This document shows, one piece after another, positions 1-64,000 of a DNA stretch of 64,000 nucleotides. The stretch is from Ruania halotolerans (GTDB taxonomy: Bacteria > Actinomycetota > Actinomycetes > Actinomycetales > Beutenbergiaceae): assembly GCF_021049285.1 (NCBI RefSeq), contig NZ_CP088017.1:1499380-1563379 (forward strand), given 5' to 3'. A program made the translations under genes and the position numbers. The stretch's first letter is position 1; each line of letters opens with the position of its first letter. The notes below the pieces were generated by a model, which was given only the letters and a program-made list of their open reading frames with translations, was not told the origin of the DNA and ran no database searches.

Positions 1-27
1 TGAGTTCCTCCTGAGCGCGAGCCGCTC

Positions 28-63
28 TTGACAATACCGACCCGATGCTTAATCGTATAAGCC
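28..63 (+). promoter_or_regulatory. Promoter with upstream LacI-type operator copy
   Basis: TTGACA at 28-33 is a perfect -35 box. The -10 should lie about 17 bases on, inside an imperfect palindrome at 46-63 (TGCTTAATCGTATAAGCC). Its left part, GATGCTTAATCGT at 44-56, is repeated exactly at 117-129. An operator placed over the -10 fits repression of the regulator and transporter genes downstream. Inference from sequence symmetry only. Confidence 0.6.
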
Positions 64-118
64 ATCTGCACATTGCAGGATCGCAGGACTTACGCGAATC
101 TGTCGAACAGATTTCTGA

Positions 119-136
119 TGCTTAATCGTTTAAGCA
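119..136. promoter_or_regulatory. LacI-type operator, second copy
   Basis: TGCTTAATCGTTTAAGCA is an 18-base palindrome with one mismatched pair and a central CG, the typical form of LacI-family operators. It lies 37-54 bases before the LacI-family start and 73 bases (about seven helical turns) after the first copy, a spacing suited to cooperative or looped binding. The regulator at 173-1210 is the likely ligand, giving autoregulation of its operon. Confidence 0.7.
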
Positions 137-172
137 ACCGAATCTCTCACGCATCGACCGATGGGGGTCACG

Positions 173-1210
173 ATGGAACGGACCATACGGGCGACGTCGC
201 GCGACGTGGCCGCTGCTGCCGGTGTCTCCGTGGCGACCGTCTCCTACGTGATGAATGGCCGCACGGACCGGCGGATTCCCACCGCGACCCGCGACCGGGT
301 GCTGGAGAGCGCGCGCGAACTTGGCTACGCGCCGGACCGATCCGCCCGGATGTTGCGCCGACGCTCCACTGAGCAGGTCTGCCTCGTGATCGGGAGTTTC
401 GGTGTGCCCGCCCTGGATCAGATGGCGGCAAGTCTCCATGAGGTCGGGGACCGGCACGGTTTCGGTGTGATCACCATGGTCGTCAACTCTGCAACGACGG
501 CCGCTCGGACGATCGAGCGATTGCGTGAGCGAGTGGCCGACGGTGCCGTGATCGCGACCGGCTTGAGCTACCTCGACCCCTCCGACGTGGGCGGACTCGC
601 CGATGCGGGTCTGCCCATGCTCGTGATGAGCAACACGGCCGAGGCTGACGGGTTCGACGTCTACCGCGAACCCGAGGCCGAGGCGATGGACGATGCGGTC
701 GCTCACCTGGTCTCCAGCGGACGACGGCGGATTGCCTATGTGGGGCACGACCGGGAGGTGCGGGTGTTCCGGGAGCATGCCCTGGTGGACAGCGACAGGT
801 TCGCTGCCTTCGTGGCTGGCCTGGACGCACGCGGCGTTGCGCTTCGGAAGGAGCTTGTCACCGCGGGTGCGGACGATCGGGTAGCCGGGTACCAGGCTGC
901 TCGCTCGTTACTGTCGGCACCGGAGCCGCCCGAGGCCATCGTCACAGCCTCGTCCCGGTCGGCCGTGAGTGCCATCTGGGCAGCCAGAGACCTTGGCCTG
1001 CGGGTTCCGGAGGACGTCGCGGTGGTGGGCGCCGGCACGATTCCGGAGGCGCAGGTGACCCGGCCGACGCTCAGCACGATGGGTCCCGATGACGATGCCG
1101 ACTTCACCGAGGCGGCGCAGATGCTCTTCGACCGGATCATCCACACGCGCCGCGGGAACTGGCACGAGATCAGCCGCCCGTGGACGTTCACCGCTCGCGG
1201 TTCGGTCTGA
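173..1210 (+). CDS. LacI-family transcriptional regulator of the sulfatase/sugar ABC locus
   Basis: A repressor of about 345 residues. The N-terminal helix-turn-helix reads RDVAAAAGVSVATVSYVMNG and is followed by the hinge helix (PDRSARMLRRR) and a periplasmic-binding-protein-like ligand domain; the DHDREVR/SSRSAVSA region and the closing PEDVAVVG motif fit the family. I chose the ATG at 173, which has a GGGGG run 5 bases upstream; an in-frame ATG at 161 lacks a ribosome site. The gene is followed without a clear terminator or new promoter by a sugar-binding protein, two permeases and a sulfatase, so it probably represses its own operon through the two palindromes upstream. One rare TTA leucine codon is at 908-910. 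Inducer unknown; an oligosaccharide derived from a sulfated glycan is a guess from context. Confidence 0.88.
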   Translation: MERTIRATSRDVAAAAGVSVATVSYVMNGRTDRRIPTATRDRVLESARELGYAPDRSARMLRRRSTEQVCLVIGSFGVPALDQMAASLHEVGDRHGFGVITMVVNSATTAARTIERLRERVADGAVIATGLSYLDPSDVGGLADAGLPMLVMSNTAEADGFDVYREPEAEAMDDAVAHLVSSGRRRIAYVGHDREVRVFREHALVDSDRFAAFVAGLDARGVALRKELVTAGADDRVAGYQAARSLLSAPEPPEAIVTASSRSAVSAIWAARDLGLRVPEDVAVVGAGTIPEAQVTRPTLSTMGPDDDADFTEAAQMLFDRIIHTRRGNWHEISRPWTFTARGSV

Positions 1211-1268
1211 CCGAGACGGCACATCAATGAACACAGGAATGCCATCACATCAACGAGGAGTGATTGCC

Positions 1269-2828
1269 GTGAAACGACAACTCAGTACCACCCCACTCAC
1301 CCGGCGCAGCGCCCTCGGACTCGGCGCCCTCGGTCTTGGCACGCTCGCAGCGTGCAACGTCAGCACCGAGACCGGGTCCGGCACCGGAGCCGAGAACCCG
1401 GAGTTCGGATTCGAGGGCATCCCGGACTCGGGAGCCGATCTGCCCACCGAGGACGTCACGATCGGCTGGATGGATTCCGGTGACCTGAAGGCGATGTTCC
1501 TCGAACCATTCTTCGCCTCCTATATGGACAAGCACGCGAATATCACCGTCGACTACCAGCCGAGCTCCTGGGACACCATCAATGAGGCCATCCCGGTCGC
1601 CGTGCGCAACAACAGCGCCCCGGACGTGTTCGCCCGACCGGCGAGCATGCCGACCCAGTCCGCGATCAGCGAGGGGTGGATCAGTCCGCTCGACGACGTC
1701 GTCCCGGACTTCGAGGAGTGGAAGGCAGGTTTCCCGGAGGGCGCCTTCATCCCGGGCGTCCATGTCTTCGACGGGCTGACCTATACCTGGCCGATGAACT
1801 CCAGCAAGAGGTTCGAATACCTGCAGCTGACGAACACCGCGCTGCTCGCCGATGCCGGATACGACCCGGCGGCGCGCCTCGGTCTCGACGACCTGCGTGA
1901 GGTGTGCCGCGCGGTGACCGAGAACGGGGACGGCGATGCCTATGGGCTGATGATCGACGGAACCAGGATCGCCCAGGTGGCGCTGATGTTCGCGCAGATG
2001 CTCGGGCATTCGGTGATCAACACCGGCGGGTTCCGCGGTCTGGATCTGCGTACCGGCGAGTACGACCTCACGGCACCGGAGGTGATCGAGGCGTTCGAGC
2101 TCTTGCTCGCGATCGATGCCGACGGGAGCATCTTCCCCGGCTACATCAGCCTCGACGATGCCACGGCGCGTTCCCGGTTCCCGCAGGGGGTGGCTGGGAT
2201 CCTCCTCGACGGCCCCTGGGCAATCCCGGCGTATCAGCGGGATTTCCCGGACTTCGAGTTCGAGGTCGGTCAACCCCCGAGCGCCGACGGCGGAGCGTCG
2301 GCCCCGTACCCGTTCTGGGAGCAGGGCGCCAACGACCTGTACCTGTTCGCCGGAGCGCGCCATCCCGAGGTGATCGGTGACATGTTCCACTATCTGGGCT
2401 CTGCCGAAGGGCAGGCGAACATCATCGTCGCCGCACAGGGCAACTTGTCCTCGGTGACGCCGTCGGCCAACGAGTTGGCGGCGCAGAGCACCGAACTCGA
2501 TGCGCGTGCCGTGGCCGCGGTCGAGGTGGCGGGTGAGCTGATGCGGTTGGCTCCGGACCCCCGCCTGCGTAATGCGGACAACGCGGAGGTGATCCTGCGG
2601 CACCAGCCGCCGAGCACCACCTTCGCTGACCTGGGGCAGGCAGTGTTCAGTGGTCAGGGCGAGTTGCGCGCCTCGCTCCAACAGCTGGAGGACGAGAGCA
2701 ACCGGGCTCTCGACGAGGCGATCAGTGCGGCACAGGAGGCGGGCGCGAACGTCTCACGGGAGGACTGGGTATTCGCGAACTGGGACCCGTCCGCCGACTT
2801 CACTGCTGAGCAGTATCAAGGTGCCTGA
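1269..2828 (+). CDS. Sugar ABC transporter substrate-binding lipoprotein (Tat-type signal)
   Basis: A 519-residue extracellular solute-binding protein of the CUT1 (family 1) type. The GTG at 1269 is preceded by GAGGAG at 1255-1260. The leader contains a twin-arginine stretch (TRRSALGLG) and ends in the lipobox LAAC, so the mature protein should be lipid-anchored outside the membrane after Tat export. The body carries the usual features of maltose/oligosaccharide binders, such as a GDAYGLMIDG-like hinge region and several exposed Trp/Tyr. It is larger than most family members (about 430 residues), suggesting a long or complex glycan ligand. Two permeases follow directly with translational coupling. 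No ATPase gene is present in the operon. Confidence 0.88.
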   Translation: MKRQLSTTPLTRRSALGLGALGLGTLAACNVSTETGSGTGAENPEFGFEGIPDSGADLPTEDVTIGWMDSGDLKAMFLEPFFASYMDKHANITVDYQPSSWDTINEAIPVAVRNNSAPDVFARPASMPTQSAISEGWISPLDDVVPDFEEWKAGFPEGAFIPGVHVFDGLTYTWPMNSSKRFEYLQLTNTALLADAGYDPAARLGLDDLREVCRAVTENGDGDAYGLMIDGTRIAQVALMFAQMLGHSVINTGGFRGLDLRTGEYDLTAPEVIEAFELLLAIDADGSIFPGYISLDDATARSRFPQGVAGILLDGPWAIPAYQRDFPDFEFEVGQPPSADGGASAPYPFWEQGANDLYLFAGARHPEVIGDMFHYLGSAEGQANIIVAAQGNLSSVTPSANELAAQSTELDARAVAAVEVAGELMRLAPDPRLRNADNAEVILRHQPPSTTFADLGQAVFSGQGELRASLQQLEDESNRALDEAISAAQEAGANVSREDWVFANWDPSADFTAEQYQGA

Positions 2829-2832
2829 CTCG

Positions 2833-3798
2833 ATGACGACGAGCACGCAGGCGCCACCCCGATCCGCTGGCGCAGGACTGTGGCGCCAGATCCTCAAGCA
2901 TCGCTGGTGCTATGTCTTCATGGTGCCCACCCTGGTGCTCTCGGCGTTGTTCACGTTCTACCCGATCTTCATGTCGTGGTACTTCTCCTTCCTGGAGTGG
3001 AGCGGGTACACCAACGACCGCGCCTGGGTGGGGCTGGACAACTACGCCCGCCTCATCCAGGATGCCGCGTTCTGGGGTGCGTTCGGCCGCTCGTTCCTGT
3101 TCGTGCTGGTGGCGGTCCCGATCAAGCTGGCCATCTCACTGCTGCTGGCGATCCTGCTGAACAACGAGTCGATGAAGCTCTCGCCGGTGTTCCGCACGAT
3201 GTTCTTCCTGCCGGTCGTGACCACCGCGGCGATCGTGGGGATCATCATGACGTTCGTTCTCGACCCGTTCAACGGACCAGTCAATCAGGCCCTCACCTCG
3301 TCCGGGCTCGTCGAGCAGGCGATCGACTTCCGTGGGGACAAGGACGCCGCGTTGTGGACGGTCATGGGTGTCGAGATCTGGAAGAACATGGGCATCACCA
3401 TGGTCTATTGGCTGGCCGCCCTGCAGACCGTGCCGACGACGTACTACGAGGCCGCCCGGATCGACGGGGCCGGCCGCTGGCACCTGCTGCGGCATATCAC
3501 GGTGCCGATCCTGGCACCGTTCGCCGCGATCATCACGTTGCTCACCGCCAACCAGACCTTGCACGTGTTCGCCATCGTGCAGGCAATGACCCAGGGCGGG
3601 CCCGCACGGGCGAGCGAGGTGATGGAGGTCTACATCTACCGCGAGGCGTTCGTCGGTGACGGCGGGCTTCCCGAGCTCGGGTACGCCTCTGCGGCCGGGG
3701 TCTTCTTCGGCCTCGCGGTGATGGTGGTCGCCCTGCTGCAGATCTGGGTGGCGAAGAAGGCGCACTCGATGCGCGCGGCGATGGGAGCACAACGATGA
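2833..3798 (+). CDS. Carbohydrate ABC transporter permease, MalF/UgpA type
   Basis: A 321-residue inner-membrane permease with six predicted membrane spans, starting near residue 25 (WCYVFMVPTLVLSALFTF). The cytoplasmic EAA loop is clear (YYEAARIDGAGRWHLLRH) and is where the shared ATPase would dock. The ATG at 2833 has AAGGTG 9 bases upstream and lies just after the previous stop; a GTG at 2821, overlapping that stop, is the alternative. It pairs with the downstream MalG-type permease, whose start overlaps its stop by 4 bases. Together with the binding protein it should import an oligosaccharide of unknown identity. Confidence 0.9.
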   Translation: MTTSTQAPPRSAGAGLWRQILKHRWCYVFMVPTLVLSALFTFYPIFMSWYFSFLEWSGYTNDRAWVGLDNYARLIQDAAFWGAFGRSFLFVLVAVPIKLAISLLLAILLNNESMKLSPVFRTMFFLPVVTTAAIVGIIMTFVLDPFNGPVNQALTSSGLVEQAIDFRGDKDAALWTVMGVEIWKNMGITMVYWLAALQTVPTTYYEAARIDGAGRWHLLRHITVPILAPFAAIITLLTANQTLHVFAIVQAMTQGGPARASEVMEVYIYREAFVGDGGLPELGYASAAGVFFGLAVMVVALLQIWVAKKAHSMRAAMGAQR

Positions 3799-4712
3799 GC
3801 CGGATCCTGACCCCGCCCACGTCGGCGCACCACGGCCTCGACGGTGCCGCGCCCACGGAGGGCGCCACGAGCCCGCCGCAGCGTCGTTCCCGGGCTGTCC
3901 TTCGGGCGACGATCATCTCGATCATCCTGATCCCGATCTGCCTGGTGTGGATCTACCCGTTCATCTGGATGATCTCGACGTCACTGAAGACCAACGCGGA
4001 GGCCTTTTCTGGCCTCGGGTTGGTTCCGGAGACACTGCAGCTGGGCAACTACATCCGGGTGTGGAGCGAGGCGAACATCGCTCGCTACTTCGTCAACACG
4101 GTGCTGATCACCGCAGGTTCGATCGTGATCAGCGTCGTCTCCACCGCGATGATCGGGTACGTCCTGGGCCGGTACAAGTTTCCCGGCCGGTTCGTGATCG
4201 TGGCGTTGCTCGCCTTTGCCGTGTTCCTGCCCGAGGGGTACACCATCATCCCGATCTTCGACCTCATCCACTCTCTCGGTCTGGCCGACTCGTTGTGGGG
4301 CATCACGCTGGCCGAGGCCGGTGGTGCGCACGTGATCGCCATCCTGTTGTTCGCGGGTTTCTTCAGTCAGTTGCCCAAGGAGCTCGAGGAGGCGGCTGTG
4401 CTCGACGGCGCAGGGTTCCTGAGGATCTTCTGGAAGGTGTACCTCCCACTGGCCAAGCCGGTGACGGCCACCGCGATCGTGCTGCAGTTCATGCACTCCT
4501 GGAACGACTTCCTGCTCCCGTTGGTCCTCACGTTGAACCAACCGGACCTGCGCACGCTGGCCGTGGGCATCTACCACTTCCAAGGGGAGTACTTCACCGA
4601 CTGGGTGGGGATGGCTGCTGCCTCCACGATTAGCCTCATGCCCATCATCGTCGCGTTCCTTTTCCTGCAGCGGTACTTCGTCGAAGGAGTAGCCGGTGCC
4701 GTCAAGCAGTAG
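3795..4712 (+). CDS. Carbohydrate ABC transporter permease, MalG/UgpE type
   Basis: A 305-residue second permease subunit. After a polar N-terminal extension of about 35 residues come six membrane spans and the EAA loop LEEAAVLDGAGFLRIFWK, which contacts the ATPase. Its start codon overlaps the upstream permease stop as ATGA, so the two are translated in a coupled way in equal amounts. Length and topology are normal for CUT1 transporters. No ATP-binding subunit is encoded here, as is common in actinobacteria, where one MsiK-like protein serves many sugar importers. Confidence 0.9.
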   Translation: MSRILTPPTSAHHGLDGAAPTEGATSPPQRRSRAVLRATIISIILIPICLVWIYPFIWMISTSLKTNAEAFSGLGLVPETLQLGNYIRVWSEANIARYFVNTVLITAGSIVISVVSTAMIGYVLGRYKFPGRFVIVALLAFAVFLPEGYTIIPIFDLIHSLGLADSLWGITLAEAGGAHVIAILLFAGFFSQLPKELEEAAVLDGAGFLRIFWKVYLPLAKPVTATAIVLQFMHSWNDFLLPLVLTLNQPDLRTLAVGIYHFQGEYFTDWVGMAAASTISLMPIIVAFLFLQRYFVEGVAGAVKQ

Positions 4713-4751
4713 TCACCCGGCACCGTGGTGCCCGTCCGAGAGGAAGAATCT

Positions 4752-6185
4752 GTGCCGACATCAGCTGCTCGACCGAACATCATCGTGGTCTTCACCGACC
4801 AGCAGCGGTGGGACACCACCGGTGCTGGTGGCAATCCGTTAGGACTGACCCCCGAGTTCGACGAGATGGCGCACGCCGGTACGTATCTTGCCCAGGCGTT
4901 CACTGCGAATCCGGTCTGCGCCCCGGCCAGGGCGGCCATCCAGACCGGGACGTACGGGACGACGTCGGGCTGCTACCGCAACGGCACCACCCTCGGGGGT
5001 GCGCGCACGATGGCACACCATTTCGCCGACGCCGGCTATGCCACGGGATACATCGGCAAGTGGCACCTGGCCGATTCCGAGCCCGTCCCGAGCGACCAGC
5101 GCGGCGGGTACGCCTCCTGGCTGGGGTCCAACCTGCTCGAGTTCACCTCGGACGCCTACCGCACCATCGTTTTCGACGACGACGGCGACCCAGTCATGCT
5201 TCCCGGCTACCGATCCGACGCATTGTTCGATGCGGCGATCCGGTTCGTGGCCGACCATTCCCGCCCGTCGCTCACGAGCGGCCGCGCCGCTGCACCGTTT
5301 TTCCTGTTCTGCTCGCTGATTGAACCGCACCACCAGAACGAAGTGGACACCTACCCGGCCCCGACCGGTTACGCGCAGCGGTACACGGGTCGGTGGATGC
5401 CGCCTGACCTCATCGCCGGCGATTCGGACTCGTCCACCGCGCACGAGCACATGGGCGGGTATTTGGGGCAGATCCGCCGCATCGATGAGGGCCTGGGCCG
5501 GCTGATCGACGCCCTGCGGAGCGTGGGACAGCTGGAGAACACGATCATCGCGTTCACGTCGGATCACGGTAATCACTTCCGTACAAGAAACGCCGAGTAC
5601 AAGCGTTCCTGTCACGACAGCTCGATCCGGGTTCCGTTCGCGCTGCGCGGGCCGGGCTTCGACGGCGGTGGGCGGGTGGACCGCCCGGTGAGCACGATCG
5701 ACCTTCCTCCCACACTGCTCGATGCGGCGGGCATCGATGTACCGGAGGAGATGCAGGGGCATTCGATCGTGCCGCTACTGCACGAATCGGACCCTGAGTT
5801 CCCAGGGGAGGCATTCGTGCAGGTCAGTGAATCGGAATTGGGTCGAACGATCCGAACCGAGCGGTGGAAATACCACGTGGTCGCTCCGCAGGCGGACCCA
5901 TGGACCGAGAACTCGAGCGATCGCTATCTCGAGTCCGAGCTGTACGACCTAGCCAACGATCCCTACGAACTGCGCAACGTTGCCGGTGTCCCGGCGTTCG
6001 CGGACGTGGCCGAGGAACTACGCCAACGGCTGGTGCGGCGCATGGTGGCAGCAGGGGAGACGGCGCCCGTGATCGAGGCGGCGCCGCGGCGCAGCGCACC
6101 GCTGCAGCCGACGCCTCAGGTGGATGACGGCACCTGGATCCCCGTGCGGTTCGGCCATCAGAGCCCCCAGGTGGCGCGCCCCTGA
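4752..6185 (+). CDS. Type I sulfatase (cysteine-type, formylglycine-dependent)
   Basis: A 477-residue sulfatase of the alkaline-phosphatase superfamily. The metal-binding start (FTDQQRWDTTG), the signature C-A-P-A-R followed by four residues and TG (Cys56), the GYIGKWHL block and TSDHGNH are all present. Cys56 must be oxidised to formylglycine for activity, which requires a formylglycine-generating enzyme; none is encoded in this window. No signal peptide is visible, so it probably acts in the cytoplasm on imported sulfated sugars. The GTG at 4752 has GAGAGGAAG upstream; an in-frame GTG at 4725 has no ribosome site. It is the last gene of the LacI-controlled transport operon. Phosphonate monoester hydrolase activity is possible in this superfamily, but the substrate cannot be told from sequence. 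A TTA codon occurs near 4849. Confidence 0.85.
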   Translation: MPTSAARPNIIVVFTDQQRWDTTGAGGNPLGLTPEFDEMAHAGTYLAQAFTANPVCAPARAAIQTGTYGTTSGCYRNGTTLGGARTMAHHFADAGYATGYIGKWHLADSEPVPSDQRGGYASWLGSNLLEFTSDAYRTIVFDDDGDPVMLPGYRSDALFDAAIRFVADHSRPSLTSGRAAAPFFLFCSLIEPHHQNEVDTYPAPTGYAQRYTGRWMPPDLIAGDSDSSTAHEHMGGYLGQIRRIDEGLGRLIDALRSVGQLENTIIAFTSDHGNHFRTRNAEYKRSCHDSSIRVPFALRGPGFDGGGRVDRPVSTIDLPPTLLDAAGIDVPEEMQGHSIVPLLHESDPEFPGEAFVQVSESELGRTIRTERWKYHVVAPQADPWTENSSDRYLESELYDLANDPYELRNVAGVPAFADVAEELRQRLVRRMVAAGETAPVIEAAPRRSAPLQPTPQVDDGTWIPVRFGHQSPQVARP

Positions 6186-6228
6186 GCGATGTCGCGTTGA
6201 GCGATGTCCGCTCTGCTGGGGGAGGGGC

Positions 6229-6621
6229 TCAGCCCTGCTCGGTGTGGCCGGCCTCGTGGGCGGCCTTCTGCTCGGCCACTTCGGCCTTGACCTCGTCCAT
6301 GTTCAGGCCCTTGACGCCCTCGATGAGCTGTTCGAGGGACTTCGCCGGCAACGCACCGGCCTGGTTGAAGACGAGGACTCCGTCCCGGAAGGCCATCAGG
6401 GTGGGGATCGCCTGGATCCCGGCCTGCCCAGCGAGCGCTTGCTCGACCTCGGTGTCCACCTTCGCGAACGTGATGTCGTCGTGTGCTTCGGAGGCCTTCT
6501 CGTAGACGGGTGCGAACTGCTTGCACGGTCCGCACCACTCGGCCCAGAAGTCGATCAGCACGATGTCGTTCTCGGTGATCGTCTGGTCGAAGTTCTCGGC
6601 GGTGATGTCGATAGTGGGCAC
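6229..6621 (-). CDS. trxA: Thioredoxin
   Basis: A 130-residue cytoplasmic thioredoxin. The active site is WCGPCK with Cys30 and Cys33, the cis-proline region reads IQAIPTLMAF, and the fold length is normal except for a charged C-terminal tail of about 20 residues rich in Glu, Ala and His. It should reduce protein disulfides with electrons from a thioredoxin reductase encoded elsewhere. The GTG start at 6621 is preceded by AAGGAGTA, a strong ribosome site. It converges on the sulfatase gene with only 43 bases between the stops and no convincing hairpin there. It seems monocistronic. Confidence 0.93.
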   Translation of the reverse strand: MPTIDITAENFDQTITENDIVLIDFWAEWCGPCKQFAPVYEKASEAHDDITFAKVDTEVEQALAGQAGIQAIPTLMAFRDGVLVFNQAGALPAKSLEQLIEGVKGLNMDEVKAEVAEQKAAHEAGHTEQG

Positions 6622-6695
6622 TGCTACTCCTTGTTTTGGGGCCTGTAAAGGGCAACAGTCGATCAGCGCAGGTATTCCCGGACTGCTGGTTCTCC

Positions 6696-7394
6696 CTAGA
6701 GAGCCCGGGCGCCGAACACTCCCGTGCCCACCCGCACCATGGTGGCGCCGGCAGCGATCGCGATCTCCAGGTCGCCGGACATCCCCATAGACAGCTCGCC
6801 TGCTTCGCCGGTGCCGGAGGCACCCGAATCCACGACGGCGGCGGCTACCTGGGTGAGTCTGGTGTAGCTCGCGCGCACCTCGTCGAGGTCTGCGGAGTGG
6901 GCACCGATGGTCATGAAGCCGCGCAGGTGCAGGTGCTCGAGCGAGCCCACGACGGCGGCCAGCTCGCCTGCCGATTCGGGCGTCACACCCGCTTTGGTCT
7001 CCTCGCCCGAGGTGTTCACCTGGATGAACACGTCCAGATCGCGTTCGCGGGCCTCGGCAGCGCGGTCGAGCCGGTGCGCCAGCTTCGTTGAGTCGACACT
7101 TTGTACACAGTCGGCCCAGCGCATCACCTGGTTCACCTTGTTCGACTGCAAGTGCCCGATGAAATGGCTCTCGTGCGGGATGTCAACGAGATCGGGCTCG
7201 GTGGCCACGAGCTCCTGGGCGCGGTTCTGCCCGATCAGCGTGGCGCCCGCGGCGAACGCCTCCCGGATCCGGGCAGCCTCGACTCGCTTGACCGCAAGTA
7301 ACAGCCGTACCTCGGACGGGTCGCGCCCTGCCGCCTCGGCGGCCGCGGCGATACGGCACTGGACGGCCTCGATCGAGGCAGCGACCGCCGTCAT
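6696..7394 (-). CDS. YggS/PLPBP-family pyridoxal-phosphate homeostasis protein
   Basis: A 232-residue alanine-racemase-like single-barrel protein that binds pyridoxal 5'-phosphate and takes part in PLP and amino-acid homeostasis rather than catalysis. The PLP lysine is Lys36 in LLLAVKRVEA. Other family blocks are HFIGHLQSNKVN, IQVNTSGEE and LSMGMSGDLEIAIAAG, ending with RVGTGVFG. The length is standard. Its start overlaps the stop of the upstream pentapeptide-repeat gene (ATGA at 7391-7394), so the two are one transcript. In many actinobacteria this gene sits in the ftsZ/sepF division cluster; here it does not, which is a minor oddity. Confidence 0.9.
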   Translation of the reverse strand: MTAVAASIEAVQCRIAAAAEAAGRDPSEVRLLLAVKRVEAARIREAFAAGATLIGQNRAQELVATEPDLVDIPHESHFIGHLQSNKVNQVMRWADCVQSVDSTKLAHRLDRAAEARERDLDVFIQVNTSGEETKAGVTPESAGELAAVVGSLEHLHLRGFMTIGAHSADLDEVRASYTRLTQVAAAVVDSGASGTGEAGELSMGMSGDLEIAIAAGATMVRVGTGVFGARAL

Positions 7395-7993
7395 CGGCTT
7401 TCCTCGGTGAGGGTGATGCCGAGGTGCTCGGCGAATGAGCCGAGTCCGCTCACGGCATCGCCATGGGTCATCGTGACTCCGCGCAGTGCGTCCACGCCGG
7501 AGATGCGCTCGAGGCGACAGCCGGTCATGGTGACCTGCTGAGCCCGCATCCCGGCGAACCGTGCCTCGGAGAGATCGCAGTCGATGAAGCGAACTCGCTG
7601 CAGCCGTGCGTCGGTGAAGTCGGCCTGGCGAAGGTTCGCGTTGGTGAAGGTCACATCGGTCCAGGTGGCGCTGTGCGCGGAAAGCAGGTCGGCGACCACC
7701 TCTGTGGCCCGGACCTCACGCAGGCGCGAGCGCAGCCATGAGGATCCGGTGAGTCGGGCGCCGTCGAGCGTGCACCGGACCAGGCCGGTGTCGCGGGTGG
7801 TCAGGCCGGCCAGATCGGCTCCGGTGAAGTCGCAGTCCGTGAACGTGCAGCGCTCCCAGGTGCCTTGGGCGGCTCGGATGCGGCAGAGGGAGGAGTTGTC
7901 CAGCTCGAGTTCGTCGATCTCGGCGCCGATCCACACCTCACCGTCGAAGTCGTGCCTGGTCAAGGTCGCGCCGCGCAGTTCCTCGGGAGTCAC
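7391..7993 (-). CDS. Pentapeptide-repeat protein
   Basis: A 200-residue protein built largely of degenerate A(D/N)LXX-type pentapeptides, for example CDFTGADLAGLTTRDTGL and TNANLRQADFTDARLQRV. Such repeats fold into a right-handed quadrilateral beta-helix. Some members (MfpA/Qnr type) mimic DNA and protect gyrase, but most have no known role, and nothing here points to one. The repeats cover roughly residues 35-165. The GTG at 7993 is taken as start. It is co-translated with the YggS-type gene downstream through a 4-base overlap. Divergent from the YccF gene, with only 23 bases between the starts. Confidence 0.82.
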   Translation of the reverse strand: MTPEELRGATLTRHDFDGEVWIGAEIDELELDNSSLCRIRAAQGTWERCTFTDCDFTGADLAGLTTRDTGLVRCTLDGARLTGSSWLRSRLREVRATEVVADLLSAHSATWTDVTFTNANLRQADFTDARLQRVRFIDCDLSEARFAGMRAQQVTMTGCRLERISGVDALRGVTMTHGDAVSGLGSFAEHLGITLTEESR

Positions 7994-8004
7994 GCATCCG
8001 AGCC

Positions 8005-8010
8005 TAGACT
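8005..8010 (+). promoter_or_regulatory. -10 element of a leaderless promoter
   Basis: TAGACT ends exactly 6 bases before the GTG start at 8017. This places the transcription start at the start codon itself, the common actinobacterial leaderless arrangement. No ribosome site precedes the gene, which supports this reading. Confidence 0.55.
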
Positions 8011-8016
8011 GGATCA

Positions 8017-8406
8017 GTGCGCACCTTGCTCAACATCATCTGGCTCGTCTTCGCCGGTTTCTGGCTGGCCGTCGGATATGCCGTGGCCGGCCTGATCTGC
8101 TGCATTCTGATCATCACGATCCCGTTCGGGATCGCCTCCTTCCGGATCGCCGCCTATGTGATCTGGCCGTTCGGCCGGGAGGTGGTGCGCCGATCTGACG
8201 CCGGCGCGGGCTCGACTATCGGGAACATCATCTGGTTCATCGTGGCCGGCTGGTGGCTGATCATTGGGCACGTCGTCACGGCGATCCCGCTGTTCATCAC
8301 CATCATCGGCATTCCGATGGGGTGGGCGAATCTCAAGTTGATCCCGATCTCGCTGACCCCGTTCGGACGGGAGATCGTCGAGACGCACCGGCCGTTCGCC
8401 AGTTGA
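8017..8406 (+). CDS. YccF-family inner-membrane protein (DUF307)
   Basis: A 129-residue membrane protein with two similar halves, each a hydrophobic segment followed by a conserved IPFGIASFRIA / IPMGWANLKLI-type motif and a PFGREVV / PFGREIVE motif. The internal duplication and the IPFG...FGR pattern are hallmarks of the YccF family. The function is not established. Four hydrophobic stretches are predicted (residues 5-25, 28-45, 70-88 and 90-105). It lacks a ribosome site; a -10 box 6 bases upstream suggests a leaderless mRNA. It appears monocistronic. Confidence 0.85.
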   Translation: MRTLLNIIWLVFAGFWLAVGYAVAGLICCILIITIPFGIASFRIAAYVIWPFGREVVRRSDAGAGSTIGNIIWFIVAGWWLIIGHVVTAIPLFITIIGIPMGWANLKLIPISLTPFGREIVETHRPFAS

Positions 8407-8526
8407 CCTGTTCGTGGTTCAGTCCCACGCTCCGTGCAGCAGCAGGTTGAGGAACTGAGTACAGATCACGGCCCAAAGGCGACAGGTTTGACTGACTCTG
8501 TGCTCGCTCTGTCGGGATGGCGGGAG

Positions 8527-8961
8527 TTACGGCGTCGGACTCAGATGTGTGCTGATGCCACTCATATTCATGGTGTTGATGGTGCCGATGGCCACCACCA
8601 GATCGGCACGACCTCGCTCGCCGAGCAGGTCCCCGGCACGCTGCCAGGTCTCATCGTCGATGAGGTCGATACCGCCGGTGAGGGCCTCGGTGAAGGTCAG
8701 CGCCACGCGCTGGGTCTCATCGAAGAACGGGCTCTCGTGCCAGGCGCCTACCCCGAAGATCGTTCGGTAGGGCACGCCGTGCCGCTCCAGGGTGCGCGAG
8801 TGCAGGTCCACGCAGTAGGCGCAGCCGTTGATCTGCGAGGCGCGCAGTTGAACCAGGCCATGGAGCACCGGTCCCAGCGAGTCAGCCAAGAGGGCGTCCA
8901 GGCCCATCAGGTGGCGGAACACCTCTGGGGATGCGCTTCGGGTGGGGGTGCGTGAGGTCAC
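8527..8961 (-). CDS. AhpD-like carboxymuconolactone decarboxylase-family protein
   Basis: A 144-residue all-helical CMD-family protein. The redox motif is C-A-Y-C-V-D-L-H (CxxC with a following His), as in AhpD, in which the cysteines act in peroxide reduction and the His relays protons. The GTG at 8961 has AGAAAGGACC just upstream. Translation is coupled to the Rrf2 regulator before it: its start overlaps that gene's stop (GTGA at 8958-8961). The pairing of a CMD protein with an Rrf2 repressor suggests an oxidative or nitrosative stress response. True AhpD function would need a partner peroxidase, not seen here. Confidence 0.85.
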   Translation of the reverse strand: MTSRTPTRSASPEVFRHLMGLDALLADSLGPVLHGLVQLRASQINGCAYCVDLHSRTLERHGVPYRTIFGVGAWHESPFFDETQRVALTFTEALTGGIDLIDDETWQRAGDLLGERGRADLVVAIGTINTMNMSGISTHLSPTP

Positions 8962-9464
8962 GACTGGTCCTTTCTGAGGGTGGGTGAGGTGCCGAGAAGA
9001 TAGCGACGGGCATCGGCGGCGCGTCCGGCCGGTGCTGTTCCGGCAAGATCGGCGATGGTGGTGGCAGCGAGCTCGCGCCGCCAGGCCAGCTCCGCTCGAC
9101 GCATGGCGTGTGCGATGCCGCAGGGCTCGGTGAACTCGGTGGCGGGCTGGCCGGCGTTCATCCCGCGTTGGCGGATCTCTGTGCACCGGAACGCGTCCTC
9201 AGGGCCCTCGATCGCGGCGACCACGTCCATCAGCGTCACCTCGGTGGCCGGTCGCATGAGCCGGATTCCGCCGGTCCGCCCTGCTGTCGATTCGGTGATG
9301 CCTGCGCGGGCGAGGGCCTGCAGCTGCTTGGTGAGGTACGCCGTCGGGAGGGCGTATGCCTGGGCCAGGCGTGCGGCGGGGACTGGGTGGCCGGAGTCCT
9401 GGCGTACCCAGTGCAGCAGGATGCAGATGTGTGCAGCCCACTCCACGCCTTCGGTCATTCGCAT
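8958..9464 (-). CDS. Rrf2-family transcriptional regulator
   Basis: A 168-residue winged-helix repressor. The Rrf2 blocks are clear: a VEWAAHICILLHW start, LAQAYALPTAYLTKQLQALARAG recognition region, GRTGGIRL wing and TLMDVVAAIEGPEDAFRCTEI. Cysteines occur at 14, 94 and 115. The spacing of 94 and 115 differs from the three closely spaced Cys of IscR/NsrR, so an iron-sulfur cluster is uncertain and a thiol switch is possible. The ATG at 9464 has a strong AAGGAGG site 6 bases upstream. A perfect 10-bp-arm inverted repeat at 9478-9502 overlaps its promoter, so it most likely represses itself and the AhpD-like gene it is coupled to. Confidence 0.88.
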   Translation of the reverse strand: MRMTEGVEWAAHICILLHWVRQDSGHPVPAARLAQAYALPTAYLTKQLQALARAGITESTAGRTGGIRLMRPATEVTLMDVVAAIEGPEDAFRCTEIRQRGMNAGQPATEFTEPCGIAHAMRRAELAWRRELAATTIADLAGTAPAGRAADARRYLLGTSPTLRKDQS

Positions 9465-9477
9465 GTCGGGCCTCCTT

Positions 9478-9502
9478 AATCTGGATAGAGATTATCCAGA
9501 TT
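9478..9502. promoter_or_regulatory. Rrf2 operator (25-base inverted repeat)
   Basis: AATCTGGATA, five bases, then TATCCAGATT: perfect 10-bp arms. On the minus strand a GATAAT -10-like hexamer lies within it, and it ends just before the AAGGAGG site of the Rrf2 gene. Bound protein would block RNA polymerase. This is one of the clearest operators in the window. Confidence 0.82.
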
Positions 9503-9642
9503 TGGAGGTCCGTGTCCAGACTGAGGTGACGACCATGAGATGCGATGGAATGAGGTGCTCGCCGGTGCGCCCCGTTCGATGATTCGGGGTGTCTGCGCCG
9601 TGATCTAGCTCGATCGACTCCACGGCGTCGTCGAACTGAGGT

Positions 9643-10737
9643 TCATGCTCCACTCTCGTTCATGCCGGAGGTCGTCGAGCCAGATCGGCCGTTCACCGGC
9701 TGGCGAACCTCGCTTGTACCCCCGGTGGATTCTCGGGCCACGATGCTGAAGTCGGCCTTGTACTGCCGCGGCGCGCGCCCCGCGGAGGGGTGCCAGTTGA
9801 TGCGTTCGATGAGCATCGCCACTGCGGTGCGAGCTATCTCCTCGCGCCCTGGATCAACGCTGGAGAGCGACGGTTGGGTGAAGCGCCCGTGGTCGACGTT
9901 GTCGAAGCCGATAACGGCCACATCGTCGGGTACGCGGCGTCCTGCTTCGGCCAGTGCCCGGACGACGCCGAACGCCAACGAGTCGTTCAGAGCAAAGATG
10001 GCGTCCACGTCTATCCCGTCGGCCAGGAGGCTGCGGGTGGCATCAGCGCCGTTCTGGGGATGCCACGGTGCGGCCACCCGTTCGAGCCGCTCGTCCAGGT
10101 CCAGGCCCGCACGGGTGAGCGCTTCGCGGTAGCCCTCGACGCGCAGGTCGGATGGTCGTACCTCGTACACGCGCCGATTCGGATGCGCTCCGATCACAGC
10201 GATTCTGCGGCGCCCGCCGTCAATGAGATGTTCGACCGCCGCACGTGCGGCAGTGCTGTTGTGCATCGTGACGTGGTCTGTCGGTCCGCCGAAGATCCGC
10301 TCTCCCAGCAGGACGAGTGGATGGTTGACGGTGTCAAGCAAGTCTCGATCGGCGATGCCGAGGCGTTCCGGACTGAAGAGCAGGCCGTCGGTCTGCCGAA
10401 GGCCGTGGGTCAGGACCTCCACCTCGCGTGCGCGGTCGCCGCCGAGCTGGCTGATGATGACGCCAAGATTGTGTGCTTCGGCGGCTGTGATCACCGCGTC
10501 TGCGAGTTCGGCGAAGTAGTCCAGCCGCAGTTCGGGCACCGCGAGGCCGATGACGCCTGTACGCCCCGAGCGGAGTCCGCGAGCGGACAGATTCGGTCGG
10601 TACCCGAGCTCGCCGATCGCCCGTTGAACGCGTTCGCGCGTCACGGGATGCACATGTGGCTGGTCGTTCACGACGTTGGACACCGTCTTCATCGACACCC
10701 CCGCCAGGAGCGCAACATCGCGCATGGTCACACTCAC
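9643..10737 (-). CDS. LacI-family regulator of the tandem-esterase locus
   Basis: A 364-residue repressor with the N-terminal motif MRDVALLAGVSMKTVSNVVN, a hinge helix (LSARGLRSGRT) and a sugar-sensing domain ending in VPDDVAVIGFDNVD and PSLSSVDPGREEI. The GTG at 10737 is preferred: TGGAGG lies 6 bases upstream, whereas the longer reading from 10755 has none. It is divergent from the secreted esterase gene, and the shared 257-base gap holds a LacI-type palindrome. It is strikingly similar throughout to the regulator at 54672-55814 (for example PELRL-YFAELADAVI and LLGER-FG-P-DHVTM), so the two are recent paralogues serving two hemicellulose-type loci. Confidence 0.9.
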   Translation of the reverse strand: MSVTMRDVALLAGVSMKTVSNVVNDQPHVHPVTRERVQRAIGELGYRPNLSARGLRSGRTGVIGLAVPELRLDYFAELADAVITAAEAHNLGVIISQLGGDRAREVEVLTHGLRQTDGLLFSPERLGIADRDLLDTVNHPLVLLGERIFGGPTDHVTMHNSTAARAAVEHLIDGGRRRIAVIGAHPNRRVYEVRPSDLRVEGYREALTRAGLDLDERLERVAAPWHPQNGADATRSLLADGIDVDAIFALNDSLAFGVVRALAEAGRRVPDDVAVIGFDNVDHGRFTQPSLSSVDPGREEIARTAVAMLIERINWHPSAGRAPRQYKADFSIVARESTGGTSEVRQPVNGRSGSTTSGMNESGA

Positions 10738-10819
10738 GTCGTTCCTCCACGTCACTGGGCGCTCGTCACGGCGACGACCACCTCTGTCTGGTGCGGCCGC
10801 CGCACGGGATGCTGCGGCC

Positions 10820-10875
10820 TTGACAAGTGTCTATCAGATCTGAAGTATAGAAGCGTGCGACTTACCACGTAGTAA
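10820..10875 (+). promoter_or_regulatory. Promoter and LacI-type operator before the tandem esterase
   Basis: TTGACA at 10820-10825 is a perfect -35; the -10 is AAGTAT at 10843-10848 (17-base spacer) or TATAGA at 10846-10851. TTACCACGTAGTAA at 10862-10875 is a 14-base palindrome with one mismatched pair and a central CG, sitting at the expected transcription start. A second, perfect palindrome, TCAGATCTGA (10834-10843), lies between the boxes. The first is the better LacI site because it resembles the palindrome near the paralogous regulator (54579-54590). Confidence 0.6.
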
Positions 10876-10994
10876 AAATGCAGGTCACAGGTGTACAACG
10901 TGGCATGACGTTCAACCTGCCCGTCTTGGTCGCGTGCTGGTCCCGACGAAGGGACCGGCGGGAGTGCAGGCACCTCAGCGGAGAGGAGTCACGT

Positions 10995-13199
10995 GTGAGT
11001 GTTGTTCAGAACCAACGACGTCCCGCCGTCTCGTATCGGCGGCGAGTGGTGGCGGGTGGCGCCGGGGCAGCCCTGGTGCTGTCCGGCTTAGTCACCCTGG
11101 CCGCACCAGCGAGCGCTGACGAGAACTGGCTGACCGTCGACGAGAACGGGTTCGCCACTTTCTCCATCCCGGTGAGCGAGGTCGAGTCGATGCTTGATCG
11201 CGATGTCAGCCAGATCGTCGCCGAGGGAAACTTCGGCCCCTCGGCGAACTGGGCCGAGTTTGGCCTGACGATCCGCGGCGACACGGCCACCGGCGTTCTC
11301 GGTCCGCTCGATCCCGGGCACTACTACTACCAAGTCACTGCTGACGATCATTTTCCCGTGAAGGACCCCACCAACTCGACACAGGTGACCTCCGAGCCCG
11401 AATGGAGCACGTTCCTGGTCGAGGGGGAGGGCGCCGAGCTCCTGACCGACGTCCACGCGCAACAACGCGGACAGGTGCAGGAGTTCTCCTACCGGAGTTC
11501 CTTGGCACACGAAGAGCGGTCGGCGCTGGCATGGACTCCGCCCGGCTACGACCGGGACCGTCGCGAACGGTACCCGGTGCTCTACCTTCAGCATGGCGGT
11601 GGGCAGAGCTTCCGCGACTGGGTGGAGGTCGGGCGCGCCGCACAGATCTTCGACAACCTCTACGAACGAGGTGCCATCGAGCCCATGGTCGTGATCATGG
11701 CCAACGGCAACGTCTCCAGCTTCAGGGACGAGCTCTTCCGCCACATCACGCATCAAGCCGAGCGTCGGTTCAACGTCAGTCGTGATCCGGCGCAACGCGC
11801 GCTCGCCGGACTGTCGATGGGCGGCGGGCAGACCTTCGACGTGCTGGTCTCCGACCCTGACAAGTTCTCCCACATCGGCACGTTCGGAGCGGGCCGATTC
11901 GGCGACCTTGACGATCTCCCCGTCGAAGACATCAACGCCGGAACTGACCTGCTGCGACTTTATGTGGGTAACCCGACAGATGTGGCGTACAACGACGTCT
12001 ACCACGCCATGGAGCAGTTGGACGAAGCCGGTGTGGACTACCAGTTCGACGGCGCGAATCCGGACGCCGGGCACAATTGGGACGCCTGGCAGGAGAATCT
12101 TGCCGACTTCGCCCAACGCCTGTTTCAGGACGGTCCATTCGATGGCATGAGTCCTGGACACGAGGCCATCGACGCTCCCTTCGAGACGCCGCCCTCGGGG
12201 ACGACGCCCACCCCGTGGGTCAGCGAAGACGGCTTCGTCACCTTCGAGACCACTGCCGAGTTCGCCGACGCCGAGCACGTGACGGTCTGGGCGAACTGGG
12301 GCGCCAGTCACCTGTGGACCCGTGTCGAGCTCACCCGTGCAGGGGACCGTTGGCGGGGAACCGTGGGTCCGCTCGAACCAGGGTGGTACCACTACCGCTT
12401 GATCGTGGACATGGAGGCCCAGAAGGACACCGGCAACCCGACGAGCGTCACGAGTGAACCTACCTGGAGCCAGTTCTTCGTCCCGGGAGCGAGTGCGCAC
12501 CTCGTCACACCGGTACCCGAGGGTGAGGGCGGTCAGATACAGGAGATGACGTACGACAGCACCGTCGCCGACGAGACCCGCACCGCACTGGTGTGGACGC
12601 CACCGGGATACGACGCCGAACGTGCGGAGCCGTATCCAGTGTTCTTCCTGCAGCACGGTGGCGGGCAGAACTACACCGACTGGACCGAGATGGGGCAGGC
12701 CCGGAACATCCTCGACAACCACTTCCTGGACGACAACCTCGAACCCATGGTGGTGGTGATGGGCAACGGGAATGTCGGCGACTTCACCGCTGAGTTGCTC
12801 GAGAACATCGTTCCGGCTGCCGAAAGCACCTTCCACGTCAGTGGCGATCCCGAGGATCGGGCGTTGGCGGGCCTGTCCATGGGCGGCTTTCAGACATTGC
12901 GCCTCCTGGCTTCTGAGCCAGGAGAGTTCGCCTACATCGGGGCTTTCTCGGCGGGCTACTCCGGTGGTGATCTGGATGTAGGAGCCATCAACGACGGCAC
13001 CGCTCTACTGCGCCTGTACAACGGGAACATCACGGACTTCACCTACAACTCGGTAGTAAGCACCATGACTGAGTTCGATCGTCTGGGAATCGAGTACGAG
13101 TTCGACGGCTGGTTCGAGGGTCCGCACGGGTGGGACACCTGGCAGCACGCGCTCGCCGACTTCGCGCCGCGCCTGTTCGATGAGGACTCGAACGAGTGA
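10995..13199 (+). CDS. Secreted tandem esterase, two CE1-like units
   Basis: A 734-residue exported protein built of two similar halves. A signal peptide (RRRVVAGGAGAALVLSGLV, cleaved near ASA-DE) is followed by unit 1 (about 35-385) and unit 2 (about 400-734). Each unit has an N-terminal beta-sandwich early-set-like domain (around GPLDPGHYYYQV and GPLEPGWYHYRL) and an esterase-D-type alpha/beta hydrolase with LQHGGGQ, the nucleophile motif GLSMGG (Ser274, Ser628) and the histidine in GHNWDAW/GPHGWDTW (His360, His711). This is the pattern of feruloyl/acetyl-xylan esterases of CE1. Both units keep their catalytic residues. The GTG at 10995 has GAGAGGAG upstream. It faces a LacI regulator and precedes a sugar importer, fitting deacylation of plant polysaccharide before uptake. 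Confidence 0.85.
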   Translation: MSVVQNQRRPAVSYRRRVVAGGAGAALVLSGLVTLAAPASADENWLTVDENGFATFSIPVSEVESMLDRDVSQIVAEGNFGPSANWAEFGLTIRGDTATGVLGPLDPGHYYYQVTADDHFPVKDPTNSTQVTSEPEWSTFLVEGEGAELLTDVHAQQRGQVQEFSYRSSLAHEERSALAWTPPGYDRDRRERYPVLYLQHGGGQSFRDWVEVGRAAQIFDNLYERGAIEPMVVIMANGNVSSFRDELFRHITHQAERRFNVSRDPAQRALAGLSMGGGQTFDVLVSDPDKFSHIGTFGAGRFGDLDDLPVEDINAGTDLLRLYVGNPTDVAYNDVYHAMEQLDEAGVDYQFDGANPDAGHNWDAWQENLADFAQRLFQDGPFDGMSPGHEAIDAPFETPPSGTTPTPWVSEDGFVTFETTAEFADAEHVTVWANWGASHLWTRVELTRAGDRWRGTVGPLEPGWYHYRLIVDMEAQKDTGNPTSVTSEPTWSQFFVPGASAHLVTPVPEGEGGQIQEMTYDSTVADETRTALVWTPPGYDAERAEPYPVFFLQHGGGQNYTDWTEMGQARNILDNHFLDDNLEPMVVVMGNGNVGDFTAELLENIVPAAESTFHVSGDPEDRALAGLSMGGFQTLRLLASEPGEFAYIGAFSAGYSGGDLDVGAINDGTALLRLYNGNITDFTYNSVVSTMTEFDRLGIEYEFDGWFEGPHGWDTWQHALADFAPRLFDEDSNE

Positions 13200-13232
13200 G
13201 GCACACCGACCCTGATCGGCTGAGGTGATCGG

Positions 13233-13271
13233 CCGGTGGTGCGATCGAGACCGTCGCGGTCGCACCACCGG
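13233..13271 (+). terminator. Strong hairpin after the esterase gene
   Basis: Perfect 12-bp arms (CCGGTGGTGCGA at 13233-13244 and its complement at 13260-13271) enclose a 15-base loop, 33 bases after the esterase stop. No T-tract follows, as is usual in high-GC terminators. It may end esterase transcription, or act as an mRNA stabiliser or partial terminator setting the ratio of esterase to the transporter genes 87 bases downstream, which have no clear promoter of their own. Confidence 0.6.
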
Positions 13272-13357
13272 ACCGAGGCATCCGGTGTGCTCGGGTCCTA
13301 CCTTGAGCCCGCACCCGCATTGCCCAGCCTGATGTCACAAGAGCGAAATGGAACAAT

Positions 13358-14257
13358 GTGAAGAAAATCCTGTACTCGCAACGACTGGCGCCCTACTTTT
13401 TCATCGCGCCGTTCGTCATCACCCTCGCGGTGTTCTGGATGCTCCCGCTGGGTCGATCCGTCCTCATGAGCTTGCAGGAAGTGCTGTATGGAAACGCCAC
13501 GTTCATCGGGTTCGATAACTATGAGCGCCTATGGCGCGATCGGGTGTTCTGGAAAGCGCTGTTCAACAGTGTGCGCTACATGGTTTTTACCTTAGTACTA
13601 CTCATTCCAATCCCCATGATCCTGGCGGCCATTGTCAATTCGAAGATTGGCAACTCGCGCGTCAAAGGGCTCTTCAAGGCGTCCTTGTTCGTTCCGGCGC
13701 TGACCTCTGTGGTCGTGGCAGGAATCATTTTCCGGCTGATGTACGCCGAGTCGGAATCTGGGCTGATGAATCAGGTGTTCGGCTTCTTTTCGTTGGATCC
13801 TGTGAGGTGGCTGCGTGAGGACATCCCCGGCCTCGTAGCACTGCTCGCCCTGGCAATGTGGCGATACAGCGGTGTGAACATGATGTACTTCCTTGCTGGA
13901 ATGCAGTCGATTCCCACTGAGTATTACGAGGCGGCGTCGATCGACGGCGCGAACAAGTTTCAGACATTTTTCCGCATTACCGTGCCGAATCTGAAGCCGA
14001 CGATCGTGTACGTCACGACCATCAGTGTCTACGGCGGCCTGGCGATGTTCCTCGAGAGCTTCATGCTCTATGCCGGGAACAACTCGCCGAATAACCAAGG
14101 TCTGACTGTCGTCGGGTACTTGTACCGCCAGGGTGTTCAAGAGAACGACCTCGGGTTCGCGTCTGCCGTCGGAGTCGTCCTGCTGGTCGTGATCATGGCG
14201 ATCAACATCACCAACCTGACACTGTCCGGAACCTTCAAGAAGGACGATGCCCGATGA
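13358..14257 (+). CDS. Carbohydrate ABC transporter permease, MalF/UgpA type
   Basis: A 299-residue permease with six membrane spans from residue 10 on (APYFFIAPFVITLAVFW) and the EAA loop YYEAASIDGANKFQTFFRI. The GTG at 13358 is the first plausible start; the ribosome site is weak (GGAACA). Base composition is visibly lower in GC than the surroundings, and it contains a rare TTA leucine codon at 13592-13594, suggesting the transporter genes came from a different source than the flanking DNA. Its stop overlaps the next permease start (ATGA). No ATPase gene accompanies the set. Likely imports oligosaccharides released by the esterase and associated enzymes. Confidence 0.9.
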   Translation: MKKILYSQRLAPYFFIAPFVITLAVFWMLPLGRSVLMSLQEVLYGNATFIGFDNYERLWRDRVFWKALFNSVRYMVFTLVLLIPIPMILAAIVNSKIGNSRVKGLFKASLFVPALTSVVVAGIIFRLMYAESESGLMNQVFGFFSLDPVRWLREDIPGLVALLALAMWRYSGVNMMYFLAGMQSIPTEYYEAASIDGANKFQTFFRITVPNLKPTIVYVTTISVYGGLAMFLESFMLYAGNNSPNNQGLTVVGYLYRQGVQENDLGFASAVGVVLLVVIMAINITNLTLSGTFKKDDAR

Positions 14258-15120
14258 CCTCGATACTGCCGGCCCGGCGAAAGCACGTCCTTCCGCGCAG
14301 GCTCTTCGCAGCGGTCATGACCGGTTTCCTGGTGGTGATCGCCCTCATCGTCCTTGTCCCGCTCGTCGCGATATTTGTTGGCACGTTCCAGGATGGGAAC
14401 GACATCATCCGCAACGGGGTCACGACGGACATCGACCTGAGCAGCCTGTCGTTCGACAACTATGTGATGCTGTTCACCGACTCTGGGATGTACTTTCGGT
14501 GGTTCATCAACACATTTGTGCTGACCGTTGTGCAAGTAGCGGGCACGCTTCTCGTGAGTTCGTTCGTTGCGTACGGATTTGCTATGTACAACTTTCGCGG
14601 AAAGAATGCCGGGTTCGTCGCCGTACTACTGTTGATGACCGTTCCGTTTGAAATGATGATGTTGCCGATGTACGTTCTCGTGAACGACATGGGACTCGCG
14701 GACACATATATTGTGATCGTGTTGCCCTTTCTGGCGGCCGCGGTGACGATCTTTTTCTTTCGCCAGTACTTCCTCGGGATTCCGCACGAGTTACTTGAGG
14801 CCGGGCGTGTCGACGGTGTCACCGAGTTCGGAATCTTCTTCAAGCTCGTCCTTCCCGTCGCGCGCCCCGCAGTGGCGGCGATGGCGATTCTTAATGGAAT
14901 GATTATTTGGAACAATTTTCTTTGGCCGCTTTTGGTGTTGCGTTCGGCGGAGAAATTTACGCTTCCAATAGGTCTCAACACCTTGCTGACGCCGCATGCC
15001 AACAACTATGAACTGTTGATCATTGGCGCATTCTTCTCGCTAGTTCCTGTTCTTGTTCTGTTCCTGCTCTTTCAACGCTTCTTCGTTGCCGGCATGACCG
15101 CTGGCGCACTCAAAGGCTGA
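14254..15120 (+). CDS. Carbohydrate ABC transporter permease, MalG/UgpE type
   Basis: A 288-residue permease with six spans and the EAA loop LLEAGRVDGVTEFGIFFK. It starts within the upstream stop (ATGA, 14254-14257), so the two permeases are translationally coupled. The coding sequence is unusually AT-rich for this genome: the 60 bases 14881-14940 contain only 22 G/C. A TTA leucine codon is at 14791-14793. The protein itself looks intact and of normal length, so it is probably functional despite foreign-looking base use. The binding-protein gene follows after 35 bases. Confidence 0.9.
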   Translation: MTSILPARRKHVLPRRLFAAVMTGFLVVIALIVLVPLVAIFVGTFQDGNDIIRNGVTTDIDLSSLSFDNYVMLFTDSGMYFRWFINTFVLTVVQVAGTLLVSSFVAYGFAMYNFRGKNAGFVAVLLLMTVPFEMMMLPMYVLVNDMGLADTYIVIVLPFLAAAVTIFFFRQYFLGIPHELLEAGRVDGVTEFGIFFKLVLPVARPAVAAMAILNGMIIWNNFLWPLLVLRSAEKFTLPIGLNTLLTPHANNYELLIIGAFFSLVPVLVLFLLFQRFFVAGMTAGALKG

Positions 15121-15155
15121 TCTGCGAATACCACGAAATGAATCGGAGGCACGTG

Positions 15156-16484
15156 ATGATACGAGGACGAAAAGTGACGTCCCTGGCTGCGCTGGGAGTT
15201 GCCACTGCAATGCTGGCGGCATGCAGCGGCGGTGGCGACGAGGACGGTGGGCCGAACGACGATGGCACCCACAGCCTGGACATGTGGGTCTTCGCCGAGC
15301 TCCACGCCACTTACTACGAGCAGATGGAGCAGCGCTGGAACGAGGAGAATCCGGATCGCCCCATCGATCTCGAGATCACCGTCTACCCGTATGACGATAT
15401 GCACAACAAGCTGCAACTCGCGGTGAACTCTGGTGAGGGGCTGCCTGACGTGGTGGACATTGAGGTGAACAAGTTCTCCAACTTCGTGCGCGGATCCAAC
15501 CCTCCACTGGCGGACCTCGGTGCGGCAGCGGAGCCCTACATCGACGACATCGTGCAGGCGAGACTCGATCTGTACAGCAGGGACGGCACGATCTATGGCT
15601 ATCCCACCCACGTCGGAGCCATGGTCTCCTTCTACAACACCGCACTCCTCGAGGAAGCCGGAATCGACTACACCACGATCGAGACGTGGCAGGACTTCGA
15701 AGACGCCGGGGTGACCTACAACGAGGAGACCGGCGAGACGTTCGGAGTGGCAAGCACGGGTGTGGCCTTTCGTGAGGCGCTGATCGTCGCCCAACTGGGC
15801 GGGAGCTACTTCGCTGACGACGGGACGGTGGCCATCAACAGTCCTGAAGTGGTTGAGGCGCTCGAGCTGGAGCAGCAGATGCTGAACGCCGGCGCGATCG
15901 GGACCATTCCGGGCGGCAGTCCCGACGACGAGGAAGCGTACGGCGCGATCAACGCCGGCGACTACGCCGCCATCGTCTATCCGGCTTGGTACACCTCACG
16001 CTTCGTCGACTACATGCCCGACTTGGCCGGACAGGTGGCGATCGCCCCCGCACCGGTGGTCGAGGACGGCGCAGTGGCCACCATTGGTGGTGGCGGCACG
16101 GGCACGGCGGTACTCGAGGCGTCCCCGGACGCGGAGATCGCGGCCGAGTGGCTCGCCTTCGCCAAGCTCTCGCCGGAGGCGAACGTGGCGGTCTGGGAGC
16201 TACTCGGCTTCGACCCGGTCAACATGGAGGTGTGGGCCGATCAGGAGGTCACCCACGCGGAGGACAACAAGTTCAACCAGTACTTCCAGACGAACCTGTT
16301 TGACGTGCTGAACGAGGTTCAGGGAGAGATCGGCCACTTCGAGGCATTCGCCAACCCTGATCTGCCGTCCGTAGACAGCACCTTGACGACCGTCACTCTC
16401 AACGAGATCTTCGAGAACGGGGTTCCGCCTCACGAGGCACTCGACCAGGCACAGGAGGACCTACAGAACGAGCTGGGACAGTAG
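15156..16484 (+). CDS. Sugar ABC transporter substrate-binding lipoprotein
   Basis: A 442-residue CUT1 solute-binding protein with a short basic start, hydrophobic segment and lipobox LAAC, then an acidic Gly/Asp linker before the binding domain. The ATG at 15156 is chosen because CGGAGG lies 6 bases upstream; the in-frame ATG at 15138 precedes that site. Family blocks include NKLQLAVNSGEGLPDVVDIE and a WLAFAKLSPEANVAVWE segment. It is the last gene in the locus, after both permeases, whereas the binding protein usually comes first. Its GC content is back to the genomic norm, unlike the permeases. A hairpin follows at 16494. Confidence 0.9.
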   Translation: MIRGRKVTSLAALGVATAMLAACSGGGDEDGGPNDDGTHSLDMWVFAELHATYYEQMEQRWNEENPDRPIDLEITVYPYDDMHNKLQLAVNSGEGLPDVVDIEVNKFSNFVRGSNPPLADLGAAAEPYIDDIVQARLDLYSRDGTIYGYPTHVGAMVSFYNTALLEEAGIDYTTIETWQDFEDAGVTYNEETGETFGVASTGVAFREALIVAQLGGSYFADDGTVAINSPEVVEALELEQQMLNAGAIGTIPGGSPDDEEAYGAINAGDYAAIVYPAWYTSRFVDYMPDLAGQVAIAPAPVVEDGAVATIGGGGTGTAVLEASPDAEIAAEWLAFAKLSPEANVAVWELLGFDPVNMEVWADQEVTHAEDNKFNQYFQTNLFDVLNEVQGEIGHFEAFANPDLPSVDSTLTTVTLNEIFENGVPPHEALDQAQEDLQNELGQ

Positions 16485-16493
16485 CGACCCGGT

Positions 16494-16529
16494 GGTCCCG
16501 TCGTGAGGGTGAACCTCTGCGGCGGGACC
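16494..16529. terminator. Bidirectional terminator hairpin
   Basis: GGTCCCGTCG at 16494-16503 pairs with CGGCGGGACC at 16520-16529 (ten pairs including one wobble, 16-base loop). It fills the gap between the convergent binding-protein and YbaK genes and can serve both strands. Confidence 0.6.
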
Positions 16530-16530
16530 G

Positions 16531-17019
16531 CTAGGTTCGCGCGATCGGCGCGAACTGCCCCCGCGTCACCCGAGCGAGATCCTGCGGCGACAGGGAGAGG
16601 TCGAATCCGCGACGCCCCCCGGAGACGTACATGCGCTCGAGCGGCTCAGCGCAGGCATCGATCACGGTGGGCAGCGCGGTGCGCTGTCCGATGGGGGAGA
16701 TGCCGCCGGTGACGTATCCGCTGGATCGCTGCGCAGCGGCTGGCTCGGCCATGGTGGCCTTCTTGTGCCCGAGCGCCTGGGCGAACGCCTTGAGATCGAG
16801 CGTGGCGGCCACCGGGAGGACCGCCACCGCGAGGCCCTGACCGCGTAGCCCGTCCACGCGGGTCACGAGCGTCTTGAACACCACCTCCGGCTCTACGTCG
16901 AGCGCAGCGGCTGCCTCGAGCCCGTAGCTGAGCTCACTCGCCGGGTCATGCTCATACGGGTGGCTGCCATAGCGGATACCAGCACGATCCAGCGCGGTGG
17001 TCGCGGGCGTGGTCACCAT
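16531..17019 (-). CDS. ybaK: YbaK/EbsC-family Cys-tRNA(Pro) deacylase
   Basis: A 162-residue member of the YbaK/ProX editing-domain family, which hydrolyses cysteine mischarged on tRNA(Pro). The conserved block VFKTLVTRVDG, the lysine in LGHKKATM and the GGISPIGQ motif are all present, and the length matches stand-alone YbaK. The ATG at 17019 shares a base with the stop of the upstream gene (TGATG), giving translational coupling. A TTG at 17022 is an unlikely alternative. It ends at a hairpin facing the sugar locus. Confidence 0.9.
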   Translation of the reverse strand: MVTTPATTALDRAGIRYGSHPYEHDPASELSYGLEAAAALDVEPEVVFKTLVTRVDGLRGQGLAVAVLPVAATLDLKAFAQALGHKKATMAEPAAAQRSSGYVTGGISPIGQRTALPTVIDACAEPLERMYVSGGRRGFDLSLSPQDLARVTRGQFAPIART

Positions 17020-18107
17020 CAACTGGCCTCCACCGTGACGGTGACGTTCGTGGCATCTTCAGACCATTCGGTCACGAGCAGCACTACGGTGCCGGCGGGA
17101 AACTGGGTCTCGAGCAACGGGTCCCGGTCATCATTCTGCGGATCCCTGTCGTCATTGGAACGCACCCGCCCGTCGGAGGCGATGGTGACCAGCACGGGAT
17201 CGTTGCCGTCGGAGTCGCGCACGTCCACTGCGTACGCGCCATCCGCGGGGAGGTCGATCGACCCTGCCCAGTACCCGCTCGCCGGCACCGAGGCAGCCGT
17301 CGGCAGCTCGAGTTCGACGTCCTCGACCACTGGCGTGGCCCCCACCGTGAACCCACTCCGTTCACCGTCCAGCTCGGTCACGATCACCGTGTACTCGCCC
17401 CCCTCGAGTTCAGCGGTGACCAGCGGGTCCAGAGAGCTTCCGCCGAGCCCTTCCGTGAGTTCGCGGCCGCGGTCGTCACCACCGGCCACTTCGGCGCCGG
17501 AGGAATCCTGCACGCTCACCTCGAGATCTTCACCGCTATCGGTCCGTACGTCGAGCAACAGCACTGTCGCCTCCGACAACGAGAGCGTGCCCTCCCATCG
17601 ACCGTCCTCCTCCACGAGTGCATCGATCGTGTCGGTGAGAGTCACGGTTCCCGTGGTGACCGAACCGGTGCCGGAGCCTCCGGTCGATCCGCCTGACGGA
17701 TCCGGATCGTCGCCCCTCATCCCGGACACCACCCACCAGCCGATCCCCGCCACCAGCAGCACGGCCAGCACCACCAGCGACGCGACAGCAGCCACACCAC
17801 CCGGGGTGTTCCGCACCCCCGCGCCGAACACCTTGGTGCCCGAATCGTCCTTCCCCTCGGCCGGGGTGCCCCACGCGGAGGACGTCGACCACGCACCCGG
17901 CGTGCCCGGCGCCACCATCACATCGGGGCGTTGATGGGTGACCTCGGCCAGGTAGGGATAGTCCTCGTGCGCCGTCTCCGGACCGCTCGGCTCTTCCTGC
18001 GCGGGCAGCGCCGGGGCGTAGTAATCGGTCCAGGAATCCCCGTCCCAATAGCGTTGCTGGTTCTCCCCGGTGGGGTCCGGGTACCAGCCCGCCGCCTGAT
18101 CGCTCAC
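17019..18107 (-). CDS. DUF2510-domain single-pass membrane protein
   Basis: A 362-residue protein of unknown function. The N-terminus is a DUF2510 domain (AAGWYPDPTGENQQRYWDG, residues 5-30), a short actinobacterial module usually found at the cytoplasmic face of membrane proteins. A proline/acid-rich linker leads to one membrane span near 95-120 (ASLVVLAVLLVAGIGWWVV). The outer part, residues 135-362, is very acidic and Thr/Ser/Gly-rich, with repeated segments of the type SG-W-GS-DLPADGAYAVDVRDSDG that look like pre-peptidase-C-type beta domains. No catalytic motif is seen. It has no ribosome site, but a -10 box sits 6 bases before the GTG. Co-translated with ybaK. Confidence 0.75.
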   Translation of the reverse strand: MSDQAAGWYPDPTGENQQRYWDGDSWTDYYAPALPAQEEPSGPETAHEDYPYLAEVTHQRPDVMVAPGTPGAWSTSSAWGTPAEGKDDSGTKVFGAGVRNTPGGVAAVASLVVLAVLLVAGIGWWVVSGMRGDDPDPSGGSTGGSGTGSVTTGTVTLTDTIDALVEEDGRWEGTLSLSEATVLLLDVRTDSGEDLEVSVQDSSGAEVAGGDDRGRELTEGLGGSSLDPLVTAELEGGEYTVIVTELDGERSGFTVGATPVVEDVELELPTAASVPASGYWAGSIDLPADGAYAVDVRDSDGNDPVLVTIASDGRVRSNDDRDPQNDDRDPLLETQFPAGTVVLLVTEWSEDATNVTVTVEAS

Positions 18108-18113
18108 CGGTTC

Positions 18114-18119
18114 ATCGTA
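18114..18119 (-). promoter_or_regulatory. -10 element of a leaderless promoter
   Basis: Reading the minus strand, TACGAT is followed by six bases (GAACCG) and the GTG start of the DUF2510 gene at 18107. No ribosome site lies between. Fits a leaderless transcript. Confidence 0.5.
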
Positions 18120-18173
18120 CGGGCGCAGGTCACTGCGCGGATTGCCGCGGGGTGGGGAGCGCGCACCATCGCC

Positions 18174-20729
18174 TCACCCCTGAGCGGTGGCTGGTCCCAG
18201 GTCAAGGTCGGTCAGCATCACGCGACCCGCCTCGGCGCTCGCGGCCAGGTCCACGCGTGCCCGGAGCCGCCAGTCCCGGTCGCCCTCTGGGTCATCCAGA
18301 ACCTGCTCCACCTGCCACTCCTGTTCCGCGACGGTGATCCGCACCATCGATCCAGCGCGCGCCTGTGGCCCGATGCCCAGGTGGTCGTACTCGTCCCAGT
18401 AGCCGTCCATCGCCTCAGCCCACCGCTGCGAAGTCCAGCCGATCGCGCCGTCCATTGCTCCGAGAGCGTCGTAGGCCTCCCGGGCGGCCAGTTCCACCCG
18501 ATGGAAGACGGCGTTGCGTACCAGTGCCCGGAACGTGCGCGGGTTCGCGGTGATCGGGGCATCAGGTCCCGGACCGAATCGAGCTTCCTCGTCCTCGGCG
18601 CCGGTCTGGTCGGTTTCCCTTCCCAGTTCGTGCGCCGGCGGCATTCCTTGCTGCAGCGCCTCCCATTCGGCCAGCAGAGACGAGTCCACCTGTCGCACGG
18701 CCGAACCGAGCCACTCAATCAGCGCGGCGAGTTCCTCGGTCCGCATCGACGCGGGCACCACCTGGCGAAGCGCCTTGTAGGCGTCGGTGAGATAGCGCAA
18801 CACCACGCCCTCGCTGCGGGCCAGCTGGTACCGGGAGATCAGCTCGGAGAACGTCATCGCGTGCTCGACCATGTCTCGCACCACGGACTTGGGTTTGAGT
18901 TCGTAATCGTCCACCCACGGATTGGTGGTTCGGAACTCGGCCAGGGCCGCCGTCAGCAACTCGGCCAGCGGGCGTGGATAGGTGACCTCATCGAGGGCAT
19001 CCATCCGGTCGGTGTAATCCATCCCCTCGGCCTTCATGGCCGCCACCGCTTCGCCGCGCGCGGCCTTCTCCTGGGCGATGACGACCGGTCGCGGATCCTC
19101 CAGAGTCGCCTCGATCACCGAGACCACGTCGAGTGCGAAGTCCGGGTGGTCCTGGTCGAGCAACTCCAGGGCGGCGAGCGCGAAGGGGGAGAGCGGTGCG
19201 TTCAGCGCGAAATCGTCCGGTACCTCACCGACGAGGCGGATAGTCGGGCCATCGCCGTCCCGATCCACTACCCGCTCGACGAGCCCGGCCTGACGCAGCG
19301 TGCGATAGATGGAGATTGCTCGGCGCACGTGCAGGTTGCGATCTGTCGGTGCGTCGTGGTTCTCCGTGAGCAGTCGCCGCATCGCGGCCAGCGGGTCGCC
19401 CTCGCGCGCCAGGACCCCGAGCACCATCGCGTGGGACACCGCGAACTGGGAGGTGAGCGGCTCTGGGTCGGCGTCCCGCAATCGTTCGAAGGTCTTGTCG
19501 GTCCAGTTCACCACCCCGGCGGGGGCCTTCTTGCGCACGATCTTGCGCTTCTTCTTGACGTCGTCGCCGGCCTTGGTGAGCGCCTTCGCGTTCTCGATCA
19601 CGTGCTCGGGTGCCTGCACGATCACCTCGCCGACGGTGTCGAAGCCCGCCCGTCCGGCCCGACCGGCGATCTGGTGCATCTCCCGGGCGCTCAGATGCCG
19701 GGCGCGGACCCCGTCGAACTTGGTGAGCCCGGTGAGTACTACGGTGCGGATCGGCACGTTGATGCCGACGCCGAGGGTGTCGGTGCCGCAGATCACCGGC
19801 AACAGTCCCGACTGGGCGAGTCGTTCGACCAGGCGCCGGTACCGGGGCAGCATCCCGGCGTGGTGCACACCGATGCCGCTGCGCAGTAGCCGGGAGAGGG
19901 TGGATCCGAACCCCTTGGCGAAGCTCACGTCGCCGAGGGCCGCCGCAATGCGTTCTTTCTGTGCCTTCGATGCGACCGAGACGGAGGTCAGCGCCTGTGC
20001 CTGTGCGACGGCGGCTGCCTGGGTGAAGTGCACCAGGTAGGCGGGCGTGCGGTGGGTGCCGAGGAGCTCGGTGATCAGTTCGTTCAACGGCTCGATGGAG
20101 TACGTGAACGTCAACGGCACCGGGCGCTCGGTATTCGCGATCACCGCAACCGGCGAACCCGTCCGGCGGGTGAGATCTTCGGCGAAGTAGCTCACGTCCC
20201 CCAAGGTGGCGCTCATCAGCAGGAACTGAGCGCCGGTGAGCTCTAGGAGCGGCACCTGCCACGCCCAGCCGCGCTGCGGGTCGGCGTAGAAGTGGAACTC
20301 GTCCATCACCACTTGGCCGGCATCGGTGTTGTCCCCGGCTCGTAGCGCACGGTTGGCCAGGATCTCGGCCGTGCAGCACAGGATCGGGGCATCGGAGTTG
20401 ATGGCGGAGTCCCCGGTGACCATGCCCACCTGATCGGCACCGAAGATCTCCACCAGGTCGAAGAACTTCTCACTGACCAGCGCCTTCAGGGGGGCGGTGT
20501 AGACAGTGCGCACGCCGCGGGCCAGAGCTACGTAGTGGGCAGCAACGGCAATCAGCGACTTCCCGGACCCGGTGGGCGTGGAGCAGATCACGTGCGCGCC
20601 GGTAACCAGTTCCAGCAGCGCCTCCTCCTGGTGCGGATAGAGGCTCAACCCGCGGTCTTCGGCCCACGCAGTAAAGGTCTCGACGAGCGCGTCATCATCG
20701 GTCGGGTCCGCGGGCAGGGTAAGAGTCAT
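18174..20729 (-). CDS. Ski2-like DEAD/DEAH-box helicase with DUF3516
   Basis: An 851-residue superfamily 2 RNA/DNA helicase. Domain 1 (about 1-215) has the Q-like LYPHQEEALLEL, Walker A STPTGSGKS, the DEFH Walker B box and SATLGD. Domain 2 (220-400) has the VHHAGMLPRYRR, GTDTLGVGINVPIRTV and QIAGRAGRAG motifs. The C-terminal half carries the DUF3516-type helical region found in actinobacterial members. The ATG at 20729 is preferred over an upstream GTG because a GACAAT -10-like box ends 7 bases before it. Probable role: RNA or DNA unwinding in turnover or repair; the actual substrate is not known. It is monocistronic and divergent from the amidotransferase gene. Confidence 0.88.
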   Translation of the reverse strand: MTLTLPADPTDDDALVETFTAWAEDRGLSLYPHQEEALLELVTGAHVICSTPTGSGKSLIAVAAHYVALARGVRTVYTAPLKALVSEKFFDLVEIFGADQVGMVTGDSAINSDAPILCCTAEILANRALRAGDNTDAGQVVMDEFHFYADPQRGWAWQVPLLELTGAQFLLMSATLGDVSYFAEDLTRRTGSPVAVIANTERPVPLTFTYSIEPLNELITELLGTHRTPAYLVHFTQAAAVAQAQALTSVSVASKAQKERIAAALGDVSFAKGFGSTLSRLLRSGIGVHHAGMLPRYRRLVERLAQSGLLPVICGTDTLGVGINVPIRTVVLTGLTKFDGVRARHLSAREMHQIAGRAGRAGFDTVGEVIVQAPEHVIENAKALTKAGDDVKKKRKIVRKKAPAGVVNWTDKTFERLRDADPEPLTSQFAVSHAMVLGVLAREGDPLAAMRRLLTENHDAPTDRNLHVRRAISIYRTLRQAGLVERVVDRDGDGPTIRLVGEVPDDFALNAPLSPFALAALELLDQDHPDFALDVVSVIEATLEDPRPVVIAQEKAARGEAVAAMKAEGMDYTDRMDALDEVTYPRPLAELLTAALAEFRTTNPWVDDYELKPKSVVRDMVEHAMTFSELISRYQLARSEGVVLRYLTDAYKALRQVVPASMRTEELAALIEWLGSAVRQVDSSLLAEWEALQQGMPPAHELGRETDQTGAEDEEARFGPGPDAPITANPRTFRALVRNAVFHRVELAAREAYDALGAMDGAIGWTSQRWAEAMDGYWDEYDHLGIGPQARAGSMVRITVAEQEWQVEQVLDDPEGDRDWRLRARVDLAASAEAGRVMLTDLDLGPATAQG

Positions 20730-20935
20730 TGAGCTGATTGTCTCAGCCGGTCCCACTGCGCCGGTCCCGCAGCGTCGTCCAGTCGACGCCGTCGCCCCTC
20801 AGCCGGGCCGAATATTCGACCCATAGGTGGCTTGCACCATCACTATCGGACCCATCGCGGCTCGAGATGTCCAGGTGCTGAACGCCGGGCCTGAGGCGAG
20901 CACTGCAGCGGGGTGTATGCGAGAGACTACTGTTC

Positions 20936-21727
20936 GTGATCCGTCCGCTGTGCTTCCTCGCCTCCCGCTCGGAGGACGTGGCCGCCGATGCCGAGTATGC
21001 GAGTGTGCTCGAGCACACCGGGCTGAGTGAGTCCGAGCTGGTACGGGTGCGCCTCGATCGCGGTGACCACGTCGGTGAGCTCACCCAGTACTCGGGAGTG
21101 ATCCTGGGCGGTAGCCCCTTCACGGTGACCACGCCCGAGCTTGCCAAGTCGCCTGTGCAGCGGGCCGTGGAAGCAACACTGCTGGACGTCCTCAACACTG
21201 TCACCCGCCACCAGGTGCCCTTCCTTGGCCTGTGTTACGGCGTCGGGATCGTGGGCACCTGGGCGGGCGGCCAGGTGGACCGCACTTACGCGGAGGACAC
21301 CGACGCCGTCGAGATCGCCCTCACCCAGGCGGCTCGGACGGATCCGTTGCTGGCGGACATGCCGGGCCGCTTCACTGCCTACGTCGGTCACAAGGAGGCA
21401 TGTTCGGCCACCCCACCGGGCGCCGTCGTGCTGGCCACGTCGGCGGCGTGCCCGGTGCAGATGTACCGCTTCGGTCCGGGCCAGTACGTCACCCAGTTCC
21501 ACCCGGAGATGGACGCAGACGCCGTCCGGTTGCGGATCGAGGTGTACGCAGACGCCGGGTATTTCGCTCCGGACGCTGTGGCCGAGGTGATCGCGCGTAC
21601 CGCCCGTGCGGACGTCTCTGCCGCGCACCGGGTGCTCAGCGCATTTGCCGCCCTGTGCGTGAGCGCCGATTCAGCGGTGGGCGGCGAGGATCTCGCTAGT
21701 GAGACGCGGCCACAGTTGCCCGTGTAG
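20936..21727 (+). CDS. Class I glutamine amidotransferase-like protein
   Basis: A 263-residue GATase1-fold protein resembling the glutaminase part of GMP synthase. The nucleophile elbow is GLCYGVGI and the His-Glu pair is in QFHPEMD, so the Cys-His-Glu triad is complete. No synthase domain is attached, so the ammonia acceptor is unknown; related stand-alone proteins act on gamma-glutamyl compounds. The GTG at 20936 has no ribosome site. Its last 57 bases overlap, antiparallel, the end of the serine-hydrolase gene on the other strand, so no terminator can lie between the two. Confidence 0.85.
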   Translation: MIRPLCFLASRSEDVAADAEYASVLEHTGLSESELVRVRLDRGDHVGELTQYSGVILGGSPFTVTTPELAKSPVQRAVEATLLDVLNTVTRHQVPFLGLCYGVGIVGTWAGGQVDRTYAEDTDAVEIALTQAARTDPLLADMPGRFTAYVGHKEACSATPPGAVVLATSAACPVQMYRFGPGQYVTQFHPEMDADAVRLRIEVYADAGYFAPDAVAEVIARTARADVSAAHRVLSAFAALCVSADSAVGGEDLASETRPQLPV

Positions 21728-22489
21728 GTCGGCGCTGAACGGCTTCTCGCCGAGGAAGGCAGCGACCAGGTGAGCGTCGGGGTCCACCCAGACGAAGCTC
21801 CCGGACTGCCCGAAGTGGCCGAATGTGGCCGGGTTCGCCTCCGCGGGCGTCCAATGCGGCGACTTCTCGCCCCGGATCTCGTAGCCGAGACCCCAGTCGT
21901 TGCGTGCCTGGTTCCCGAACCCGGGCAGTACCCCGCTCAATCCCTCGAAATGCACGCTGCGGGCGATCCGGGCGAGTTCGGGGTCAATCAGGGTCGGGGT
22001 CAGCATTTCGAGTCCCAGTGCGAGCACGTCCAGGGTGCTGCCGGACGCTGCGTGTGCGGCGCTGCCCTGGAACTCCACACTGCTCATCTCCAGCGGCTCC
22101 AGCACCACATCGCGGGTCCACACGGGAAAGTCGGTGCCCACGGCAGCCGAGACGTGGCCAGCGAGTGTCTCGAACCCGACGTTCGAGTACACGCGGCGTT
22201 GCCCGGGACGCTGCACCGGTCCACCGTCCTCGACCGGCAATCCGGAGGCATGTGCGAGCAGGTGCCGCACCGTTGCGCCTTCTGGGCCGGCGGGGGAGTC
22301 CAGGCCCACGTACCCGCGATCGATAGCGATCAAGGTCGCCAACGCCGTCAGGGGCTTCGTCACGGACTTCCAATCTCGGACGGCCTCGGTATCGCCGTCG
22401 AGACTGAGGATCTTGTGGCGGGTGGAGACCGCGAGGGCCACAGGGAAGTCGAATGCGTCCAGAGTGGAGTAGGTGCTCACCCGGGCCAC
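21671..22489 (-). CDS. Serine hydrolase of the beta-lactamase/DD-peptidase superfamily
   Basis: A 272-residue class C-like hydrolase. The SxxK motif is SVTK, the YxN motif is YSN in RRVYSNVGFE, and the third motif is HFGQSG (HxG). LLAHASGLP is the usual family block. No signal peptide is visible, so it is probably a cytoplasmic esterase or peptidase rather than a cell-wall enzyme. The GTG at 22489 is the first possible start. It lies downstream of hemA on the same strand with 37 bases between, so it may share that transcript. Its 3' end overlaps the convergent amidotransferase gene by 57 bases. Confidence 0.85.
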   Translation of the reverse strand: MARVSTYSTLDAFDFPVALAVSTRHKILSLDGDTEAVRDWKSVTKPLTALATLIAIDRGYVGLDSPAGPEGATVRHLLAHASGLPVEDGGPVQRPGQRRVYSNVGFETLAGHVSAAVGTDFPVWTRDVVLEPLEMSSVEFQGSAAHAASGSTLDVLALGLEMLTPTLIDPELARIARSVHFEGLSGVLPGFGNQARNDWGLGYEIRGEKSPHWTPAEANPATFGHFGQSGSFVWVDPDAHLVAAFLGEKPFSADLHGQLWPRLTSEILAAHR

Positions 22490-22526
22490 ACTGCCAGACT
22501 CCGCACGGTGCGGCGCACCTGGGCGG

Positions 22527-23819
22527 TCAGGGGAGGGCGACGGTGCCCGACTGGCTCGCCTGCGGCGGTTCGCCGTCGGCAGCTACCTCGATCCCGTACA
22601 GCGTGCGCATCGCCGCGACCACCTCACCCAGGCGCCCGCCGGCCGCAGCCTCCCGGGCTCGTGTGGTCGGGGTGTGGATCAGCACGCTGGCGAAATGCCG
22701 CAGTGCGCGCTCGGTCTCATCGTCCTCATCCCCGCGGGCGCGCGCTCGGGCGAGCTCAGCCTCCAACACCTGCTCTACGTGAGTGCGGTAGGCCACGATC
22801 GCCGGGGCGGCGGAATCCTCGGCGCTGCGTTGCTCGAAGTCCTTCGCTGCCTGGTCCACCAGATCGAAGGCTTCGGCGCTCGCATTCAGTTCCTGCACGG
22901 GCGCATGCAGACTGATCGTCTCCAGGTCGAGCAGGTCGACACCACCGTGGTGCGCCACGTCCTTGTCGACGTTCGCGGGCAGGCCGAGGTCGATCACCAG
23001 CAACGAGTGGCCAGGGTCCCGCCCAGCGGCGCTGAGATCGGCGGTGCTGAGAGCGACCACGTTCGTGGAGGTGATGACCAGGTCCGCTGCTGCGAGCGAC
23101 GCGGCGCGATTCTCGTGACTGATCGGCTGGACGCCGTCCCGGACGGCGAAGCGGCGCTCCCGTCCGGACGGGGAGGCCACGTCCACCACGCCCACGCCCC
23201 GATCCCGCAGCGCCGCGAGGGTGGTGCGGGCGTATGCGCCAGTGCCGATGATCAGCACCTTCGTCTGCGACCACGACGGCAGCCGCGTCTCGGCCAGGTC
23301 GAGGGCCAGGCGCACCATGGACCGGCCGGCAGCGTTGATCTTCGTGGTGTTCTTCACACCGCGCGAGGTCGCCGAGGCCATCTGGAAGAGCCGCTCCAAA
23401 GAGGCTGTGGTGGTCCCCGCTTTGCGGGCGTCGGCCAGGGACCGGCGCACCTGGCCCGCGATCTCGTCTTCGCCGAGCACCACGGAGTCCAGCCCGCTCG
23501 CCACGGCGAACAGGTGTGCCGCCACCCGGCTGGCCTTCATCATGCGCGTGCGGGGGCGCAGTTCAGGTTCGGTCAGTCCTGCATTGGCGGCGATGCGCTC
23601 GAGTGCTCGATCAAGGACGTCCTGCGCCGCGGTGTCCGAATCGGCCTCGACGTCGAGATAGGACTCATACCGGTTGCACGTGGCCACGACGACGGCGCCG
23701 CGCACCTCCGGATCGGTCAGATGCGTGGCAGCTCCGCCGTGACCGGAGGAGAGTCGTTCGAGGAGCGAGAAGTCAGCCGTGCGGTGACTGGCGCTCACGC
23801 AGACAAGCACGCCAACCAT
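22527..23819 (-). CDS. hemA: Glutamyl-tRNA reductase
   Basis: A 430-residue enzyme that reduces glutamyl-tRNA(Glu) to glutamate-1-semialdehyde with NADPH, the first committed step of C5 heme synthesis. The catalytic Cys48 is in VATCNRYE; SGLDSVVLGEDEI, the NADPH-binding VLIIGTGAYA and the C-terminal dimerisation helix are all present. It stands apart from the main heme operon (27752 on), on the other strand. With hemL at 35118 and gltX at 63073, every protein needed to make 5-aminolevulinate from glutamate is encoded in the window. The ATG at 23819 has no obvious ribosome site. No regulatory site could be recognised upstream. Confidence 0.95.
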   Translation of the reverse strand: MVGVLVCVSASHRTADFSLLERLSSGHGGAATHLTDPEVRGAVVVATCNRYESYLDVEADSDTAAQDVLDRALERIAANAGLTEPELRPRTRMMKASRVAAHLFAVASGLDSVVLGEDEIAGQVRRSLADARKAGTTTASLERLFQMASATSRGVKNTTKINAAGRSMVRLALDLAETRLPSWSQTKVLIIGTGAYARTTLAALRDRGVGVVDVASPSGRERRFAVRDGVQPISHENRAASLAAADLVITSTNVVALSTADLSAAGRDPGHSLLVIDLGLPANVDKDVAHHGGVDLLDLETISLHAPVQELNASAEAFDLVDQAAKDFEQRSAEDSAAPAIVAYRTHVEQVLEAELARARARGDEDDETERALRHFASVLIHTPTTRAREAAAGGRLGEVVAAMRTLYGIEVAADGEPPQASQSGTVALP

Positions 23820-23976
23820 CGTAAGTGCGGCTCGTGGGCGAGGATCGGACGGGCTGTCAGTTCCCGAGGGTTGGACGCTTGCCGAGCGCGTGATCGCGCG
23901 GTTTGATCGAGAACCGAGTGCCCCGGGATGTGGCCGAGGCCACCCTCGGAGTTCGCTGCGCGCGGGCCGAACGCGG

Positions 23977-24417
23977 TCAGTCGGCCAAGTTGCGGGCGGC
24001 GATGACCTTCGTCGGTGTCACGCGGACCAGTAGCTCACCCGGCACCCCATTGCGGTCACCGAACTCCTGTGCCCGATCGGGACCCATGTACCGGGACGCG
24101 ATCCGGGTGGCCCAGGTGTGCACCTGGGTGAGATCGTCGATCAGCTCCACCGTGCCTTCAATGCTCACGAAGTTGAACGGCGGGACATCGTCGTGGAAGG
24201 TCAACGCCACCTGCCCTGTGCGCGCCAGGGATCGTCCCTTCACAGTGTCGGCGCCGGTGTTGAACACGATCGCATCTGCCTCGTCGTCGAAGTCCACCCA
24301 GACGGGTGCCACATGCGGGCGCCCGTCCTTGCGGGTGGTGGCGACGGCGACAGTGCGGGCGGGCGTTGCGCGGATGAACGCCTGAATCTCGTCGTCCGTC
24401 ATAGGTGCGTAACTCAT
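23977..24417 (-). CDS. PPOX-fold flavin/F420-binding protein
   Basis: A 146-residue split-beta-barrel protein of the pyridoxamine-phosphate-oxidase superfamily. The start TVAVATTRKDGRPHVAPVWVDFD is the typical actinobacterial PPOX class block, and length fits the small F420/FMN-dependent group. Which cofactor it binds cannot be decided from sequence. In actinobacteria such proteins are often F420H2-dependent reductases of unsaturated compounds, and some bind heme or biliverdin, which is suggestive beside hemA but unproven. Stand-alone gene; the gap to hemA (157 bases) holds only a weak nested hairpin (23914-23949). Confidence 0.82.
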   Translation of the reverse strand: MSYAPMTDDEIQAFIRATPARTVAVATTRKDGRPHVAPVWVDFDDEADAIVFNTGADTVKGRSLARTGQVALTFHDDVPPFNFVSIEGTVELIDDLTQVHTWATRIASRYMGPDRAQEFGDRNGVPGELLVRVTPTKVIAARNLAD

Positions 24418-24495
24418 CCCGGTCCAACCCGGCCGAGCGGGCAGGTATTCCCCGGACGGGCCAGGGTGCCTGATGATCTGATGACGGTTTCCCTA

Positions 24496-25218
24496 TTAGC
24501 CGATGACGGCGGCCGCCAGCTCCACAGGGTGACTTACCATGCCCATATGGCCGCCGGGGACCTGCTGAACCGGCGCTGTGGTGCCAAGACGGTCGGCAGC
24601 GATGCGCGCAACGAACGCGGGCGGGAACAGGCGGTCCTGGGCGAAGGCGAGAACCGTCGTCGGCGTGCTGGGCCAGCGTGCGCCGGGCCAGGGTTGAGTG
24701 AAGGCTGCGTCGGCTTGGTCGCGTTCCCAGGCGGTGGCCGCCTCGCGCTGATCGGCGGTTAAGCCGTTGTAGAAGAGGTCGCTGATGCCGAGGGGGAGGT
24801 CTAAGCCGGCTGCCTCGGCGGCTTCCCGGTGGGCTGCGTCCTGATCGGTGGCGGCCCACCAGTCGGCGCCGGACTCCCCGGGCGCGGGGATCATCGGACT
24901 GATCAGGGTGAGGCGATGCACGGGAAGCCGGTCCGGCACCAGTCCGGCGGTGAACGCCCCGAACGAATGGGCCACGAGGTGGATGTCGCGCCCGTGGGCA
25001 GCGAGGTCACCTTGGATGGCGTGCACGACGGCGCTCGCGTAGTCCTCGAGGTGGGCTCGCTCGTCCGTGCATGGAAGGTCGACGGCGGTACTCGAGCGGC
25101 CGTGGGAGGTGAGGGCGGTCCCGAGTGCGCCCCAGTAGTCGGCATCGCAGCCGGCTCCGGGGATGAGGACGAAATGGGCTGGGTCGTGGTATCCCGCGGC
25201 GGGCGGTGGAGTGACCAT
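24496..25218 (-). CDS. Alpha/beta hydrolase
   Basis: A 240-residue alpha/beta-hydrolase-fold protein. The oxyanion region is VLIPGAGCDADYW, the nucleophile elbow is VAHSFGAF, an acid is in LAFAQDRLF and the final histidine in PGGHMGM. The fold is that of salicylate/methyl-ester esterases and haloalkane-type hydrolases, but the natural ester is unknown. The ATG at 25218 is chosen because the protein similarity begins there; a TAGGCT box ends 5 bases upstream, so it may be leaderless. Divergent from the DUF222/HNH gene. Confidence 0.82.
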   Translation of the reverse strand: MVTPPPAAGYHDPAHFVLIPGAGCDADYWGALGTALTSHGRSSTAVDLPCTDERAHLEDYASAVVHAIQGDLAAHGRDIHLVAHSFGAFTAGLVPDRLPVHRLTLISPMIPAPGESGADWWAATDQDAAHREAAEAAGLDLPLGISDLFYNGLTADQREAATAWERDQADAAFTQPWPGARWPSTPTTVLAFAQDRLFPPAFVARIAADRLGTTAPVQQVPGGHMGMVSHPVELAAAVIG

Positions 25219-25324
25219 GGTGCAGCCTATTCGACGCCGGTCGCCTGGGCATCGATCGCCATCGGATCCGTTCGCTGACCTGGGTAAACGGGGCAATGTC
25301 GGTGGTCGCTGGGATGATCTAGAC

Positions 25325-27136
25325 ATGACTTCGACAGCCAGCGGTTTGGTGTTCTCGGCTTCGGCCGGGGGCACTGTGTTGGCTGCTGTGCGGCAGAACC
25401 GGACGGCGGCCCGGGCGGTGGATGTCGAGTGTGCTGAGTTGGTCGTGGCGTGGGTGCGTGAGCACGCCATCGACCCCGGTAACCTCGCTTCCGGGACGCC
25501 AGTGTTCGACCCCGAGGTGGACGCCGGGCTTCCTGGGACCGAGCAGCCGATGCGGCTGGCCGGTCCGGGGGCGCCGTTGGTCTCGGATCTGGGGTTCACC
25601 CGGTTAGCGGCCGCGCTCGGGCAATCCAACGAAGCAGCGCTCTATTACGTCGGCTCGATTGTGGAGTTGGCGTACCGGTTGCCGGTGTTGTGGGGCCGGG
25701 TGCGGGCCGGGCAGATCAGTCTCCACCGCGCCCGGGCGGTGGCCCGGTTGACGAAGAAGCTCCCCGCCGCCGGTGCTGGGTGGGTCGATGCTCAGGTCGC
25801 CTGGACCATCGGCACCTGCAGCACCAGTCAGATTGAACGCACCGTGGCCGCTGCGATGGAGTCTTTCGACCCCGCACAGGCAGAAGCCGATCGTGAGGCA
25901 GCGTTGGAGGGGCGCCGGTTCGATATCCACCTCGACGAGGTCGCCACCTCGGGTGTGGCGGGCTCGGGGGCGATCGTGCAGGTTGATGGCGGGTTGGAGG
26001 TTGCTGATGCTCTCGATCTGGACGCAGCGGTTCGTGATCGTGCCCGGGCTCTCGCAACACTCTTGCCCGGCACGAGTGAGGACGTGCGCCGTTCCATCGC
26101 TGTGGGTGACCTCGCGAGAGGGCAAGGCACCCTCCCACTGGCAGAGACCGACACCAACACTGACACCGGTGCCGACGCCGAGACCGACACCGGTGCTGGG
26201 GCAGGTACTGGCGCTGGGACCAAAACCCTCACCCCCGACGTAGCCGGCACAGACTCAGGTGCAGGCCACGGTGCGATTGGTCGCACGGTGATGCTCTACC
26301 TCCACCTGCCCGCCGACGCTCTCAAACCCGGCAATGGTGAGAGGCGAGATTACGCCGCGGGCAGTGTGTTCAGCACCGGGGCCATCGGGCGGTGTGAGAA
26401 CACCAGGTCCCCGGTCACCACCGAGCAGGTCCGCTCCTGGTGCCAGGCGGCGGGGCGGGTGATCGTGCGACCAGTGATCGATCTGAACGCCCACTACAGC
26501 GCGAGCACCTATGAAGCCAACCCACGACTACGCGAACAGATCATCCTGCGCGATAGTCACTGCCGGTTCCCGTACTGTCAGCGCACCGCCCGGGCTGCTG
26601 ATCAGGACCACACCATCCCCTACGACCAGGGTGGGCCTACCAGTACCGCCAATCTGACCGCGTTGTGTCGACGTCACCATCGAGCGAAAACCCATGCGGG
26701 CTGGTCCTACCTGATGATCACCCCCGGGACCTACCTCTGGACAGACCCCGACGGAGTTCACTACCTCGTCACCACTACCGGCACCTTCCCCATCCCCGGC
26801 AGCCCTGGAAACGGGCCGCCATCGGGTGGGAGAACTGGTGCCCCGCCCAGTGGGAGAACGGGTGGCCCGCCCGGAGTGCGATCACACCGCTCATCCGATG
26901 GCAAAACCAGCGGCCCACCCGGTCACAGTCAGAGCAGCCCGTTCGGCGTGCTCGACCCGCACGTGGCCAGAGTGCGCGAACGCGCCATCACCGCCATGAA
27001 GAAGACAGCCACCGCCACACCACCACCACCACGATTCCGCACCGACCCAGACGATCACGCCGACCCCGCGCGGCGTGACGGCTCACTACCAGGCACGAAG
27101 AAATCGCCACCAGGCACGGATCCACCTCCGTTTTGA
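25325..27136 (+). CDS. DUF222 and HNH endonuclease domain protein (13E12 type)
   Basis: A 603-residue protein of a family present in many copies in actinobacterial genomes. The N-terminal DUF222 region spans about 20-290. A linker near 275-300 is a low-complexity Thr/Asp/Gly/Ala run. An HNH nuclease fold lies around 400-460 with CRFPYCQ, DQDHTIPYDQGG, NLTALCRRHH and KTH. The C-terminal 120 residues are Pro/Gly/Arg-rich and probably disordered. The family's role is unknown; a mobile or nuclease function is often supposed but not shown. The ATG at 25325 lacks a ribosome site. A TTA codon near 25604 is unusual for this genome. Confidence 0.85.
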   Translation: MTSTASGLVFSASAGGTVLAAVRQNRTAARAVDVECAELVVAWVREHAIDPGNLASGTPVFDPEVDAGLPGTEQPMRLAGPGAPLVSDLGFTRLAAALGQSNEAALYYVGSIVELAYRLPVLWGRVRAGQISLHRARAVARLTKKLPAAGAGWVDAQVAWTIGTCSTSQIERTVAAAMESFDPAQAEADREAALEGRRFDIHLDEVATSGVAGSGAIVQVDGGLEVADALDLDAAVRDRARALATLLPGTSEDVRRSIAVGDLARGQGTLPLAETDTNTDTGADAETDTGAGAGTGAGTKTLTPDVAGTDSGAGHGAIGRTVMLYLHLPADALKPGNGERRDYAAGSVFSTGAIGRCENTRSPVTTEQVRSWCQAAGRVIVRPVIDLNAHYSASTYEANPRLREQIILRDSHCRFPYCQRTARAADQDHTIPYDQGGPTSTANLTALCRRHHRAKTHAGWSYLMITPGTYLWTDPDGVHYLVTTTGTFPIPGSPGNGPPSGGRTGAPPSGRTGGPPGVRSHRSSDGKTSGPPGHSQSSPFGVLDPHVARVRERAITAMKKTATATPPPPRFRTDPDDHADPARRDGSLPGTKKSPPGTDPPPF

Positions 27137-27248
27137 CCGGCCCGCCCCGGCCCCGCCGACGATCTACCCGCCGACGGGGACATCGGCATGCCCATGTCGA
27201 ATGGCACCCTCCGTGAGCGCGAGGCGCGATCGTGGCCGCTCTGCGCGG

Positions 27249-27254
27249 TAGGTT
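27249..27254 (+). promoter_or_regulatory. -10 element of a leaderless promoter
   Basis: TAGGTT followed by six bases and the ATG at 27261 of the GNAT gene, with no ribosome site. Confidence 0.55.
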
Positions 27255-27260
27255 CGCCGC

Positions 27261-27740
27261 ATGATCGCTGTTGTGACCGATCGAGATCCAGAGGCGACCC
27301 GAGTCATTCTGGAGTCCTTGCCTGACTGGTTCGCCGACTCGGAGGCGATCGACAACTACGTGGCTGATGCCGTTTCGGATCAGTTCGTCAGTCTGATCGC
27401 GGTCACGACCGAAAGCGGGAGTGCCTGCACGGTGGGTGTGGCACAGATCGAACGGCACTTTCCGGAATCCGCCGAACTGCACCTCATCGCCGTCTCACCA
27501 GGGGTTCGAGGGAAGGGAGTGGGCCGAGCACTGGTCGAGCGCGCCGCTGCCGATCTCGCCGGTGACGGGTGCGTGATGCTGACCGTGCACACCGTCGGCC
27601 CGTCGTTTGACCACGAACCATACGCCCAGACTCGCGCCTTCTATCGCGCCCTCGGATTCCTCCCGGTCGAGGAGCACGAGAACCTTGACTGGCCCGGCCC
27701 CACGGTCATCATGGTCCGCCCACTCCACGGGCAGGTGTAA
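27261..27740 (+). CDS. GNAT-family N-acetyltransferase
   Basis: A 159-residue acetyl-CoA-dependent acetyltransferase. The acetyl-CoA-binding motif A is VSPGVRGKGVGRALVE, and the C-terminal RAFYRALGF block is typical. The acceptor is unknown. A leaderless promoter fits the start. It ends 11 bases before hemE and reads the same way, so hemE could be partly served by read-through from it. Confidence 0.85.
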   Translation: MIAVVTDRDPEATRVILESLPDWFADSEAIDNYVADAVSDQFVSLIAVTTESGSACTVGVAQIERHFPESAELHLIAVSPGVRGKGVGRALVERAAADLAGDGCVMLTVHTVGPSFDHEPYAQTRAFYRALGFLPVEEHENLDWPGPTVIMVRPLHGQV

Positions 27741-27751
27741 GAATCGAGAGT

Positions 27752-28870
27752 GTGAGTCTCTCTTCCGCCCAGCCCGGCTCCTCGGCACGGCCAACGCCTG
27801 ACACTCAGTCCCTTCCCGAGGGGCACCCCCTGCACGGCCCCACGGCTGAGGCTCCACTGATCCGTGCCTACCGTGGCCAGCGGCCCGCGACCACCCCGGT
27901 CTGGTTCATGCGACAGGCCGGCCGATCGCTCCCTGAATACCGTGAACTGCGTACCGGCACGCGAATGCTCGACGCCTGCCTCGACCCCGAGCTGGTCACC
28001 GAGATCACCATGCAGCCAGTGCGCCGCCATGGAGTCGACGCCGCGATCTTCTTCAGCGACATCGTCGTCCCCCTCAAGATCGCGGGTGTGGACGTCGACA
28101 TCGTCCCCGGCAAGGGTCCCGTGCTCGCACACCCCGTCCGCACCTCCGCGGACGTCGCCGCACTGCGTGAGCGCACGCTCACCACCGACGCACTCGAACC
28201 GATCGTCGAGTCGATCCGCCGCCTCACCGCCGAACTCGGCTCCACCCCGCTCATCGGATTCGCCGGCGCACCGTTCACCCTCGCCGCCTACCTCGTGGAA
28301 GGCGGACCGTCGAAGGACCAACTCTCCGCCCGTTCCCTGATGCACGCCCAGCCCGAGGTCTGGGCCGACCTGATGAGCTGGATCGCTGAGCTCACCGGCA
28401 CTTTCCTCACCGCGCAGATCCGCGCCGGTGCCTCCGCAGCCCAGCTCTTCGACTCCTGGGCGGGCGGCCTCTCCCTCGCCGACTACCGCGCGTTTGTCGC
28501 CCCGTACTCGGCTCAGGCGCTCACCGCTGTCCGCGCTCTCGGCGACGTCCCCACAGTGCACTTCGGCGTCGGTACCGGCCACTTGCTCGGCGCCATGCAT
28601 GAGGTGGGCGTGGACGTCGTCGGCGTGGACTGGCGTACCCCCCTGGACCAAGCCGCTGCCGCCCTGCCCGGCGTCCCCCTGCAGGGCAACATCGATCCGG
28701 CCATGCTCTCCGCCGGCTTGCCCGCGCTCACCGCCCACACATCACAGGTTCTCGAATCAGGCCGCGCCGCGCCCGCACACGTCCTCAACCTGGGCCACGG
28801 CGTGCCTCCGGACACCGACCCTGAGGTGCTCACCCGGCTCGTTACATGGGTGCACGAGCAGGACGCATGA
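27752..28870 (+). CDS. hemE: Uroporphyrinogen decarboxylase
   Basis: A 372-residue enzyme that converts uroporphyrinogen III to coproporphyrinogen III by removing four carboxyl groups. The signature PVWFMRQAGRSLPEY lies at 49-63, and GFAGAPFTLAAYLVEGG and NLGHGVPPDTDPE are present. An N-terminal extension of about 30 residues, rich in Ser and Pro, precedes the conserved part. The GTG at 27752 has no ribosome site, but an AAGAAT box ends 7 bases upstream. It is the first gene of the heme operon, and its stop overlaps the start of cgoX (ATGA). Confidence 0.95.
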   Translation: MSLSSAQPGSSARPTPDTQSLPEGHPLHGPTAEAPLIRAYRGQRPATTPVWFMRQAGRSLPEYRELRTGTRMLDACLDPELVTEITMQPVRRHGVDAAIFFSDIVVPLKIAGVDVDIVPGKGPVLAHPVRTSADVAALRERTLTTDALEPIVESIRRLTAELGSTPLIGFAGAPFTLAAYLVEGGPSKDQLSARSLMHAQPEVWADLMSWIAELTGTFLTAQIRAGASAAQLFDSWAGGLSLADYRAFVAPYSAQALTAVRALGDVPTVHFGVGTGHLLGAMHEVGVDVVGVDWRTPLDQAAAALPGVPLQGNIDPAMLSAGLPALTAHTSQVLESGRAAPAHVLNLGHGVPPDTDPEVLTRLVTWVHEQDA

Positions 28871-30447
28871 CTGCCGGCCCCGTGAGCCACGACGCTGATG
28901 TCGTCGTGATCGGCGGGGGAGTGGCGGGCCTCGTGGCCGCCCGCGCTGCCGCGATCGAGGGCGCAGCAGTAGTGCTCATCGAGGCCTCCGCCACCTTTGG
29001 CGGACTCGTCGGCAGCCACCAACTCGCCGGCCTCACGCTCGACTCCGGGGCGGAGAGCTTCGCTACCCGCGGCGGCACCGTCGCCGCCCTCGCCGCCGAG
29101 CTCAACCTCCCCCTGGCCACCCCCGCCCCCGTGCCGGCCCGCGTGCTGCACCACGGCGTCCTCCACTCGCTGCCAGCCGCCGGAGTCCTCGGCATCCCCA
29201 CCGACCTTGGCGCCCCCGGACTTGCCGACGTGCTGGGCGCAGACGGCCTGGCTCGTGCTCGCCAGGACCTCACCCTCGGAGCCCCGACCTCAGGCGATGC
29301 AGCGCCGATCAGTCTGGCCGACCTCGTCCGCAGCCGGATGGGCGACGCCGTCCTGGACGCACTCGTGCGCCCGATCGTGCGCGGGGTGCACTCCGTCGAA
29401 CCGGAGAACCTCAGTGCCGAGGTGCTGTTGCCCGGAATCCACGAACGCCTCACCACCTATGGTTCTCTTGCCGCCGCCCTGGCCAGCATCCGTGCCGCCG
29501 CCCCCGCAGGCAGCGCCGTCGCCGGCATCGACGGCGGCATGCACCGCCTGGTCAGCGCCCTCACCGAGGATCTGCGCGCCCGTGGCGTCACACTCCTGAC
29601 GGCGGCCCCCGCCCAGGCGCTGCACCGCATCGACCGCCCGGGAACCGCGGGCCAGTGGCAGATCCTGTACGGTCACCGGCCGAGCAGAGCGTGCTCCGCC
29701 AGCGAGAGTGCTGCCAGCAACTCCAGCAACGACGGCAACTCCAGCAGCGACGGCAACGACGGTGGTGCGATCAGTGCCCGGAGCGTGATCCTCGCGACCG
29801 CCCCGCCCACGTGGGACTTCCTCGCCCCTGACGGTCCCACTGCCACCGACGACGATGGGGCCACCGAGAGCCTGGCTGCCCTTCGGGAGATTGCCGCATC
29901 GTGGCCCCGCGCTCAGGAGGTTGACCTCCTCACCCTCGTAGTTCGCACCGCCGATCTTCCCGCCCACACACAGGCGGGCACACTCGTCGCCGAGCCCGGC
30001 CATGGCGCCAAAGCACTCACCTATGCGAGTGCCAAATGGGACTGGGTGGCCCGTGCGGTCAACGGTGGATCGGTGCATCTGAACGCAGCGAGCGAGGATG
30101 GCACGCAGGATGAAGCGAGGGCCGTCGTCAGGCTCTCGTACGGGCCAGGGATCGTGCCCGCCGGGGACGCTGCCGCCCAGCGTGCGCTTGCCCTGCGGGA
30201 CGCGGGAGTGCTCACGGGCACACCGCCGTGGCCCGAACATGCCCTCGATGCCCTCGCTCACACCCGCCTGCACCCGCCCGCGCCGGTGCTCTCGTGGGCA
30301 ACGTCACACGCCGCCGGCCCGCTGCGCGAAGCGGTCGGTCGATTGGAAGCGCTCAGCGTGACGGGCGCATGGATCTGCGGATCCGGGCTCGCCTCCGTGG
30401 TACCCGACGCCACCGCCGCCGGGCGGGAGGCCGCCGCGGGCGACTGA
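28867..30447 (+). CDS. cgoX: Coproporphyrinogen III oxidase (HemY type)
   Basis: A 526-residue FAD enzyme that oxidises coproporphyrinogen III to coproporphyrin III in the Gram-positive heme route. The dinucleotide motif is VVVIGGGVAGLVAARAA at the N-terminus, the ESFATRGG block follows, and a GAWICGSGLASVV motif closes the protein. Unusually, a Ser/Asn/Asp/Gly-rich low-complexity insert of about 28 residues interrupts it near residues 275-305 (around 29690-29775). The start ATG overlaps the hemE stop (28867-28870), so the two are coupled. Formerly named hemG/hemY. In this pathway the coproporphyrin reading is favoured because chdC is the next gene. Confidence 0.92.
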   Translation: MTAGPVSHDADVVVIGGGVAGLVAARAAAIEGAAVVLIEASATFGGLVGSHQLAGLTLDSGAESFATRGGTVAALAAELNLPLATPAPVPARVLHHGVLHSLPAAGVLGIPTDLGAPGLADVLGADGLARARQDLTLGAPTSGDAAPISLADLVRSRMGDAVLDALVRPIVRGVHSVEPENLSAEVLLPGIHERLTTYGSLAAALASIRAAAPAGSAVAGIDGGMHRLVSALTEDLRARGVTLLTAAPAQALHRIDRPGTAGQWQILYGHRPSRACSASESAASNSSNDGNSSSDGNDGGAISARSVILATAPPTWDFLAPDGPTATDDDGATESLAALREIAASWPRAQEVDLLTLVVRTADLPAHTQAGTLVAEPGHGAKALTYASAKWDWVARAVNGGSVHLNAASEDGTQDEARAVVRLSYGPGIVPAGDAAAQRALALRDAGVLTGTPPWPEHALDALAHTRLHPPAPVLSWATSHAAGPLREAVGRLEALSVTGAWICGSGLASVVPDATAAGREAAAGD

Positions 30448-30485
30448 GGTGACGAGGCGTCACAATCGGCGTCAGCACGCCGGTT

Positions 30486-30491
30486 TATGGT
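30486..30491 (+). promoter_or_regulatory. -10 element of an internal leaderless promoter
   Basis: TATGGT ends 6 bases before the chdC ATG at 30498, in the only sizeable gap (50 bases) of the heme operon. It may give a separate, shorter transcript starting at chdC. Confidence 0.5.
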
Positions 30492-30497
30492 GATGGA

Positions 30498-31220
30498 ATG
30501 AATCCTGCGACCACCGGTCCCGCTGAGAGCGAGCCAACTCCCACCGGCGAGGCCGTCGAGCAGCCACACGCCTACACGCTGTGGGCCGTGCTCCGGCGCG
30601 ATCCGCACGGTGACAGTGCCGCAGCCCCCGCCGATGCCGTCGCCGAGTTGGACCAGGCGCTCACCGCCACGCCTGGCGTCACCGTGCGCGGTCTCTACGA
30701 CGTCTCCGGCTTCAAGGCTGACTCGGACGCGATGATCTGGCTGCACGGCCCCCGCGCCGAAGACCTGCAGGCGGCCCTGCGCACGCTGCGCCGCACCGCC
30801 CTCCTGCGCCCCCTGCTGCCCACGTTCAACATGATGGGCATCCACCGCGAGGCGGAGTTCAACGCCCGGCACGTGCCCGCATTCCTGCGCGGTAAAGAAC
30901 CACAACAGTGGCTCACCATCTACCCCTTCGTGCGCTCCTACGAGTGGTATCTCCTCCCCGAGGAAGAGCGCCGGGCGATGCTCGCCGACCACGGGCGGCG
31001 CGGGGCTGCGTTCCGAGGTGTGCTCGCCAACACCGTGGCCGCCTTCTCCCTCGGCGACTACGAGTGGGTCCTCGCGCTGGAAGCCGAAGAACTGACCGAA
31101 CTCGTGGACCTGATGCGGGACCTGCGCTACACCGAGGCCCGCAGGCACGTACGCGAAGAGGTGCCCTTCTACACGGGGCGGCGCATCAGCGCGGCCGAAC
31201 TCGCCGAGGTGCTCTCTTGA
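30498..31220 (+). CDS. chdC: Coproheme decarboxylase
   Basis: A 240-residue chlorite-dismutase-fold enzyme (HemQ) that decarboxylates Fe-coproporphyrin to heme b, the last step of the coproporphyrin-dependent pathway. The catalytic tyrosine is most likely Tyr142 in IYPFVRSYEW and the heme-ligand histidine His165 in MLADHGRRG. Family blocks GLYDVSGFKADSD and TFNMMGIHRE are present. The N-terminal 24 residues are a Pro/Thr/Glu tail. Its presence shows that the organism uses the Gram-positive route and not the protoporphyrin route. A leaderless promoter may drive it separately. Its stop overlaps the cpfC start. Confidence 0.95.
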   Translation: MNPATTGPAESEPTPTGEAVEQPHAYTLWAVLRRDPHGDSAAAPADAVAELDQALTATPGVTVRGLYDVSGFKADSDAMIWLHGPRAEDLQAALRTLRRTALLRPLLPTFNMMGIHREAEFNARHVPAFLRGKEPQQWLTIYPFVRSYEWYLLPEEERRAMLADHGRRGAAFRGVLANTVAAFSLGDYEWVLALEAEELTELVDLMRDLRYTEARRHVREEVPFYTGRRISAAELAEVLS

Positions 31221-32440
31221 CCATCGAACCCGGCCTCAAACCACCCCCAGCCTCCGAGGTCTTCCTCGCCCCGGGCGCCCTGGTACCCGCCGCCACGGCC
31301 GCTGCTCAGGCCGGGCCGGAGCATGTGCTCGAGCCCACGGCCTACGACGCGATCCTGCTCGCCGGCTTCGGTGGCCCCGAGGGCCAGGACGATGTGATCC
31401 CGTTCCTGCGCAATGTGACCGCCGGGCGTGGGATCCCCGACGAACGGCTCGAAGAGGTCGCCCATCACTACCGCCACTACGGCGGCATCAGCCCGATCAA
31501 CGAGCACAACCGCCAGTTGAAGGCAGCCCTGGAGGCGGAACTCGCTGGCCGCGGCATCGACCTACCGGTCTACTGGGGCAACCGGAACTGGGCCCCCTAC
31601 GTCCCCGACGCGCTACGCGAGGCACACACCGACGGTCACCGTCGGCTCCTGGCCATCCCCACCAGCGCGTACTCCTCCTACTCGAGCTGCCGCCAGTACC
31701 GCGAGGACATCGCCGACGCCCTGGAGGCCACCGGACTGGGAGCGGATATGCAGGTGGACAAGGTGCGCCAGTACTTCGACCACCCCGGGTTCGTCACCCC
31801 GTTCTGCGACGCGGTCGCCGGCGGCCTCGCCGAGCTACGCGAACGCGGCGCCACGGCTATCGAGGTCCTGTTCGCCACCCACTCGATCCCGACCGCCGAT
31901 GCCGAACGGTCCGGCCCGGCCGCACTCGAACTCGGTGACGGCGGTGCGTACGCCGCACAACACCGCGCCGTTGCCGAAGTGGTCATGGAAGCCATCGGTG
32001 AGCAGGGCACGCCCTGGCAGGTGGTGTACCAGTCCCGTTCCGGTCCTTCGAGCCAGCCCTGGCTCGAGCCGGACGTCAACGACGCCATCGCTGCGCTCGC
32101 TACGCCCGATGGGGAGGGCGCGAACCGCCGCGACGGTGTGGTGATCGTGCCGCTCGGGTTCCTCTCCGACCACATGGAGGTGCTCTGGGACCTCGACAAC
32201 GAGGCCATGGAGACCGCCACCGAACACGGTCTGGCCGCGGTCCGAGTAGCAACCCCCGGGATCCACCCCGCCTTTGTGGCCGGGCTGGTCGACCTCGTCG
32301 TCGAACGGGTGCAGGGCACTCCGGTCGCGGAGCGCCCCGCGCAGACCGACCTCGGGCCCTGGTACGACGTCTGCCGGCCCGGATGCTGCGAGAACGTGCG
32401 CCGCGGCTTCCGTCCCGCCGTGGCCGGGGTGCAACCATGA
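31217..32440 (+). CDS. cpfC: Coproporphyrin ferrochelatase
   Basis: A 407-residue ferrochelatase inserting iron into coproporphyrin III. The catalytic His222 is in LFATHSIPTAD and Glu321 in SDHMEVLWD. Cys158 (SSCRQYRE) and a C-terminal cluster at 386, 390 and 391 (VCRPGCC) match the [2Fe-2S] ligands of actinobacterial enzymes. The conserved part begins at about residue 43 (YDAILLAGFGG), leaving an extension of roughly 40 residues. The start is taken as TTG at 31217, overlapping the chdC stop as TTGA; a rare codon, but no better start lies between there and the conserved region. Followed by hemC with a 4-base overlap. Confidence 0.93.
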   Translation: MTIEPGLKPPPASEVFLAPGALVPAATAAAQAGPEHVLEPTAYDAILLAGFGGPEGQDDVIPFLRNVTAGRGIPDERLEEVAHHYRHYGGISPINEHNRQLKAALEAELAGRGIDLPVYWGNRNWAPYVPDALREAHTDGHRRLLAIPTSAYSSYSSCRQYREDIADALEATGLGADMQVDKVRQYFDHPGFVTPFCDAVAGGLAELRERGATAIEVLFATHSIPTADAERSGPAALELGDGGAYAAQHRAVAEVVMEAIGEQGTPWQVVYQSRSGPSSQPWLEPDVNDAIAALATPDGEGANRRDGVVIVPLGFLSDHMEVLWDLDNEAMETATEHGLAAVRVATPGIHPAFVAGLVDLVVERVQGTPVAERPAQTDLGPWYDVCRPGCCENVRRGFRPAVAGVQP

Positions 32441-33390
32441 CGGCGGTGGCGACCAGGATCGGCACCCGCGCCTCGGACCTGGCCCGCACGCAGGCGGGCA
32501 CTGTGGCAGACGCGCTGACCGCCGTCGGGCTGGCCTGTGAACTGGTGCCGATGACCAGCGATGGCGACAAGACACGCGCCTCGCTCGCCAGCCTGGGCGG
32601 GACCGGGGTGTTCGCCGCCGGGTTGCGCACCGCCCTGCTCGACGGGCGCTGCGACGCCGTGGTGCACTCCCTCAAGGATCTGCCCACCACACCGCATCCG
32701 GGACTGACCGTGGTGGCCACCCCCACGCGGGAAGACCCGCGCGACGCACTATGCGCCCGGGACGGTCTCACTCTCGCCGAACTGCCCGCCGGTGCACGCA
32801 TCGGTACCGGTTCGCCGCGCCGCGCCGCCCAGTTGCGCACGCGCCGCCCGGACGTGGAGGTGGTGGACATCCGCGGGAACGTCGGCACCCGGCTCTCCTT
32901 CGTCACCGGCGGTGAGCTCGACGCCGTGGTGCTCGCCGCCGCAGGGTTGCACCGCCTGGGCCTGGATGACGTGGTCACCGAGCACCTGAACCTGACCGAC
33001 TGGCCCACGGCGCCCGGGCAGGGAGTGCTCGCCGTGGAGATCCGTCATGAGGACGCCGCCCGCGACCAGTTGCCCCTCATGCGGGCCCTCGCCACGATTC
33101 ACGACGACGCAGCCTGGGTGTGCGCGCAGGCCGAACGATCCGTCCTGGCCACCCTGGAAGCGGGGTGTGCTGCACCCGTGGCCGCCTACGCCGAACTCGA
33201 CTCTGCAGGCTCAACTGGCACGGGTAACACCCTGATGCTGCACGCGGTGGCCTATCGCCCCGGCGGTGGCGACCAGGTGGACCACCGCATCAGCGGCGCT
33301 GTTGTCGATGGCGCCGATGCTGTGGCGCTGGGCGCCGAGGCTGCCCGCCACCTTCTCGACGCCGGCGCGTCAGCCTGGATCCATGACTGA
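32437..33390 (+). CDS. hemC: Hydroxymethylbilane synthase (porphobilinogen deaminase)
   Basis: A 317-residue enzyme joining four porphobilinogens into hydroxymethylbilane. TRIGTRASDLARTQ starts the conserved part, VHSLKDLPTT holds the conserved lysine/aspartate region, GTGSPRRAAQL and DIRGNVGTRL carry the substrate-binding arginines, and the dipyrromethane cofactor attaches to Cys244 (LEAGCAAPV). The ATG at 32437 overlaps the cpfC stop. The hemD start lies inside its last 8 bases. All blocks are intact. Confidence 0.95.
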   Translation: MTAVATRIGTRASDLARTQAGTVADALTAVGLACELVPMTSDGDKTRASLASLGGTGVFAAGLRTALLDGRCDAVVHSLKDLPTTPHPGLTVVATPTREDPRDALCARDGLTLAELPAGARIGTGSPRRAAQLRTRRPDVEVVDIRGNVGTRLSFVTGGELDAVVLAAAGLHRLGLDDVVTEHLNLTDWPTAPGQGVLAVEIRHEDAARDQLPLMRALATIHDDAAWVCAQAERSVLATLEAGCAAPVAAYAELDSAGSTGTGNTLMLHAVAYRPGGGDQVDHRISGAVVDGADAVALGAEAARHLLDAGASAWIHD

Positions 33391-34147
33391 CCTCGCTGGC
33401 GCGACCATCCTGGTGCCCCGCGGTGGCGCCTGGGGTGAGCGGGTCAGTGCACGGGTGCGTGAATGCGGCGGTAGACCCTGGGTGGTGCCGCTGCTGCAGA
33501 CCACGCCCGTGACCGAACCCGCCGTGGAGGCCGCCCGCCGGGACCTCGCCGCAGGCGCCTACGACTGGCTCGTGGTCACCTCCGCGGCCACGGTGGACCT
33601 GGTGCGCAGCTGGGATCTGCAGGCGAAGGTGGCGGCTGTGGGGCCTGCCACGGCGAGCACCCTGCGCGAGGCGGGGATCGCCGTCGACCTGGTGCCCGAG
33701 CACACCTACTCGGCGACCGGGCTGCTGCAGGTGTGGCCGGGCCCTGAGGGCACTGAGGATGCTGGTGGCGGTGCACGCGTGCTCCTGCTGCGTTCCGACC
33801 TTGCCCGGGCCACTCTCGCCGACGGTCTGCGCGAGCGAGGCTGCCAGGTAACCGACGTGATCGGCTACCGCACGACGGCCACCGCCGTGACCGCCGCCGA
33901 CAGTGCCGATATCCGCGCCGGCCGCGCCGATGCCGTCCTTGTCACGAGCGGCTCGATGGCCCGTGCGCTCGCCGCGCTGGACCCTGCGGCCGATACCGTG
34001 GTGGCCAGCATCGGCCCAGTCACCACCGCTGAGGCACGTGAGGCAGGTCTGGCGGTTCGCGCCGAGGCAAGCGAACGCACCATCGATCACCTGCTGGACG
34101 CCCTGAGCGAGACGCTGACCCTGGCAGCACGGGAGGAACAGTCATGA
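33383..34147 (+). CDS. hemD: Uroporphyrinogen-III synthase
   Basis: A 254-residue cyclase converting hydroxymethylbilane to uroporphyrinogen III. The family diverges strongly in sequence, so the call leans on size, the two-domain pattern ([23 protein letters not shown] ... ATILVP-type halves, [41 protein letters not shown]) and its place between hemC and hemB. Its ATG at 33383 overlaps hemC by 8 bases, and its stop overlaps hemB (ATGA), so it is translated as part of a coupled chain. No extra methyltransferase domain is fused, unlike in some actinobacteria. Confidence 0.9.
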
Positions 34148-35118
34148 GAATCCGACCACGCCGGCTGCGGCAGACCCCGGCCGTGCGCCGCCTGGTGCGC
34201 CAGACGCGGCTGCACCCGGCCGAACTGGTGCTGCCGATGTTCGTGCACGAGGGCGATGAGCCCCGACCGATCGCGTCGATGCCGGGGGTGGTGCAACATT
34301 CCATGGATTCCTTCCGTGGCGCGCTCGCCGAGGCCGCCGGCGCACGCGTCGGGGGTGTGATGCTCTTCGGCGTCCCCGCCCAGCGCGATGCCACCGGGAC
34401 GGGTGCAACCGAGGCCAGCGGCATCCTGAACCGCGCCACTGAGGTGGCCGCCGCCGAGGTGGGGGACGCGCTCGTGGTGCAGACCGACCTGTGCCTGGAT
34501 GAGTTCACCGACCACGGCCACTGCGGGGTACTGGACGCCAGCGGCCGGGTGGACAACGACGCCACGCTCGCCCGCTACGCCGAGATGGCCCTCGCCCAGG
34601 CGCGCGCCGGGTCCGCACTGTTGGGTCTGAGCGGCATGATGGACGGGCAGGTCGCCCACGTGCGCGACGCCCTCGATGCCGAGGGCTTCACCGATGTGGC
34701 CCTGCTCGGCTATGCCGCCAAGTACGCCTCTGCCTATTACGGCCCGTTCCGCGAGGCCGTGGACTCCCAGCTCAGCGGCGACCGCCGCAGCTACCAACTT
34801 GACGCCGGCAACCGGCGTGAAGGTGTGCGCGAGGCGGAGCTGGACGCCGCCGAAGGTGCCGATGTGGTGATGGTCAAACCGGCGTCCTCCTACCTGGACG
34901 TGCTCGCCGACGTCGCTGCCACGAGTGAGGTGCCGGTCTGGGCGTACCAGGTATCCGGTGAGTACGCCATGGTGGAGGCCGCGGCCGCACAAGGGTGGCT
35001 GGATCGGGAGGCCGTGATCGCCGAGAGCGTGCTGGCCATCCGCCGTGCCGGTGCCGACGCCGTCCTGACCTACTGGGCCACCGAGCTGGCCCAGCGCCTG
35101 ACCACCGAGGAACTGTGA
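34144..35118 (+). CDS. hemB: Delta-aminolevulinic acid dehydratase (porphobilinogen synthase)
   Basis: A 324-residue enzyme condensing two 5-aminolevulinates into porphobilinogen. The active-site lysines are Lys193 ([12 protein letters not shown]) and Lys245 (VMVKPASSY), the latter forming the Schiff base. The metal site reads [15 protein letters not shown]: two of the three usual zinc cysteines are kept (117 and 127), but the middle one is Asp119. This intermediate form between zinc- and magnesium-type enzymes is known in actinobacteria. The start overlaps the hemD stop and the stop overlaps the hemL start. Confidence 0.95.
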
Positions 35119-36440
35119 TGACTGAACCGTCGACATCTGTGTTCGAACGAGCAGCCGCTGCGATTCCGGGCGGGGTGAACTCCCCGGTGCGGGCATTCGC
35201 CGGCGTCGGCGGCGATCCCGTGTTCGTGGACCGCGCGTCCGGCCCCTATGTCTACGCAGGGGAGCGCGAGTACGTGGACCTGGTCGGCTCCTGGGGCCCG
35301 GCGATCCTCGGGCACGCCCACCCCGAGGTGGTCGACGCCGTCCAGCAGGCCGCAACCCGCGGACTCTCCTTCGGCGCACCCACGCTGGCCGAGGTGGAAC
35401 TCGCCGAGCTGATCCGGGAGCGGGTACCGGTGGCCGAGCTGGTCCGGTTGGTCTCCACGGGCACCGAAGCCACCATGACGGCGTTGCGCCTTGCCCGCGG
35501 CGTGACCGGGCGCGACCTGATCATCAAGTTCGCCGGGCACTACCACGGGCACTCCGACGGGCTGCTCGCCGATGCCGGCTCCGGCGTGGCCACGCTCTCG
35601 TTGCCCGGCTCGGCCGGTGTCCCCGCCGCATTCGCCGCGCAGACCATCGTGTTGCCCTACAACGACCTCGACGCCGTACACGCCGCATTCGAGGCTCACC
35701 CGGGCCAGATCGCGGCCGTGATCACCGAGGCGGCCGCTGCCAACATGGGGGTGGTGGCTCCCGACGCAGGGTTCAACGCGGCGGTGAGTGAGATGGCGCA
35801 CGAGCACGGCGCACTGTTCATCGCCGATGAGGTGCTCACCGGCTTCCGCACCGGCCCGGCCGGCTGGTGGGGTGTGGAAGCCGACTGGACCCCTGATCTG
35901 CTCACCTTCGGCAAGGTCATCGGCGGCGGCATGCCTGTGGCCGCGCTCGCCGGGCGGGCCGACGTGATGCGGGCTCTCGCTCCGACCGGGCCGGTGTATC
36001 AAGCGGGCACGTTGTCCGGGAACCCGGTGGCCGTGGCCGCCGGGCTGACCACCCTGCGCCTCGCGGACGAGCAGGTGTACACCCGCCTGCACGAGGTAGC
36101 CGCGACGATCTCCACGGCTGTGGCCGAGGCGCTCGCAGCCGAAGGTGTGCCGGTGGTGGTCCAGCGCGCCGGAACGTTGTTCTCGTTCGCCTTTGGCTCC
36201 GCCGCCGAGTGCGGCTGGTCGGGCGGTGCCGGACCGCGAGACTATGCCGAGGTCCAGGCCGCGCAGTCGTGGCGGTACCCGCCGTTCTTCCACGCGATGC
36301 TGCAGGCGGGTGTCAGCCTGCCGCCGTCGGCGTTCGAGGCCTGGTTTGTCTCCGCGGCGCATGACGACGCTGCGGTCCAACGTATCCTCGACGCCGTCCC
36401 CGCCGCGGCGAAGGCGGCTGCCCGCGCGCGTCCCGCCTGA
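35118..36440 (+). CDS. hemL: Glutamate-1-semialdehyde 2,1-aminomutase
   Basis: A 440-residue PLP enzyme of the class III aminotransferase fold that turns glutamate-1-semialdehyde into 5-aminolevulinate. The PLP lysine is Lys266 in [22 protein letters not shown] opens the protein and [13 protein letters not shown] and [11 protein letters not shown] are present. The ATG at 35118 shares a base with the hemB stop (TGATG). It is the last gene of the heme operon. Within the operon it is the earliest-acting enzyme, working directly after HemA. Confidence 0.95.
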
Positions 36441-36458
36441 GCGAATCATTCAGATCTC

Positions 36459-36484
36459 GCCGATGAACAGTCGCGTCCATCGGC
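36459..36484. terminator. Possible terminator hairpin after hemL
   Basis: GCCGATG at 36459-36465 pairs with CATCGGC at 36478-36484 (7 bp, 12-base loop), between hemL and the convergent regulator gene. Short stem and no T-tract, so a modest candidate. Confidence 0.35.
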
Positions 36485-36531
36485 ATCTTCTACGTACCTG
36501 CCACTGCTGCGGCGATTGCCGTCGTCGTGGT

Positions 36532-37494
36532 TCAGTGGCGTCGTGCGGCACGCCCCCATGCCGCGCCGAGCGCGAACTGACTGGACACTCCGTAGTGCGC
36601 CATCGCGTCGGCCACCCGGCGGCGCGCAGTTCGCTGGGCCATCCCTAACCGGGACGCCGCCGCTTCCATCGTCATCCCTTGGTTCATCAGCACCAGCATC
36701 GGTTCCCAGGAACGCTGCGGGCTCTCCAACGGCGAGGCCGCGTCCCAGAGGTCGGCAAACATCGCGCCCGCGATCTCGGCGATCGGCTCTGAGCGGACGG
36801 TCATGAGGCTGGTCGGCCACGCCTGGCCCCAGGTGAATGGCAGGCCGGCGACCGCACCGTCGGACACCCAGAACAGACTCGGCGGGTCAGGGTGCATCCG
36901 GATCTCCGTGCCGCGGTCTTGCATCCGGGCCAGTGCCCCGCGTAGCGATTCGTCCGCCGCATCGGCCATGCTCACGATGAGGCGGACCCGCAGGTCACTC
37001 ATCGCCGTGCTGGTCCAGTCGGCGATCGGCCGATCGCTTCGATGGTGGAGCAACCGGGACAGGTCCGGGATGCACAGGTCACACTGCTGCGGCGTGTCCC
37101 TCGTGAAGTGGAGCATCCAAGAGTCGGTCGGGGCACGCCGACCGTGGACGACCTCGGCCGCGAGGGTGCGTTCATCCGTGCCGCCGGCGTCCCAGGCCTG
37201 CAGGAGAGCCGGAAGGGTGCCGAGGGCTTCGTTCAGGTCGGCCGCAGTCTGAGTGAGTTCCTCGATCCGGCTCTGAACGTCGGTGCGGATGGTCTCGGTG
37301 ATCGGGACTTCGGGACGGCGGTAGGTGATCGTCTCGTCGTCGAGGTCGAGGTATCCGAGCCGGCGGAGTGACTCGACCCCCGACTGGACCTCCTCGGTCG
37401 GTGCCCCCGTGACCGCTGCCAGGTGTGCGGTGGTCGTTGCCCGGCTGCGCAGAGCTGCGGTGAGTAGGCGGGTGAGATCTTTTGACAGAGCCAC
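36532..37494 (-). CDS. Regulator with TrmB-like N-terminus and LuxR-like C-terminal helix-turn-helix
   Basis: A 320-residue DNA-binding protein. The N-terminal 60 residues (LTAALRSRATTTAHLAAVTGAPTEEVQSGVESLRRLGYLD) form a TrmB/MarR-like winged helix. A coiled-coil-like stretch follows at about 75-95. The middle region resembles the phospholipase-D-like sensor found in such regulators. The C-terminal GMTMEAAASRLGMAQRTARRRVADAMAHYG is a LuxR-type helix-turn-helix. Start GTG at 37494 has GGAGG four bases upstream. It is divergent from the proline-rich membrane protein, and a TGGCCACTA direct repeat lies between them. Target unknown; the divergent gene is the obvious candidate. Confidence 0.78.
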   Translation of the reverse strand: MALSKDLTRLLTAALRSRATTTAHLAAVTGAPTEEVQSGVESLRRLGYLDLDDETITYRRPEVPITETIRTDVQSRIEELTQTAADLNEALGTLPALLQAWDAGGTDERTLAAEVVHGRRAPTDSWMLHFTRDTPQQCDLCIPDLSRLLHHRSDRPIADWTSTAMSDLRVRLIVSMADAADESLRGALARMQDRGTEIRMHPDPPSLFWVSDGAVAGLPFTWGQAWPTSLMTVRSEPIAEIAGAMFADLWDAASPLESPQRSWEPMLVLMNQGMTMEAAASRLGMAQRTARRRVADAMAHYGVSSQFALGAAWGRAARRH

Positions 37495-37516
37495 ACATCC
37501 TCCAGATCAGCAGCAG

Positions 37517-37563
37517 TGGCCACTATAGGCCAGGGGACGCTTCTGTCCACAGTATGGCCACTA
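37517..37563. promoter_or_regulatory. Direct repeat in a divergent promoter region
   Basis: TGGCCACTA occurs at 37517-37525 and 37555-37563, 38 bases apart, between the divergent regulator (start 37494) and membrane-protein (start 37606) genes. Such a pair on one side of the helix could be a binding site for the regulator. Inference only. Confidence 0.35.
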
Positions 37564-37605
37564 GCGTCAGACCCCAGGCGGTCAGGATCGGCGAGGAGGC
37601 GGCAG

Positions 37606-39750
37606 ATGGGGGTGCACGTGCGGGCGTGGGCGCGGCGTGCCGTCCTCGTTGCCGCCCTCGCGCTCGGGATCGCCTGTGCCGGCACGGCACCGACACTCGC
37701 GCTGGGCACACCGGAGTCATCGGTGACCTTCGACGAACCAGACGGCCTGGTTGCCGGGCCCGGCGGCGACTTCTCCTACTTGCTGCCGCTTGATCACGGC
37801 GCCCGGCCGTCGTACCCGTTCCGCGGCGAGGTCGCCTGGTCCGAGTCGCCATTCTCCGTCGAGGTGACGGGAAGGCGGCTCGACGGAACACCGGTCACGG
37901 TGTGCGAGTCCCTGGAATACGAGCCAGGCACCTCCAACTGGGTGTGTTACTACTCGGCGCGGCAGCAGGGCCCGCTGCCCACCCTGATCGAGCTCGAGGC
38001 CGCCCTGCGGCCCGCCGACGCTGTTGAACCGGTGGCGTGGGGTGCCGTGCCCGGGGTGCGTATCCTCGGCTCGCCCGCCCTCGACTCGCGTGCGGTCGCC
38101 TCCGACGGGGCATCGGCCACGCTCTCCGGTACGCGCGAACTGGGAATGGGGGTGGCCATCTACCCCGGCCGAATAGTGCCTAGCTCACCGCCAGAGGGGG
38201 CAGAAGCGCTCTGCGTCGACGAGGCGTGGTCGCGGGCGGAATGGTCCTGCGAGATCGACACCTCTGGCCTTGCCGAAGGCCGGCACACCTACAGTGCGCG
38301 TCATGTCCCGATTGACGGCGACCCCGCGGATATCGAGTTCTTCGTCCCCTCGGGCTTCCGGTGGATCTATGTCGATCAGCCAGAGCCGACGCCAGAGCCG
38401 ACGCCGACACCCACACCGACGCCAGAGCCGACGCCCACACCGACGCCCACACCGACGCCAGAGCCGACGCCGACACCCACACCGACGCCCGATCCCACAC
38501 CGCCCATTCCCAGCCCGACACCGACGGCGGCTCCCGTTCCCGATCCTGCCGATGAGCCCGAACCTGAGTCGAGCGCAGGGCCTGTGCTCGTGCCCCCGTC
38601 GGCGCTGAACCCCCCGTCTGCGGCAGCGCCCACTGAGCAACTCGCTCCAGACCCGACTCCAGACCCGAGCGCGGCAGTCGACCCCGAACCAACCGAGCAC
38701 CCGACATCGTCGGACGATCCCGAACCTGACTCGGGCGCCACCGGGGCCGCCGGCGCCGCTGGTCCCACCCCCGGCAGCTCCGGTTCGAGCACCACCCCAT
38801 CCAGCTACGGGCACGCCCTGACCGCGCCACCGGAGCTGATCGCCGCCGGACCGGCCGCGCTCGGTGGGGCGGCGCTGACCGCGGCCGGCTTCCTGGTGCT
38901 CGTGGCGCTGCCCTCGGAGCTACTGCATGCCACGCTCCGGCACAACTACACGCAGGCGTTCGGCTTCCTCGGCGGCTGGCGGCGCCGGTGGACCACGTGG
39001 GCTGCTCGAGCCACTGTGCCGCCGTGGATCGCAGCGGGTCTGCTGCTAGCCGCCGGAGCGCTCATCGGAAGTCTTGCCACACTTGAGACTGGCGGGCTAT
39101 CCGTGCTGGCTCGCCTCTGCCTCGCCATGTTTCTCGCGCTGGTCACCACGAACGGCGTCGGAGTCGCCCTGGGGTGGCTGATGGGCACCCGGTACCGGGC
39201 GCAGCCGCAACTGACCCTGATGCCCGGGTTCCTCCTCCTGACCGCGGCGAGCGTGCTGGTCTCGCGTGCATTCGGCCTCGAACCGGCGATCTTGTTCGGC
39301 GTGCTGATCATGACCACGTTCGGCGGCGCCCTGCGGCGAGAGCAACGCGGCGTGCTCTCGGCGGTGGTGTGTGCGGCATTCGCGGGCCTCGGCGGCCTGG
39401 CCTGGATCGGGTACGGACTGATCGACCCATCCACCACGGGGTTCGCAATGGAGTTCCTTCGCGAGTACCTCACCACCTTGCTCACCGGCGCGATCGGATA
39501 CTGCGTCGTGGCGCTGCTCCCGTTGACCTTCCTGGACGGCCAGCGAATCCTGCGCTGGTCCAAGCCGGTGTGGGCGCTGCTCTACGCCGCCGTGATCGTG
39601 CTGTTCCTGCTCACTGTGGTGCCGCTGCCGAGTTCGTGGCAGGAGGCCTCCGGTGCTGCCCTGTGGTGGTGCGGAGCCTTCGGGGCGTTCGGTCTGGCAT
39701 CGATCGCGATCTGGGCGTGGTTCCGCATCAGGACTCCGCGATCTCCTTGA
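37606..39750 (+). CDS. Proline-rich surface protein with a polytopic membrane domain; function unknown
   Basis: A 714-residue protein I do not recognise. A signal sequence (ARRAVLVAALALGIACAG) leads to two beta-rich outer domains (about 35-145 and 150-250), each with cysteines. Then comes a Pro/Thr/Glu repeat region (259-300) built of PEPTPTPT units and a further disordered, Pro/Ser/Asp-rich stretch to about 405. The last 300 residues (410-705) form six or seven membrane spans, with the motif LPLTFLDGQRILRW between the last pairs. No HExxH or other protease motif is seen. The ATG at 37606 has GAGGAGG seven bases upstream. The gene is divergent from the TrmB/LuxR-like regulator, and its 3' end overlaps the convergent ArsR gene by 23 bases. 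Possible roles: surface sensor or cell-wall-associated transporter; neither is supported. Confidence 0.75.
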   Translation: MGVHVRAWARRAVLVAALALGIACAGTAPTLALGTPESSVTFDEPDGLVAGPGGDFSYLLPLDHGARPSYPFRGEVAWSESPFSVEVTGRRLDGTPVTVCESLEYEPGTSNWVCYYSARQQGPLPTLIELEAALRPADAVEPVAWGAVPGVRILGSPALDSRAVASDGASATLSGTRELGMGVAIYPGRIVPSSPPEGAEALCVDEAWSRAEWSCEIDTSGLAEGRHTYSARHVPIDGDPADIEFFVPSGFRWIYVDQPEPTPEPTPTPTPTPEPTPTPTPTPTPEPTPTPTPTPDPTPPIPSPTPTAAPVPDPADEPEPESSAGPVLVPPSALNPPSAAAPTEQLAPDPTPDPSAAVDPEPTEHPTSSDDPEPDSGATGAAGAAGPTPGSSGSSTTPSSYGHALTAPPELIAAGPAALGGAALTAAGFLVLVALPSELLHATLRHNYTQAFGFLGGWRRRWTTWAARATVPPWIAAGLLLAAGALIGSLATLETGGLSVLARLCLAMFLALVTTNGVGVALGWLMGTRYRAQPQLTLMPGFLLLTAASVLVSRAFGLEPAILFGVLIMTTFGGALRREQRGVLSAVVCAAFAGLGGLAWIGYGLIDPSTTGFAMEFLREYLTTLLTGAIGYCVVALLPLTFLDGQRILRWSKPVWALLYAAVIVLFLLTVVPLPSSWQEASGAALWWCGAFGAFGLASIAIWAWFRIRTPRSP
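38380..38505 (+). repeat. Coding Pro-Thr/Pro-Glu repeat
   Basis: About 126 bases of in-frame repeat, mixing CCAGAGCCGACG and CCGACACCC-type units, encode residues 259-300 of the proline-rich membrane protein. Such stretches act as stiff spacers in cell walls and are prone to length change by slippage. Confidence 0.85.
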
Positions 39751-40102
39751 TCTGTGCGAGACGACGGTCCCAACCGCGCCCAATCGTCTCCAACTGGGCG
39801 GCCAGCCGGGAGAGCGGAGCGCCGAGTGCGCGGTACTCGAGCGCTCGTCCGGTGCGCCCTGTGCTCCCGGAGGCGGCCTCCACGAGACCGACAGCCTCCA
39901 GGGCTCCCAGATGTCTGGCGATCGCCTGACGGCTCACCGGAAGCTCCCTGGCCAGGTCGCTCGCCGACGCGTCCCGGCTGCCGAGGGTGCTGAGGATCTG
40001 CCAACGGGTCGCATCCGCCAGCGCCGCGCACACTGCCACCACCTCGGTCGTAGACGTCGTGTTGCCAGTGGTACGTGCGGCGCTGTCAGCCCCAGGGCTC
40101 AC
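39728..40102 (-). CDS. ArsR-family transcriptional regulator
   Basis: A 124-residue winged-helix repressor of the ArsR/SmtB type: CAALADATRWQILSTLGSRDASASDLARELPVSRQAIARHLGALEAVGLV is the DNA-binding core. Metal-binding cysteine pairs are absent, as in the group paired with SRPBCC proteins. The GTG at 40102 overlaps the stop of the SRPBCC gene before it (GTGA), so the two are one unit. Twin perfect operators upstream (40609, 40655) suggest it represses its own operon. Its 3' end overlaps the convergent proline-rich-protein gene by 23 bases. Confidence 0.88.
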   Translation of the reverse strand: MSPGADSAARTTGNTTSTTEVVAVCAALADATRWQILSTLGSRDASASDLARELPVSRQAIARHLGALEAVGLVEAASGSTGRTGRALEYRALGAPLSRLAAQLETIGRGWDRRLAQIKEIAES

Positions 40103-40596
40103 CGTTGCGTGCCTTCGCGCAGCAGGCTGTTCGTGGTGACGAACTCCGCGAGCGAGTCCAAGACCGCGTTCCAGCCGCTGGTGTTCTCCTCCATCGCGGC
40201 ACGGCGCTGCGCGGCGGGCTTGTTCAGGAAACCGGACTCGTGCACGCGTAGGCGTGTACCGCCGTCGTGCTCGGCGAGTGTGAACTGAACGGTGGTGGAC
40301 GTGGCGTCGATCTCGCCTTCCAGGTCGCCCCAGGTGAACGCGAGCTCTTCCGGAGGGCGCACCACGTCCAACCGCACCGGGTACGGCTTGCCCTCCCAGA
40401 AGAACGAGCCGAGGGATCCGGCGCGCCACCCGTCCGGGAACTGGACCGGGTCCCACCAGGCCTCGATGTTCTCTGGAGTGGCCAGTGCTTCCCACACCTT
40501 CTCGCGCGGGGCGTCGATCGTGATCGTGCGGGTGATGGTGCCGGCGTCGGTGTCAGCCACGGCGGCAGTGTTGCTGGTGGCGATGTGCTCAGTCAT
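40099..40596 (-). CDS. SRPBCC/AHSA1-family protein
   Basis: A 165-residue START-fold protein of the AHSA1 (Activator of Hsp90 homologue) group. ITRTITIDAPREKVWEALATPENIEAWW is the family start, and the closing GFLNKPAAQRRAAMEENTSGWNAVLDSL helix fits. The fold holds a hydrophobic cavity for a small ligand that is not known here. Pairs of an AHSA1 protein with an ArsR regulator are very common; the regulator is translated from the same message. The ATG at 40596 has GGAGG close upstream. The promoter lies between or under two identical operators. Confidence 0.87.
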   Translation of the reverse strand: MTEHIATSNTAAVADTDAGTITRTITIDAPREKVWEALATPENIEAWWDPVQFPDGWRAGSLGSFFWEGKPYPVRLDVVRPPEELAFTWGDLEGEIDATSTTVQFTLAEHDGGTRLRVHESGFLNKPAAQRRAAMEENTSGWNAVLDSLAEFVTTNSLLREGTQR

Positions 40597-40608
40597 CGTG
40601 ACCTCCTA

Positions 40609-40630
40609 GGTGCAATGATTGTGTTGCACC
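40609..40630. promoter_or_regulatory. ArsR operator, proximal copy
   Basis: GGTGCAA, eight bases, TTGCACC: a perfect 7-bp-arm inverted repeat ending 13 bases before the SRPBCC start. It is identical in arms and spacing to a second copy 46 bases away. Read on the minus strand, a TTGCAC -35 (in the distal copy) and a TACCTT -10 lie between the copies. Confidence 0.8.
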
Positions 40631-40650
40631 CAAGGTAAACGATCAGACCC

Positions 40651-41100
40651 CTATGGTGCAACTGTTGAGTTGCACCCTTGATGTAGGGCGGGAATCACGT
40701 GTCTCGCGAGGAGGGGAGCGAGGTCGGGTGGCGGCGCTGCCAGCGGGGTCCAGCGCAGCTCCGCGATCTCCCGTGCCGCCTTCGGCTCACCGGGCAGGTC
40801 GGCGATGAAGACGGTCGCGTCCACGCGGGTGTCCGGCTCGTTTGCCGCCTCCTCCTCGTACTCTCCGAGCAACTGCACGGCCGACTCAGGCACCGTCAGG
40901 CCAAGCTCCTCAAGCACCTCTCGCACCGCCGCCCTGCGGGGCGTCTCACCCGGGTCCACCTTGCCTCCCGGGAGCATGAACCTGGTCGTGCCCTGCTTGC
41001 GGACGGTGAGTAAGTGCTGCCCGCTGGCGCCATCGGGAGCTTCGCGGATGAAACACACGGCGGAAATGGTCAAGATGGTCGTCGTTGGGGGAGAGGTCAC
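40651..41100 (-). CDS. Nudix hydrolase
   Basis: A 149-residue Nudix protein. The Nudix box is GGKVDPGETPRRAAVREVLEELGL, with all the metal-binding glutamates present. The fold is that of MutT-like enzymes that hydrolyse nucleoside diphosphates linked to another moiety, but the substrate cannot be assigned. It starts 9 bases after the stop of the ABC ATPase gene, so it may be the last gene of that operon. Its 3' end contains the distal ArsR operator. Confidence 0.88.
   Translation of the reverse strand: MTSPPTTTILTISAVCFIREAPDGASGQHLLTVRKQGTTRFMLPGGKVDPGETPRRAAVREVLEELGLTVPESAVQLLGEYEEEAANEPDTRVDATVFIADLPGEPKAAREIAELRWTPLAAPPPDLAPLLARHVIPALHQGCNSTVAP
40655..40676. promoter_or_regulatory. ArsR operator, distal copy
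   Basis: Second GGTGCAA-N8-TTGCACC repeat. It lies inside the last codons of the Nudix gene, so the site both codes for the C-terminal CNSTVA residues and serves as operator for the downstream operon. Confidence 0.78.
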
Positions 41101-41109
41101 CCCTCGACG

Positions 41110-41832
41110 TTAACCCTGGGCCGCGTGCCGGCCGTGCTGCCGAGCGTCGCGAGTCGGCGCTTCCGTTGTGAGTTGCCCGTTGTGCAGGTGCACCACCCGG
41201 TCCGCGCGCCCGATCAGCAGCGGGTCGTGCGTGGAGACCACGGCAGCAATTCCACGCTCGGAGGTCAGCTCGGCGATCAGGTCCATGATCGTGGCCGCCG
41301 TCACGGAGTCGAGCTGGCCCGTGGGTTCATCGGCGATGAGTACCTGTGGATTGGTGACAAGTGCGCGCGCGATCCCTACCCGCTGCTGCTGCCCACCGGA
41401 GAGCTCGTAGGGGCGCTGCTGCGCGTGCGGACCAAGCCCCACGGCCTCCAGCGCCAATGCCACCCGCTCCTCCCGCTCCCGGCTCGGCACCCGCTGCACC
41501 CGCAGTGGTACCTCCACGTTCTCGGCCGCGGAGAGGACCGGCACGAGACCGAAAGACTGGAATACGAACGCTAGCGTGGCCTGGCGCAGCCTCAGGGCGT
41601 CCTTCTCGGCGAGAGTACTGAGCTCGGTCTCGTCCAGGTACACCGCCCCCGACGACGGCCGGTCCAGGCCGCCGAGCAAGTTCAGCAGGGTGGTCTTGCC
41701 AGACCCGGACGGGCCGCGCACCACCAGCAACTCGCCATCACGGACCTCGAGATCGACATCCACCAGGGCGTGCACATCTGCCGATGCCGTGATGTACGTG
41801 CGGGACAAAGCACGCGCACGCAGCCGGGTCAT
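41110..41832 (-). CDS. ABC transporter ATP-binding protein, LolD/MacB type
   Basis: A 240-residue ATPase. Walker A is GPSGSGKTT, the signature LSGGQQQRV, Walker B VLIADEPTG, and the switch histidine is in VVSTHDP. The group works with FtsX/MacB permeases. The ATG at 41832 has GGGGAGGAG upstream and overlaps the stop of the other ATPase gene (ATGA). It is the fourth gene of a permease-permease-ATPase-ATPase operon. Substrate unknown: lipoprotein, peptide or drug export is typical of the family. Confidence 0.9.
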   Translation of the reverse strand: MTRLRARALSRTYITASADVHALVDVDLEVRDGELLVVRGPSGSGKTTLLNLLGGLDRPSSGAVYLDETELSTLAEKDALRLRQATLAFVFQSFGLVPVLSAAENVEVPLRVQRVPSREREERVALALEAVGLGPHAQQRPYELSGGQQQRVGIARALVTNPQVLIADEPTGQLDSVTAATIMDLIAELTSERGIAAVVSTHDPLLIGRADRVVHLHNGQLTTEAPTRDARQHGRHAAQG

Positions 41833-42737
41833 CGCTCCTCCCCGCTGTCCTCGCCGGTGTGATCTCGCCACACTCCGACATGATCAGATTCGAGCGCCAG
41901 GCGGACGCGGTGCTTCAAGTCGAGCGCCGCCACGAAGTCCTGCGGCAACTGCATGCGACCCACCCGATCCAGCACGGCGAACTCCTCTGCTACATGCCGC
42001 TCGGCGCCGTCCCTTCCCGTCTCCCGCCGCCGCACTACCTCGGTGGAGGTACGCCCGTCCCGGATCTGCACGGTACGCCGCACATGCTCGGACACGGTCG
42101 GATCATGGGTCACGATCAGCACGGTCATGCCCAACTCGGCGTTGACGTGGCGCAACGTCTCCAGCACGTCCGCGCTGGTGACCTCGTCCAGCTCACCGGT
42201 CGGCTCGTCCGCGAGCAGCACCCGAGGCGAGTTCGCCGCGGCCACGGCGATGGCCACCCGCTGCTGCTCACCACCGGACATCTGCTCGGGGTGTTTGTCC
42301 GCGCAATGTTTCACCCCGAGCATGCCCAGCAGTTCAGCAGCGTGCGACTGGTTGACTGAGCCGGCCAGCGCCATCGGTAGGCACACGTTCTCCACCCCGG
42401 TGAGATAAGGCAGCAGGTTGCGGGAGGTCTGCTGCCACACGAATCCCACGGTGTGGCGCTGATAGTGCACCCGGTCGGCTCGGCTCATTGCGAGCAGGTC
42501 GGTCCCGGCCACCCGGGCACTCCCGGCCGTGGGGGTGTCCAGCCCGGAGAGGATGGTCAACAGCGTGGACTTCCCGGACCCGGAGGCACCGACGACGGCC
42601 ACCAGGTCCCCAGCGGCCACGTGCAGGGTGAGGCCCTGCAGGGCCTGCACCTCGATCCCGTCGGCGGAGTAGATGCGGACCAGGTCCTCGCACTCGATGG
42701 TGCCGCCCGGCGCGCCGTCGGCAGTGGGTGACTTCAT
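41829..42737 (-). CDS. ABC transporter ATP-binding protein, LolD/MacB type, with C-terminal extension
   Basis: A 302-residue ATPase. Walker A GASGSGKST, signature MSGGEQQRV and Walker B VLLADEPTG are intact, and the D-loop and VTHDP follow. About 60 residues extend past the normal end (after IRDGRTSTEV). The ATG at 42737 overlaps the stop of the upstream permease gene. It forms, with the next ATPase, the energy module for the two permeases of this operon. The two ATPases are only moderately alike, which suggests a heterodimer or one ATPase per permease. Confidence 0.9.
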   Translation of the reverse strand: MKSPTADGAPGGTIECEDLVRIYSADGIEVQALQGLTLHVAAGDLVAVVGASGSGKSTLLTILSGLDTPTAGSARVAGTDLLAMSRADRVHYQRHTVGFVWQQTSRNLLPYLTGVENVCLPMALAGSVNQSHAAELLGMLGVKHCADKHPEQMSGGEQQRVAIAVAAANSPRVLLADEPTGELDEVTSADVLETLRHVNAELGMTVLIVTHDPTVSEHVRRTVQIRDGRTSTEVVRRRETGRDGAERHVAEEFAVLDRVGRMQLPQDFVAALDLKHRVRLALESDHVGVWRDHTGEDSGEER

Positions 42738-45415
42738 GATTCTCCGATCCGCACGACGGAAGTGGACAGGCGGCGCGCGATGATGCCGGCGAGCAGGACG
42801 CACCCGGTGAGCACCACCGCGAGGGCACCGAGCACGGCCGCGATGAGGAGTGGGTCGGCGCGCAGTTCAGGGGCAGTCGGTGCGCCGGTGAACGGGCGCA
42901 GGTCGATGGTGGCTGCCACCAGGTGGGGCAGGGTCAGCCCCAATCCCAGGCCCACCACGAGAGCGGCAAGCACGAGCGGCACACTCTCCCATGCCACCAG
43001 CCGCCCGGCCAGCGCTCGGCCCACGCCCAGCGTGCGCAGCACGCCCAGCAACCGGCGCCGCTCCGGTGCGGCCAGCAGCAGACCAAGCACGATCGCAAGG
43101 AACGCCAGCGTCAGGCTCACCCCCAGGGCGATCACGAAGCCAGCCTGAAGCGCGCTGGCGCTCGGGGAGGAGAGGAACTGCGCCGTACTCGCAGCGGGGG
43201 AGAGCACCGTGCCGCGGCCGTCCATCCAGTCCTCCAGTTCCGCCACCGCCTCCGGCCCTGCCCCCTCCGTCAGGTCCACCAGCACATCCCGTGGTACGAG
43301 ATTCTGACCGGTGGCCTCGCGCAGGAGCTGCAGGTCCACGATCAGCCACGCCCCCGGGCCCACCACTCCGGGGGCAGCGGCCGGCTCTCCCACCACATCG
43401 AGCACTACGGACGAATCCATGACCAGACGGACCTCCACGGAGGTATCCACCTCGTGCCCGGACCACACCAGCGCCGGAACCCCGGTCGGAGAGAGGTCGG
43501 AGAGTCCGTCCGGCACGGGAACAGCGCCTGGGACCTCGGTCTGTACTTGCGCCAACGTGGTGGAGTCGACGGCATACACGCTCACCCGCCGGGACATGTC
43601 ATCCTCGGCGAGGGCGACACTGGGGATGGTCGTCACAGCGCTCACCCCGGCGACATCGTCGAGGCCGGCGATCTCGGCGAGATCGGTGTCGCTGAACGGC
43701 GGACCGTTCAGGCGGACATCCGCCCCGGCCGCGGCCCGGGCACCGTCGTCGACCCCGCCACGTAGCGTTGTCACCATTGTCGTTGCCAGCACCGCGATCG
43801 CCACCCCGGTGGCCAGCGCAAGCACCGGGATCAGACCCGTGGCACCCGAGCGAAGCAACCGTGCGGAGCCGAGGAACGCCGTCAGGCCCCTGCCACGGCG
43901 GGCCACGCCGTGAACGACGTGAACCGCCAACGGGAACACCCGCAGGGTCAGCAGGCTCACCGCGATGGCGAGCAGGAGCGGGGTGGCCACCGCCAGCGGA
44001 TCGGTGCCATGTGCTCCTCCGGAGCCGACCACCCCGCGGGTGAGGACCAACCACACGGCCGCTGCGGCCAGCGCCAGGATGAGCACTTCGGCCACCCACC
44101 GCCACCGGCTCGCCGACCGGATCGTGACGTCCACCCGGCTAGGGCGCAGGTGCGGCAGTGGCATGGCGGCCAACAGGACCGCTGGCGCCAGCGCTGTTGC
44201 CGTGGGCAGCAGGAGCTCGCCAAGACTGCCCGCGGCAGGCGGTCCAGGCAGAGTGAGGGTGGCGACGCCCGCCCCCACGATGGCCGCCGGGATCCCGAAT
44301 GCGAGTCCTTCCGCAGCCAGCAGCGTACGCAGCAGCCGCCCCGAGCCACCGCGAGCGGCCGCCAACGCCAGCGAGGTCGCCCGCCGGGTTAGAGCGAGCC
44401 GGGAACCGAGTGCGAGCACAGCGAACGTCACCCCGATCGGCCCGGCGGCCACCATCGCCAACACGGTCGAGGTGCTCTGCCAGCGACCGATGGCGCTCTG
44501 CAGCACCTCGGTCAGGCCGGTGCTGAAATCTGCCTGGGGTGAATCGAAGGGGCCCGGTATCTCCAGCGGCTGACTGACGGCGGTGAATGCACGCAGGTCG
44601 TTGAGGAGCCCGGTGGCACCCTCCGCATCGGCACGGACCGGAACCCAGATCTCTGCCTCAGCAGTGCTGGCCATCCACTCGAGCGCTTCGGGGTGCACGT
44701 AGGCGATTGCGGTGGCCGCCTCGCCTTGGTTCGGATCAGCGTCGATCCGCGGCGACAGGGTGTTCAGCTGGTGTTGCCACTGATCGGCACCTGAATCCCT
44801 TGCCTCGAATAATCCGACGATCACGAAGCGCGGTTGGTCCGCTGGGTTCGTGAAATGACCATCAGGGCCTGTGGGTGCGGTGAACCGCTCACCGAGGCCG
44901 AGTTCCATTCGCTCCGCCGTGCCGACGGCGAGCATCACCTCCACCGGTTCGCTCGCCTCCGCCTCCGTGAGCGGCCCGGGCGCAACGCCGTCGACGACAT
45001 CCACGAAGGAGGAGATCGCTCGATCCACCCGGAACTGCACCGAGGTCTCGAAGAAGTCCTCATTGCCGCCATCGATGGCGGTCAACGGGAACCGAGTCGT
45101 GGTCACTGACACCCGCGGATCACCAGCAGTGCGGGTCAGGTTCCCCCCAGCACCGGCGATGGGCTGCGCGACGGCTCTCTCGAACTCCGCGAGGCCGGCG
45201 GCGTCGCGGACTGGGGGATAGGGCACCGTGGCGGTAAGGGCCCGAAGCGTCGGTGGTGTCTCGGTGATCGTGTGGTTCACCTCGTCGGTGAACGTCTGCT
45301 GTTCCAGTCGCGGCCAGGCTGTGAAGATGGCCGACGCCACCGCTACCAGCAGCGCCAGCGCCACCGTTGCTCCGAGCGAGCTGCGGATCATGCGTAGAAC
45401 GAGCCGCGTCTTCAT
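42734..45415 (-). CDS. FtsX-like ABC transporter permease
   Basis: An 893-residue membrane protein of the FtsX/MacB fold. A first span near the N-terminus (TVALALLVAVASAIFTAW) precedes a large extracellular domain of roughly 280 residues; three spans, a second extracellular domain and three more follow, in the duplicated pattern of these permeases. The C-terminal helices (ALQAGFVIALGVSLTLAFLAIVLGLLL) are typical. The ATG at 45415 has GGAGGAGG upstream and overlaps the stop of the first permease. The pair probably moves a lipophilic substrate or acts mechanically across the envelope. Confidence 0.88.
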   Translation of the reverse strand: MKTRLVLRMIRSSLGATVALALLVAVASAIFTAWPRLEQQTFTDEVNHTITETPPTLRALTATVPYPPVRDAAGLAEFERAVAQPIAGAGGNLTRTAGDPRVSVTTTRFPLTAIDGGNEDFFETSVQFRVDRAISSFVDVVDGVAPGPLTEAEASEPVEVMLAVGTAERMELGLGERFTAPTGPDGHFTNPADQPRFVIVGLFEARDSGADQWQHQLNTLSPRIDADPNQGEAATAIAYVHPEALEWMASTAEAEIWVPVRADAEGATGLLNDLRAFTAVSQPLEIPGPFDSPQADFSTGLTEVLQSAIGRWQSTSTVLAMVAAGPIGVTFAVLALGSRLALTRRATSLALAAARGGSGRLLRTLLAAEGLAFGIPAAIVGAGVATLTLPGPPAAGSLGELLLPTATALAPAVLLAAMPLPHLRPSRVDVTIRSASRWRWVAEVLILALAAAAVWLVLTRGVVGSGGAHGTDPLAVATPLLLAIAVSLLTLRVFPLAVHVVHGVARRGRGLTAFLGSARLLRSGATGLIPVLALATGVAIAVLATTMVTTLRGGVDDGARAAAGADVRLNGPPFSDTDLAEIAGLDDVAGVSAVTTIPSVALAEDDMSRRVSVYAVDSTTLAQVQTEVPGAVPVPDGLSDLSPTGVPALVWSGHEVDTSVEVRLVMDSSVVLDVVGEPAAAPGVVGPGAWLIVDLQLLREATGQNLVPRDVLVDLTEGAGPEAVAELEDWMDGRGTVLSPAASTAQFLSSPSASALQAGFVIALGVSLTLAFLAIVLGLLLAAPERRRLLGVLRTLGVGRALAGRLVAWESVPLVLAALVVGLGLGLTLPHLVAATIDLRPFTGAPTAPELRADPLLIAAVLGALAVVLTGCVLLAGIIARRLSTSVVRIGES

Positions 45416-48400
45416 CGCACCTCCTCCCGCCACGTGGTGTCGAGCACCTGGGCGCGTACCCGGCGGCCGTACCAATGGGCCACGCCCACCACCACGGCGA
45501 CGAGCACCACCACGAGTGCGGCGGCGGTGGTCACGTCCACGCGCAGGTCAAGAGGGACGGCGGATGAAGCCTGCGGGGTGGTTGCCCGCACCAGGTCAGG
45601 CATCATCAACGCGGCGGTCCCCAGCCCTGCAGCCACTCCGGCGATCACCGCGCCCAGCTGCAGCCACAGCAACTCGGCCCGCCGGGATGCCGCCTGTTGC
45701 GCCGAGCCGACCCCGACCGCGCGCAGCACCACCACCTCACCACGGCGAGCGGTCGCCTGTGCGAGGGCAACCGCCACCACGGCCGGGATGGCGAGAATCA
45801 AGGCACCGGCCGCTGCCAGCAAGAACACGATCCGTGCCGGCGCGGCAATCGGGTCAGGTGCGCCGGACGTGCTCGCCTGAGTCACCGTTGCATGCGGGCC
45901 GGCGAGTACTGTGGCGGAATCGGCCACTGCCGCGGCGTCAGCGTCGGCCTCGATTGCCAGCCAGACCTGGGTGATCTCGGCCGGGGATCCGCCATGGCGC
46001 AACAACGCAGCCTGGAGCGAGGCCAGGTCCAGGAGCACCCCACGCTGCGCCTGCGAACCGGGAATCACTGCGATCTCGCCCGCGGATCGCATCCTCAACT
46101 CCGTGCCAGCGATCGTCACGTCCGCACCAGTCGGTAGCACGGCGTCCGACCAGGCCGGGGTCACCAGCGCCGGCACACCCTCCTCGGCGCCACTGGGTGG
46201 CGGCATGGACCGGATCGTCTCGGTGCCGGGGGAGACGAAGTTCCCGCTGTGCAAGAGACCGATCCGGGCCGAGAACTCCAGCGGAGTCGCACCGGCATCC
46301 AGTTCGGAGCCTTCGCTGCGTAGCGGCGCCGTGTGTGGATCCCACTCTGCGATGGCGCCGGACAGGTCCGTCCCGCCCGCCCTCAGCTCGCTCACCACGA
46401 CGGTGTACTGGGTCTCCTCGAACATGGTGTCGAGGGTGACGTCGAGTGCCACCAACTGCCACGAGCCCTCCGGAAGGGGCACGCGCACCGTGGCCGTGGT
46501 GGGATCGCTGCCGGGGCTGGACGGACCGATCACCGGGTCGGAGGTCACGACGACTGCTTCGAACCCGTTCCAGAGGGTGAACGCCATCGTCAGTGTGCGC
46601 GTGGACGGGAGCGCGTAGTCAGGGCCGGAGATCAACTCGGACTCCCACTGCGCAGCGAGGGATACCTCTGCCTCGATCGCCTCCGCCTCGATGCGCGGAC
46701 CAGTGAGGACGTCCGGGTCAGGCGCGAGCATGGTCGTCACGGCGGTGGGATCCACAAGCGCCTCGGGTGCGGAGATCACTGCGGCGTCCGAGGCGGGAAG
46801 AGCCGTGACCAACCCCGGCGTTTCGTCCTGGCGGAGTGCCGCGGTGACCACACCGGTTCCGCGGGTCACACCCTCAAGAGCGGCATACTCCGGCACCCCG
46901 GCGGGCCCTCCCGTGCCGCCCGGGTTGAGTTGCACCCGCACGTGCGCACCATTGGCCACGCCAGCCGAGAGCGTGCGTAGCGATTCGGCGGTCCCGGCGT
47001 AGGCCACCGCCAAGGTACTCACCGCGCTCGCGAGCATCACCAAGACCACTGGGACAGCGAGGACTGGCAGCTGCCGAGAGACCTGGCGGGCCGGCGTCAC
47101 GGGCGAGTAGCCGGTGCGTCGCCCGGCCTGGCGGGCCAGCCAGCGTGTCAGTGGTGCCGCCACGGCCATCATCAGGAGTGCTGCCGCGAGTAGCACCAGC
47201 GCCGGGGCGCTCACCGCCAGCGGGTCCACCCTCGACGTGCCCGGGACCAGTGGTGACGCATTCCGACTGAACCGCCAGGTACTGAACACCGCGGCGGCCG
47301 CCAGGATGACCACGGCGCTCCCCGCCAGCACAGGTCGGCGCCGGCCACTGGATATGGCGGCGCCGTCGTCGGTGGTGGCGCTGGGGATGGCGCGCAGCTG
47401 CACGCTGGTGAGCACCGCCGTCTCGGCCACCGCCACGCCCAGCGCCACAGCCGCGATCAGCACCGGTGCGGCACCGGGGCGCCCAGTGGTGAGAGCGAGG
47501 GTCAGCGCGGCACCCAGCAGGGCACCCACACCCGCCACCGTGAGAGATTCGCCCAGCGCGGCTCGGCGGAGTTGCCTCCTGGCCGCTCCGCGGGAGAGCA
47601 GGATGCGTGTCTCCCGCGCCCGCAGTAAGGCGAGCAGGTGCGCGATCTGCCACGTGGCCACGAGGGAGACGGCAGCCACGATCACCAGTGGCACAGCGGC
47701 CGCCGCCCGGACCGATGCCACACCGGCCGCCGTCCGCGCCATGGTCTCGGCCAGCGTGCCTTCGGTGATCAACCCACGCACGGGCACCTCGGCCGTATCA
47801 AGGGCGCCCGGCAGGGCGGAAAGTCCGGCCTGCCAGGCCAGTAGGTCGGCGGGCCGCAGATCGGCAGGGGGCGCGATCGTCCACCGTATGAAGGGGTCGA
47901 GGTCGAGTCCCTCCAATGCCGTCACCAGGAGCGGGCCGACCGAGCTCGGCAGCAACGGGTCGATCCCCTCGGCCACCAGCGGATCACCCGCCCATCGTGG
48001 TGCGGTGGGATCAGTGGGCCGCCACAGCCCGGTGATCTGCACGACCAGTGCGTCGGCCCCGATCGTCAGCTCATCGCCCACCTCCACCTCCAGTGCCTGG
48101 GCGGCTGACGCATGCAGCGCACCCTCACCAGGGCCAGCAGGCCACGCGCCGGCGGTGAGCTCACCCGCATGCTCGGCCTCCGGATCAACGCTCAGCGTCA
48201 TGGCAGCGCCCTCAAGCGCCGTGGTGCCCTGCACGTCCAGGGGCGGAGTGCTCACTCGCTCATACACCCGGGCTCCGGGGAGTAGGCCGGCCACCGTCTC
48301 ACGCAGGGCGAGGTCTTGCGCCGCGGCGTCCTCGGCCTGCCGGGTCTGCACCACGAGGGTGGCGTCCTCGGCGGGAGCCTCGGTCAGCACGGTGCGCACG

Positions 48401-48537
48401 GCCGATGTCGAGGCGAGCGAGAGATAGCTCAGTGTGCCCGCGATCGAAACTGTGACGAGCGCGGCCATGGCGGCCAGCAGTGCGACAAGTGGGGTGTGCG
48501 CGCGAGTACGGCGCCACACCCAGGACACCCGCTGCAC
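45412..48537 (-). CDS. FtsX-like ABC transporter permease, large
   Basis: A 1041-residue membrane protein, first gene of the operon. It has the same organisation as its partner: an N-terminal span (PLVALLAAMAALVTVSIAGTLSYLS), a long outer domain, several spans in the middle (around residues 260-480), a second outer domain of nearly 400 residues, and a final group of spans. Its C-terminus ends in a basic tail. The GTG at 48537 has GGGAG 8 bases upstream. Its stop overlaps the second permease start. No signal for a specific substrate is visible. Confidence 0.87.
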   Translation of the reverse strand: MQRVSWVWRRTRAHTPLVALLAAMAALVTVSIAGTLSYLSLASTSAVRTVLTEAPAEDATLVVQTRQAEDAAAQDLALRETVAGLLPGARVYERVSTPPLDVQGTTALEGAAMTLSVDPEAEHAGELTAGAWPAGPGEGALHASAAQALEVEVGDELTIGADALVVQITGLWRPTDPTAPRWAGDPLVAEGIDPLLPSSVGPLLVTALEGLDLDPFIRWTIAPPADLRPADLLAWQAGLSALPGALDTAEVPVRGLITEGTLAETMARTAAGVASVRAAAAVPLVIVAAVSLVATWQIAHLLALLRARETRILLSRGAARRQLRRAALGESLTVAGVGALLGAALTLALTTGRPGAAPVLIAAVALGVAVAETAVLTSVQLRAIPSATTDDGAAISSGRRRPVLAGSAVVILAAAAVFSTWRFSRNASPLVPGTSRVDPLAVSAPALVLLAAALLMMAVAAPLTRWLARQAGRRTGYSPVTPARQVSRQLPVLAVPVVLVMLASAVSTLAVAYAGTAESLRTLSAGVANGAHVRVQLNPGGTGGPAGVPEYAALEGVTRGTGVVTAALRQDETPGLVTALPASDAAVISAPEALVDPTAVTTMLAPDPDVLTGPRIEAEAIEAEVSLAAQWESELISGPDYALPSTRTLTMAFTLWNGFEAVVVTSDPVIGPSSPGSDPTTATVRVPLPEGSWQLVALDVTLDTMFEETQYTVVVSELRAGGTDLSGAIAEWDPHTAPLRSEGSELDAGATPLEFSARIGLLHSGNFVSPGTETIRSMPPPSGAEEGVPALVTPAWSDAVLPTGADVTIAGTELRMRSAGEIAVIPGSQAQRGVLLDLASLQAALLRHGGSPAEITQVWLAIEADADAAAVADSATVLAGPHATVTQASTSGAPDPIAAPARIVFLLAAAGALILAIPAVVAVALAQATARRGEVVVLRAVGVGSAQQAASRRAELLWLQLGAVIAGVAAGLGTAALMMPDLVRATTPQASSAVPLDLRVDVTTAAALVVVLVAVVVGVAHWYGRRVRAQVLDTTWREEVR

Positions 48538-48568
48538 GAATTCGGCTCCCGTTCCCCTCGCTGTGGCG

Positions 48569-49483
48569 TCACTCTATCGAGCGACTCCGCGCTGGCGTGA
48601 GCGCATGGGTCACGGCGAGCAACCTCTCCCGCAGCGTGTTCGCTCGCGCAGCGAACTCCCGCTGCGCAGCCACGTACGTGGCTTTGCCCTCCGCAGTCTC
48701 GATCGGTACCGGATCGTAGCCCCACGCCGTGAGGTCGTACGGGGAGGCGCGCATGTCCAGCTCCCGGATGTCGCGAGCCAACTCGAAGGTATCGAGCAGT
48801 AGCTCGCCCGGGGTGGCCGGTCCCAGTTTCAGAGCCCATTTGTAGACGTCCATATTCGCGTGTAGGCACCCTGGTTGCTCCACTGCCGGCTGGTCCGCGC
48901 GGGTCAGCCGGACCTCGTTCCTGCCCACCGCCTCGTCGGTGAAGAAGCGGAACGCATCGAAGTGGGTGCAACGGAGCGGGTGGTTGCGCACCACCTCGTC
49001 CGTACCCTCGGAACCGAGTCGGAGCGGCACCGGATGGCGCACCTCCTGCTGCTCGGCTCGGTACACCATCGCCCACTCATGCAGTCCGAAGCAGCTCAGC
49101 CGGGCCGGGCGGGCGCGGGTGGCCCCGATCAGGTCGTGGATGTACTCGACGGCGCTGCCGCGGTCGGCGAGGAAGGCCGGCACATCGAGCGTGGCTGTAC
49201 CGTCCGCACGAGAGGTGTACCACCGCCGTCGGGCATGTTCGGGTGCGTGAGCCAGTGCGAGCCCAGCGCCCGGATGCCACACCCGCAACTGCCCAGGTTT
49301 GGTGGGGTAGTAGGTGTATAGGAAGTCGTCCACCGGATGCTTGACGTGGGCGGCACGGCGTTCCCGATGGGCACGGGTGAGCGCGTCCGCTCTGGCCGCA
49401 TGCATCGCTTCGCGTTCGGTCCAGGCGGCGGCCGGCAGAGTCCGGACCGGCTGTACGGGGTGGTCTTCGGGGTGCAGAGTCAT
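48569..49483 (-). CDS. Conserved actinobacterial protein, often labelled 3-methyladenine DNA glycosylase
   Basis: A 304-residue protein with the pattern FLYTYYPTKPGQLRVWHPG, HARRRWYT and RFFTDEAVGRNEVRLTRADQ, found across actinobacteria. Database entries for this family, as I remember them, carry the name 3-methyladenine DNA glycosylase, but I see no helix-hairpin-helix or other glycosylase motif, so the function should be regarded as unknown. The ATG at 49483 overlaps the stop of the membrane acyltransferase gene upstream (ATGA), so the two are coupled. Confidence 0.7.
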   Translation of the reverse strand: MTLHPEDHPVQPVRTLPAAAWTEREAMHAARADALTRAHRERRAAHVKHPVDDFLYTYYPTKPGQLRVWHPGAGLALAHAPEHARRRWYTSRADGTATLDVPAFLADRGSAVEYIHDLIGATRARPARLSCFGLHEWAMVYRAEQQEVRHPVPLRLGSEGTDEVVRNHPLRCTHFDAFRFFTDEAVGRNEVRLTRADQPAVEQPGCLHANMDVYKWALKLGPATPGELLLDTFELARDIRELDMRASPYDLTAWGYDPVPIETAEGKATYVAAQREFAARANTLRERLLAVTHALTPARSRSIE

Positions 49484-50670
49484 GATGGTGGCGGTAGCGG
49501 CGGCGCCTGGCCAGACGCCGCCGGAGCTCGTGGGGCTGATGGGTACGGCGGTTGCGGGTACTGGTGGGCCTGGTGCTGAGGGTACGGAGGGACCGGAGGG
49601 TTCCCGTACCCGGCCAGCGGTCTCCCGGGCCGACCTGGCTGTTCGGCACGGGCGCCCATCGCGCCCATCGCGCGCTCGAACGGTCCCTTGCCGAGGGTGA
49701 GTTGCCAGAGCGTGGCGAACACGAACGTGCCCACGATGAGCCAGATGAGTGGCCAGTTGGACTGCGGGTACCACACGGCCTCATCCCCAAGGATGCGGAT
49801 GTAGACGATGTGCAGGCTGTACACGGTCAGCGACATCGCGCCGGTGGCACTGAGTGGAGTCAGCAGGATGCGCAGCGGCGTGGGCCTGGTCAGGAGCAGC
49901 AGCAGCCCCAGCACGCCGATGGCGACACCGACATTGCCGAGCATCTCCACCCCGGAATCGGCATGCGGCTGCGTGCTCACCAGCATCTCTGTGAGTGAGT
50001 CCGGGGCCGGATCGAGCATCTGCGTGAGCAGTGTGCCGGCCGAGTAGCCGAGCAGCGCCATCGCCGCGCCGACGACCACCATCGCCAGTTGTACACCGGC
50101 TGCGCGCAGGTCCAGCCGCCCCACGGCGATCCCCAGCAGCAGGTACGCGATCCACGCCACGGCCGGGTAGTACCCGGTGACGAGCTCGCCGATACCAGGC
50201 ACCGCGCGCAGGGGGGAACTCTCGCCGATGGCGTGCTGAATCGCGAGTACGGGGAAGGGCGCCACGGCGAGGACGATCCCCGCCACCGCGATCAGGGCGG
50301 GAATGCGCAGCCGCAGGAACGGCAGCGCCAACACGAACATCACCGCGTACGAGGGCAGGATCACGGCCACGGGCGTCAACAGAAACGTCAGGATCCAGCC
50401 GAGCGCGTACAGGATCCCGGAGCGTTTGAGGATGCGGATCCGTTGATGGCGCCACTGCGCCGGGTCGCCCGAGTCGAATGCGCGGCGGGTCATGAACGCC
50501 AGGCCCACACCGGCAAGCGTTGCGAACAAGGCGGAGGGGCGGCCGTCCGCCAGGAAGAACCAGCCCGTGGGCGTGAGCATGCCGACGTGTTGCTCGAGAC
50601 CGAGGTGGGCGACGAACATTCCCAGCACGGCCACACCTCGGGCAGTGTCCACCCCTACGATCCGCGTCAC
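49480..50670 (-). CDS. Membrane acyltransferase-like protein (DUF1624/DUF418 type)
   Basis: A 396-residue polytopic protein with about ten spans. The start RIVGVDTARGVAVLGMFVAHLG is that of the heparan-alpha-glucosaminide N-acetyltransferase-like (DUF1624) family; the later TGAMSLTVYSLHIVYI segment resembles DUF418. Such proteins probably transfer acyl groups across the membrane to sugars or cell-wall components. The C-terminal 50 residues are a Pro/Gln/Tyr-rich tail. A TAACCT -10 box 6 bases before the GTG suggests a leaderless mRNA. Divergent from the methyltransferase gene. Confidence 0.8.
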   Translation of the reverse strand: MTRIVGVDTARGVAVLGMFVAHLGLEQHVGMLTPTGWFFLADGRPSALFATLAGVGLAFMTRRAFDSGDPAQWRHQRIRILKRSGILYALGWILTFLLTPVAVILPSYAVMFVLALPFLRLRIPALIAVAGIVLAVAPFPVLAIQHAIGESSPLRAVPGIGELVTGYYPAVAWIAYLLLGIAVGRLDLRAAGVQLAMVVVGAAMALLGYSAGTLLTQMLDPAPDSLTEMLVSTQPHADSGVEMLGNVGVAIGVLGLLLLLTRPTPLRILLTPLSATGAMSLTVYSLHIVYIRILGDEAVWYPQSNWPLIWLIVGTFVFATLWQLTLGKGPFERAMGAMGARAEQPGRPGRPLAGYGNPPVPPYPQHQAHQYPQPPYPSAPRAPAASGQAPPLPPPS

Positions 50671-50676
50671 CTGCTC

Positions 50677-50731
50677 AGGTTAGTCGGCGCGTGGCGCTCA
50701 CCGGGTGAGTCCTGATGGGCAGGTCTACACT
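50677..50731. promoter_or_regulatory. Divergent leaderless promoters
   Basis: On the minus strand TAACCT (50682-50677) lies 6 bases before the acyltransferase GTG at 50670. On the plus strand TACACT (50726-50731) lies 6 bases before the methyltransferase ATG at 50738. Both genes lack ribosome sites. Confidence 0.55.
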
Positions 50732-50737
50732 CTCGAT

Positions 50738-51544
50738 ATGGAGCGCGTCGACACATATACGCACGGGCACCATGAGAGCGTCCTCGCCTCCCATGGTTGG
50801 CGGACCGCGGAGAACTCGGCCGGCTATCTCCTCCCGCTCCTGGCGGAGAACGCCGATGTGCTGGACGTCGGATGCGGGCCGGGGACGATCACCGTGGGGC
50901 TCGCCCAGAAGGTGTTTCCCGGCCGGGTGATGGGCCTGGATCGCTCGGCGGACGTGCTGCTCAAGGCCTCCGAGCTCGCCGAGGCCCAGGGCGTGGAGAA
51001 CGTCCAGTTCGAACAGGGCGACGTGTACGACCTGCCCTATGCCAAGGGTGCGTTCGACGTGGTGCACGCCCACCAGGTACTTCAACACCTGTCCGATCCG
51101 GTGGCCGCTCTCCGGGAGATGGCCCGGGTCACCCGCCACGGCGGCGTGGTCGCCGTCCGGGACGCCGACTATGCCGCGATGAGCTGGTACCCGCAGGTGC
51201 CGGGTCTGGACCGCTGGCGCGAGCTCTACCACCAGGTCACCAGCGCCCACGGTGCGCAGGCCGATGCCGGACGCCGTCTGGTTGCCTGGGCGAACAAGGC
51301 GGGCTTCTCCGACATCAGCCCAAGCGCCGGGGTGTGGTGCTACGCGAATGAGGATGACCGCAGCTGGTGGTCACACACGTGGGCTGAACGGGTGGAGAAG
51401 TCCGCATTCGCCCGCCATGCCCTGGACGAAGGCTTCAGCACCACTGATGAACTCGCTGAGATCGCGGCGGCATGGCGCGAGTGGGGGGCGGACGAGGACG
51501 CATGGTTCGCCGTCGTGCACGGAGAGCTCCTCATCCGCGTCTGA
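50738..51544 (+). CDS. Class I SAM-dependent methyltransferase
   Basis: A 268-residue UbiE/Methyltransf_11-type enzyme. The SAM motif I is VLDVGCGPGTITVGLA, the acidic loop GLDRSADVL, motif II EQGDVYDLPYAKGAFDVVHAHQVLQHL. The acceptor is unknown. The ATG at 50738 is chosen, not the upstream in-frame GTG at 50705, because a -10 box ends 6 bases before it and the conserved protein begins there. It ends in a strong hairpin shared with the convergent arabinofuranosidase gene. Confidence 0.87.
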   Translation: MERVDTYTHGHHESVLASHGWRTAENSAGYLLPLLAENADVLDVGCGPGTITVGLAQKVFPGRVMGLDRSADVLLKASELAEAQGVENVQFEQGDVYDLPYAKGAFDVVHAHQVLQHLSDPVAALREMARVTRHGGVVAVRDADYAAMSWYPQVPGLDRWRELYHQVTSAHGAQADAGRRLVAWANKAGFSDISPSAGVWCYANEDDRSWWSHTWAERVEKSAFARHALDEGFSTTDELAEIAAAWREWGADEDAWFAVVHGELLIRV

Positions 51545-51599
51545 CGTCGCGCGGTACAGCGGTCAGGCCGGCCCCACGCTCGGCTCCGGCACGCTGGTG

Positions 51600-51648
51600 G
51601 GGCAACGTTGTGGTCGCTTCCTGGTCGGAGGCGGCCACAACGTTGCCC
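51600..51648. terminator. Bidirectional terminator hairpin
   Basis: An 18-bp stem (51600-51617 with 51631-51648, one G-U pair, 14 outer bp perfect) and a 13-base loop lie between the convergent methyltransferase and GH51 genes. It would stop transcription in both directions. Confidence 0.75.
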
Positions 51649-51667
51649 AGCACTCGTTGAGCGCAGG

Positions 51668-53179
51668 TCAGGCCGTGGCGAGGCGCAGCATTGACCAGGA
51701 AACCGGCGGGAGCTCGGCACGCAGCTGGCCGTCAGAGAGCGTGGCCGAGTCGTTCGGCTCCGGCGCCACCGAGGAGTCGTCCTCGGGGGTGGCCTGCCAG
51801 GTGTGATCGGGGTTGGCGAGCGTCACGGCCTCAACGATCCGCAGATTGCCCAGACTGGAGACGTCCACGTCCAGGGTGAGGGCCTCGGTGGTGGACCGGT
51901 TCACCACGAAGACCGCGACCTCACCGGAGGCGCCATCGCGGGTGGCCACCGCGTCCAGGGCGGAGACCTCGCCGAACTTGGCGGTCTCGTGCACCGGGGC
52001 GTCGATCGCCAGCTCGAGCACCTCGCCGGCGGCGTGCTTGGAGGTCAGTGCGAACGGATGGAAGATGGTCTGCTTCCACGAGCGTCCGCCCGGTTCGGTC
52101 ATGATCGGGGCGATGACGTTCACCAGCTGCGCCTGCGAGGCGGCGTGCACCCGATCGGTGTGCCGCAGCAGTGAGATGAGCAGGTTGCCCACCACCACCG
52201 CATCGGCCACGTTGTAGTGGTCCTCGAGCAACACCGGCGCTACTGGCCAGTCGTCGCCGGTCGGCGGGCGGGATTCGGCGCGCTTCTGGTACCAGACGTT
52301 CCACTCGTCGAAGGAGATGTGGATCTTCTTGGTGAGCTTGCGGGCCGCGCCCACCGCGTCGGCTGTCGCCGCCACCGAGTCGATGAAGTGATCCATGTCG
52401 ACGGCGCAGGCCAGGAAGGATGCCAGGTCGCCGTCTTCCTCGTAGTAGTACGCGTGTGCGGAGACGTAGTCCACATGCTCATAGGCCTCGGTGAGCACGA
52501 TCCGCTCCCACTCACCGAACGTCGGCATCCCGGAGCCGGAGGAGCCGCAGGCGACGAGCTCGAGCTCGGGGTCGATCATCCGCATCGCACGAGCTGTTTC
52601 GGCGGCCAGCCGGCCGTACTCTTCAGCAGTCTTGTGGCCGATCTGCCACGGCCCGTCCATCTCATTGCCCAGGCACCACATCCTGATCCGGTACGGATCC
52701 TCGGCACCGTTCTTGCGGCGCAGGTCCGACAGGTGCGTGCCGCCGGCGACATTGCAGTACTCGAGGAGGTCCAGTGCCTCCTGCACGCCGCGGGTACCGA
52801 GGTTCACGGCCATCATCGGCTCAGTTCCCGATGCCTTGGACCACTTCAGGAACTCGTCGACGCCCACGTGATTCGGGTCGCTCGAGTGCCAGGCGAGATC
52901 GAGGCGGGTGGGCCGCTGCTCGATCGGGCCGATGCCATCCTCCCAGCGGTAGCCGGAGACGAAGTTCCCGCCCGGGTAGCGCACGGTGGATACCCCGAGC
53001 TCACGGGTGAGGTCGATGACGTCCTGTCGGAATCCGTCGGCGTCGGCCGTGGGGTGATCCGGTTCGTGGATGCCGGTGTAGACGGCGCGGCCGAGGTGCT
53101 CCACGAAGGAGCCGAAGGTGCGGCGGCGGACCGGTCCGACGGTGAAGGCGGGATCGAGCGTGATACGAGCGTTGGCCAT
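51668..53179 (-). CDS. Alpha-L-arabinofuranosidase, GH51
   Basis: A 503-residue cytoplasmic GH51 enzyme that removes terminal alpha-L-arabinofuranosyl groups from arabinan, arabinoxylan or arabinogalactan oligomers. A (beta/alpha)8 barrel holds the acid/base Glu173 (LGNEMDGPW) and the nucleophile Glu292 (SFDEWNVWY), with the start block EHLGRAVYTGIHEP and YPGGNFVSGYRWEDGIGP; a beta-sandwich closes the protein. No signal peptide. The ATG at 53179 has AGGAGA upstream. It is second in a two-gene operon after the GH27 gene and ends at a shared terminator hairpin. Typical length for the family. Confidence 0.93.
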   Translation of the reverse strand: MANARITLDPAFTVGPVRRRTFGSFVEHLGRAVYTGIHEPDHPTADADGFRQDVIDLTRELGVSTVRYPGGNFVSGYRWEDGIGPIEQRPTRLDLAWHSSDPNHVGVDEFLKWSKASGTEPMMAVNLGTRGVQEALDLLEYCNVAGGTHLSDLRRKNGAEDPYRIRMWCLGNEMDGPWQIGHKTAEEYGRLAAETARAMRMIDPELELVACGSSGSGMPTFGEWERIVLTEAYEHVDYVSAHAYYYEEDGDLASFLACAVDMDHFIDSVAATADAVGAARKLTKKIHISFDEWNVWYQKRAESRPPTGDDWPVAPVLLEDHYNVADAVVVGNLLISLLRHTDRVHAASQAQLVNVIAPIMTEPGGRSWKQTIFHPFALTSKHAAGEVLELAIDAPVHETAKFGEVSALDAVATRDGASGEVAVFVVNRSTTEALTLDVDVSSLGNLRIVEAVTLANPDHTWQATPEDDSSVAPEPNDSATLSDGQLRAELPPVSWSMLRLATA

Positions 53180-53212
53180 GATTCTCCTGGTCGGTTCAGC
53201 AAGGGTTGACGG

Positions 53213-54535
53213 TCAGGTCGTGCAGAGCAGGGCGGTACCGTGGGCGTCGAGGTCGAGCTCAAGCACCGCATAGGGATCGGCCGGGTCGATGTCGATCGCT
53301 CGACCCGTCCACAGTTCAGTGACGGCACCGGCCCCCGGGGACTGGGCCGACGTGAGCCCTGTGGACGTGAGGGGCACGCGGACCGAACGAGCGCCGTCGG
53401 CGGTGTTGAACACCCCGGCCCAGCGGGTGCCCTCCCGTGGGCCCGTGCCCGTGGCGCCCCAGACGATCAGGTCGTCTTCGCGGAGTAACTCGGTGGTGTT
53501 GTGGGAGTCTCTTCCGACGGCGAGCACCTCGGTGTTCACGAGGTCGGCCAGGGTGTCGTCCTCGGAGCTGGGCAGGTCGCCGCCGACGAACAGCGGGGAG
53601 CGGCCGAGGTTCCACAGGGTGAGCATGGTGCGGCGTTCGGCGGCAGTGAGCATGCTGTGCCGGGGCTGGCCGCGTTCGGCGCGCACCCCGATCCGGCCCA
53701 GCGGCAGCATGTCCGCATCGGCCCAGCCGTGTGCCCGCTGGTGTGGTGCCCAGCGAGCGAGCCGGGTGAACTGGGCGTCGAGGTCTTCCCACCGGTCCCA
53801 CAGGTCGTCCGAGATACGCCACATGTCGGCGTGCCTGCGCAGATGATCGAGGTGGGCCAGCGAGAGATGGGTGCCGGGGGAGAGGGACAGGGTGACGTCT
53901 CGCCCGTGGCGTTCCTCGGCGCGGGAGATCGCGGCGGCCAGCGCCTCGATGGCGTCGTGGTGATAAGGGAAGAGCATGTCGTCGACTTTGAGGAAGTCGA
54001 CTCCCCAGCCGACGATCCGCTCGATCTGCAGATCGAGCCATGCCTGCGAGGCGGGATCGGAGAAGTCGAGGCCGAGGTTGTCGGAGTTCCACGGGCAGCG
54101 GGCGGCGGGGTGGCCGGCCGGGAGTGCGATGTCGGCCGTGGTGGCGTCGGTGCCGGGGATCGGCAGGGCTGCGTCGATCGCGCGGCGCGGGATTCCGCGC
54201 ATCAGGTGCACTCCGAAGCGCAATCCCAGGTCGTGTACCCGGGCGGCGAGGGGGCCGAAACCTCGGCCCCCGGCAGCGGAGGGGAACCGGGCCTCGACGG
54301 GCATCTGGACGCCGTCGCCATCCAGCAGCAGCGGGGCGTGGTCGTTGTACCCGCCGGCGCGGGCGGTGGGCTCGTACCACTGGATGTCGACCACCACGGT
54401 GTCCCATCCGGCGGGGAGCATCTGCTCGGCCATCACCTGGGCGTTGGCAAGAACCTCGTCCTCGGTGACGGTGGTGCCGAAACTGTCCCAGGAGTTCCAC
54501 CCCATCGGCGGGGTGCGGGAGGCGGAGCGGTGCAC
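53213..54535 (-). CDS. GH27 glycosidase, probable beta-L-arabinopyranosidase or alpha-galactosidase
   Basis: A 440-residue GH27 enzyme. PPMGWNSWDSF opens the barrel, the nucleophile is Asp185 (FLKVDD) and the acid/base Asp244 (RISDDLWD). The sugar-recognition motif that reads DDCW in alpha-galactosidases is D-I-Q-W here: the second Asp is Ile51. From memory, the same Asp-to-Ile change underlies arabinopyranosidase specificity in a characterised Streptomyces GH27 enzyme. Pairing with a GH51 arabinofuranosidase fits arabinan or arabinogalactan degradation. No signal peptide. The GTG at 54535 has AAAGG upstream. A palindromic operator lies 44 bases before it. Confidence 0.85.
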   Translation of the reverse strand: MHRSASRTPPMGWNSWDSFGTTVTEDEVLANAQVMAEQMLPAGWDTVVVDIQWYEPTARAGGYNDHAPLLLDGDGVQMPVEARFPSAAGGRGFGPLAARVHDLGLRFGVHLMRGIPRRAIDAALPIPGTDATTADIALPAGHPAARCPWNSDNLGLDFSDPASQAWLDLQIERIVGWGVDFLKVDDMLFPYHHDAIEALAAAISRAEERHGRDVTLSLSPGTHLSLAHLDHLRRHADMWRISDDLWDRWEDLDAQFTRLARWAPHQRAHGWADADMLPLGRIGVRAERGQPRHSMLTAAERRTMLTLWNLGRSPLFVGGDLPSSEDDTLADLVNTEVLAVGRDSHNTTELLREDDLIVWGATGTGPREGTRWAGVFNTADGARSVRVPLTSTGLTSAQSPGAGAVTELWTGRAIDIDPADPYAVLELDLDAHGTALLCTT

Positions 54536-54578
54536 ACGGGACCTTTCGTGAGCGGCATGAGTGCCAGCAGACGGTGTT

Positions 54579-54590
54579 TACATCGATGTA
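54579..54590. promoter_or_regulatory. LacI-type operator for the GH27-GH51 operon
   Basis: TACATCGATGTA, a perfect 12-base palindrome with central CG, in TTTACATCGATGTAGAA. It fits the pattern TTAC-N2-CG-N2-GTA, also met by the palindrome at 10862-10875 near the paralogous LacI gene. The regulator at 54672-55814 is the likely ligand. Confidence 0.65.
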
Positions 54591-54631
54591 GAACCATCGT
54601 GCCCGCTGATTCGGCAACGGTCAATACCGTG

Positions 54632-54693
54632 TGAACCCGCTTTTCGTGTCTGAACCCGCCGCACAAAGGGTTCAGACACGAAAAGCGGGTTCA
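54632..54693. terminator. Hairpin with 26-bp perfect arms, overlapping the end of a LacI gene
   Basis: The left arm (54632-54657) and right arm (54668-54693) are exact complements with a 10-base loop. A run of four T (or A on the other strand) lies within each arm. The right arm also encodes the last residues of the LacI regulator (SEPAFRV and stop at 54672). The position, just after a gene reading towards the GH27 operon, fits a terminator that separates the repressor from the operon it controls; the size and perfection are unusual. Confidence 0.65.
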
Positions 54694-55814
54694 GACGCAC
54701 CGAGGGGCTGCTCGGTGACCGGCACCCGGGAGCCGGGTTGTTCCGACACCACCCGTTCGCCGTCGGTGCCGGTGGACTGGCGCGCGATCACACGCGAGTC
54801 GGTGACCACGCGTACGTACTCCGCATCGGAGGTGCCACCGCCCTCGATCCGTGCATGCAGCAGTTCCACTGCGGTACGTGCGATCTCGTCCCGGCCGGGC
54901 GCCACGGAGGAGAGTGTCGGCGTGGCGTACCGCACGTCGTCGACGTCGTCGAACCCGATCAGCGCCACCGTCTCGGGTACCTCCACCCGCCGGGCGTGCA
55001 ACGCGTAGAGGGCGCCCAGGGCGAGAGCGTCGTTCAAGGCGAACACCGCGTCCACCTGGCCGCCGCCGTCCAGAAATGTGCCGAGGGCCTCGGCGCCGGC
55101 GGAGCGGTGCCACGGCACCGCCGGGATGAGGAGCGCAGGATCGAATGCTCGCCCGGCGGACTTGAGGGCGTCGCGGTAGCCCGCCAGGCGCAACGTGGCC
55201 GAGCCGGTCATCACGCCCGACGGACCGGCAGTGTCCGTTGCGGAGGGTCCGATCACGGCGATCCGCTCCCGGCCCAGGCCGAGCAGGTGCTCGGTAGCAG
55301 CGCGTGCCGCCGCGACGTTGTTCATCGTCACGTGGTCGGCGGGGGCACCGAACACCCGCTCGCCAAGCAGCACCAGGGGAGTGTCGATCGCGAACGACGC
55401 GCGGTCGGCAGAAGTGAGGCCGAGCGGGGAGAGGATCAGTCCGTCGGTGAGCTGACGGCGCGCACCGGAGAGCACCTCGCGCTCGCGCTCGGCCCGGCCG
55501 CCGGTCTGCTCGATCAGCACCGTCAGTCCACGGACGTCCGCTTCGCGGATCACGGCGTCGGCCAGTTCGGCGAAGTACGGCAGGCGCAGCTCGGGGACGG
55601 CCAAGGTGATCATCCCGGTGCGGCGGGTGCGCAGTCGGCGGGCGGAGAGGTTGAGCCGATAGCCGAGTGCAGCGATCGAGGCTTCGACCCGGTCCCGGGT
55701 CCCGGGCCGGATGTGCGGGTAGTCATTGATCACGTTCGAGACGGTCTTCACGGAGACGCCGGCGTGCCGAGCGACGTCGGCCATGGTGACGGCACGCAGT
55801 TCTCGGTCGCTCAC
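54672..55814 (-). CDS. LacI-family regulator of the arabinosidase locus
   Basis: A 380-residue repressor. VTMADVARHAGVSVKTVSNVIN is the DNA-binding helix region, LSARRLRTRRT the hinge, and VPETVALIGFDDVD and PTLSSVAPGRDEIARTAVELL the C-terminal blocks. The start is the GTG at 55814 with a TAGCGT -10 box 7 bases upstream. It is closely similar along its length to the regulator at 9643-10737. Its C-terminal tail of about 25 residues, partly encoded by the terminator hairpin, is extra compared with that paralogue. Probably represses the GH27-GH51 operon through the palindrome at 54579, inactivated by an arabinose- or galactose-containing oligomer (inference). Confidence 0.9.
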   Translation of the reverse strand: MSDRELRAVTMADVARHAGVSVKTVSNVINDYPHIRPGTRDRVEASIAALGYRLNLSARRLRTRRTGMITLAVPELRLPYFAELADAVIREADVRGLTVLIEQTGGRAEREREVLSGARRQLTDGLILSPLGLTSADRASFAIDTPLVLLGERVFGAPADHVTMNNVAAARAATEHLLGLGRERIAVIGPSATDTAGPSGVMTGSATLRLAGYRDALKSAGRAFDPALLIPAVPWHRSAGAEALGTFLDGGGQVDAVFALNDALALGALYALHARRVEVPETVALIGFDDVDDVRYATPTLSSVAPGRDEIARTAVELLHARIEGGGTSDAEYVRVVTDSRVIARQSTGTDGERVVSEQPGSRVPVTEQPLGASEPAFRV

Positions 55815-55820
55815 CCGGCA

Positions 55821-55832
55821 CACGCTAGCGTG
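55821..55832. promoter_or_regulatory. Symmetric bidirectional leaderless promoter
   Basis: CACGCTAGCGTG is a perfect palindrome. Each strand reads TAGCGT as a -10 box, and each box is followed by exactly 7 bases and a start codon: GTG at 55814 (LacI regulator, minus) and ATG at 55839 (FAH protein, plus). Both genes lack ribosome sites. Confidence 0.6.
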
Positions 55833-55838
55833 GGACAC

Positions 55839-56603
55839 ATGAAGATTGCGCGATTCACCACTGGGGACGATCCGCGGTACGGCGTTCTGGACGGTGAGGA
55901 CCTCGTGGTCCTCACCGGTGACCCGCTGTACACCCCGCCCGCGCCCACCGGCGCGCGGGTGCCGATCGGCGATGTCCGGCTGCTCGCCCCGGTGATCCCG
56001 CGCTCGAAGGTGGTGTGTGTGGGGCGCAACTATGCCGAGCATGCCGCCGAGCTGGGCAACGAGGTGCCTGAGCGGCCGTTGCTGTTCATCAAGCCGAACA
56101 CCACCGTGGTGGGGCCAGACGATCCGATCGTGCTGCCCACCTGGACGAACGAGGTGCACCATGAGGCCGAGTTGGCCGTGGTGATCTCCCGCATCTGCAA
56201 GGACGTGCCGGTCGATCAGGCCGATCGAGTGATCCTCGGATACACCGCCGCCAATGACGTGACCGCGCGGGACGTGCAATCCGAGGACAAGACCTGGACG
56301 CGGGGCAAGATGTTCGACACCTCGTGCCCGCTCGGACCGTTCCTGGTGACCGGGCTGGACACCAGTGATCTGCGGGTCCAGGCGCGCGTGGACGGCGAAT
56401 CCCGGCAGGACGGCTCGACCGCCCAGATGGTCCGTGGCATCCCCGAACTGATCGCCTACGCGTCCAGTATCTTCACCTTGCTCCCTGGCGATGTTCTGCT
56501 CACCGGCACTCCCGCCGGCGTGGGACCGATCGACGTCGGCCAGCGGGTCGAGGTCGAGATCGAGGGGATCGGGGTGCTCGGCAACCCGGTCATGCGACGC
56601 TGA
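55839..56603 (+). CDS. Fumarylacetoacetate hydrolase-family protein
   Basis: A 254-residue FAH-fold protein. VVCVGRNYAEHAAELGNEVPERPLLF and NEVHHEAELAVVI hold the metal-binding residues, and GDVLLTGTPAGVGP is the closing block. Family members hydrolyse or isomerise beta-keto acid-like compounds; the substrate of the actinobacterial gltX-linked group is not established. In many actinobacteria this gene lies directly before gltX. Here a sugar locus of about 6.4 kb separates the two. The ATG at 55839 follows a shared palindromic -10 box. Confidence 0.9.
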   Translation: MKIARFTTGDDPRYGVLDGEDLVVLTGDPLYTPPAPTGARVPIGDVRLLAPVIPRSKVVCVGRNYAEHAAELGNEVPERPLLFIKPNTTVVGPDDPIVLPTWTNEVHHEAELAVVISRICKDVPVDQADRVILGYTAANDVTARDVQSEDKTWTRGKMFDTSCPLGPFLVTGLDTSDLRVQARVDGESRQDGSTAQMVRGIPELIAYASSIFTLLPGDVLLTGTPAGVGPIDVGQRVEVEIEGIGVLGNPVMRR

Positions 56604-56622
56604 CCTCTCATCGGCCCGGGCC

Positions 56623-57633
56623 TCACCCGCCCGGTGGTGCCGTGCTGCCGCCGGGCTCGAACGAGCCCGGCACGAGCCGCGGTGGGAGCGGCTCCTCGTT
56701 CTCCAGGTTGCGGATGAGCGCCTCGGCACCGAGCCGTCCCAGCTCCGGTCCCGGTGCCCGCATCAGGGTCAGCGGTGGGTCGGACACGGCTCCGCTCTCC
56801 ACCGCCGCGAGGAGGCCCATCACGGAGACCTCGCGCGGCACCTGTCGACCAATGCGGCGAAACCCGGCCATCAGCCGTAGCGCGGTGTGGTCGTTCAATA
56901 CCAGGATGCCGGTCGCCTCCGGGTGCGCGGCGATCACCCGGTCGGCCAATGCCGTGACCTCGTCCGACTGCCCCACGTCGATCGTGCGCCCGTCCAGCCC
57001 GCGTTCGGCCACGATGGTGTCGAATGCCTCGCGGGAGCGGGCGAACGGCCCGTATCCACGGTAGCTGGGCTCGCCGCGGTTGCCGATGACCAGTGTCAGG
57101 CTCCGGTGCCCGAGTGCGGTGAGATGGTCGACGGCGGCCTGCACGGTGGCCTCGAAGTCGATGTCCACGTGGGGATACTTGCCGTAATCGCGGGTCCGGC
57201 CGATCAGTGCGAACGGGGTGCCGGCGCGTTCGAGCACATCGATGCGGGGATCCTCGAGTTGAACCTCCATCAGCAGCACCCCGTCGACCAGCCCCTGACC
57301 CAGCAGCTCACCCAGTTCCCGACCATCGTTGCTGACCGGCCAGATCACTAAGTGATATCCGCGGGCACTTGCTGCCGCGGCCGCGCTGGTGAAGAACTCC
57401 ACTGAGGAGGTGCTCAGCGGGTGTTCCAGCACGGGATAGACCAGCGCGACGATTCTGGTGCGCCGACTGGCTAGAGCGCGGGCCACGGCATTGCGCCGGA
57501 AGCCGAGCTCGGACATGGCGGCCTCGATCCGTGCACGCGTGGCAGCGGTGACCGGCTTCGTGTCGTTCACCACGAACGAGACCGTGGCGATGGAGACGCC
57601 AGCATGTTCGGCGACGTCCTTCATCGTGACCAT
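56623..57633 (-). CDS. LacI-family regulator of the ThuAB-type sugar locus
   Basis: A 336-residue repressor. MKDVAEHAGVSIATVSFVVND is the helix-turn-helix, and AVARALASRRTRIVALVYP the hinge and first strand. The ligand domain includes VDGVLLMEVQLEDPRID and TGILVLNDHTALR. The ATG at 57633 has AAGGAGGA upstream. It is divergent from the sugar-binding protein gene, with a perfect TTAAGCGCTTAA palindrome between them. It converges on the FAH gene with only 19 bases between stops. Confidence 0.9.
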   Translation of the reverse strand: MVTMKDVAEHAGVSIATVSFVVNDTKPVTAATRARIEAAMSELGFRRNAVARALASRRTRIVALVYPVLEHPLSTSSVEFFTSAAAAASARGYHLVIWPVSNDGRELGELLGQGLVDGVLLMEVQLEDPRIDVLERAGTPFALIGRTRDYGKYPHVDIDFEATVQAAVDHLTALGHRSLTLVIGNRGEPSYRGYGPFARSREAFDTIVAERGLDGRTIDVGQSDEVTALADRVIAAHPEATGILVLNDHTALRLMAGFRRIGRQVPREVSVMGLLAAVESGAVSDPPLTLMRAPGPELGRLGAEALIRNLENEEPLPPRLVPGSFEPGGSTAPPGG

Positions 57634-57688
57634 CGCGGTTCCTCCTTCGCCTCGCTCACACCGACCGGAGGCGAGATCCGATGGATGC

Positions 57689-57744
57689 TTGACAGCGCCC
57701 GAGCGTACGCCGCACAATCGTCGTGACAGCATTTAAGCGCTTAA
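57689..57744 (+). promoter_or_regulatory. Promoter and LacI-type operator for the ThuAB-type locus
   Basis: TTGACA at 57689-57694, 18 bases, then CACAAT at 57713-57718, form a good promoter for the binding-protein operon. TTAAGCGCTTAA at 57733-57744, a perfect 12-base palindrome with central CG, begins about where transcription should start. Repression by the divergent LacI protein is expected. Confidence 0.72.
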
Positions 57745-57819
57745 CCTGGCGCGGTCGCAAGAAGCGCCGAGTGGGCGCAGGACTCAGACAGCATCGAGAA
57801 GACAGCAAGGGAGCTGATC

Positions 57820-59052
57820 GTGAAACGACGCATCGTGACCACCCTGGCCGGCGGATTGAGTGCCGCCCTCGCCCTGAGCGCATGTTCAGGCGACGACGGA
57901 ACGGGCGGCGGTGGCGAGCCGGAAACCGGCGACGTCACAAGCCTCTCCATCCTCGACTACTACAACAACGATCCCGACAAAACGCTCGTTCAGGAGGGGC
58001 TGGACGCATGTGCGGACGAGCTCGGCATCACGCTGGAACGGGAGACAGTTCCCGGCGCCGACCTCATCCAGACGGTGCTCCAGCAGGCGTCCTCACAGAC
58101 CCTCCCGGACGTGCTCATGCTGGACAACCCGGAAGTTCAACAGATCGCCGAAACCGGTGCGCTGCTCCCGCTGGACGAGCACGGTGTCTCCACCGAAGGG
58201 TTCGCCCAGGGCATCGTGGACGCCTCGACCTATGACGGCCATCTCTACGGCCTCCAGCCGGTGGCGAACACGATCGCGTTGTTCTACAACGTCGAGATCC
58301 TCGAGGAAGCGGGCGTCGAGCCACCGACCACCTGGGACGAACTACGTGAGGCCGCTGCTGCACTCACCGAGGGCGACCAGTACGGCATGGCCTTCAACGC
58401 GAACGCCACGTACGAAGGTTCCTGGCAGTTCCTGCCTCCGATGTGGACCAATGGCGGTGACGAGACCGACCTGACCAGCCCCGAGGTGGCCGAGGCGCTG
58501 CAGTTGTGGGTGGACCTGGTGGAATCGGGATCGGCGTCGGAGAGCGTGATCAACTGGACCCAGGGTGATGTGAAGGACCAGTTCGCTGCCGGCCGGGCGG
58601 CGATGATGGTGAATGGGCCGTGGAACATCCCCGCGCTGAACGAGACCCCCGAGGTGCAATGGGACGTCGTCCAGTTCCCGGTCAATGAGCCAGGGCAGAC
58701 GCCCGTCGCACCGCTCGGTGGCGAGGCATGGACCGTCCCGGTGACCGGTGACGAGGCCAGTCAGGCCGTGGCCGTGGACTTCGTGGAGTGCCTGAACTCG
58801 CCTGAGCAGCAGCTCGACTGGGCTGCGGCGCGATACACCGTGCCCACCCGGACCGACCTGGCCGAAGAGTACCTCGCCGAGCGCCCGGAGATGGAGGCGT
58901 TCACCGAACAGGTCGCGAATGCCCGTTCCCGCACGGGTCAACTCGGCCCGGAGTGGCCGGACGCCGCCACAGTGATCTACGAGGCGATCCAGCTGGCACT
59001 CACCGGTCAGGCGGAGCCCGCCGAAGCGTTCGAGCAGGCGTCGTCGCGCTGA
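57820..59052 (+). CDS. Sugar ABC transporter substrate-binding lipoprotein
   Basis: A 410-residue CUT1 binding protein with a basic start, hydrophobic segment and lipobox LSAC, then an acidic Gly-rich linker. The body has typical blocks (PDVLMLDNPEVQQIAETGAL, AGRAAMMVNGPWNIPALN). The GTG at 57820 has AAGGGAG six bases upstream. It is the first gene of the operon SBP-MalF-MalG-ThuA-ThuB-like. By analogy with rhizobial thu operons, trehalose or a related disaccharide is a candidate ligand, but nothing in the binding site proves it. Confidence 0.9.
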   Translation: MKRRIVTTLAGGLSAALALSACSGDDGTGGGGEPETGDVTSLSILDYYNNDPDKTLVQEGLDACADELGITLERETVPGADLIQTVLQQASSQTLPDVLMLDNPEVQQIAETGALLPLDEHGVSTEGFAQGIVDASTYDGHLYGLQPVANTIALFYNVEILEEAGVEPPTTWDELREAAAALTEGDQYGMAFNANATYEGSWQFLPPMWTNGGDETDLTSPEVAEALQLWVDLVESGSASESVINWTQGDVKDQFAAGRAAMMVNGPWNIPALNETPEVQWDVVQFPVNEPGQTPVAPLGGEAWTVPVTGDEASQAVAVDFVECLNSPEQQLDWAAARYTVPTRTDLAEEYLAERPEMEAFTEQVANARSRTGQLGPEWPDAATVIYEAIQLALTGQAEPAEAFEQASSR

Positions 59053-59063
59053 GGTCCGCTGAG

Positions 59064-60017
59064 ATGACGTCCACTACTGAGGCACCCGCCGGGGCCGGAC
59101 GCGGGGTCAGCACCCCCGTTCCGCCCCGGCGGCGCCGGAAGATACGCGCCGATGACGTCGGCAGGATCCTGTTCGTGCTGCCCGCCGGAATCGCCATGGC
59201 GCTGTTGTTCGGCTACCCGGTGGTCAAGAACGTGCTGATGAGCCTGCAGGAGTACACGCTGACCACGTTCTTCACGGGTGAGGCTCCCTGGGTCGGGCTC
59301 GCCAACTACGCGGATGTGGTCAGCGACCCGATCTTCAGCCAGGCGATGCTCAACACAGGACTGTTCACGGCTGGATCGATCGTGTTCCAGTTCGCGATCG
59401 GGCTCGCGCTGGCGCTGTTCTTCAAGCAGAAGTTCCCGCTCAGCGGACCGTTACGAGGGCTGTTGCTGCTGCCGTGGTTGCTGCCGTTGATCGTCTCCAG
59501 CGCCACCTGGCGCGCGATCCTCGAACAGGATTCGGGCATCCTGAACCAGTTCCTCGGTCTCTTCGGAGTGGAACCGATCGGCTGGCTCGTCTCGCCCTCG
59601 GTCGCGTTGATCGCCGTGATCGGAGTGAACATCTGGATCGGCATCCCGTTCAACACCACGCTGCTCTACAGCGGCCTGCAGTCGATCCCGGACGAGCTGT
59701 ACGAGGCCGGCGCACTCGATGGCGCCACGCACGCCAAGGCGTTCCGGTACATCACCTGGCCCAGTCTGCGGCCCGTGATCTCGGTCGTGCTGATCCTGGG
59801 CGTGGTCTACACGCTCAAAGTGCTGGACATCATCCTCGGGCTCACCGGGGGAGGGCCAGCGAACGCCACCCAGACGCTGGCCACGCAGTCCTATCAGCGT
59901 TCGTTCGTGGACTTCGAGTTCGGCCACGGTGCGGCGTTGAGCAACATCCTCATCGTGATTTCGATGGTGTTCGCCGTGGTCTATCTGCGCCGCGGCCGGC
60001 AAGCGGCGGACGAGTGA
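59064..60017 (+). CDS. Carbohydrate ABC transporter permease, MalF/UgpA type
   Basis: A 317-residue permease. A polar N-terminus of about 35 residues precedes six spans beginning with GRILFVLPAGIAMALLF; the EAA loop is LYEAGALDGATHAKAFRY. The ATG at 59064 lies 11 bases after the binding-protein stop, with GAGG upstream. A TTA leucine codon occurs near 59449 (GPLRG). The next permease follows after 11 bases. No ATPase gene is present. Confidence 0.9.
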   Translation: MTSTTEAPAGAGRGVSTPVPPRRRRKIRADDVGRILFVLPAGIAMALLFGYPVVKNVLMSLQEYTLTTFFTGEAPWVGLANYADVVSDPIFSQAMLNTGLFTAGSIVFQFAIGLALALFFKQKFPLSGPLRGLLLLPWLLPLIVSSATWRAILEQDSGILNQFLGLFGVEPIGWLVSPSVALIAVIGVNIWIGIPFNTTLLYSGLQSIPDELYEAGALDGATHAKAFRYITWPSLRPVISVVLILGVVYTLKVLDIILGLTGGGPANATQTLATQSYQRSFVDFEFGHGAALSNILIVISMVFAVVYLRRGRQAADE

Positions 60018-60028
60018 GGAGTGCACCG

Positions 60029-60916
60029 ATGACGACGTCGACGAATGCGGCGACCACGACGACGCCCGCGACCAGGACCGCCGAGCGGCGGCGCCCGTCA
60101 CGCGATCAGGTCAGCCTACGCAAGGCAGCCATGACGGCGGCTGGGGTGGCGATCCTGTGCGTGATGCTGTTCCCGGTCTACTGGATGGTGAACGCCTCGC
60201 TGCAGCCCAGTGGGAACACGCTGAACGCGGCACTGATCCCACTTGAGCCGAGCCTGGACAACTACGTCCGCGCGCTCAGCGAGCAGGGTGGGAACCTCCT
60301 CACCAGCATCGTGATCGCTTTGGGGACGGTGGTGTTCAGTTTGCTTCTGGCCGCCCCGGCTGCCTACGCACTCGCGCAGTTCCGATTCCGGTGGGTGCCG
60401 GTGGCGCTACTGGCGATCCTGATCAGCCAGATGATCCCCGGCATCGTGATCGCCAACGCGTTGTACAGCGCGTACGAAGGACTCGGGCTGCTGAACTCGA
60501 TTCCTGGCTTGATCCTGGCGAACTCCACCAATGCGATCCCGTTCGCGATGCTGATCATGCGCTCGTTCATGCTGGGTGTGCCGCCCGCGATCGTCGAGGC
60601 CGCTCGCGTGGATGGGGCCGGCCTGATGCGCACGTTCATCTCGATCGTGGTGCCGGTCAGCCGGAACGCGATCATTACCGCGGGACTCTTCACGTTCCTG
60701 TTCGCGTGGAGCGACTTCCTGTTCGCTCTCACGCTGACCACCACGGATGAGATCCGGCCGGTGACCCTCGGTATCTACCAGTACCTGGGCACCCAGGTAC
60801 AGAACTGGGGCGCGGTGATGGCCACCGCCGTACTCTCAGCGATCCCCGCGATCGTGCTTCTCGTGGCCGCCCAGAAGTACATCGCCGCCGGGGCCACCGG
60901 CGGTGCCGTGAAATAG
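60029..60916 (+). CDS. Carbohydrate ABC transporter permease, MalG/UgpE type
   Basis: A 295-residue permease with a Thr-rich N-terminal tail, six spans from about residue 35, and the EAA loop IVEAARVDGAGLMRTFIS. The ATG at 60029 has GAGGAG seven bases upstream. It pairs with the preceding MalF-type subunit. The ThuA gene follows after 21 bases with its own ribosome site (GAAGGA). Confidence 0.9.
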   Translation: MTTSTNAATTTTPATRTAERRRPSRDQVSLRKAAMTAAGVAILCVMLFPVYWMVNASLQPSGNTLNAALIPLEPSLDNYVRALSEQGGNLLTSIVIALGTVVFSLLLAAPAAYALAQFRFRWVPVALLAILISQMIPGIVIANALYSAYEGLGLLNSIPGLILANSTNAIPFAMLIMRSFMLGVPPAIVEAARVDGAGLMRTFISIVVPVSRNAIITAGLFTFLFAWSDFLFALTLTTTDEIRPVTLGIYQYLGTQVQNWGAVMATAVLSAIPAIVLLVAAQKYIAAGATGGAVK

Positions 60917-60937
60917 CGAGACGACGAGAAGGAACGA

Positions 60938-61720
60938 ATGATGACGAAGTCCGAGACCCTACGCGTGATCGTATGGGGCGAGAACCGGCACGAGCAGGTC
61001 GAGCCGCACGTGGCCGAGATCTACCCGGACGGTATGCACGCAACGATCGCGGACGGTATCCGGGAAAACCTCCCGGATGCTGAGGTGAGCACCGTCACGC
61101 TGGACGATCCCGAGCACGGCCTCACCGAGGAGGTGCTCGCGGCGACCGACGTGCTGGTCTGGTGGGGGCATGCGGCCCACGGCGAGGTGCGTGACGACGT
61201 CGTGGAGCGGGTACACCGCCATGTGTTGGACGGGATGGGGCTGCTGGTGCTCCACTCGGGCCACTGGTCGAAGATCTTCGGCAAGCTGATGGGCACCAGC
61301 TGCACGCTGCGCTGGCGCAGCGAGCAGGACCGCGAGCTCGTCTGGACCGTCGACCCCACGCACCCCATCGCGCAAGGCGTGCCGAATCCGATCATCATCG
61401 ATCAGCAGGAGATGTACGGGGAGTTCTTCGACATCCCCGCCCCTGACGAACTGATCTTCATCTCCTCCTTTACCGGGGGAGAGGTGTTCCGCTCCGGCTG
61501 CACCTTCCGGCGCGGCCACGGGAAGATCTTCTTCTTCTCCCCGGGCGATCAGGACTTCCCGGTCTACCACCACGAGCACGTCCGGAAGGTGATCGCCAAC
61601 GGTGTTGCCTGGGCCCGCACGGTCCGCCCCGAGCGTGCCACCCCGACCCTGCTCCGATACGAGACCGGCGAGTTCTTCGCCGGGCACGGGTACACCGGCC
61701 CGATCGAGGGAGCCGAATGA
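60938..61720 (+). CDS. ThuA-domain protein (trehalose-utilisation type)
   Basis: A 260-residue protein of the ThuA family, which has a glutamine-amidotransferase-like fold. Conserved blocks are [39 protein letters not shown] and [17 protein letters not shown]. In rhizobia ThuA and ThuB convert imported trehalose and similar disaccharides to 3-keto derivatives. The start may be 60938 or the adjacent ATG at 60941. The stop overlaps the oxidoreductase start (ATGA), so the two partners are made together. Confidence 0.85.
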
Positions 61721-62760
61721 CCGTCCCGGCACAGTCGGCGAGGCCCTTGCGGGTGATCCAGGTTGGCGCCGGCGGAATGGGCCGAGCCTGGTTGCGCACC
61801 ATCGTGGCCAGCCCCGACGTCGAACTGGTAGGCGTCGTGGATCTGGATATGGACGTCGCACGGACCGCCCTGGCGGAGACCGGGGCTGGGCCGGCGCAGG
61901 TGGGCGCCTCCCTGACGGAACTGGCTGCTGCCACCTCAGCGGACGCCGTCGTGAACGTGACGGTGCCGGCCGCACATAGTCCGGTGAACCTCGAGGCGCT
62001 CGCGCTGGGCCTGCCCGTGCTGTGCGAGAAGCCGATGGCGGAGTCGGTCGCGCAATGCCTGCCGATGATCGCGGCGGCGGAGCGGGCCGGGCAGCTACTG
62101 ATGATCTCCCAGTCGCGGCGCTACTACAGCCAGCTGGCGTCGCTGCGGGAGGTACTCGGCGGACTGGGGCCCGTGGAGGTTGCCCGGTGCGATTTCGCTC
62201 GCGCACCGCATTTCGGCGGATTCCGGGAGCAGATGGCCGAGCCGCTGATCGTGGATATGGCGATCCACCAGTTCGATCTCGCGCGTGATCTGATGGGCGC
62301 CGACCCCGTGAGCGTCTACTGCGAATCGTCCAATCCGAGCTGGTCCTGGTACGCCGGCAATGCGGTGGCGACTGCGGTGTTCACATTCGCGGGCGGTAGC
62401 CGGTTCGCCTACACCGGCACCTGGTGCGGGCCGTACCCGGAGACATCGTGGAACGGCACATGGCAACTGGGTGCCAGCGGCGGGGGAGTGCGGTGGGACG
62501 GCGATCACCTCCCGACGGCGTACGCCCCCGACGGTGCGCCGCTGGCGGTGCACGAGCGTAAGGTGCCCGAGGAGATCGCCGGCTCGTTGGCCGAGTTCGT
62601 GGCGTGCCTGCGCGACGGCACCGAACCGGCGACGGCGGGTTGGCGGAATGTCATCAGCGTCGCCATGGTCGAGGCGGCGGTGCGATCCTCAGCTGAAGCC
62701 CGGGTGGTCACCATCGCCGAGGTGATGGACGGGGCCCGCGAGACGGCGTTCGCGACCTGA
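61717..62760 (+). CDS. Gfo/Idh/MocA-family sugar oxidoreductase (ThuB-like)
   Basis: A 347-residue NAD(P)-dependent dehydrogenase. The Rossmann motif is [13 protein letters not shown], the catalytic lysine is in the CEKPMAE block, and the conserved histidine is in VDMAIHQFD. The C-terminal alpha/beta domain is complete. Family members oxidise sugars, inositols and glycosides, often to 3-keto forms. Its coupling to thuA and a sugar importer supports a ThuB-like role, oxidising an imported disaccharide. It is the last gene of the LacI-controlled operon. Confidence 0.88.
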
Positions 62761-62821
62761 GCGTTGCAGGGGTTGTGGTGCCCCGCTACCGTGTCGGCAG
62801 GATCGGACGAACGGGGGACGT

Positions 62822-63028
62822 ATGGGCGTCAGCTACGACGTGGCCTTCACTCTGGCGTGGGTTCTTCCCGCGGTGCTGATGGTGGTGGCCCTGGTCAGTG
62901 CAGTCCGCCATCCGGGGCTTCGGGATCTCGTGCAGGTGGCATGGTTCGCGCTGATCGTGCTGGCGCCCGTGGTGGGCCCGATCCTGTGGTTCGTGGCTGG
63001 CCGCAGATCGGTCGCCCGGCAGGCCTGA
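62822..63028 (+). CDS. Small membrane protein, PLDc_N-like
   Basis: A 68-residue protein with two hydrophobic segments: AFTLAWVLPAVLMVVALVSAV and VAWFALIVLAPVVGPILWFV, the second carrying the PVVGPILWF-type motif followed by Arg, as in the phospholipase-D N-terminal (PLDc_N) membrane domain. No catalytic domain is attached. GGGGGAC lies just before the ATG. Function unknown. It sits between the sugar locus and gltX. Confidence 0.75.
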   Translation: MGVSYDVAFTLAWVLPAVLMVVALVSAVRHPGLRDLVQVAWFALIVLAPVVGPILWFVAGRRSVARQA

Positions 63029-63072
63029 CCACGGGGAGCGTCCGGCTCCGGCACCAGTAGGCTGGAGCCATC

Positions 63073-64000
63073 ATGACGACTCCCGCTTCCGGCGCCGATG
63101 TGCGCGTCCGCTTCTGCCCCTCGCCCACCGGGACCCCGCACGTCGGGCTGATCCGTACGGCCTTGTTCAACTGGGCGCAGGCCCGCCACCACGGCGGCAC
63201 GTTCGTGTTCCGCATCGAGGACACTGACGCCGCGCGGGACAGTCAGGACAGCTACGACCAGCTCCTCGACGCCCTGCGGTGGCTCGGCCTCGACTGGGAC
63301 GAGGGTGTCGAGGTGGGCGGGCCGGACGGACCGTACCGGCAGTCCGAGCGGTCGGCGATCTACGCCGACGTCGCTGACAAGCTGCTTGCCTCCGGGTATG
63401 CGTACGAGTCGTTCTCCACCCCGGAGGAGATTGAGTCCCGCCACCGGGCCGCCGGGCGGGACCCCAAGCTCGGGTACGACGGCTATGACCGCGACCTGAC
63501 CAAGGAGCAGAAGGCGGCATTCCTTGCTGAGGGCCGCACCCCGGTGTTGCGTCTGCGGATGCCGGCCGAGGACATCACCTTCACCGATCTGGTGCGGGGC
63601 GAGGTGACCTTCGCCGCCGGCTCGGTGCCCGACTTCGTGATCGTGCGCGGCAACGGGCAGCCGCTGTACACCCTCACCAACCCCCTCGACGATGCGCTGA
63701 TGCGGATCACGCACGTGCTGCGCGGAGAGGACCTGCTCTCCTCCACCCCGCGGCAGATTGCCCTGCACCGGGCGCTGACCGAACTCGGAATCGCCGAGGG
63801 GGTGCCCGCCTACGGGCATCTGCCGATGGTGACGGGCGAGGGCAATAAGAAGCTCTCCAAGCGCGCTCCCGAGTCGAACCTGTTCCTGCATCGCGAGCGC
63901 GGCTTCATCCCCGAGGGTCTGCTCAACTACCTGGCGCTGCTGGGCTGGAGCATCTCCCCGGACAACGACATCTTCACCCAGGCCGAGATGGTGGCCGCTT
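63073..64000 (+). CDS. gltX: Glutamate--tRNA ligase, 5' part (cut by window end)
   Basis: The first 309 residues of a class I glutamyl-tRNA synthetase; the gene runs off the window. The HIGH-type motif is [10 protein letters not shown] at about 15-24, VFRIEDTD follows, and the KMSKS-type motif is KKLSKR at about 259-264. It charges tRNA(Glu) for protein synthesis and supplies the substrate of HemA for heme synthesis. The ATG at 63073 has GGAG close upstream and a TAGGCT box at 63058-63063. In related actinobacteria it directly follows the FAH gene, here 6.4 kb away. Confidence 0.96.

Follow-up and report, generated by a model that had tools for sequence, protein, structure and literature searches.

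The gene at positions 37606..39750 of the window (the whole 64-kb stretch of DNA analysed, part of a one-contig chromosome of 4.27 Mb; G000:C1:1499380-1563379) encodes a 714-aa stalked surface protein whose C-terminal membrane domain is, judged by profile searches, an outlying relative of the NCBIfam family NF041501 (cola_mem). We tentatively regard it as a non-catalytic, site-2-protease-like membrane domain placed under exchangeable surface modules. The best joint explanation, to which we give a probability of roughly 0.4, would be a stalked surface protein with a non-cutting membrane domain derived from a site-2 protease (S2P) and with a regulator that acts via a palindrome.

The order of parts claimed in the preliminary description, with a signal peptide, two Cys-pair beta domains, a Pro/Thr/Glu stalk and a polytopic C-terminus, was found again in the present analysis:

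37606..39750, + strand: gene for the 714-aa stalked polytopic surface protein (open frame; orthologues in G003 and G006)
37606..37704, + strand: predicted signal peptide, about residues 1-33 (positive n-region and hydrophobic core, by eye)
37714..38055, + strand: outer domain 1, residues 37-150, cysteine pair C100/C114 (hhalign; perhaps divergent bacterial Ig-like)
38050..38379, + strand: outer domain 2, residues 149-258, cysteine pair C203/C215 (hhalign; perhaps divergent bacterial Ig-like)
38380..38814, + strand: Pro/Thr/Glu stalk, residues 259-403 (composition)
38848..39729, + strand: polytopic membrane domain, residues 415-708 (relative of NF041501 cola_mem)

The N-terminus appeared signal-peptide-like by eye, and both cysteine pairs were located in the outer part of the protein. 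All four of these cysteines (C100, C114, C203 and C215) are retained in a 59% identical protein of Ruania rhizosphaerae (L017), the nearest named relative met, whose membrane domain is 71% identical. The proline stalk was confirmed by 48 Pro and 25 Thr among the 147 residues 259-405; the linkers of relatives differ from it in length and sequence. At the DNA level, 46 bases of the stalk match 26147-26192 and two other chromosomal places (L002, L004) with 83% identity; these three stalk-like stretches may come from other proline/threonine-repeat proteins. Upstream of the locus lie genes that we take to be hemD, hemB and hemL, and downstream the Pfam scan revealed an AHSA1-type protein (PF08327, E 9.9e-19) as well as an ArsR-like HTH protein.

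The architecture had been described before as matching no family. For the membrane domain this had to be given up, as it aligns along nearly the whole profile of NF041501 ('FGLLP motif-containing membrane protein'). In the whole-protein NCBIfam search (E 9.9e-27, 93.7 bits) residues 412-703 covered positions 8-312 of the 312 in the profile, and the membrane domain alone matched with E 7.3e-28 and 97.5 bits. Since the curated naming cut-off of 150 bits lies above these scores, the window protein is placed as an outlying relative of the family. All 16 members of the alignment A2, including the window protein, match NF041501. Like the relatives that were read, the protein joins outer modules and a linker to a C-terminal polytopic domain; unlike the family, it has other outer domains, scores below the cut-off and reads VALLP in place of FGLLP. 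At the LDG position its sequence is VALLPLTFLDG and FGLEP occurs elsewhere; the family name by itself leaves the meant motif ambiguous. In the family member L036 the stretch before LDG is IFGLLPLRFLDG, and M50 proteases have VFNLLPxxPLDGG; from L036 we infer that FGLLP stands before LDG in NF041501. Among the matches listed, a literature search gave no study of the NF041501 or FGLLP-motif family and no function for it.

Within the phylum the family is sparsely distributed, and one membrane domain is joined to varied outer modules. NF041501 matched 17 of 396 genomes of the phylum sample at E ≤ 0.001, seven of them over the cut-off, and several of the weak matches are partial and perhaps due to chance. 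The window's own small alignment, used as query, matched 11 of the 396, and among 14 control genomes outside the phylum one, Sulfolobus acidocaldarius, matched NF041501 below the cut-off. In a set of 59 relatives the membrane domain was found in six genomes, namely the window's own, four of the seven other genus members, and G050. The genus carriers comprise orthologues in G003 and G006, a C-terminal remnant in G002 (L015 7474-7682) and a frame-broken orthologue in G001 (L012 4682-6508), which lies in three pieces with two frame changes; the adjoining regulator of G001 matches in one piece, and the broken frame may be due to an assembly error. Two peptide patterns, searched in a species-genome collection, detected 15 loci in eight genera (Ruania, Microbacterium, Herbiconiux, Cryobacterium, Rhodoglobus, Demequina, Subtercola and Microcella). 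The outer modules predicted by Pfam were LRR_5 and Flg_new (L018), Big_13 and Big_6 (L021), Big_6 (L025), and CarboxypepD_reg (L083, L087). At L088 7214-11320 (G240), HEAT-like repeats just under the cut-off and a further hydrophobic stretch follow the membrane domain.

The topology of the membrane domain was derived from hydropathy averaged over 26 aligned rows, from AlphaFold helices and, by eye, from the positive-inside rule. The polytopic C-terminus described earlier was retained, but the former count of six to seven spans was replaced by about nine, with short TM4 and TM5, and the N-terminus is predicted outside and the C-terminus inside. The segments and motifs used below are:

38917..38949, + strand: motif ELLxxTLxxNY, residues 438-448, at the predicted cytoplasmic end of TM1
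39334..39555, + strand: TM6-TM7, residues 577-650, aligning with the last two core helices of site-2 proteases
39514..39540, + strand: LLPLTFLDG, residues 637-645, counterpart of the family's FGLLPLxFLDG and of the protease NLLPxxPLDG

Across the 26 rows (25 distinct sequences), E, T and N of the first motif are kept in 22, 24 and 24, respectively. In LLPLTFLDG, P639 and G645 are invariant and D644 is present in 21 rows and replaced in five. The AlphaFold (AF2) model, built from 16 sequences, reached a mean pLDDT of 74.9 and a pTM of 0.71, for which reason the details of the topology are uncertain. With this model, Foldseek found no PDB chain at E ≤ 0.001 and VIA-align gave middling Z values, the best of which (8.0) belonged to a phage Mu baseplate chain; no S2P was among the 50 best fold matches listed by either program. 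As no PDB fold match was significant, no fold family is claimed for the domain.

The resemblance to site-2 proteases emerged from profile comparisons by hhalign, in which the 26 aligned membrane-domain rows were set against PDZ-less M50 sets of 22, later 53, sequences. The 26-row alignment matched the 22 PDZ-less M50 sequences with P 0.0041; comparisons of the same round gave P 0.038 for RseP-like M50 (a set in which three or more of 22 sequences had been cut at the wrong DGG), 0.034 for rhomboids, 0.14 for Rce1-like proteins and 0.08 to 0.49 for reversed profiles. Core compared with core yielded P 3.6e-4 (Prob 37; reversed 0.2) for the 22 sequences and, when forced to be global, Prob 2. With the 53 sequences the whole domain matched at P 1.9e-4 (Prob 48; reversed 0.32), and the core-to-core value improved to P 2.5e-5 (Prob 75; reversed 0.2), the core having been trimmed only after the protease lead had been seen. 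When the family rows were divided into two non-overlapping subsets of 9 and 17, both found M50 columns 54-123 in the 53-sequence set (P 2.3e-4 and 2.0e-3), the rhomboid, Rce1-like and reversed controls of this test ranging from P 0.036 to 0.43. Against the 22-sequence set, the values for the same subsets rose to P 0.0094 and 0.036, and a reversed rhomboid control scored as well as the second of them.

The match to the 53-sequence profile spans only two helices of the three-helix S2P core. Here TM6-TM7 align with the GPxxN and NLLPxxPLDG helices of PDZ-less site-2 proteases (Peptidase_M50, PF02163), and the LDG of the window protein falls motif on motif. According to PMC4597795 and PMC10202637, S2Ps carry HExxH and LDG in different core helices, and the extended LDG region contributes to contact with the substrate. 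Unlike site-2 proteases, the family lacks HExxH in all 26 rows, has more spans and a large outer part, and shows no match at the Pfam level: Peptidase_M50 was listed for none of 16 members at E ≤ 1, and one of them matched Peptidase_M48_N at E 0.0039. A clear match to a known protease family, which the preliminary description had named as speaking against its reading, was no more than hinted at, by a remote, non-catalytic S2P resemblance in the profile comparisons. Because HExxH is absent from every row, the domain is tentatively read as protease-derived without a catalytic site. We hold protease ancestry to be a tentative reading, somewhat short of an even chance, and a catalytic role to be very doubtful. 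A rather more tentative proposal is that cola_mem as a whole may be a branch of catalytically dead site-2 proteases, with FGLLP as a remnant of FNLLPxxPLDG; it would form a plug-in platform under interchangeable Ig-like, LRR or CarboxypepD_reg modules and act as a bacterial pseudo-S2P receptor engaging membrane partners without cutting.

TM4 (SVLVSRxxG) was read at first from local similarity as the counterpart of SVLVHExxH. The broader M50 alignment leaves only TM6-TM7, and TM4 is awkward as an HExxH helix because, by the predicted topology, it would run the wrong way. A low-scoring second alignment with the broader M50 set points to TM5 instead, so that TM4 and TM5 are both candidate counterparts of the HExxH helix. 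In a window scan the 12 best of 82 control windows all belonged to the RseP-like M50 branch (P 0.0037 to 0.014) and were not counted as support; the four best may include the LDG stretch, and the other eight look scattered and chance-like. As an analogy, iRhoms, described in PMC3149277 as rhomboid pseudoproteases, have a protease-family membrane domain without catalytic residues; unlike them, the window domain would be S2P-like, and no homology is claimed, the rhomboid control having given the P 0.034 mentioned above.

The two outer domains were compared with an Ig-like test profile built from 13 C-x-W-x-C pieces, which four relatives contributed (L019, L020, L021, L025); L021 and L025 carry Pfam Big domains that exceed the cut-off, and L019 one that falls below it. 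Outer domain 1 matched this profile with P 8.9e-4 (Prob 23; reversed control P 0.57) and outer domain 2 with P 0.0022 (Prob 13; reversed control P 0.86), in a register that is partly built in, because the pieces were picked by the C-x-W-x-C pattern. Neither domain was detected in a comparison with the other (P 0.22). Like bacterial Ig-like domains of the Big_6 and Big_13 type, both carry a C-x(n)-W-x-C pattern and give a weak profile match. Unlike them, they are without a Pfam match, the scan of the 714-aa protein having listed no family, bacterial Ig-like ones included, at E ≤ 5, and the structure model of the outer part (pLDDT 37.5) is too poor to use. Both outer domains are perhaps divergent Ig-like domains.

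The region in front of the gene contains a divergently oriented regulator gene and a short palindrome:

36532..37494, - strand: regulator of 320 aa with a winged-helix-like N-terminus and an HTH C-terminus (weak Pfam matches)
37517..37532, no strand: palindrome TGGCCACTATAGGCCA, proposed operator (conserved in four aligned intergenic regions)
37555..37563, + strand: second TGGCCACTA half-site, 38 bases downstream of the first

The regulator had been described as TrmB/LuxR-like. A divergent regulator with weak winged-helix and HTH similarity was indeed found, but the eight Pfam families listed for it (E 0.0025 to 1.9, all under the curated cut-offs) include neither TrmB (PF01978) nor GerE (PF00196). 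Full-length orthologues were present in four of 59 genomes (G000, G001, G003 and G006; E ≤ 2.5e-118), and 12 further genomes gave weak, partial matches (best E 7.3e-4 to 4.7e-10). In G001, G003 and G006 the orthologue, 59-65% identical, lies beside the membrane gene. Regulator and membrane gene occur together as neighbours in four of the eight genus genomes, exactly those with more than a gene remnant; the other four are without the regulator, and G002 alone among them keeps a remnant of the membrane gene. Control by its own regulator, as suggested earlier, is in keeping with this linkage within the genus, but outside it the linkage failed, an outcome that the preliminary description had named as adverse: the regulator was found in none of 14 loci of other genera (L018-L031; tblastn at E 1e-2; flanks up to 8 kb, much less for L030). 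From the linkage within the genus, the adjoining regulator probably controls the membrane gene.

The direct repeat TGGCCACTA reported before was confirmed at 37517-37525 and 37555-37563, its only two occurrences on either strand of the window. Its first copy is part of the palindrome TGGCC-N6-GGCCA; the second half-site is exact in G001 and reads TGGCCGGTA in G003 and G006. The pattern TGGCCACTNTAGGCCA stands at the same place in the alignment of all four intergenic regions between regulator and membrane gene, without any change. It occurs once, without mismatch, in each of the four pair-bearing genomes, where its presence is given because the pattern came from these sites; a further site at one mismatch was not found. 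The four genus genomes without the pair contain no site at up to one mismatch, and with one mismatch allowed a backwards control pattern had between 0 and 5 occurrences in each genome. Since no genome has a second site, the regulator-gene unit is suggested to be the only strong target of the regulator, and the palindrome may be regarded as a putative operator bound by it.

No common neighbour gene across genera was found at the loci compared. In Microbacterium suaedae (L018 8902-11418), the gene that starts 10 bases downstream of the family gene, perhaps in one operon with it, encodes a large LuxR-type ATPase regulator with a GerE match (E 7.1e-14); this regulator is unrelated to that of the window. 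A BTAD-type ATPase regulator near a distant copy (L084) is a different protein again. In G179 (L084 9072-10283, L085 8192-9010) both family paralogues are followed by a gene for a Bestrophin-like (PF14023) membrane protein.

Other explanations of the protein were considered. It might be a surface adhesin or decoration protein, whose outer domains bind a surface or polymer and whose membrane domain is a mere multi-span anchor, with neither signalling nor protease ancestry. The adhesion-type outer modules of relatives (Big, LRR_5, CarboxypepD_reg), a stalk that suits display and the lack of a recognisable cytoplasmic signalling domain in the 714-aa protein (Pfam, NCBIfam) agree with this. Against it, the membrane domain has about 300 conserved residues, with invariant Pro, Trp and Gly and with polar motifs predicted to face the cytoplasm, more than a simple anchor is likely to require, and we consider this explanation rather unlikely. 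Improbable in our view is a transporter or channel, or a protein handling lipids or wall polymers by means of an outer substrate-binding part, even though about nine spans and the Bestrophin-like gene after both paralogues in one distant genome would suit it. A match to a known transporter family, another outcome named in advance as adverse, was not seen in Pfam, NCBIfam, PDB sequence or significant fold results. No transporter family exceeded the cut-off in Pfam or NCBIfam (the best weak Pfam row was Cation_ATPase_C, E 0.022, in two of 16 members), one PDB sequence search returned nothing and the other a single 27-residue row at E 1.3, the fold matches include transporters only at non-significant E values of 0.39 and worse, and the outer modules are rather varied for a single substrate.

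An active intramembrane protease with a different catalytic arrangement could use E438, D644 or other conserved polar residues, and these two, both at the predicted cytoplasmic side, occur in 22 and 21 of the 26 rows, respectively. Neither is invariant, though, and HExxH, the defining S2P motif, occurs in none of the rows, which makes such an activity very improbable. The most likely putative function is that of a regulator-controlled, non-proteolytic stalked surface receptor or anchor. In this receptor or anchor, the signal peptide would export the protein and leave the two Cys-pair, perhaps Ig-like, domains outside; the proline-rich stalk would cross the wall, and the C-terminal domain of about nine spans would hold the protein. 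The membrane domain would descend from the core of a site-2 protease whose catalytic zinc site disappeared while the helix-binding part, TM6-TM7 with LLPLxFLDG, was retained, and it would work without cutting, serving a partner on the cytoplasmic side as an anchor or transducer. The divergent regulator would bind the palindrome between both genes and set the expression of both. Speaking against this explanation are, among the points given above, the broken frame beside an intact regulator in G001, the replacement of D644 in five rows and the lack of the regulator beside relatives of other genera. The architecture, the family relation, the linkage within the genus and the single palindrome per genome are computed results; the Ig folds, the protease ancestry, the operator function and the signalling are inferences. 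Envelope sensing is a possible candidate role.

The gene pair and the palindrome, unique in each genome, represent a compact and testable regulator-target unit. If the protease ancestry is true, an unstudied family of actinobacterial surface proteins would gain its first mechanistic handle, and bacteria would gain an S2P-lineage counterpart to the iRhoms.
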